Shown: in pieces, positions 1 through 20,068 of the stretch
How the letters are laid out: each line of letters begins with the position of its first letter
Numbering within the stretch: position 1 is the first letter of the stretch
IMG/VR virus record: IMGVR_UViG_3300035698_008476
Span: 1 to 20,068 of that record
Source of the DNA: a virus
Strand: one strand, 5' to 3'
DNA length: 20,068 nucleotides
Made by a program: the position numbers and the translations under genes
Notes under the pieces: model-generated
What the model saw: the letters and a program-made list of their open reading frames with translations, nothing else
The model's database searches: none
Told to the model about the DNA's origin: nothing

Positions 1-336
1 CTCCCTATCAACAGCATCAGCGGCGTCACCATCAATAATCGTGTACTCGTCGCTTTCTGCGGTCAATACCATAAAGTCCGTAGTGGCTGTCATGTCGCCT
101 ATACCGATTTCGGTGTTGAGGAAGTTTTCAGTAGCGCAAGCTGCACCTGTCCCGAAATCAGCGTCATCGCAACCAGCCAACGTAGCCGATGGGTCTCTGA
201 TTATAACATGGGTTATAATAGCCCTCTTTCCGGCTGGTACTGTGTAAAGTATTGTCTTAGTAGTCGCGGCGTTCATATCAACACCCGTCTTTGTACCAAG
301 CAACATTATTCCTTTTTCTTTAGCATCTACTGCCAT
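1..336 (-). CDS. Virion-associated jelly-roll-like protein, partial (runs off left edge)
   Basis: An open frame of 112 codons begins at ATG 334-336 and is still open at position 1, so the C-terminus is missing. The start overlaps the TAA of the tail-spike continuation by one base (TAATG), and GGAG lies ten bases upstream, so translation is probably coupled to the spike. Around residues 32-45 it carries a VPAGKRAIITHVIIR segment followed by a short loop and a FGTG motif. I associate this pattern with small beta-rich phage tail or neck proteins. The same PAGK-x-L-x-I-T-x-V-I-I signature appears in the gene at 7051-7431, which suggests a shared fold. Its first 15 bases are identical to those of the gene at 7443-7784. 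The exact role is unknown; a tail-tip or decoration protein is inferred from position next to the spike. Confidence 0.75.
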   Translation of the reverse strand, partial: MAVDAKEKGIMLLGTKTGVDMNAATTKTILYTVPAGKRAIITHVIIRDPSATLAGCDDADFGTGAACATENFLNTEIGIGDMTATTDFMVLTAESDEYTIIDGDAADAVDRE

Positions 337-767
337 TATAAAGTCTCCACATAAGTTAATTCGTCATTTTCCCATAACATATATTGGTTCTCGTAACTCA
401 TTTTGTGTTCTTCGTAACCACCGTAATAGGTTATTGTGTGGTCTGTGGTTCCGTTCTCTTCCATTTTTGTTGTGTATCGCAACTTACCGGGCAATCTAAT
501 CGTGTCATCGTGAGAAGTGGTCTCGAACTCTATATAATTGCCTGTTCCCGCATATATCTGCTGCATCCATAAATCACAATACGAGGTCTGTGATAAATGC
601 AGGGCCGGGCCTGTGGTAACACTGGTCCAACTGCCGGGGAGTACGGTAAATAGTGTAGCAGTTGTACTACCCGTGTCCCCTAACCGGATACCCGGCAAAG
701 AGGCCGCACCGTTCGCCCAAATATGTAACGAACCGGCGGAACACTGTTTAAGCCAAAAACCACCGTC
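336..767 (-). CDS. C-terminal part of tail spike in the +1 frame (no start of its own)
   Basis: This 143-codon segment directly continues the 766-2214 spike in the +1 frame. Its frame is open from 809 down to TAA 336-338 and has no ATG near its beginning. The only candidate start, TTG at 696-698, has no clear ribosome binding site and would cut into a sensible domain. The protein is beta-rich and aromatic, with DGGFWLK at the junction and PGIRLGDTG about 40 residues later, as expected for the end of a beta-helix spike and its C-terminal trimerisation or receptor domain. Its stop overlaps the next ATG (TAATG), a sign that this frame really is translated. It is either joined by +1 frameshifting at ATT-TGA-C or is a broken gene caused by a one-base change between 769 and 809. 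Confidence 0.6.
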   Translation of the reverse strand, partial: DGGFWLKQCSAGSLHIWANGAASLPGIRLGDTGSTTATLFTVLPGSWTSVTTGPALHLSQTSYCDLWMQQIYAGTGNYIEFETTSHDDTIRLPGKLRYTTKMEENGTTDHTITYYGGYEEHKMSYENQYMLWENDELTYVETL

Positions 768-2214
768 AAATTGGTATGGACACAGAACCTCTAATGTGGT
801 CAGACAAATCTATCAATACTCCCCATCCGTTATCAACTCCGCTACTCTGCATTATCGATAAATTGTCAAAACATATAGTGGTTTTATCGCTACCCGTTAC
901 CGAAACACCCGTATCGGCACAGCCTCGTAGTCTTCCGCTCAATGTCGTTTCAGCTGAACCAGTACCGCTTGAGTCGATAATAACAGCCTCGGCGGAAGAT
1001 GTTTCGCATTGCAAATGAACATGGCTGGTTATCTGAAGGTCTGCGGATTCTTTCTTGTAGTGGGTTGCGTTGGTATGACCTGAAACAAATAAAGTGTTCT
1101 CGTCAGGAGTATCGGCACCATCAGCCCGCTCCAAAACACCAATAGTACAATCGGTGGCCTTCAGGAACATTACATTGGCCTCTGTGTTCCCCTCAACTAC
1201 TATGCCGGTATCACACTCCTCTGCCATTACATTTATCCAGCCGGCGGAATGTTTTAAGCCCTGTAAAACTATTCCTTCAACGGCTGTGTTGTTGTCCATA
1301 TTACCGTCAACTTTAATGAATACAGTTACATCGACATCGGCGGCTACATCTATTTTTAGAACCGCCGTCTGGTCGGAACTGTCCTCCTGTCTGATAGTAG
1401 CACCCGGTCCCCATATAGTACCGGCGGCATCCATTGTGATTTGCGTATCAACCTCATAAATACCGGGTGGGAAGAACACCGTTCCGCCCACCAGTTCAGC
1501 GGCATCAACAGCAGCCTGAATAGCAGTAGCGTTTGTCGCTCCCGTCTCCGCCGTTCCTGCACCGTAAGCAATAACATCGTGCCAGAACCCTTTTATTCTA
1601 AGGTCTCCGAATGTGGCGGTGTCGGTTATACCAAGACTAAGCAATGTCCTAGGGGCGGCGGTGGTGGCGGCCTCGGCTATACTCGACCCCGTGGCGGTAA
1701 AAGTGACCGCGCCGGTTTCAACAGAAACCGAAGCCGTAGGCGTACCAGCGGCATCAAAGGTAAGATTCTTACTTGCACGGTCAACGGAATTGGGTAAGGT
1801 TGTTATGGACGTTGCGGCATCGGTATCAGGAAACACCAAAGACCTTGCTATGGCATCGGAGTTTTCGATAATTAGCTTGGTGTTCTTATCAAAAGCATCT
1901 TCTACATTTTCTGCATTAAACGAACCACCTGCCGTCAAATCCAATGCCTGCGTCATGGGGGTATTGCGGATTATATGTATCTGGTAAGTAGCTGCAATAA
2001 ACGGAGTTACAGTAGTTATAGAACCACCGTCATCCCCGTTATTGGTTACAGTGTAATCGGTGGTTTCTGCCATTGCTGTTTCAACACCGGTAGTAATCAG
2101 TCTCTTGATCACTGTAATATCACTATTGCTGGTTATAGGAAAAAGAAAAGGTATCTCCTGTTCCGCAGCCGTTCCTAATATTGATGTTCTGTTTGTTTGG
2201 TTAGATATTGTCAT
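766..2214 (-). CDS. Tail spike or fibre: T7-fibre-like N-terminus plus pectate-lyase-like beta-helix
   Basis: The 482-residue protein has two recognisable parts. Residues about 1-125 resemble the N-terminal virion-binding domain of T7 tail fibre gp17: a TDYTV segment, then VTPFIAATYQIHIIRNTP and a run ending ENVEDAFDKNTKLI, typical of that family. From about residue 205 a pectate-lyase-3-like start follows (a DVIAYGAG element, TAIQAAVDAA, GGTVFFPPGIYEV), then repeated short beta strands of a right-handed parallel beta-helix. Such spikes bind and often degrade host surface polysaccharide; no catalytic residues can be assigned by eye. It overlaps the upstream tubular-protein gene by four bases (ATGA), showing coupling. 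The TGA at 766-768 falls inside beta-helix-like sequence and the protein appears to continue in the +1 frame, so 482 residues is probably a truncated form. Confidence 0.85.
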   Translation of the reverse strand: MTISNQTNRTSILGTAAEQEIPFLFPITSNSDITVIKRLITTGVETAMAETTDYTVTNNGDDGGSITTVTPFIAATYQIHIIRNTPMTQALDLTAGGSFNAENVEDAFDKNTKLIIENSDAIARSLVFPDTDAATSITTLPNSVDRASKNLTFDAAGTPTASVSVETGAVTFTATGSSIAEAATTAAPRTLLSLGITDTATFGDLRIKGFWHDVIAYGAGTAETGATNATAIQAAVDAAELVGGTVFFPPGIYEVDTQITMDAAGTIWGPGATIRQEDSSDQTAVLKIDVAADVDVTVFIKVDGNMDNNTAVEGIVLQGLKHSAGWINVMAEECDTGIVVEGNTEANVMFLKATDCTIGVLERADGADTPDENTLFVSGHTNATHYKKESADLQITSHVHLQCETSSAEAVIIDSSGTGSAETTLSGRLRGCADTGVSVTGSDKTTICFDNLSIMQSSGVDNGWGVLIDLSDHIRGSVSIPI

Positions 2215-4775
2215 CGTTCTGTTACCTCAATTTTTGGAATAATGGCCCGAACCGTACAAGGGAATGGGCCTGAACCTGTAATTACAAACGGGTCTTCTGT
2301 ACTGAAACCACCGTCAAAATCAGCCTCTAAATCTCCTGTGTATAATTCCGGTGGACTATCGTAATCTTCCCTGACGGGCCAATCAAAATCATGCGTATCA
2401 ACTCCATCGCCATACTGTGCGCCATAGGTCTCGTAAAAGCTGACAACAAGTTCCGGTATCTTCTTTTTCCTGCCGTGCGTAGTGCCTTTGCTTGTATTGA
2501 CGTCTAACCTCATCGGTGAAACTTTATAGGTATAAGGCAATCCGATGTGGACGGTATCAGCCGCTTCGTCTATTGTTATTTCGCCGTTAAGAACTGTTTT
2601 ACTTGCCTGTTCAGCACCATCAGCTAATATAATTACCGTCTCACCCTCAAGGTGGTCTAAACCAACTATGGTAGTTCTAAGCCAAATCGGATAGTCAGTT
2701 ACGGTATCTTCTTTTTCCTTACGTGGGTATCGATGCTTCACTGCCGTTATCCCGCAATCTACAAAAAAGGCATCCGAACTATCCGAACCCCAATCCCTTG
2801 ATTGCATTGTCTCGATATACCTTACGGTAGAACCATTTATCGTCCGGCAAACAGTTAATGTTATCCTGTCCTCAGTCGTTTGCGGAGTTACACACACCGA
2901 TTCAGCTATACCGTTTCCACCTAACGGGTGTTCGGCGAAAGCAACTACATTCTGCCGTCTCTCGTAAGTCATTGAAATAAGATATGGACTATTAGCAATA
3001 GTGAACCAAACGATAAAGTCAGGTCTCTTTTGAATCGCTACACTTGTTATACCACCGGAAGTTATATTCTCTGCCAAGGCCGTCAAGTCTGTCGAGACAT
3101 ATTTCTGTTCGCTGTCATTCCAGGCATACTCCATTATATTTCGATCTACGTAATCAATGAATAATATCGCTTCACCAACATTAAACGCCTGTAAATTCGT
3201 ACTCCCTATCGCCGTTTGCTGCTTCATCGCCCAATTATCTTTCGGGGTAATAGGTTTATTCTCCAAAGGTGAACCTATCCGCCATTCATCATCCGTTGTT
3301 CCGGCGGCGAGAACGTCAAGGGCTGCAAGCCATCTACCTCTTGCCGCCGTAGGAAGATTTAAGGAAAAGGCCGAAGAATCCAATGTTCCAGACTCGAATT
3401 CTTCAAACTGGCCGGTAGCACTTAAATCTATTCTCTGTGCATCTTCGTTAGTAAAACCATACACCGCTCTTTCTTCAAAGAACGTTATCGCAGTGGGCCA
3501 GCCTTTTACATCAGACCATGCACCTTCGGCCCATCTTTTAGTTGCATCGTGTTCGTTTGAGGCCACTATTGCGGTAGCTGTTGCCTTAGTTGCGGAAGTA
3601 AAAGCGGTTATCTTAAAAATGCTGTCCTGTGTACTCTTGTCAACGGTAAAATCAGCCTCTATAGTACCGTCCGTATAAGATGAACAGTACATCTGGTATT
3701 GGATACCGTTGACATCTTCAGTGTCGCTCTTCTGGACCGTTCTTGAGCCTACACTGTTCGTCATTGTGGAAACATAAGTCCTGAACGTCTCCCAATTAGT
3801 ACCATCCTCAAGTCTGCGTATCTCAAAAGTAGCATCCCAATGACCATTGGCATTGCAAGTCCAAGCATCCTTCACGTCTATTGCCTCACCTATAACACCC
3901 TCAGCAACACAGCTGGCTTTTGTTACGGTCTTTTCTCTTTTGCTGGTAAGTTTGAACAATGCGTCAACATGACCGGCATCAAAAACATCGCTCGAAGCGG
4001 TTAAAGTTACCACCCCGCCGTCAACCATTATCTGACCATCATCTGTCCCATCGGCAACCGTCTCATTGGTATAAAATGTCAAGGTCGTACCTGTGTAATC
4101 TGTGGCGTATGTGGTAGTGGAATCATGGACTGTAAAAGCACCATCGTTGCCGGTAGAATTGGTTATATAAAACCTCTTGTTCGGTGGAAATAAAGAGGAT
4201 ATATCGGTTGTGCTTGTCATTGTGAACTTGCCGGTATTTTTTGCACCGGCAGTTGCCGTCTTCACCGTATATCCTGTAACGGCAATAGTAATATCATCAT
4301 CTTCTTCAATATCATTCCGCTCTAAAAACGGTCCGTCTTTGAAACTTATCTTTTCCAGTACAAAGTCAGTTACCGATACCCTTGATAGTTTTCTCGGAGC
4401 ATAAGACAAATGAGTAATCCACATCACATCTGCTGATTGCTCGAATTGAAGCTCGAACAAGTCGGCTTCAAGGTAAGGTGAGGTCAGGGTTTTGACAACC
4501 TCACCGTCATAATATACCCTTATATTCTGGTCTGCAAATTCAAGTTCGTATGCAACTGTTGACGAATAAGTAAAATCAACCATTCGGGACTTCTTATCGT
4601 TATACATACAGTTCGCGGTGTACTTCGTCCCCGGTCTCCGCGTTAGAGGTCCGTAAATAAGCGGTATCATATTATCTATCCAGCGACAACCAGCCGAAAA
4701 CTTTTCTATATCCGCCCTTGCATCTATGAGTGGTGTCAGCTTGCCGGAGTTCATTGATATTACAGGGTATCTCAT
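2211..4775 (-). CDS. Tail tubular protein B-like (T7 gp12-type nozzle protein)
   Basis: This is an 854-residue protein. The N-terminus has the pattern seen in gp12-type podovirus tail nozzle proteins and their relatives: a short lead, GKLTPLIDARADIEKFSAGCR, then NMIPLIYGPLTRRPGT, followed by beta-rich sequence with FTYSSTVAYELEF and an IRVYYDGE element. These proteins form the hexameric nozzle at the distal end of the tail, through which DNA exits and to which spikes attach. The gene sits two steps downstream of the gp11-like gene and directly upstream of the spike, the expected order. The start ATG lies right after the stop of the preceding gene. Residues about 165-400 look like inserted Ig-like or beta-sandwich domains, making it longer than T7 gp12. 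The alternative name 'phage stabilisation-like structural protein' would describe the same role. Confidence 0.8.
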   Translation of the reverse strand: MRYPVISMNSGKLTPLIDARADIEKFSAGCRWIDNMIPLIYGPLTRRPGTKYTANCMYNDKKSRMVDFTYSSTVAYELEFADQNIRVYYDGEVVKTLTSPYLEADLFELQFEQSADVMWITHLSYAPRKLSRVSVTDFVLEKISFKDGPFLERNDIEEDDDITIAVTGYTVKTATAGAKNTGKFTMTSTTDISSLFPPNKRFYITNSTGNDGAFTVHDSTTTYATDYTGTTLTFYTNETVADGTDDGQIMVDGGVVTLTASSDVFDAGHVDALFKLTSKREKTVTKASCVAEGVIGEAIDVKDAWTCNANGHWDATFEIRRLEDGTNWETFRTYVSTMTNSVGSRTVQKSDTEDVNGIQYQMYCSSYTDGTIEADFTVDKSTQDSIFKITAFTSATKATATAIVASNEHDATKRWAEGAWSDVKGWPTAITFFEERAVYGFTNEDAQRIDLSATGQFEEFESGTLDSSAFSLNLPTAARGRWLAALDVLAAGTTDDEWRIGSPLENKPITPKDNWAMKQQTAIGSTNLQAFNVGEAILFIDYVDRNIMEYAWNDSEQKYVSTDLTALAENITSGGITSVAIQKRPDFIVWFTIANSPYLISMTYERRQNVVAFAEHPLGGNGIAESVCVTPQTTEDRITLTVCRTINGSTVRYIETMQSRDWGSDSSDAFFVDCGITAVKHRYPRKEKEDTVTDYPIWLRTTIVGLDHLEGETVIILADGAEQASKTVLNGEITIDEAADTVHIGLPYTYKVSPMRLDVNTSKGTTHGRKKKIPELVVSFYETYGAQYGDGVDTHDFDWPVREDYDSPPELYTGDLEADFDGGFSTEDPFVITGSGPFPCTVRAIIPKIEVTER

Positions 4776-5225
4776 TTATTCCTTTGTTTTATATATATTA
4801 GTCGTAAGTGTAACCTTTTTGCTTACAATGCCTATCTGGTCCGACAAATCTTCCAGCGTATCACCGTCTGCACCTATAACTTCATCATCAATTTTTGTTT
4901 CCATAGTTGACATATCTATTTCAGCAGTACCATCCCAATGTATTACACCACGTCCAAGTCTTAAATCACCGTTAGCAGGATTAGCTCCTTCCTGCCAATA
5001 AACCGTTACCTTATATACTCCTGCTGCTATGTTGGTACTTGCATCAAAACTTCCTACAAAATGACCACCGGCACCATTTTCTGTCATTGTTACATCATAA
5101 GTATCGGCAGCAATCCATGCCTCGTCAGACGAACCGTCAGTAACAAATACATTGCCGTCGGTTTGGAACCTACAGGCATATAATGTTTCACCACTCGTAA
5201 AGTCATAGGATATTTCATTGGCCAT
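4776..5225 (-). CDS. Small beta-rich virion protein between tail tubular genes
   Basis: A 149-residue protein starts after AAGGG at a good distance. It opens with a YDFTSGETLYACRFQTDGNVF segment, then GVYKVTVYWQEG and a WDGTAEID motif, followed by a helical tail near residues 110-140. I have seen this arrangement (a beta-sandwich head with TLYA, GxYxVTVY and a G-x-x-x-WDG element) in uncharacterised phage structural proteins lying beside tail genes. No function is known to me. Its position between gp11-like and gp12-like genes suggests a tail or adaptor component. It is packed end to end with the next gene: the stop and the next ATG are adjacent. Confidence 0.7.
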   Translation of the reverse strand: MANEISYDFTSGETLYACRFQTDGNVFVTDGSSDEAWIAADTYDVTMTENGAGGHFVGSFDASTNIAAGVYKVTVYWQEGANPANGDLRLGRGVIHWDGTAEIDMSTMETKIDDEVIGADGDTLEDLSDQIGIVSKKVTLTTNIYKTKE

Positions 5226-5234
5226 CAGTACCCT

Positions 5235-5825
5235 TTAAGTATATCGAGCATCATTCCATGTCTCTAATCCGTATTGGCCTATCGTATTGGTTTCCTGTGC
5301 ATCCATAGCCCTGATAGCGGGCATTGCATAAGCAATGTCCTTCCTTATCGCTTCCCGAACATCCTCATCGTTTCCGGCCAGAGGCCCCACAAGCTGCAAT
5401 TCCAATTCCAAGACAAGCAATTTAACAAACAACGGGTCAAATTCGGTTGGGTCTGTAACTTTCCTGGTATACCGGATTTCCATTGTCGAATCGTTGGTTA
5501 AAAGCCGTTGCCCCTCAATTGCATAAGACCATAAGTTCTCATCAGAAATACTGTTCTCGTAAATTGACCTCATCGCCATAAAGTCATTCGGAAGTATGAA
5601 CTGATTGTCCCACTCAAAGTCAGGGTCAGTAGTGTCCTGCACCAAAGTCACTCTTGCAGCGGCAAATCGCCACTTGTGAGAACGCAAAAGGGCATCCCTG
5701 GTAGGTTCGTAAAACTCCCTGCACCAGATAGCTCTTGGGGTAGTGTCAGTCTCAAAGTTGTTTATTCTTTTATCGCCAAACCTTGCAAGAGCCTGGTTGC
5801 AGATGCTTGTTTCCGACAATGCCAT
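5235..5825 (-). CDS. Tail tubular protein A-like (T7 gp11-type adaptor)
   Basis: This 196-residue, mostly helical protein matches the gp11-type tail adaptor pattern: LSETSICNQALARFG at the N-terminus, then a CREFYEPTRDALLRSHKWRFA segment, ILPNDFMAM, and a long C-terminal helix region. Such proteins form a ring under the portal that joins the connector to the gp12-type nozzle. The start follows a perfect AAGGAGG seven bases upstream, one of the strongest ribosome binding sites in the window. The length agrees with T7 gp11 (about 196 residues). Confidence 0.88.
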   Translation of the reverse strand: MALSETSICNQALARFGDKRINNFETDTTPRAIWCREFYEPTRDALLRSHKWRFAAARVTLVQDTTDPDFEWDNQFILPNDFMAMRSIYENSISDENLWSYAIEGQRLLTNDSTMEIRYTRKVTDPTEFDPLFVKLLVLELELQLVGPLAGNDEDVREAIRKDIAYAMPAIRAMDAQETNTIGQYGLETWNDARYT

Positions 5826-5826
5826 A

Positions 5827-6012
5827 TCAAGCCTCCTTGATAACTACTTTTAGTTCATTTCCGGTCTGTATCAGAAACGCCAACGCCGCTGAATTTTCTG
5901 CATCTACATGAAAACCTTTACGGAAAGTAATATGGTCTCCGTTTGTTCGGGTGCGGAACTGGCATTGGTCGGCTTTTACAATGAAAACACATTTATCTTT
6001 TATTTCCGCCAT
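5827..6012 (-). CDS. Small hypothetical protein upstream of tail adaptor
   Basis: A 61-residue protein with pattern FRTRTNGDHITFRKGFHVDAENSA and a following AALAFLIQTG segment. It looks like a small beta-beta-alpha module, similar to short phage proteins that precede head-tail genes. I do not recognise a function. It ends two bases before the ATG of the gp11-like gene, so it is almost certainly in the same transcription unit. AGGATAAATCA precedes the ATG and gives a weak ribosome binding site. Confidence 0.65.
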   Translation of the reverse strand: MAEIKDKCVFIVKADQCQFRTRTNGDHITFRKGFHVDAENSAALAFLIQTGNELKVVIKEA

Positions 6013-6021
6013 TGATTTATC

Positions 6022-6441
6022 CTAAGAAATTGGTTTGTCGCCAGTGAAACCTTCAATATAAACAAACGCGGCTGTATAATAGCCGCCACCGCTTTTCCCA
6101 CTCAAATCCAGCGCCTTGTTGTCCGTTACCTTTAACGGGTATTTGAAATCTTTCGAGAAAGTTGACTGACCTCCCGCTTGTAACTGGACTGGGCCAAAAA
6201 CTTCCGCACCGATACCATCTATAAGTGTTAGTTTGCAGTCTATCAAATAATTATGTTCAGCTGAAGCTACTAATCCCATAGTTACGTGCGTAAGGTACGT
6301 TGCACTTTTTATTCTTGTCGGTGCGGCTTTTAACTCGATATTCAAAGTTGAAAAATCACTCGAATGATAATTGACCGCCCAAGGCCCGGTTCTTACGTGG
6401 GTTATTTCCTGTACCACTGTTGGTGTATTAGTTGTAGCCAT
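6022..6441 (-). CDS. Putative virion decoration protein, paralogue of the 7051-7431 product
   Basis: The start chosen is ATG 6439-6441, giving 139 residues. An ATG 20 codons further upstream would add an unlikely hydrophobic lead and lie deep inside the upstream gene. The chosen start overlaps the glycosyltransferase C-terminus by 14 bases. The protein is beta-rich. Its C-terminal third (FKYPLKVTDNKALDL, then AAFVYIEGFTG) closely parallels the end of the 7051-7431 protein (FEQPLKVVSNKALAV, then YVYVEGYTATG), so the two are related by duplication. A jelly-roll or beta-sandwich virion surface protein is inferred from this pattern and from position; no function is known. Confidence 0.7.
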   Translation of the reverse strand: MATTNTPTVVQEITHVRTGPWAVNYHSSDFSTLNIELKAAPTRIKSATYLTHVTMGLVASAEHNYLIDCKLTLIDGIGAEVFGPVQLQAGGQSTFSKDFKYPLKVTDNKALDLSGKSGGGYYTAAFVYIEGFTGDKPIS

Positions 6442-7036
6442 TACCCACCATAGAAAATAAACTTTTGTAGTTAAAGTGGTCGCATACAATCGTAGGGTCA
6501 ACCATTATGTCGTAACCGGCCTCTATCGCAATTCTACTGAAGTATTCATCTTCGCCTTCGTCGAAACACTTACCATTGTCATCAATGTCTTTATAGATTA
6601 TCTTGAAGGGAGATTTCCCTAACTTCTCAAGAACTTCTCTTTTTATGAGAAGCGTTGACCCACCTATCGCTGTGGCTTTTATTAACTTATCTCCGAGCGG
6701 TTCTCTCGCGCTTTTCCACCAATCGCCGGTCTTAAACGACCATACTAATCCGTTTGCCATCATTGGGTAAATACCAGCCACGATAGGCAGATCATAATCA
6801 ACAAGTTTTTTCAAAGTACCTTCAGGCGGAACAACGTCAGAGTCCATAAAGTACAAGTGGGTTACGGCAGGGTCTTTGAGTGCTTGGTGCGCAAATGAAC
6901 TGCGCCCGACACCGGCATCCCTCGAACTTGCATATCCCCACTTAACGTCCGGGCGCATCGACTCTGCCGAACAGTATGCCGCTGTACGAACATCTATCGT
7001 AAAGTTCTTGTCAACCGGTACACCAATGACAATCAT
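6428..7036 (-). CDS. GT-A-fold glycosyltransferase-like protein
   Basis: The start chosen is ATG 7034-7036, preceded by AGGGAG ten bases upstream. A longer frame begins at 7108, but its extra 24 residues overlap the previous gene and are Cys-rich nonsense-like. The 202-residue product shows GT-A glycosyltransferase features: an N-terminal VIGVPVDKNF strand, a CSAESM region, a metal-binding DSD at residues 65-67 in LYFMDSDVVPPEG, an AGIYPMM segment, GGSTLLIKREVLEKLG near 125-140, GEDEYFSRIAIEAGYDI at 161-177, and a late DHF at 186-188. GEDEYF is the likely acidic acceptor motif. The donor and target sugar cannot be told. Lying between two related virion genes, it may modify a virion protein; that is inference. 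It could instead act on host or phage DNA or host surface. Confidence 0.82.
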   Translation of the reverse strand: MIVIGVPVDKNFTIDVRTAAYCSAESMRPDVKWGYASSRDAGVGRSSFAHQALKDPAVTHLYFMDSDVVPPEGTLKKLVDYDLPIVAGIYPMMANGLVWSFKTGDWWKSAREPLGDKLIKATAIGGSTLLIKREVLEKLGKSPFKIIYKDIDDNGKCFDEGEDEYFSRIAIEAGYDIMVDPTIVCDHFNYKSLFSMVGNGYN

Positions 7037-7050
7037 TGATATATTGCTCC

Positions 7051-7431
7051 CTAACCAGTAGCAGTATAACCTTCTACATAAACATACACAGACCCAGCCG
7101 CTGCACATTTTACCGCCAATGCTTTATTTGATACAACTTTCAATGGTTGCTCAAATTTCCAACTAATAAGATTTGCAGTTAATGTACCAGAGAGCCATGG
7201 CCCGAACAGCAATGTAGCGTCGCCGTCCTGTAACCGAGGGAAAGCATCTGCATCATAAGCCGTTTGGATTATCACGCCTGTTATATATAGTGCCTTACCG
7301 GCACCTGGTGCAGCAACTATATCAATAGCAGCTGAAGCATCTGCGTCTGTGCCGGTAAATGTCCAATATGTTTTCCCCATAAAAGAACCGTTTTCTGTCC
7401 TTGTAGGGGTGGCATTTGTATCAAAGGCCAT
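7051..7431 (-). CDS. Putative virion decoration protein, paralogue of the 6022-6441 product
   Basis: A 126-residue protein with AAGGAG upstream of its ATG. The middle has APGAGKALYITGVIIQ, then an FGPWLSGTL loop; the end has FEQPLKVVSNKALAVKC and VYVYVEGYTATG. The pattern of alternating short strands suggests a beta-sandwich or jelly-roll of the kind used in phage decoration and tail-surface proteins. Its C-terminal third matches the protein at 6022-6441, and its PAGK-type segment matches the partial protein at 1-336, so at least three genes here share pieces of one fold. It ends 14 bases before the glycosyltransferase start. Confidence 0.7.
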   Translation of the reverse strand: MAFDTNATPTRTENGSFMGKTYWTFTGTDADASAAIDIVAAPGAGKALYITGVIIQTAYDADAFPRLQDGDATLLFGPWLSGTLTANLISWKFEQPLKVVSNKALAVKCAAAGSVYVYVEGYTATG

Positions 7432-7442
7432 AACTTATCTCC

Positions 7443-7784
7443 TTACGTTATATGTTGTTGTGGGTATAGTGATTGTGCACACGCGGCCCTGTTAAGTGCA
7501 ACTGTAGCGGCCCCTGCGACACCAGCACCATCGAGTGATACTCTTGTCGCTACGGCGTATTTCGGAAAAGTTACATTAGTAGCATAATTTACAATTCCGA
7601 AACCCTCACTTGCGGAAGATAATGCAGTCGCTACGGTCAATCCTGCGCTTGTGTGATTTTCTACCGCAAACGCTGCGGCCATTTCGTGTAAATCTTCCCA
7701 AGTCATTTCTTCTACGGATTTGTGTGGATTCTCTTTAACCCAAAACAGAAATCCCCAAAATGTGTCGTCAGCATCTACTGCCAT
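7443..7784 (-). CDS. Hypothetical virion-cluster protein
   Basis: A 113-residue protein following AAGGAG. The N-terminal half is acidic and helical with many aromatic residues (FWGFLFWVKENP, then EEMTWEDLHEMAAAFA). The C-terminal half is small-residue-rich and probably beta. I do not recognise the family. Its first five codons and the ribosome binding site are nearly identical to those of the gene at 1-336 (both start ATGGCAGTAGATGCT), although the proteins diverge straight after. It sits between head and tail genes, which suggests a structural role. Confidence 0.65.
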   Translation of the reverse strand: MAVDADDTFWGFLFWVKENPHKSVEEMTWEDLHEMAAAFAVENHTSAGLTVATALSSASEGFGIVNYATNVTFPKYAVATRVSLDGAGVAGAATVALNRAACAQSLYPQQHIT

Positions 7785-7795
7785 GATAAAACTCC

Positions 7796-8017
7796 TTAAT
7801 CAATTAAGTTTCCGGCCTCGTCTCTGGGCCATAAGTTTAGTTTCGTTTCACCTACACCACCAAAGATACGTATCTTCGGTGGGTCTTTCGGTTGACCGTC
7901 CCTGTCGGTATAACCGGCCTTGTAAGTACGATGGTTAATTTCATCTTGTGGAACAGGTTTGTCAAACGATGTAATATCGCCATCGCTATGTCCTCTTGCT
8001 CGCTTTAAGATTTCCAA
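7796..8017 (-). CDS. Small hypothetical phage protein (TTG start)
   Basis: A 73-residue, charged, proline-rich protein. Its frame starts at TTG 8015-8017 with GAAAGG eight bases upstream. It lies inside the last codons of the 56-residue zinc-ribbon gene, overlapping by 13 bases in another frame. Features seen are FDKPVPQDEINHRTYKAGY in the middle and GGVGETKLNLWPRDEAGNLID at the end. No family is recognised. The overlap and close spacing on both sides indicate it belongs to the same operon. Confidence 0.6.
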   Translation of the reverse strand: MEILKRARGHSDGDITSFDKPVPQDEINHRTYKAGYTDRDGQPKDPPKIRIFGGVGETKLNLWPRDEAGNLID

Positions 8018-8175
8018 AACTTAAGCCTTTCTAAGAATTTCCGTTTTGGTTTTATTACTCGCCCACACTTTTTACAAGTATGCTTCCATCCACCATTCGC
8101 TGTTGGACGAGTAGAAACCATATACGATTTACATTTAGGACATTGAGGACCTGCTGATTTTATTTCAAACTGCAT
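8005..8175 (-). CDS. Small zinc-ribbon protein, 56 residues
   Basis: ATG 8173-8175 is preceded by AAGGAC at about eight bases, and the frame ends at TAA 8005-8007. The protein holds two CxxC knuckles, C12/C15 (CPKC) and C34/C37 (CKKC), separated by 18 residues, followed by a very basic tail (about ten Lys or Arg in the last 20 residues). This is a classic zinc-ribbon plan with a nucleic-acid-binding style tail. The function is unknown. It comes right after an intrinsic-terminator-like hairpin that ends the capsid-associated gene, so its expression may depend on read-through or a promoter not visible to me. Confidence 0.7.
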   Translation of the reverse strand: MQFEIKSAGPQCPKCKSYMVSTRPTANGGWKHTCKKCGRVIKPKRKFLERLKFWKS

Positions 8176-8194
8176 TGCTTTTTGTCCTTTTTCT

Positions 8195-8224
8195 TAAAAA
8201 AGGGATAAGGGCGGTTTCCCGCCC
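8195..8224 (-). terminator. Terminator-like hairpin after the capsid-associated gene
   Basis: On the minus strand GGGCGG-GAAA-CCGCCC forms a perfect six-base-pair stem with a GAAA tetraloop, 15 bases after the 8239-9015 stop. The U-run is delayed (UUAUCCC, then UUUUUU), so termination may be partial. The U-run can also pair with the following AAAAAGG, the ribosome binding site of the next gene. Confidence 0.55.
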
Positions 8225-8238
8225 AAATCCAACAAAAG

Positions 8239-9015
8239 TTAAATACTAAGTTGAAGCATGATTAACGGACCATAGGTTGTTACGCCTTGATTCAAGATAA
8301 AGCCGGCGTTTTGCCTATATGTATCTGCGGCGCCGTTTGCCTTGAGGAGACCAGTGGCAGTGTCAAATACCATCCTATCCTGTGACACGCTTCGTGTGCC
8401 AACATCTTCAGCGGGAGACACTACACAAGGTCCCCACGTCTGGCCCCAACCATAACTTGAGACTGCGATATTGGCAGCAGGAACAGCTACCACGCAACTA
8501 TATACTTGTGGAGTCCCCGAACAGCGTTTGTATGGGTTTTGGAAAACCTCATGGTAAAGAGTATCACCGGCAACACTTATCGGGCCATCAATGTATATCA
8601 TAGTTGTAGTACCTACAGTTGCATCGTTGCCGACAATCAACCTGTTCATAGCATGTGACCCTGCACCATAAACACAGATAAAGCCACCCTGAAGTTCGTC
8701 CTCAGTAAATCCGGTTTGCGTAACAAGAACAGACGTATCTCCTACCACTACCGAGGAAACCAATGCTTCACCTGCGTAAGCGTGTGTAGCAAGCGTCACG
8801 GCTCCGTGGTATGAGGTACAAGCCTTCTCAGCATAGATATACTTAAATACACGACCATCCCATGTAGTAAGCCGCGTTCCAACAATATACCTTTGTGTGT
8901 CTTCGGTAGCATAAATCCCAAGGTTCCGGTTATGGACGCCATTGGCGCTGGAAAAGTCGTGTGGAGACCCATGCCAAGGAATCGGATTAAACGGTTTTTT
9001 GAAATGTTTACTCAT
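8239..9015 (-). CDS. Probable capsid-associated structural protein
   Basis: A 258-residue protein directly downstream of the major capsid gene, started by ATG with GGAG at eight bases. It has YIVGTRLTTWDGRVFKYIYA near residues 43-62, a pattern (GTR-x-x-x-DGRVFKYA) I know from uncharacterised phage virion proteins encoded next to capsid genes. The rest is beta-rich with many Gly, Val and Thr residues, ending ITYGPLIMLQLSI-like strands. Its place immediately after the capsid gene, ahead of a terminator-like hairpin, suggests an abundant head decoration or minor capsid protein. This is inference from position and composition. Confidence 0.7.
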   Translation of the reverse strand: MSKHFKKPFNPIPWHGSPHDFSSANGVHNRNLGIYATEDTQRYIVGTRLTTWDGRVFKYIYAEKACTSYHGAVTLATHAYAGEALVSSVVVGDTSVLVTQTGFTEDELQGGFICVYGAGSHAMNRLIVGNDATVGTTTMIYIDGPISVAGDTLYHEVFQNPYKRCSGTPQVYSCVVAVPAANIAVSSYGWGQTWGPCVVSPAEDVGTRSVSQDRMVFDTATGLLKANGAADTYRQNAGFILNQGVTTYGPLIMLQLSI

Positions 9016-9035
9016 AGTTTAATCTCCTTTCAAGA

Positions 9036-9974
9036 TTAAGCCGAAGTCGGAAGTGCAATCTCGACTACTGCGGGGCCTTCTACTCTGGTTGCGCCAATAC
9101 TAAGCGTAGAAAATACTTGAGTACTGTTTAGCAAGTCGGGACGAGGGTCGATAGAAACATTCGGCTCTTCAGCGACTGCAAGCACGATAGCGTCCTGAGC
9201 AAAAGCGAAACAACTTCTGACGGTTGTATCAGTTGCATCCCCCAGAAGTCTTGTTGACCGAAGGAATTTGAAGCCCATAAAGGTATCAATCTTTCCTTGC
9301 GCCAACGCTTTCACTGTATTGTAATCCGCACTCTTAACTTCAGTCAGGTTAAGTAACTGGTTAATGTTGTACGGGTTAGTAAGGAAGTAACGCTGTCTAT
9401 CCTCATCAATTTCTGCATCGTCCAAAAGTTGTTTGCAGGTAAGCAATTTTGCGATTGACAGCGGTGTATCCGTTGTCGCATCGTGGTCGCCACCTGCGGG
9501 TTCTACTGAACCATCTGATTCGATAAGGCGACATTCGTCTAAATCATAGTTGTTAATCGTAGTCGCGCCGGTGTGCCCGCCGTAAGCAGGCCCGCCGAGT
9601 GCTGCGATAATCACATCGTCGATTTGACGGTTCAAAGAGAAATGCTGATTCTGAGCGTACACCGATTGTGGGTCGATGAGCATTTTCAGTCTATCAGGTT
9701 TGTCGATTATGTCGGCGGGAACTACATAGTCCACCATCGACAGTTTTCGACGGGTATGGTCGGCATCGGAGATAGGAGTCGCGCCGTGACGTGCGCCACG
9801 AGGCTGAGCGTCCTTCGGACCAATGCGTTCCACAAACATCGTATCGCCTGTTATCTGTTCGGGTCTGCAACATCCACGCAAATACGCAGGCTTTTGCTGC
9901 GATAAGAGCATGATGTTGGCCTTGAACTGGTCAATAAAGGCAATCGGAATCTGTTGTGACATTAGATTAGCCAT
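9036..9974 (-). CDS. Major capsid protein
   Basis: A 312-residue protein placed directly after the scaffold gene, the usual position for the HK97-fold capsid protein of podoviruses. Visible features fit: an N-terminal helix region (FIDQFKANIMLLSQQ), a GDTMFVERIG strand, the DADHTRRKLSMVDYVVPADIID segment that resembles the E-loop to spine transition, SLNRQIDDVIIAALGG, then an A-domain-like region with LLTCKQLLDDAEI and YFLTNPYNINQLL, and a late beta stretch. I rank it as capsid from order, size and this pattern, not from a single diagnostic motif. The ATG has no good ribosome binding site: the leader is the AT-rich AATTTAAAAATTTAATTGA. A second ATG four codons later has none either. Confidence 0.87.
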   Translation of the reverse strand: MANLMSQQIPIAFIDQFKANIMLLSQQKPAYLRGCCRPEQITGDTMFVERIGPKDAQPRGARHGATPISDADHTRRKLSMVDYVVPADIIDKPDRLKMLIDPQSVYAQNQHFSLNRQIDDVIIAALGGPAYGGHTGATTINNYDLDECRLIESDGSVEPAGGDHDATTDTPLSIAKLLTCKQLLDDAEIDEDRQRYFLTNPYNINQLLNLTEVKSADYNTVKALAQGKIDTFMGFKFLRSTRLLGDATDTTVRSCFAFAQDAIVLAVAEEPNVSIDPRPDLLNSTQVFSTLSIGATRVEGPAVVEIALPTSA

Positions 9975-10116
9975 TCAATTAAATTTTTAAATTGCCTCGG
10001 AAGGGTAGTCCACAACAAGTGGGCCATTCCTATTTAACGCCATTGGGCGGGCAGGTTACTGCCATTTCCGGGGCCTTATTGAAGGCTAATCCGTACTATT
10101 CAAACTCCCAAAGTCC
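9975..10116 (-). other. Gene-free leader between scaffold and capsid genes
   Basis: This 142-base gap is the longest inside the head cluster. On the minus strand it holds small hairpins (GGCAG-loop-CTGCC at 10050-10063 and CCAC-loop-GTGG nearer the gene) and an AT-rich near-palindrome just before the capsid start. A possible 18-codon frame starting ATGGCGTTAAATAGG lacks a ribosome binding site and is not called. It is probably an mRNA leader tuning capsid translation or stability. Confidence 0.4.
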
Positions 10117-10992
10117 TTAACGGGTAGTTTCGGGAGGATTCATCTTATTTCTTAACGGCATAATCTTATCTGTTATTACTTTCCGTTGTGCTAACGTACT
10201 GTTTTTGTCAGCCAATACAGGATTCGCCATCAACTCAGCAATCTGTGTCTGTAAGTCGGAAGGTGTTGGTATGGCACTAAAGTCAGGCGATTTACCTTCG
10301 GAAAACTTACCGCCGAGATTTGAGGAAAACCTTATAAAGTCAGGGTCGTCACCGAACTTCTGGGTAAGACGTTCCTTAAACTCAGTATCACCAAGAGTGC
10401 CTTCCTCTACTGCTACGTTGCCAAAATGCTTCTTTTGCTCCATAGCAGCACCCCACTCGGTAGAAAGACCACTGATAAGTTCAGCCCTCTGAGCTTCTTT
10501 GGTCTGGTTCGCAACCTTAATATCAGCCAGCATATCGTTAGCGAACTCTGCAACAAACTGCTCAGCCGCCTTTTTGCTGACTCCACCATCATAGAACCGC
10601 TGCTGCCACTTAGTCATTCTGTCCGCAGGGAACATTTTTTCAGCATATTCCGGTGGGAATCCTTCCGGCACAGCAAGGCCGTAATCTTCGACAGTATCCG
10701 GCCTGCCACCGTGCCTGTAATACTCATCCCATTCATCTTTCGGAGAACTATCTTTCGGAATAGCAATCGTGTCCTTGCCGACCATTCTTTTGGTATCAAC
10801 AAACATCTTCGCCAAAACCTTAGCGTCTCTTACAGTTTTGAGGCTTGCTTCGTCCCGATACCCTTCCGGTAACGTACTTTGCCAACCTTCCGACAAAACG
10901 CCATTACTGCCGAAATAATTAGTTTCGGCAGCTATTACCGGGGCATCTACTACTGGAGCCTCAACTACAGGGGCTTCAATTCCTTCGGTCAT
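10117..10992 (-). CDS. Scaffold (capsid assembly) protein
   Basis: A 291-residue, highly charged, mostly helical protein placed directly upstream of the capsid gene, with AAGGGGG just before ATG. The N-terminus has an APVVEAPVVDAPVIA repeat. The middle shows DEWDEYYRHGGRPDT and DYGLAVPEGFPPEYAEKM, a pattern common in podovirus scaffold proteins. The C-terminal third is coiled-coil-like with a Lys/Arg-rich end. Scaffolds bind the inside of the capsid shell through such basic C-terminal helices and leave during packaging. Overlap by 17 bases with the upstream gene supports co-translation. Confidence 0.82.
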   Translation of the reverse strand: MTEGIEAPVVEAPVVDAPVIAAETNYFGSNGVLSEGWQSTLPEGYRDEASLKTVRDAKVLAKMFVDTKRMVGKDTIAIPKDSSPKDEWDEYYRHGGRPDTVEDYGLAVPEGFPPEYAEKMFPADRMTKWQQRFYDGGVSKKAAEQFVAEFANDMLADIKVANQTKEAQRAELISGLSTEWGAAMEQKKHFGNVAVEEGTLGDTEFKERLTQKFGDDPDFIRFSSNLGGKFSEGKSPDFSAIPTPSDLQTQIAELMANPVLADKNSTLAQRKVITDKIMPLRNKMNPPETTR

Positions 10993-11362
10993 CTTTGGCC
11001 CCCTTTCTAAACTGCTTCATATTTTTCGGGTTGTCCATGCGCTTGACTGCTGTAGATTTTAACACCTGGATACCAAACGTTTCCAATCTTGCATCAGGAT
11101 TGTTCTCTTTGAAAACAATAAAGTCTTCACTGTCCTGATAAAAATACGGACCACGACTTTTTTCTATTACCCTTTCCCGGTCGGTGTCCTCACCGGTAAG
11201 TTCGTCCTTTACAATTTCCTTTCTGACAAAATCGTATGCGTTTACTTGCGTAACTCGCACGCATCCCCTTGCCACCGTTTCGTCCTGCTCTTCATCCCGA
11301 TACATACCTTTTGGGGCTGAAGTAGTCCCATCGGGGGCCTCAGCTAATCCTGTCTTGTTCAT
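10976..11362 (-). CDS. Hypothetical head-cluster protein
   Basis: Two ATGs compete, at 11366-11368 and 11360-11362. The second lies about seven to nine bases after AAGGA, a better spacing, so I use it (128 residues). The product is acidic in the first half and basic in the second, with a central EDTDRERVIEKSRGPYFYQD segment and a C-terminal MDNPKNMKQFRKGAKDD. No family is recognised. It overlaps the scaffold gene by 17 bases and the upstream Bbp19-like gene by 23 bases, which marks a translationally linked head-assembly cluster. Confidence 0.62.
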   Translation of the reverse strand: MNKTGLAEAPDGTTSAPKGMYRDEEQDETVARGCVRVTQVNAYDFVRKEIVKDELTGEDTDRERVIEKSRGPYFYQDSEDFIVFKENNPDARLETFGIQVLKSTAVKRMDNPKNMKQFRKGAKDDRRN

Positions 11363-11600
11363 TGTCATTTTCCTTTCGTAATTTGGTTAAATCAAATTCA
11401 AGCCAACGCCTGATTTCCAATATCACTGCACGTTTACCTTCTCTGAAAGCAGATATGTCAGAGTTTTCTACAAAAGTCATACCTTTCTCAAAGCAAAATT
11501 CAGACAAGTGCGCAAGAGTCCTCATCCCGGGGCCGGACTCAAAAGACTGCTTAAAATCGGCTACTCTCTGTGTAACTATTTCCGCTCTTGTTTGTTCCAT
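11340..11600 (-). CDS. Bbp19-like small phage protein
   Basis: An 86-residue helical protein whose middle reads FESGPGMRTLAHLSEFC, then an aromatic TTF-like 'MTFVEN' loop, then AFREGKRAVILEIRRWL. This order (G-x-x-x-L-x-x-L-x-x-F-C, T-F, then EGRR-type helix) matches the Bbp19-like domain found in small proteins beside portal genes of podoviruses, as far as I can judge by eye. The function of that family is unknown. The start lies directly after the 42-residue gene (TAATG overlap). Confidence 0.72.
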   Translation of the reverse strand: MEQTRAEIVTQRVADFKQSFESGPGMRTLAHLSEFCFEKGMTFVENSDISAFREGKRAVILEIRRWLEFDLTKLRKENDNEQDRIS

Positions 11601-11728
11601 TATTTCTTTTTCCCTTTATATCCACTTGCGTAAGCAGCCCTACCCTGTTTGGTTGCCTTCGACTTACTTTTATAAACCTTGCCACTTCCCCATTGATAGC
11701 CGCCCTTGACTTTGTGCACCGGACTCAT
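11600..11728 (-). CDS. 42-residue basic phage protein (GGYQWG family)
   Basis: ATG 11726-11728 overlaps the portal stop by one base (TAATG), and TAA 11600-11602 overlaps the next ATG the same way. The product is strongly basic with GGYQWGSGKVYKSKSKATKQ then GRAAYASGY and a KGKKK end. I recognise this plan (GGY-x-WG-x-GKVY, a K-rich turn, QGRA-x-YASGY) as a short protein often found beside phage portal and head genes; its function is unknown. Confidence 0.72.
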   Translation of the reverse strand: MSPVHKVKGGYQWGSGKVYKSKSKATKQGRAAYASGYKGKKK

Positions 11729-13350
11729 TATTTAGCTCCTCCCATTAAAGCCTCTGCTGGGCTACCCTCTTCAGGAGCAGCCGTAGTCTGTCCGTAAGCC
11801 TGACCGCCCACCTGGGCCGCCTGAAGAGCCATCTGAGCCTCTTTCTCGGCCTGACGTATCTTCCGCTTCTCGTCCCTCTCCTCTTCAGTAGCCATGTCCT
11901 CGGCATTAACACCAAGAGTACGCCCCATTCGCATAACAGCATCATCAGGGTCAACATTATCAACCGCACCGGGAAATTGAGATTCCATACCACCAACAAA
12001 CATAACCCACTCCTGAAACGCCTTTGCCTGCTGACTTCTTAGTTCGAGTGCAAACGGGCCTACAAACTCCAGACCAAAATTAGTACCCTGCAACTCAGCG
12101 GGTGGAGGTTCTACAGCACCGTTGCGAATCAAGAGTAAAATACTTCTTGATAGACAACTTTCCAAAAGCTCGTACCACACCCTTGCGACCGGAGGCCCGA
12201 TTTTGTGCCATGTCCCCTTGATGCGCTCCCTTATCTGAAGGGTACTCCTTCTATCGCCGGTTAAATTCTCCAACGGAGAAAAAGCGTCTCTGAAAAAAGC
12301 CCTGTCAACTATCGCCTGCTGCCTGTCTAACGATGCTTCTGTTATCGGAAAGTTTCCGTTCATGTTGGAATCTATCGCCTTGGCGCTCGGTAAATCCCTG
12401 ACTATGTTATGAGCGCCGGGTATAACCCGGTAAGGCCCGTCAAAAGTCGATAAAATCTCCATCGCAGGGTTGGCCCATCTGTTGCCTACATCTATCCAGT
12501 CCCTCATAGACCTGTCGAGAACCTTAATCTGCGGCATTATCTCCGTGCCTATTCCCCGTCCGTGCTTTTCGTTTGCAGGTCTTTTCCACCTTGCACTATG
12601 ATATGGAAACTCCTCGAAACCGCTTTCGGCTACTTTCAATTTTTCCTTTTCGTTGACTACAACCGATTCCCACGGCATATTTCCATTATATCTCTGCGAT
12701 AGATTCGGATTGATAACATCACGTGGTCTCACATAATAGATAAAGTCAAATTTATCATTCTGTTTCTTCGGTTCTTTGGATGCCTTCATTACTTCTTCGC
12801 CGACTTTTTCTTCACCGAACTCTTCTATCGCCTGCCTCGGTGTGTATTGCACGGTCAGTACAATACTATCAACAAGTCTCTTGCTGTTCTCAAGGAACTG
12901 GTATGTACCAAGGATACAGGTTTTGTAGTTAAGTCCGGTCTTTGGCGTCCATTCGGAAAAAATACTCGCAGGTCCGAAGATTATCAAAGACCTCAACACC
13001 TCGTCAAATTCAGTTATAAAATTAGACCTGTAAATTGCATCGTGAGCCGTTTCGGTAAGCATTGAAATATATCTCTGTACAGTATCACTGGTGTTACCGC
13101 CTGTTTTTATGGCAAAGAACAACTGGCCGGAAGGTATCAATATCTGCTTCAGGCCGGAAACCATATCCTCAGAGTCAAGCATTGGGGTCTGGTCGTAAAT
13201 CTCGGTAGTCCTTACCGATCCAGGCTCGGCGGTAGAGTCTATCTGGATGTAAGGATATAGTTTATTAGCAGTCTGCTGCCACAGACTCCTTATATTGGCC
13301 TGTGCCTGCTTCTCTCTGTTTCTAAGGTCGATTATTTCCGTTGCTTCCAT
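11728..13350 (-). CDS. Portal (head-to-tail connector) protein
   Basis: A 540-residue protein of the T7-type head-to-tail connector family. The N-terminal helix LRNREKQAQANIRSLWQQTANKLYPYI, then a TTEIYDQTPMLDSEDMVSGLKQILIPSGQ stretch near residues 47-75, and AHDAIYRSNFITEFDEVLRSLIIFGPASI are typical. The C-terminus has VNAEDMATEEE, then a charged helical tail rich in Gln and Ala. Twelve copies form the ring at one capsid vertex through which DNA is packed and which holds the tail. It lies between the terminase and scaffold genes, the usual order. The start has no strong ribosome binding site but lies four bases after the preceding stop, so translational coupling is likely. Confidence 0.92.
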   Translation of the reverse strand: MEATEIIDLRNREKQAQANIRSLWQQTANKLYPYIQIDSTAEPGSVRTTEIYDQTPMLDSEDMVSGLKQILIPSGQLFFAIKTGGNTSDTVQRYISMLTETAHDAIYRSNFITEFDEVLRSLIIFGPASIFSEWTPKTGLNYKTCILGTYQFLENSKRLVDSIVLTVQYTPRQAIEEFGEEKVGEEVMKASKEPKKQNDKFDFIYYVRPRDVINPNLSQRYNGNMPWESVVVNEKEKLKVAESGFEEFPYHSARWKRPANEKHGRGIGTEIMPQIKVLDRSMRDWIDVGNRWANPAMEILSTFDGPYRVIPGAHNIVRDLPSAKAIDSNMNGNFPITEASLDRQQAIVDRAFFRDAFSPLENLTGDRRSTLQIRERIKGTWHKIGPPVARVWYELLESCLSRSILLLIRNGAVEPPPAELQGTNFGLEFVGPFALELRSQQAKAFQEWVMFVGGMESQFPGAVDNVDPDDAVMRMGRTLGVNAEDMATEEERDEKRKIRQAEKEAQMALQAAQVGGQAYGQTTAAPEEGSPAEALMGGAK

Positions 13351-13354
13351 AGGG

Positions 13355-13531
13355 TTATCCCAAAAACTTCTTCAAGTCTGATTCGGGTACTAATTCACCG
13401 GTCAAAAATGTTTCCGCCCTGCCGCGAGGACGCTTTCTCCTCGCTATATCCTCAACTTCACTGCCAACTTCCGGTATCGCCTCTGGTGGCGGAACGGGAG
13501 GGGCTTTAACTTCAGGTATTGAGCCAGCCAT
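13355..13531 (-). CDS. 58-residue conserved phage protein (GRAETFLTG type)
   Basis: ATG 13529-13531 overlaps the previous stop by one base (TAATG); TAA is 13355-13357. The N-terminal half is Pro/Glu-rich (KAPPVPPPEAIPEV); the C-terminal half is RRKRPRGRAETFLTGELV with KKFLG at the end. This resembles a group of short phage proteins next to portal genes that have a GRA-x-T-x-LTG motif and a K-x-LLG end. The role is unknown; association with portal or terminase assembly is inferred from position. Confidence 0.7.
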   Translation of the reverse strand: MAGSIPEVKAPPVPPPEAIPEVGSEVEDIARRKRPRGRAETFLTGELVPESDLKKFLG

Positions 13532-13647
13532 TACTTTTTTTCCCTAAAAATCCTGTCGTAATTTTTTTCGTACTCCGCAAGGTCAACTTTACGGTAAGCA
13601 TCGCCCTTACCTGCACCGTTTTTGTTTCTGTTCTTAGACTCTTTCAT
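13531..13647 (-). CDS. 38-residue basic phage protein next to large terminase
   Basis: ATG 13645-13647 lies inside the last codons of the large terminase in another frame (14-base overlap). TAA 13531-13533 touches the next ATG. The product is basic and has DAYRKVDLAEYEKNYDRIF, a pattern I know from short podovirus proteins near terminase and portal genes. The function is unknown. The chain of overlaps (terminase, this gene, next gene, portal) argues that all four are translated from one mRNA. Confidence 0.68.
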   Translation of the reverse strand: MKESKNRNKNGAGKGDAYRKVDLAEYEKNYDRIFREKK

Positions 13648-15310
13648 AATCACTTTCCACGAATCTCTGCGAATTGCTTTTATATGCACTGATAGTAGCA
13701 ATACTACTCTTCGAGGCTGCTAACAGAAAATAGTTCAATGCGTTTCTATAATGCTCCTTCTTGCCCTTGTACCTGTACTGTCTTGCGCCGGTCCTCTTAC
13801 TAGTCTCAAGAATCTTGTAGGCATTGCACATCTGTTTGGCGAACTCCTTAATCTCAGGTGAACGCCTCGGAATAGTCAGCATACCTTCCGTAACTACCAT
13901 GCGGTGGGTCTCGTCAAATAAAGCAGTTCGGTAATCCTTGACTATCCCCTTTTTGTTGTCCCACATCCGCAAGAAAGCGGGGTTATCGGAATACTCACAT
14001 AAGAATATCTGGTATGGTTCGTCCTTCTGGAACTTAGCCGCAGAGTCCCTGAACGGCCTCATGTCAATAACGGCGGAGGTAATATGGAACTTTCTGGCTA
14101 AGTCGTGTATGTCCTGCCATGACGATAAGGCGACCGTCTTAAATATCTGGTATCTATCGTTGCCTGTCCTCGCACCGATGACAATATGTTTAATATCACC
14201 TACGTCAATACCCATAGCACACGGGCCTTCGTGAGAAGGGTACATACCATCGTTGTTGCAGCAGCTATAAACATCGGCCATAGTCAACCTGTCCTCAGCG
14301 GCAATGTAAGGCAAACCTAAACGCAAACGATAAACATCTGCCAAATTACCTTCCGGCGGGTTGCGGAAGTCCCTCAGTATCTCAGTGGGGTCGTTAAAAG
14401 CCGATGTCAAATGACTCCACTGGTAGCCGTGCATAAAGTCGGAATTGGCACGCTCGGCGGCAACCCACTCACCATCCCTGATAAATACCTCTTTGCCGCA
14501 GTTCTTACAAATTATGAAACCAATACCATCGTCCCTGATACCAACACACTTCTCAGGGTCCTCCATGAAGAACAACTCAGCGCAGGTGAACTTGCCGCAA
14601 TGGTTACACTTTCGGAACCAATGCCGCTGGTCGGAAGAAGAATATACAGTATCAATACCTGTGCCCGGTACAAGTGGATTTGAGATATAAACCTCTTCTT
14701 TGACCTTAGAGTGGCCTAACCTGCCGCGAGCTTTGCCGGCAACTTCCATGCCCTCATCCATTTTGTCAAGCTCATCAAACTTGATAGAGTCAACAGGAAT
14801 AGAACTCATGCGGGAAGATTCACTTACATCGTGAAGTTTCTGGCTCAATCTCGCTCCGCGTAAGTACAAAAAGGCATCGTGTATCTTCTTTAGTGAAGCC
14901 GAATCAGTGCCCTTGCCGCCACTCTTAACGTATTTGCCTATGGCCTCGCGGTTAGATAGTATCAAAGGATTGAAACGGGACTTGCTGAACTCAAGAACAT
15001 CATCGGTAGTAGGAAACATATACAAGTCGCCCTGTGGATGATGGCCGTGAATCATGTCGTGTAAGGAGCGTAAGACCTCAATCTCGGTAAATCCGCCCTG
15101 AGTGCCCTTCATGTAACATCTACGCCTCACACGCGAGGACATAGGCTCTCGCTGGTACTCGTGGTCTTTGAATGAGAACCTGCCTGTCTGGAGTTTAATC
15201 TGGTGCAAATCAGCAGCCCATATATCACAACGCTCACTTGCGGCAAAGTGCGCACGCTTCTCAGGCGACCAACTTGCTAACTCTTCTGTTTGTTCAAGTG
15301 TTAATGGCAT
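13634..15310 (-). CDS. Terminase large subunit (GpA-type packaging ATPase and nuclease)
   Basis: A 558-residue DNA-packaging motor protein. Visible in order: a Walker A-like loop KGTQGGFTE at residues 68-76 (the G-x-Q-x-G-x-TE form of GpA-type terminases), Walker B IKFDELD at 176-182, a zinc ribbon C235/C238 and C268/C271 typical of this subfamily, then a RuvC-like nuclease with GIDVG at 367-371, VIDMRP at 414-419, and a HYRNALNY element near residue 525. In many relatives the last element carries Asp; here Asn stands at the likely place, which may or may not affect metal binding. AGAAGG precedes ATG. A strong terminator hairpin ends only about 25 bases upstream of the start. Small terminase lies about 3 kb upstream rather than adjacent. 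Confidence 0.93.
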   Translation of the reverse strand: MPLTLEQTEELASWSPEKRAHFAASERCDIWAADLHQIKLQTGRFSFKDHEYQREPMSSRVRRRCYMKGTQGGFTEIEVLRSLHDMIHGHHPQGDLYMFPTTDDVLEFSKSRFNPLILSNREAIGKYVKSGGKGTDSASLKKIHDAFLYLRGARLSQKLHDVSESSRMSSIPVDSIKFDELDKMDEGMEVAGKARGRLGHSKVKEEVYISNPLVPGTGIDTVYSSSDQRHWFRKCNHCGKFTCAELFFMEDPEKCVGIRDDGIGFIICKNCGKEVFIRDGEWVAAERANSDFMHGYQWSHLTSAFNDPTEILRDFRNPPEGNLADVYRLRLGLPYIAAEDRLTMADVYSCCNNDGMYPSHEGPCAMGIDVGDIKHIVIGARTGNDRYQIFKTVALSSWQDIHDLARKFHITSAVIDMRPFRDSAAKFQKDEPYQIFLCEYSDNPAFLRMWDNKKGIVKDYRTALFDETHRMVVTEGMLTIPRRSPEIKEFAKQMCNAYKILETSKRTGARQYRYKGKKEHYRNALNYFLLAASKSSIATISAYKSNSQRFVESDYERV

Positions 15311-15334
15311 ACTAACCTTCTAAAAAAGGGGCAA

Positions 15335-15374
15335 CAAAAAAAGAGCAAGTTAGTGAGTTGGCACCAACTTGCCC
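15335..15374 (-). terminator. Strong intrinsic terminator just upstream of large terminase
   Basis: On the minus strand a 13-base-pair stem (positions 15374-15362 with 15355-15343, two G-U pairs, six-base loop) is followed directly by seven U. It ends about 25 bases before the terminase ATG, so transcripts from the upstream cluster would stop before terminase unless the hairpin is bypassed. Confidence 0.8.
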
Positions 15375-15390
15375 TTTAATTGTTCTTTCG

Positions 15391-15418
15391 CTAACCGCTA
15401 CCTGCCGGTTTTGGTTAG
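15391..15418 (-). other. Leader hairpin between the two terminators
   Basis: On the minus strand CTAACC pairs with GGTTAG around an inner ACC-GGCA-GGT hairpin, separated by a symmetric three-base internal loop. It lies between the two terminators and could act as part of an attenuator. No clear sigma70 promoter was found in the AT-rich stretch 15419-15444. Confidence 0.4.
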
Positions 15419-15444
15419 ACCCGATATTTAATTTTTATTATTAC

Positions 15445-15478
15445 AAAAAAAGCCCCACAACCTTTCGGTCATAGGGCT
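15445..15478 (-). terminator. Intrinsic terminator after the GC-phased array
   Basis: On the minus strand a 12-base-pair stem (15478-15467 with 15462-15451, with G-U pairs) closes on a GAAA tetraloop and is followed by at least six U. It ends the transcription unit that contains the RAMP-like gene and the 5/6-mer array. Confidence 0.85.
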
Positions 15479-15517
15479 TCGTTTCTTACAATTGTCCTGA
15501 TACTTATTTAGTTTTTA

Positions 15518-15918
15518 CTTTGCTTCGCCTTTGCTCCGCGGCGCCAGGCCTCGCCTTTGCTTCGTCGAGCTTCGCATTGCATCGCCTTTGCTGCGCGGCG
15601 CGTCGCTTCGCTTTGCCTTTGCGTCGCCCTTGCCGAGCTTGGCCGCGCCTGGCCGTTGCTGCGCGCCGCTCCGCCAAGCCACGCCTTTGCAAGGCGGCGC
15701 CTCGCGGCGCCATGCCTTTGCTTCGCTATGCTGGGCGGCGCCTTTGCTTCGCAATGCTTTGCCCGGCTCCGCCTTTGCGTCGCCGAGCCTTGCCCGGCCT
15801 TTGCCCTGCTGAGCAGTGCCTTGCCTTTGCCGTGCCAAGCGACGCCTCGCCTTTGCTTCGCTTTGCTTTGCTACGCCCTTGCCGCGCCATGCAAAGCTCT
15901 GCTATGCTAAGCCTTCGC
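15518..15918. repeat. Array of 77 five- or six-base units ending in GC, helically phased
   Basis: Read on the plus strand, the region splits without gaps into 61 pentamers NNNGC and 16 hexamers, mostly CTTTGC. Only one unit (TTCGT near 15561) lacks the final GC. Hexamers start at 15518, 15529, 15555, 15586, 15617, 15628, 15654, 15685, 15716, 15742, 15773, 15799, 15825, 15851, 15877 and 15913, so most intervals are 26 or 31 bases (one hexamer plus four or five pentamers); the series 11, 26, 31, 31 occurs twice. Mean unit length is 5.21 bases, so two units span 10.4 bases, one DNA helix turn. The first three bases of the pentamers vary widely. The array is GC-rich compared with its flanks. It starts 12 bases after the RAMP-like gene stop and ends 40 bases before a terminator. 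Frames stay open on both strands, but 26- and 31-base periods rotate the frame, so it is not coding. Confidence 0.9.
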
Positions 15919-15929
15919 CGAGACAAACC

Positions 15930-16514
15930 TTACTGCTTACTCACTTCTTTCCACTTAAACCTGCCTTTGCCAGAATTACGCCATTGGCCTAATCCACGCA
16001 ATGCACCGTAATCAAGCCATTCCTTGACAAACTTTTCATACTTTTTATCCAAACAAGTAATATCAAAAGCAATACTTGACCCTACCGGCACAGACTCGGA
16101 CCTCGCCAACGCTATTCGCTCACCTTTTGCCGTCTGACCCCTTAATGGTCTTTCGCACCACTCTATTTCACCAACTACATCAATAAATATCTTTCGCGGG
16201 CCAGGGAAAATTACCCCGTCAATTATCTTTTTGTAAGCCTGCAACTTGCTGCTCTTAGTGCCGGAAACCCGCCTTAACATACCGCAGGCATCTTTGAAAA
16301 ATCCCTTGACCTGATAGTCCCACAAAAACGGCCTGCCATCTTCTCGCGGGAAAACAGTCGATGCCTGCGCAATATCATCTTCAGGTAATTCCGCGTGAAG
16401 TTCATCTTCCTGCGGCCCGTCAGGATGCTTGCTGGCAATAAAAGTTCCCGTAATGTCTTTATTACCCGACACCGTGCCAAGTAACGGCTCTGTAAATTCA
16501 ATTCTTACTCTCAT
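15930..16514 (-). CDS. Phage protein with RAMP-like glycine loop, upstream of the GC array
   Basis: A 194-residue protein, ATG overlapping the upstream stop by four bases (ATGA), with AAGGGAA before it. N-terminal residues show a beta-strand start MRVRIEFTEPLLGT, then a FPREDGRPFLWDYQVKGFFK segment near 55-74 and a helix DACGMLRRV. Near the C-terminus, residues 174-186 read GLGQWRNSGKGRF, which fits the glycine-rich loop (G-x-G, five residues, G-x-G-x-aromatic) of RAMP-fold proteins such as Cas5, Cas6 and Cas7. I have met very similar proteins in many phages as hypothetical proteins, so it is a conserved phage family. Assigning the RAMP fold is inference; no catalytic His is evident, and RNA binding rather than cleavage would be the natural guess. 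It is the last gene before the array and terminator. Confidence 0.75.
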   Translation of the reverse strand: MRVRIEFTEPLLGTVSGNKDITGTFIASKHPDGPQEDELHAELPEDDIAQASTVFPREDGRPFLWDYQVKGFFKDACGMLRRVSGTKSSKLQAYKKIIDGVIFPGPRKIFIDVVGEIEWCERPLRGQTAKGERIALARSESVPVGSSIAFDITCLDKKYEKFVKEWLDYGALRGLGQWRNSGKGRFKWKEVSKQ

Positions 16515-16684
16515 CTCTTGTTCCCTTCGTAAAGGTGGTCCTTTTTTACAGTCTGCTCCACATTGAAGCTGACATATTTGCCATCAAAATAGTTAAACGA
16601 TACCTTACCATAAAATTCCGGTAATATCAAGGCTAATCTTTGCCCTATATCAGTTATAGCTCTTTTGGTCTCGATGTCAATCAT
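16511..16684 (-). CDS. 57-residue DUF2292-like small protein
   Basis: The start chosen is ATG 16682-16684, seven bases after AAGGAC; a longer frame from 16723 would lie inside the upstream gene. The last two thirds read YGKVSFNYFDGKYVSFNV followed by EQTVKKD. This matches the shape of DUF2292-type small proteins (a helix, then YG-x-V-x-x-x-x-x-DGK-V and a basic end), which I recall from phages and Gram-positive bacteria; function unknown. It overlaps the genes on both sides by a few bases. Confidence 0.65.
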   Translation of the reverse strand: MIDIETKRAITDIGQRLALILPEFYGKVSFNYFDGKYVSFNVEQTVKKDHLYEGNKR

Positions 16685-17009
16685 CTTCTTGTCCTTTAAT
16701 TTTAATATACTCCTTACCATCAACTACAACCCGCGAAACTTCTGCATCGGCACTGGCCAATAAGTCTCTTATTTCATACAAAACATCTAAAGTCCGTTCC
16801 TCCGCCTTCAAATCAATTAAGTCCGTTTCAATCTCTATGCTTGCAGGCCATTTGACATTTTTAGCTAAAACAGTTAATATCCATTTACCAACCTGCTCGC
16901 GAGTAGCAAGGCCGCCAGTAAGAGAGCCATCTTCGAGATTCACTAACCGAACAGCATACTTCTCGTCTGTACTCAAGTGCCGTAAAACGCTTAAGCGATA
17001 TTTCCGCAT
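16677..17009 (-). CDS. Hypothetical protein, 110 residues
   Basis: ATG follows AAGGAG at a good distance. The protein starts with MRKYRLSVLRHLSTDEKYAV, has a central GGLATREQVGKWILTVLAK and ends in an acidic stretch. Predicted as a mixed alpha/beta protein with no membrane segment. I do not recognise a family. It overlaps the next gene by eight bases, and lies three bases downstream of the 65-residue zinc-ribbon gene. Confidence 0.65.
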   Translation of the reverse strand: MRKYRLSVLRHLSTDEKYAVRLVNLEDGSLTGGLATREQVGKWILTVLAKNVKWPASIEIETDLIDLKAEERTLDVLYEIRDLLASADAEVSRVVVDGKEYIKIKGQEDD

Positions 17010-17012
17010 ACT

Positions 17013-17210
17013 CTACTCCTTCTCTTCCTTACGAGTGGCCTTACCGTCCGGCTTGGCTTTTGTAAAAATAACAAAATTCTGGTCAACCGGACTGCAACCG
17101 CAATTAGGGCATATCAATTCAGAATCAACCACAGGCACGCCCCTTTCAATTTCATATAAACGCTCAGAACAACAGTTGCCACAAGCTAACTTCACTTGAT
17201 AGTTAGGCAT
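17013..17210 (-). CDS. Small zinc-ribbon protein, 65 residues
   Basis: The start ATG lies inside the last codons of the 52-residue gene in another frame. Two CxxC knuckles are visible, C10/C13 (CGNC) and C34/C37 (CPNC), about 20 residues apart, followed by a basic C-terminus (KAKPDGKATRKEEKE). This is a single zinc ribbon. Such small proteins in phages may regulate transcription or bind nucleic acid; the precise role is unknown. Confidence 0.68.
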   Translation of the reverse strand: MPNYQVKLACGNCCSERLYEIERGVPVVDSELICPNCGCSPVDQNFVIFTKAKPDGKATRKEEKE

Positions 17211-17361
17211 TGTCTATTCCTTCATCAACCGGGGGAATCCAGTTTAGGGCCGGACCACACAAGGACAAAATCGTCGCTACACCATTACGCACCGTGTAAG
17301 AGGCCCCGCCACCCTTAACCTTAATAAAAGCAATTAAATCAAGTATTTGCTTCTTGCTCAT
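17203..17361 (-). CDS. 52-residue hypothetical protein
   Basis: ATG 17359-17361, seven bases after AAGG, to TAA 17203-17205. The start overlaps the end of the 108-residue gene by 23 bases and the end overlaps the next gene by eight. The N-terminus MSKKQILDLIAFIKVKG looks helical, followed by GGASYTVRNGVATILSL and a Pro-rich end. No family recognised. The shared upstream element GTAGGCAATG is found before both this gene and the 108-residue gene, which supports a real start. Confidence 0.62.
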   Translation of the reverse strand: MSKKQILDLIAFIKVKGGGASYTVRNGVATILSLCGPALNWIPPVDEGIDNA

Positions 17362-17665
17362 TGCCTACCTTCTTTGAACAAGGACATCCAGACTGGAGTA
17401 TAAGCGTATCAACAGGCTCGACAGGCATTGTATATCCACAAAGAGAACATCTGTATCTCCCTCCACGAACCAGTGTCCAGTCGTGCCCGTCCCCAGGAGA
17501 CCTCGAAGCTACTATATGTAATGGACTAATTGGCATCTGTATTGCCTTCTCAAAAGCCGCCAAAATAATCTTGTCTATCCTTTTCCTACAAGCTTCCCGC
17601 AGTTCAAGGTCGGCCTTCAGAGTGCCAGCCTTAAACCAATCAGTGTCCTGAATGTATTCTACCAT
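17339..17665 (-). CDS. Zinc-ribbon-like hypothetical protein, 108 residues
   Basis: The N-terminal half is helical (LKADLELREACRKRIDKIILAAFEKAIQ). The C-terminal half has GHDWTLVRGGRYRCSLCGY with C73/C76 and a second pair C94/C96 (CPC instead of the usual CxxC). This second pair is one residue short of the standard spacing, so metal binding is probable but not certain. The family is unknown. It starts right after the 74-residue zinc-ribbon gene and overlaps the 52-residue gene. Confidence 0.65.
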   Translation of the reverse strand: MVEYIQDTDWFKAGTLKADLELREACRKRIDKIILAAFEKAIQMPISPLHIVASRSPGDGHDWTLVRGGRYRCSLCGYTMPVEPVDTLILQSGCPCSKKVGNEQEANT

Positions 17666-17668
17666 TGC

Positions 17669-17893
17669 CTACCCATCATGGATACAAACCTCCCAACCAC
17701 ACTTGGGACATCGAATAGCAGTGAAATAATAGTCAGAACCAACGTTGAACTCCCTGTTGCCACATTTCTTGCAAAATACTGTTTTAAGCGCATCCTTCAA
17801 AGAACTCCGACCTATATGAAATAGACCGTCATCGACAGCATTATACAAACCTTCGCCATCCAATTCGTCAGGTAACTTTCGTTGCTTAGCCAT
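17669..17893 (-). CDS. Small zinc-ribbon protein, 74 residues
   Basis: ATG follows AAGGA with good spacing. C41/C44 (CKKC) and C62/C65 (CPKC) form a zinc ribbon in the C-terminal half, with a third Cys at 70. The N-terminal half is charged and has LPDELDGEGLYNAVDDGLFHIG, possibly a small helical module. No family name can be given. Confidence 0.68.
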   Translation of the reverse strand: MAKQRKLPDELDGEGLYNAVDDGLFHIGRSSLKDALKTVFCKKCGNREFNVGSDYYFTAIRCPKCGWEVCIHDG

Positions 17894-17959
17894 ACTCTAT
17901 CCTTCTGTCAACAATTTACCATGCTTGGGTTTTTTTGAGAAATGTCTTGGGAGATAGTA

Positions 17960-18049
17960 TCATATACACGCCCGGCCCATTGGGGGGTGAAGCCTTTTTT
18001 TAGGCCCGGCCCCTTCCCTTTTCTTATGCTTTACCATGCCTTTACTCAT
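17960..18049 (-). CDS. 29-residue basic small protein coupled to the upstream gene
   Basis: ATG 18047-18049 overlaps the stop of the 99-residue gene as ATGA, with GGAG ten bases upstream. The frame ends at TGA 17960-17962. The product MSKGMVKHKKREGAGPKKRL plus nine residues is rich in Lys and Arg. The coupling and the binding site make translation plausible, although so short a frame can arise by chance. The remaining 66 bases to the next gene hold no other clear signal beyond a direct repeat CTTGGG. Confidence 0.45.
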   Translation of the reverse strand: MSKGMVKHKKREGAGPKKRLHPPMGRACI

Positions 18050-18345
18050 GCCGTCCATACTCCATTAGTTGCGGGACAGGGATACACCGTCGGCCTGCCT
18101 TGAGCCCTATGCCTGTCCCATATTGCCTGACACTCAGGGTCTGATGCAACCCAGGGCTGGTGCTCTAATGTCAGTTGCTCTCCGAATATAGCAATCAGCA
18201 AACCTTCCTGCTTCTTGCTTAAGGGTATAACATCATCAGGCTTTGTTATACCCTGCTTTGTTATACCTTTTGTTATACCTTTTGCCCTGCGCCTTCTCAT
18301 GGCCTCCTTCTGGGCCTGCCTCTGCTTGTCCTTATCCTTGTACAT
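18046..18345 (-). CDS. Small-terminase-linked protein with GITK repeats
   Basis: A 99-residue protein whose ATG overlaps the small terminase stop (TAATG). The N-terminus is strongly basic (KEAMRRRRAK), followed by a repeat in which GITK occurs three times and then DDVIP. The C-terminal half is a compact domain with PLSKKQEGLLIAIFGEQ and a late CPATNGVW. The repeat is also a DNA repeat: GTTATACC occurs three times with one inverted copy. I recall phage proteins beside terminase genes that carry analogous short VTP-type repeats. The role may be packaging-site recognition or regulation; this is inference. Confidence 0.65.
   Translation of the reverse strand: MYKDKDKQRQAQKEAMRRRRAKGITKGITKQGITKPDDVIPLSKKQEGLLIAIFGEQLTLEHQPWVASDPECQAIWDRHRAQGRPTVYPCPATNGVWTA
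18223..18279. repeat. GTTATACC repeat cluster
   Basis: GTTATACC occurs at 18245-18252, 18260-18267 and 18272-18279, and the inverse GGTATAAC at 18224-18231. The first inverted pair extends to nine bases per arm (18223-18231 and 18245-18253) with a 13-base loop. The cluster lies inside coding sequence near the small terminase gene, a common place for packaging start sites. Confidence 0.75.
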
Positions 18346-18773
18346 TATGCCTCCTTGGCCAGTCTTGGCGGTGAATAGTTGGCCAGTAAAGCCCTGCCTA
18401 ATGCCTTCTCACGGGCCGTATAGGCCTCTCCTTCGAGGTTAGGAGCCAATTCTCGGTGATAACCTAACATTTCATTCTGCTCACGTATGGCCGATACCAT
18501 AGCTGATGGGTTATTAGAGCTACTAGCTAAGAGTTTGACGGATTCAAGGTCTTTGAGTTGCTTTTCACGTGTTATATCCACCTTTTTAGCCGTTAAAGCC
18601 CTTTTATCCTCTATGTCCTTCATTAACTCTTGCTTTTGCTTGTTCTCCCATCCTGCCTGTTCAGGGTCTTTATATCCTGCTATTCTTGCGGATTCGGTCG
18701 GATTCTCACCTTTAAGCATAGCCGCTAACCACTTTGTTTGTTTTACTGTCCGATGTATTGTCTTGGTCTTCAA
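18345..18773 (-). CDS. Terminase small subunit
   Basis: A 142-residue protein of the small-terminase type: an N-terminal helix-turn-helix module with TKWLAAMLKGENPTESARIAGY at about residues 13-34, then a long charged central helix (DKRALTAKKVDITREKQLKDLESVK) and a C-terminal region that should bind the large terminase. It recognises phage DNA and loads the packaging motor. The start is TTG 18771-18773, supported by AAGGAC ten bases upstream. No ATG fits better. Unusually, about 3 kb of small genes and the array separate it from the large terminase gene. Confidence 0.83.
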   Translation of the reverse strand: MKTKTIHRTVKQTKWLAAMLKGENPTESARIAGYKDPEQAGWENKQKQELMKDIEDKRALTAKKVDITREKQLKDLESVKLLASSSNNPSAMVSAIREQNEMLGYHRELAPNLEGEAYTAREKALGRALLANYSPPRLAKEA

Positions 18774-18775
18774 TT

Positions 18776-18841
18776 CTAAGCCGTCCTTTTATTGCTGGTA
18801 TGTATCATTGCCTTTTTTCTTTTTAACGCGCCCTGCGCCAT
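18776..18841 (-). CDS. Possible 21-residue basic small protein
   Basis: ATG 18839-18841 follows AAAAGG at seven bases and runs to TAG 18776-18778, just before the small terminase start. The product begins MAQGALKRKKAMIHTSNKRTA and is basic. A real gene this short is unproven; it could also be an mRNA leader. Confidence 0.3.
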   Translation of the reverse strand: MAQGALKRKKAMIHTSNKRTA

Positions 18842-18857
18842 CCTGTGGCCTTTTAGA

Positions 18858-19103
18858 CTATAATTGGCCTCTAATCGGTTGCACCCTGAATCGTCGCGGT
18901 GAAATGTGACAAAAAGCACTTCCGTTGCACTTCCGGCAGTATCCTGGTCTGATCCTCGTAGCGTTGCCACAATAATAGCATTCATAAAAGTCATTAACCG
19001 AACCGATCGCTGGTATCATTCCATTAAATCCATCCGGCACAAACGGCCTGTCATCATCACCTACACCCCCTAAAAGCAGGATAATGTCTGAATAGCTTAC
19101 CAT
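18858..19103 (-). CDS. Zinc-ribbon protein, 81 residues
   Basis: ATG with AGAAGG upstream. The C-terminal half has C42/C45 (CYYC) and C56/C59 (CRKC), with another Cys at 65: a zinc ribbon or short zinc knuckle. The first part (SDIILLLGGVGDDDRPFVP) is hydrophobic then acidic. An overlapping frame of similar length exists, but it lacks the paired cysteines, so this frame is preferred. It is the first clear gene after the gene-free region 19104-19509. A regulator or DNA-binding accessory protein is possible. Confidence 0.6.
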   Translation of the reverse strand: MVSYSDIILLLGGVGDDDRPFVPDGFNGMIPAIGSVNDFYECYYCGNATRIRPGYCRKCNGSAFCHISPRRFRVQPIRGQL

Positions 19104-19222
19104 ATCGTTAAAACCTTCTCAGGTTGTTGCTTTCAGGCCCGCCAGCCACGACAGGCCCTTAGTATTAAGAGAAAGTGTAACCAACTTGTTTGTTTTGTTT
19201 CCATCTAACTAATATATTAAAC

Positions 19223-19345
19223 CGCCACTCTTCGGGGTTATCCTTTTCCCGATAGCATATACATAGAACCTTCAAAGGTAATTGAGTCGCCACTTAGGCA
19301 AAGACTCTAAGGAAGAGCAAGTGCCTGAGTGGCGCTCCAGTGGCG
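19223..19345. repeat. AGTGGCG heptamer quartet
   Basis: The heptamer occurs as CGCCACT at 19223-19229 and 19288-19294 and as AGTGGCG at 19328-19334 and 19339-19345. Two of the copies form arms of the long hairpin. This resembles binding sites for a repressor or replication protein. Confidence 0.6.
19284..19337 (+). ncRNA. Long hairpin, possible small RNA
   Basis: GAG, one bulged T, then CGCCACTTAGGCA pair with TGCCTGAGTGGCG and CTC: 16 base pairs. A nested CTCT-AAGGA-AGAG hairpin lies in the loop. The single non-Watson-Crick position is U-G in plus-strand RNA but C-A in minus-strand RNA, favouring the plus-strand form. Confidence 0.4.
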
Positions 19346-19509
19346 AACTGTTCGGTGTCTTACCTTGGCTCAGAACTTCACGACTCGACACAAGCAACAT
19401 CAAAGTACGGTCCTCAACTACCTTAGACTAATGCATCTTTGCTACTTAGCCGCCGGGCATCTGTTTGGTTACGCTTTCCCACTATGTATATTAAAAAGAG
19501 CGATTTTAT

Positions 19510-19731
19510 TCAATTATCAAATAATTGCCATTCTTTGCGCCTATGCGTTTGAACGGCTAAGTATTTTTTCTTCCACTTTGTTTTCGGCAGTTGCTCTAAG
19601 TGAGATATTCGCTCATCGTCCGAGCTTGCCTCACCATTCACAACTGCCATAAACTCAGTCATTCTCATATATCTTAGTATACGCGCGCAATACCCTAAAG
19701 TCAACCCTATTATTAGATTTCTCTTATACAT
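19510..19731 (-). CDS. Hypothetical small protein, first gene of the leftward operon
   Basis: A 73-residue frame with two possible starts. From 19731 it would begin with a hydrophobic, CysArg-containing stretch and weak binding site. From ATG 19666-19668 it would be 52 residues, starting MRMTEFMAVVNGEASSDDER, and this ATG coincides with the predicted transcription start of the promoter at 19676-19704, so the mRNA could be leaderless. The C-terminal half is basic and helical (KTKWKKKYLAVQTHRRKEW), consistent with a small nucleic-acid-binding or regulatory protein. No family recognised. Confidence 0.5.
   Translation of the reverse strand: MYKRNLIIGLTLGYCARILRYMRMTEFMAVVNGEASSDDERISHLEQLPKTKWKKKYLAVQTHRRKEWQLFDN
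19676..19704 (-). promoter_or_regulatory. Leftward sigma70-like promoter
   Basis: On the minus strand TTGACT (19704-19699) and TATACT (19681-19676) are separated by exactly 17 bases. Expected start is near 19668-19669. It would drive the leftward small-gene and terminase-small operon. Confidence 0.7.
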
Positions 19732-19818
19732 TTTCGTTTTTCTGTTATATATACCGTTATTGAGCTAAAAACAACGCTTTTGGGGCTAAAATAATTTATA
19801 GATTGACTGATTTTTATC

Positions 19819-19847
19819 TTGCAATCTGGTCGATACTGTAGTATATT
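19819..19847 (+). promoter_or_regulatory. Rightward sigma70-like promoter
   Basis: TTGCAA 19819-19824 and TATATT 19842-19847 are 17 bases apart. Start is expected near 19854, about 113 bases before the plus-strand gene. An inverted repeat covers the -10. Confidence 0.55.
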
Positions 19848-19857
19848 CTAATACAGT
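19835..19857. promoter_or_regulatory. Operator-like inverted repeat over the rightward -10
   Basis: ACTGTA 19835-19840 and TACAGT 19852-19857 are separated by 11 bases and flank the -10 box. The placement is ideal for a dimeric repressor to block RNA polymerase. The half-sites look LexA-like, but the spacing is longer than the E. coli LexA box. Confidence 0.45.
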
Positions 19858-19865
19858 CAAGTACG

Positions 19866-19945
19866 GGTTGACGCTTGAACCAGAAAAATTAACAGCCTCG
19901 CGGGTCTCAATTCAAAGGCGTCAACCTTTCGGGATTTGCGGGGCT
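19866..19945 (+). ncRNA. Predicted pseudoknot leader of the rightward gene
   Basis: Stem 1: 19866-19874 (GGTTGACGC) pairs perfectly with 19918-19926, then five more pairs (19875-19879 with 19911-19915) after a two-base bulge. Stem 2: loop bases 19894-19901 (AGCCTCGC) pair with 19938-19945 (GCGGGGCT), eight pairs with one G-U. This is an H-type pseudoknot ending eight bases before the ribosome binding site AAAGGG (19954-19959). It may be a translational control element or riboswitch-like RNA. Confidence 0.5.
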
Positions 19946-19966
19946 TATTTATGAAAGGGTAAAAGA

Positions 19967-20068
19967 ATGAAACTACACGAATATAATACAATGCACGAAA
20001 TTATTGACGACCTTACCGATGATGACCTTGAAGGATTTGCCGATGATTGCTTAACGCTCGGTGCAAAA
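19967..20068 (+). CDS. Acidic hypothetical protein, partial (runs off right edge)
   Basis: ATG 19967-19969 follows AAAGGG at seven bases. The frame is open for 34 codons to the window end. The visible part is strongly acidic, with MHEIIDDLTDDDLEGFADDC. It is the only plausible plus-strand gene here, divergent from the structural operon, and the first gene of another transcription unit that may hold early functions. A tiny four-codon frame (ATG AAA GGG TAA) overlaps its binding site. No function can be assigned. Confidence 0.7.
   Translation, partial: MKLHEYNTMHEIIDDLTDDDLEGFADDCLTLGAK

Follow-up and report, generated by a model that had tools for sequence, protein, structure and literature searches.

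The closest described system is VIPR (Viral Interference Programmable Repeat), in which a phage RAMP protein is combined with pentanucleotide guide RNAs (PMC13142463, a 2026 preprint). According to the main text of that preprint, VIPR binds double-stranded DNA, represses transcription and serves between competing phages (PMC13142463). Type II VIPR, which occurs in Escherichia phage SUSP1 and a Pseudomonas fulva prophage, is built of GGY/NN pentamers; there are three target bases per unit, one of which is skipped, and the skipped bases are mostly codon wobble positions (PMC13142463). In the characterized systems, an accessory vap gene lies beside vipr and each vrRNA ends in a conserved structured 3' tail (PMC13142463). 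Besides seven types, the preprint refers to 'a related consensus' and to staggered arrays; its main text describes only the skip code, and it names six vap genes for the seven types, so that a type without vap is possible (PMC13142463). Another phage-borne arrangement, TIGR-Tas, likewise pairs one protein with an adjoining array of short, split guides, but its protein has a Nop domain, its RNA is box C/D-like and each unit carries two 9-nt spacers (PMC12045711); it has neither a RAMP protein nor pentamer units, whereas the locus described here combines a RAMP fold with 5-nt units. Class 1 CRISPR-Cas systems differ in having CRISPR repeats and several cas genes, neither of which is present here, where a conserved gene cluster is also lacking.

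Here, we report the analysis of a locus in the window, by which we mean the whole stretch of 20,068 nucleotides that was analysed, a 20-kb phage fragment from IMG/VR that carries terminase and capsid genes. The locus resembles VIPR in encoding a single small RAMP protein in a phage, and the SUSP1 protein shares its G-x-G...W-R...G-R-F loop. VIPR proteins are RAMP proteins of about 20 kD with an RRM core and a G-loop; the window protein has 194 residues, a RAMP fold and remote homology to Vipr. As VIPR is encoded mainly by phages and proviruses, so the window and the relatives of its gene are found in phage contigs or near integrase and repressor genes. Pentanucleotide repeats, in which fixed and variable bases alternate, stand beside the gene in both cases, the consensus here being related to that of VIPR and not identical with it; five guide bases again appear to stand for three target bases, and the guides fit other phages. 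Nevertheless, there are differences from type II VIPR. The GGY/NN pattern is strict there, whereas the units here read G-H-N-N-N and position 5, a G in SUSP1, is variable and informative. Type II skips one target base per unit, whereas the statistics given below suggest that none is skipped here. Its vrRNAs are separate and about 100 nt long and come with a vap gene and a tail, whereas here there is one long array, divided into blocks that are closed by GCAAWG, and no common accessory gene or tail was found. Owing to the G-H-N-N-N code, the block arrays and the absence of an evident accessory gene or common tail, we file the locus under VIPR in the broad sense and not under type II.

Results

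Organization of the locus

Positions 15445-16514 of the window span a gene, an array and a terminator, all on the minus strand, which is the arrangement set out in the original prediction. The gene (15930-16514, -) is an open reading frame for a RAMP-fold, Vipr-like protein of 194 residues, an assignment drawn from an AlphaFold2 model, Foldseek and VIA comparisons, a profile match and remote homology to SUSP1 Vipr. The putative pentanucleotide guide array runs from 15918 to 15514 (-) and begins 11 bases after the stop codon, in agreement with the predicted limit of 12 bases; it was delimited by the gain of a hidden Markov model (HMM), and arrays of the same kind adjoin homologous genes. It is followed, again as predicted, by an intrinsic terminator-like hairpin (15480-15449, -) with 14 pairs, a loop of 4 and then a T-run. 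A terminator directly behind the array is not a general feature of the family, being found in five of 113 downstream arrays. Past the array terminator, a second terminator-like hairpin occupies positions 15340-15377 (-), just upstream of the large terminase gene.

The window array is 405 nt long and consists of 78 units of the form G-C-N-N-N, each of which opens with G and 94% of which have C as the second base. Fifteen of the 78 are six-mers, mostly GCAAAG, and their placement is non-random: they close blocks, mostly of 4-7 units, and 13 complete blocks of four or more units can be delimited. A two-state array HMM, in which a unit is a G followed by four unconstrained positions and, optionally, a further G, gained 170 in log-likelihood on a 630-nt stretch and 191 on 3 kb; with 30 mononucleotide shuffles of the stretch, the gain was never above zero. 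Long repeats of the CRISPR type are absent from the window array, an Rfam search returned no match and the folding of the array RNA is unremarkable (z -1.7). Two other explanations of the periodicity were rejected: a coding array, since the mixture of 5-nt and 6-nt units breaks the frames and stop patterns track base composition, and DNA helical phasing, since the mean spacing is 5.12-5.24 nt, mostly about 5.17, and not 5.25.

The RAMP-fold protein and its relation to Vipr

A RAMP-like protein with a glycine loop had been proposed for the 194-residue product, and both features were recovered. Its C-terminus reads R-GLG-QWRNS-GKG-RF-KW, that is, GxG, five residues and GxGxF, and its AlphaFold2 model, built from an alignment of 44 relatives (pLDDT 88.2, pTM 0.83), has a Cas7/Csm3-like RAMP fold. 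Foldseek gave 123 matches in the PDB at E <= 0.001; all of the 50 listed are CRISPR effector entries, with Csm3 and type VII Cas7 as the best (E about 1e-6). With VIA, the Z score was 12.0 to both Csm3 (9ash_F) and type VII Cas7 (8yhd_O), at an rmsd of 4-5 over about 160 residues. Sequence identity to these proteins is about 15%, and a profile search matched type VII Cas7 weakly, through the G-loop (E 1.6e-4). The likeness to Csm3 (type III-A) and type VII Cas7 in fold and G-loop does not extend to unit spacing, which is 6 nt for them versus 5 nt here. No family in Pfam, NCBIfam or PHROG was above its cut-off for the window protein, and among the curated Cas models the best NCBIfam match was Csm4, at 12.7 bits versus a cut-off of 55. 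A viral structure library contains a member of the same family with 59% identity, A0A8S5R426 from Siphoviridae sp. ctcMb1; its label, 'Cas system-associated RAMP superfamily protein', names no function and no array.

A profile search against the PDB also gave a weak match to 'SUSP1 Vipr protein' (36pp_D alone, E 0.54), and hhalign of the family against SUSP1 Vipr, as a single comparison, gave a probability of 93% and an E value of 5.6e-8. SUSP1 Vipr was taken here as the 195-residue open reading frame at 28474-29061 of KT454805, which lies between two long gaps holding pentamer arrays.

Relatives of the gene and their arrays

Relatives were drawn from IMG/VR, phage records and GTDB genomes. 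They span many bacterial phyla and one archaeal bin, and comprise IMG/VR contigs and contigs of metagenome-assembled genomes near integrase and repressor genes; some are from human-gut phages and one is from a cultured host genome (Caldicoprobacter, L101). Linkage was counted over the 163 unique loci with enough flank, in 161 of which the neighbourhood search found a 5/6-mer array beside the gene. Gene and array thus form one unit across the family, as had been proposed for the window, rather than the gene recurring without arrays. The array is downstream of the gene in 119 of the 163 loci, with a median gap of 1 nt, and upstream in 42, with a median gap of 51 nt, and in all 161 loci with an array its orientation is that of the gene. 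The two testable homologues without an adjacent array (L090:6001-6681 and L165:3600-4181) may have lost it or have it elsewhere. When 44 loci were scanned end to end, arrays elsewhere in the locus were essentially absent. At L060:3392-3455, L179:9458-9522 and L184:8681-8723, all distant from the gene, the opposite strand carries short stretches resembling an array (HMM gains of 17-21); these are perhaps remnants or chance.

A common accessory gene was not found, no gene cluster within 1.5 kb being present in more than 28 of 166 loci, and the sequence after the arrays has no common motif that could mark a conserved 3' tail, beyond words resembling ribosome-binding sites. A distant relative with about 30% identity to the protein of L101 is encoded by Hydrogenobaculum phage 1 (KP282676.1, 15520-16212, -), a named phage that is potentially usable for experiments.

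Over 15,929 units of the family, G occupies position 1 in 94% and position 2 in only 3%, and positions 3-5 are variable; position 5 is A in 35%, C in 17%, G in 25% and T in 24%. The second base depends on the lineage: the window has GC, L094 and L099 have GT, L079 has mostly GA, and mixtures occur elsewhere. Protein residues covary with the second base only to the extent of modest correlations, and the fractions of C and T follow GC content. Six-mers with the consensus GCAAWG cut the arrays into blocks of about 4-8 units, the commonest size being 5-7 units counting the six-mer, and the number of blocks of four or more units per array has a median of 12 and reaches 77. The array at L099:3234-6300 has at least 571 units after the gene and reaches the end of the 3-kb stretch examined.

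Reading of the variable bases

Several ways of reading a block were compared; with the G-H pair removed and the N-N-N triplets joined, the strings look like genuine phage sequence. Compared with triplet shuffles under phage Markov models, the joined triplets gave z +8.1 (reversed strings, 2.3-3.1); under coding-strand models, the values were +9.8 to +11.5 (reversed, 1.9 or below). A junction test from each unit to the next inside a block gave z 8.9 (n 9048), versus 0.2 with reversed letters, and from the last unit to the six-mer triplet z was 3.1, whereas from the six-mer to the next block it was -0.4; in the controls, it was -0.7 on skipping one unit and 0.8 with reversed unit order. The junction signal is present separately in the downstream, upstream, genome and viral subsets. 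These guide statistics are those of the whole family: the window array, with 13 blocks and 46 junctions, is too small a sample to show the effect by itself (z 1.0), and its class, in which position 2 is mostly C, has a junction z of only 1.5. Permuting position 3, 4 or 5 alone costs z 13.3, 14.0 and 11.3, respectively. Joined triplets are accordingly natural, coding-like contiguous sequence, in which all three positions are informative, and because they read as pieces of natural sequence from unit to unit, the array looks like a guide array. There is continuity inside blocks and none across six-mers at distances 1-3; a block therefore seems to be a single guide that covers about 12-24 target bases, three per unit and without gaps. 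A codon register was rejected, no frame being clearly preferred, as was a target that keeps the gaps of the guide or leaves one base open between triplets, which gave no excess over reversed and complemented controls.

One alternative to this gapless reading is that the locus belongs to ordinary VIPR and uses the published code with one skipped base, so that only two bases per unit would be read and the fifth would stay unpaired. Aligned in this pentamer frame, the arrays of SUSP1 read G-Y-N-N-G, and with the same model their position 5 is G in 70-72%; moreover, of the three target bases per unit in the preprint, one is skipped (PMC13142463). However, the cost of permuting position 5 in the forward reading has no counterpart in the reversed one, there is coupling (z 7.4) between position 5 and position 3 of the following unit at a target distance of 1, and the 21/21 match to another phage, described below, takes in the fifth positions. 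Searches with one position left open gave no clear excess over reversed controls. For these arrays, we regard the skip code as unlikely.

Matches to possible targets

The guides are short (12-24 nt). A guide of L059 matches the phage contig L164 in 21 of 21 positions, including all seven fifth positions, with a chance expectation that we estimate at about 7e-4. Another guide, ATAGCAATAATGGGAATGAAG, is kept in seven related phages (L002, L004, L005, L008, L010, L021 and L027), and two IMG/VR contigs match it over 18 bases (L272 and L273); the match to L272, which is from the same sample as L027, extends to 20 of 21 positions. In exact scans of IMG/VR, only one guide was matched, in two contigs, and the other five scans were empty. 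The matches at L272:2371-2388 and L273:9085-9102 both fall in the gap upstream of a gene, in the sense orientation; the gene behind the match is ATPase-like and follows lysis genes in L272, and resembles a major capsid gene in L273. When 66 guides were compared with phage records by blastn, no convincing match emerged, and guide searches of 341 genomes from a single class yielded only near-chance matches. Self targets were absent from the loci, the window and 29 largely complete phage contigs.

The complex might instead bind messenger RNA and block translation. Csm3 and type VII Cas7, the closest solved structures by fold, are components of RNA-targeting complexes, and a ribosome-binding site and start codon lie within some guides. 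Nevertheless, the guides are in the sense orientation of the message, so that RNA from a co-transcribed array would pair with the template DNA strand and not with mRNA, and no promoter signal for antisense transcription of the array was found (mean excess 0.70 +/- 0.30 bits). The enrichment of Shine-Dalgarno and ATG motifs looked striking, but composition-matched random phage fragments give the same rates; no preferred target site is therefore indicated, and targeting of translation starts was rejected as an explanation of the motifs. An mRNA target is, in our judgement, improbable.

Turnover of blocks

Blocks that related arrays have in common keep their order, and the remaining blocks show gain, loss or replacement, as expected for guides under changing selection. 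In the pairs L005/L008, L002/L010 and L025/L026, some blocks are identical and neighbours at the same place are wholly different in their triplets, and no nearby known acquisition gene accounts for this turnover. A structural scaffold, a decoy or a length ruler for a RAMP filament, with meaningless variable bases, would agree with the strict 5/6-nt spacing, which suits one RAMP subunit per unit, and with the G at position 1, which changes least between related arrays (substitution of 1.4%, versus 7-9% at positions 2-5). However, successive units yield natural sequence when their variable bases are taken in order, duplicates within an array account for only 11 of 2026 guides, and aligned related arrays have identical blocks beside wholly different triplets; we give such a role very little credence. 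A Cas6-like processing enzyme or an anti-CRISPR mimic, the array of which would imitate crRNA to occupy host complexes, is just as hard to credit. In its favour, the protein is RAMP-like and phage-encoded and has a G-rich loop, and PADLOC matched family members weakly to Cas7_IIId (best E 0.0016) and to Cas6 (0.0044). Nevertheless, the arrays lack CRISPR repeats, the best folds are Cas7/Csm3 and, among 44 divergent members, there is no position with an invariant Asp, Glu or His. Owing to this lack of an invariant Asp, Glu or His, a Csm3-like nuclease is not indicated and a conserved catalytic acid is not apparent.

Discussion

We propose, with a probability of roughly 0.75, that the locus encodes a phage-encoded RNA-guided system of the VIPR kind, whose block guides, made of gapless three-base units, serve to repress the DNA of rival phages. 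With somewhat less assurance, we consider it probable that a gapless three-letter DNA code is used throughout a widespread VIPR-like clade, in which two fixed bases are for the protein and three for the target, and dozens of short guides follow each other head to tail with a six-nucleotide separator. In such a system, the array would be transcribed together with the RAMP gene, and we infer that RAMP subunits would bind the transcript, one per 5-nt unit, to form a ribonucleoprotein. The near-constant G-H pair, where H is C, T or A according to lineage, would be held by a subunit, which would leave the three variable bases presented. Each block, mostly of 4-7 five-mers and a closing GCAAWG six-mer, would be one guide, the triplets of which would pair with about 12-24 contiguous nt of target; that no base is skipped is again our own deduction from these arrays. 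The likely effect would be that the double-stranded DNA of competing phages, rather than their RNA, is bound and their genes are repressed; ribonucleoprotein formation, DNA as the target and repression as the outcome are carried over from VIPR (PMC13142463).

The original prediction had envisaged a Cas7-like or Cas6-like phage protein that coats or processes the array RNA, as part of a novel system. The Cas7-like fold has been retained, whereas the array as RNA that is simply coated or processed has given way to guides, which is how the joined triplets read. The claim of novelty needs a similar division. With the VIPR preprint, a system of this general kind has been described (PMC13142463), but the gapless code proposed here departs from the skip code of its main text. 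On the computational evidence, the clade is a VIPR-like variant set apart from that main-text code (PMC13142463), and it may already be counted among the seven types that the preprint mentions (PMC13142463).

If this reading is true, interrupted guide RNAs on RAMP proteins would follow two or more codes, the one described here using every target base; the guide RNA would be interrupted and yet the target would be read continuously, unlike the reported VIPR skip code. This would bear on the origin of class 1 CRISPR guides. A programmable DNA binder of roughly 22 kD with naturally multiplexed guides would be at hand, and a short readable rule would predict the targets of hundreds of phage arrays. 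The targeting of rival phages would become directly testable.

Follow-up and report, generated by a model that had tools for sequence, protein, structure and literature searches.

The 5/6-letter repeat at positions 15518 to 15918 of a 20,068-base virus record (hereafter the window) is very probably a row of RNA guides and not a DNA-geometry signal. We consider it highly probable that the repeat and the gene next to it form a VIPR-type RNA-guided system against rival phages, written in a variant grammar. VIPR (Viral Interference Programmable Repeat), reported in 2026, couples a phage-encoded ancestral RAMP protein, Vipr, with vrRNA guides (preprint PMC13142463). According to its main text, the guide RNAs consist of 9 to 16 YNNGG pentamers and target competing phages; the NN of each unit base-pairs to the target, where one base is skipped per unit (PMC13142463). 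The same text describes seven types, of which phage SUSP1 represents type II, allows for 'a related consensus' as well as for 'staggered arrays with overlapping vrRNAs', and proposes that CRISPR RAMP effectors descend from such a system (PMC13142463).

Features of the locus are collected in Table 1. The minus strand of the window carries terminase, portal, capsid and tail genes. In transcript order, this strand reads through the gene at 15930-16514, the array starting about 12 nt after its end, a gap of 37 nt and a predicted hairpin (15480-15449), which agrees with the sequence-only reading, where the array was placed 3'-terminally in a transcript, ahead of a terminator. The terminator scan returns about as many sites as in shuffled sequences, so that the hairpin is weak evidence alone. 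When the region was checked for a structured 3' tail, only the terminator hairpin stood out and such a tail was not recognised; an Rfam search near the arrays found neither a hammerhead nor any other ribozyme or RNA family. Because relatives of the window terminase lack the Vipr gene in the flanks fetched, the RAMP locus looks like an accessory gain. Elsewhere in the window, a short 12/15-base tandem repeat occupies 18240-18284 within the ORF at 18046-18345 (KGITKGITKQGITKP).

Table 1. Features at and around the repeat array (positions in the window).
Feature	Position	Strand	Basis
Terminase large subunit	13634..15310	(-)	phrog_675 E=7.9e-75
Intrinsic terminator-like hairpin, 14 pairs, T-rich tail	15449..15480	(-)	terminator scan; fold z -2.9
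37-nt gap from last unit to terminator; possible 3' tail	15481..15517	(-)	sequence
Guide-type array, 77 units; candidate precursor of VIPR-like guide RNAs	15518..15918	(-)	gap-free parse
Sole unit without GC, TTCGT on the plus strand	15561..15565	(-)	unit parse
Vipr-like RAMP protein, predicted Cas7 fold, 194 aa	15930..16514	(-)	structure model, profile matches, SUSP1 control
Terminase small subunit	18345..18773	(-)	weak match

The array follows a strict grammar. All of its 401 nt can be assigned to 61 pentamers and 16 hexamers, leaving no gap, with a mean unit length of 401/77 = 5.21, exactly as had been read from the sequence; GC closes 76 of the 77 units, so that the accompanying rule that all pentamers are NNNGC holds for all but one. 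In plus-strand letters the hexamers are CTTTGC (12), CCTTGC (2), CGTTGC (1) and CTTCGC (1). Successive hexamer starts lie 11, 26, 31, 31, 11, 26, 31, 31, 26, 31, 26, 26, 26, 26 and 36 bases apart: the regular spacing claimed earlier is real, 12 of the 15 intervals, rather than the 11 first counted, measuring 26 or 31 bases. The autocorrelation suggested as a check does reveal the 26/31-base excess, GC in the window exceeding dinucleotide shuffles at lags 5, 26, 31 and 52 (z = 11.3, 12.4, 10.4 and 12.0, respectively), and none of 5000 shuffles of unit order matched the hexamer spacing variance of 1.2. In 20 strong arrays from related loci this variance is 3.9, versus 20.9 +- 2.0 after shuffling, and the mean unit is 5.19 +- 0.04. 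On the minus strand, which is the coding strand, pentamers read GC followed by NNN, and hexamers gain a G before GC to give NNN-GGC, mostly AAA-GGC. We rejected the array as protein-coding: every frame is open because the grammar excludes most stop codons, and there is no conserved frame. The low-complexity Ala/Lys/Arg/Gln frames of uncultured phages that the sequence-only reading mentioned are what an NNNGC array yields when translated in any frame.

No Pfam or PHROGs family covers the protein encoded at 15930-16514. A profile built from 39 homologues matches, among solved structures, the type VII Cas7 of 8yhd/8yhe (E 4.6e-4) and Csm4 (E 2.8e-3). An AlphaFold (AF2) model of the protein (pLDDT 86.4, pTM 0.80) gave 97 matches at E<=0.001 in a PDB fold search; all 50 among the matches listed are of the RAMP/Cas7 type, those at the top being Csm3 and type VII Cas7. 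Furthermore, a phage protein 59% identical to it is annotated as a Cas system-associated RAMP superfamily protein. The product is predicted to be a small RAMP protein with an RRM-like core and a glycine-rich loop. Its C-terminal motif GxGQWRNxGxGRF is nearly invariant across homologues, and the C-terminal peptide of the window gene (YGALRGLGQWRN) recurs beside array after array in the flanks of arrays found by pattern. As a blind control, we scanned the SUSP1 genome with the profile; the top ORF, at 28474-29061(-), was a weak hit (E=0.004, 11 bits) with one YNNGG array upstream and three downstream, as in the published description (PMC13142463). These arrays are exact pentamers (5.0) with hexamers absent. 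Alignment of the family to SUSP1 Vipr with hhalign reached 43% probability (E 2.5e-4) over 32 columns, in the G-loop only.

Linkage of array and gene was approached from both sides. Searching DNA for phased GCs alone, with no gene used, we retrieved at least 120 viral stretches from unrelated viral contigs, in line with the suggestion of the sequence-only reading that similar arrays could exist in other phages. A scoring scan of these stretches left 30 whose arrays are strong and obey this grammar, 22 of which adjoin a homologue of the gene (21 found by tblastn, and one, L082, truncated at a contig edge). The gene-first collection comprises 161 distinct homologues from viral and bacterial collections. 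An array lies within 1.5 kb of the gene, on its 5' side, its 3' side or both, in 93 of the 161, which is not a fully unbiased fraction since part of the collection entered via the array pattern; about 42% of homologues lack a GC array that reaches the score applied. The near-versus-far contrast is a stronger statement than this fraction: the farther DNA of the same loci, 1.27 Mb, holds 2 arrays only. Arrays are always co-oriented with the adjacent gene, G precedes GC in 92-96% of hexamers, and GC ranks best of the 16 dinucleotides at most homologues with a clear array.

The family has 389 relatives in IMG/VR, and homologues in metagenome-assembled genomes (MAGs) come mainly from gut Clostridia, with prophage-like neighbours; on this evidence the gene appears to reside mainly on phages and prophages. 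The array that comes closest in make to that of the window belongs to a Sedimentisphaerales MAG (protein 58% identical, 83 units, AAAGGC hexamers), from which we infer a Planctomycetota host for the window phage.

Comparison of related phages, a check proposed from the sequence, revealed arrays that change fast while the GGC of their hexamers stays. Two phages, L033 and L064, share 99.9% identity across about 10 kb and carry arrays of 114 and 50 units. The shorter array equals units 0-27 plus 92-113 of the longer; the two stay in register and differ by exactly 64 units, which lie between GGGGC repeats. Among genes 91-94% identical, arrays have few units in common, L143 and L145 sharing 5 in runs. 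In aligned arrays of relatives, hexamer GGC changed once in 334 cases, against 7-9% for the variable bases of pentamers, and block duplications are present inside arrays. Turnover is thus far quicker in the arrays than in the gene, and, judged from their sequences, arrays behave like a guide repertoire.

The triplets, described earlier as freely varying, are variable but non-random, with biases like those of natural DNA words (TAA at 0.30 and TTG at 2.5 of expectation). Under a model of natural phage DNA applied to neighbouring units, a target step of three bases scored best (z 2.3-3.3), ahead of four bases (0.2-1.7), and longer steps gave zero or negative z, except for small values that did not exceed 0.5. 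A codon-phase model gave z 2.0-2.5 for a step of three and negative values for other steps; in its mixture version the three-base step reached 3.0-3.4, versus 1.1-2.8 and 1.8-2.1. A cruder count of natural words did not separate steps three and four. The likeness to DNA words and the preferred step are statistical in kind and, as three is also the published VIPR step, they do not tell full three-base pairing from a one-base skip. A target search with steps of 2-7 nt over 6 Mb of DNA, including all homologous genes, gave no clear excess over shuffles, and decoded guides had no matches, or chance-level ones only, in IMG/VR and 198 genomes; across all searches, no natural target for any guide was found. 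A guide of L033 that matched the gene's own GQWR codons was judged a chance match after the shuffle-controlled search.

The mechanism we propose would work as follows. The phage would make a small RAMP protein, and the 3' part of the same transcript would provide an RNA of tandem GC-NNN units. Many copies of the protein may coat this RNA, one per unit, as Cas7 coats crRNA, each holding the fixed GC, or GGC at every fifth or sixth unit. The variable bases would then be presented to the DNA of rival phages or prophages for base pairing, which would block their transcription. The GGC hexamers, 26 or 31 nt apart, might serve as register or boundary marks that split the array into guide words. Here, RNA binding, DNA targeting and repression of rivals are borrowed from the published VIPR family and apply to the window by analogy. 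More tentatively, we may be looking at a second code of the VIPR kind, a possibility we consider less likely than not: the three variable bases of each subunit would pair with three consecutive target bases without a skip, a GGC hexamer at each fifth or sixth subunit would mark the register, and one long transcript would contain many overlapping guides.

The sequence-only reading left a choice between an RNA, the reading favoured here in the form of RNA guides, and selection on DNA geometry, bending or protein phasing. In its full form the geometric rival would have GC steps recur at half a helical turn so as to curve the DNA, aid its packaging or bind a DNA-bending protein. The number behind the geometric idea holds, as mean units in the window and in the 20 arrays are close to half of 10.4-10.5, but its cause is probably another. 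Strand polarity is set by the adjacent gene, the arrays are linked to a single family of RAMP genes, GC is replaced by GA, GT or AG in several clades, and the triplets have the word statistics of natural DNA; moreover, the 5.2-base step is not needed in the family, because the sister arrays of SUSP1 have units of exactly 5.0. A GC at each half turn would also be expected to cancel curvature, not add to it. We therefore regard geometry as very improbable. Still less credible is a low-complexity satellite grown by slippage and carried with the gene by chance. Block duplications inside arrays, and near-plain GC pentamer satellites without the gene in some contigs (L112, L036), would suit such an origin. 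The earlier view that the array is rule-bound and no plain satellite nevertheless prevails: its triplets vary with no dominant unit and with the biases of natural DNA words, its GGC hexamers are regular and are kept while neighbouring triplets change, and the same grammar, always in gene sense, recurs in many unrelated phages.

Among these alternatives, the one to which we would grant most, a slim chance, retains the RAMP-coated RNA and dispenses with target pairing, the RNA acting as a structural or regulatory scaffold (as an RNA ruler or in autoregulation of the gene, for instance). The fruitless target searches and the length and continuity of the arrays are in its favour, and from a RAMP fold by itself one would predict RNA binding but not targeting. 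Guides agree better with the block-wise hypervariability seen among near-identical phages and with the DNA-like word biases, and targeting has been demonstrated for relatives described in the preprint (PMC13142463).

With RNA guides as the preferred reading, the window locus probably belongs to the VIPR family. As far as the main text of the preprint describes that family, both have a single small phage RAMP protein with a G-loop-like C-terminus, a minimal locus of mostly viral or prophage distribution, and tandem pentamer arrays of fixed and variable bases, in the sense of the gene and upstream of it, downstream or both (PMC13142463). By the same description, GC/NNN in the window replaces the GGY/NN of SUSP1, and a single uninterrupted array, 50-178 units long in strong cases, replaces separate RNAs of about 100 nt with a tail (PMC13142463). 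Every fifth or sixth unit of the window clade is an NNN-GGC hexamer, a feature that SUSP1 lacks, and the protein is only remotely similar to SUSP1 Vipr. The vap accessory gene, typical of VIPR in that text, is not recognised in the window clade: no constant accessory family lies beside the gene across the 161 loci, where repressor-like HTH proteins occur at 49, usually 1-3 kb off. The window would then carry a VIPR variant, set apart from the main-text description by GC/NNN units, periodic GGC hexamers and a single array of 77 units.

Class 1 CRISPR-Cas effectors (Csm3/Cas7, type VII Cas7) share the Cas7 RAMP fold, and by analogy a filament of RAMP subunits, each taking about 6 guide bases, is the likely working mode. 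Their repeat-spacer unit measures 60-70 nt, versus 5-6 nt in the window; CRISPR repeats were not found, nor were Cas families among the ten neighbouring ORFs scanned. TIGR-Tas systems are also RNA-guided phage systems with tandem guide arrays, built on a Nop-domain protein. The tandem arrangement is alike, whereas protein fold and array unit differ from those of the window locus.

The collection, 161 distinct genes with dozens of arrays, offers material for testing co-evolution of protein and guide grammar; its fixed motif is a different one (GC, with GA, GT or AG in sub-clades), and its hexamers are periodic. The L033/L064 pair is a natural experiment on gain or loss of guide content.

Several observations concern individual loci. 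Pentamers of the L137-L145 clade carry GY instead of GC, and flanking arrays are phased on GA, GT or AG in L201, L208, L198, L212, L203 and L175, with GA in the Synergistaceae MAG L201 (9398-9948 and 10596-10775) and in L208 (8818-9245); even the fixed motif thus seems to evolve along with its clade. In addition to repressor-like HTH proteins, flanks of the 161 homologues encode single-strand-binding proteins (22 loci), and antirepressors and integrases are common; these neighbours point to temperate phages. In the Atopobiaceae MAG L205, where the gene has an array of its own, a second strong array (13996-14589) lies 4.9 kb downstream of both. Strong GC arrays with no recognised homologue in the piece examined occur in L014 (871-1259), L038, L043 and L116 (3437-4051): the L043 array reaches the contig end, and the other three may have a diverged gene. 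The near-plain satellites of L112 (773-970, ATGGC/AAGGC) and L036 (6677-6871, CTCGC) likewise have no RAMP gene in the piece examined.
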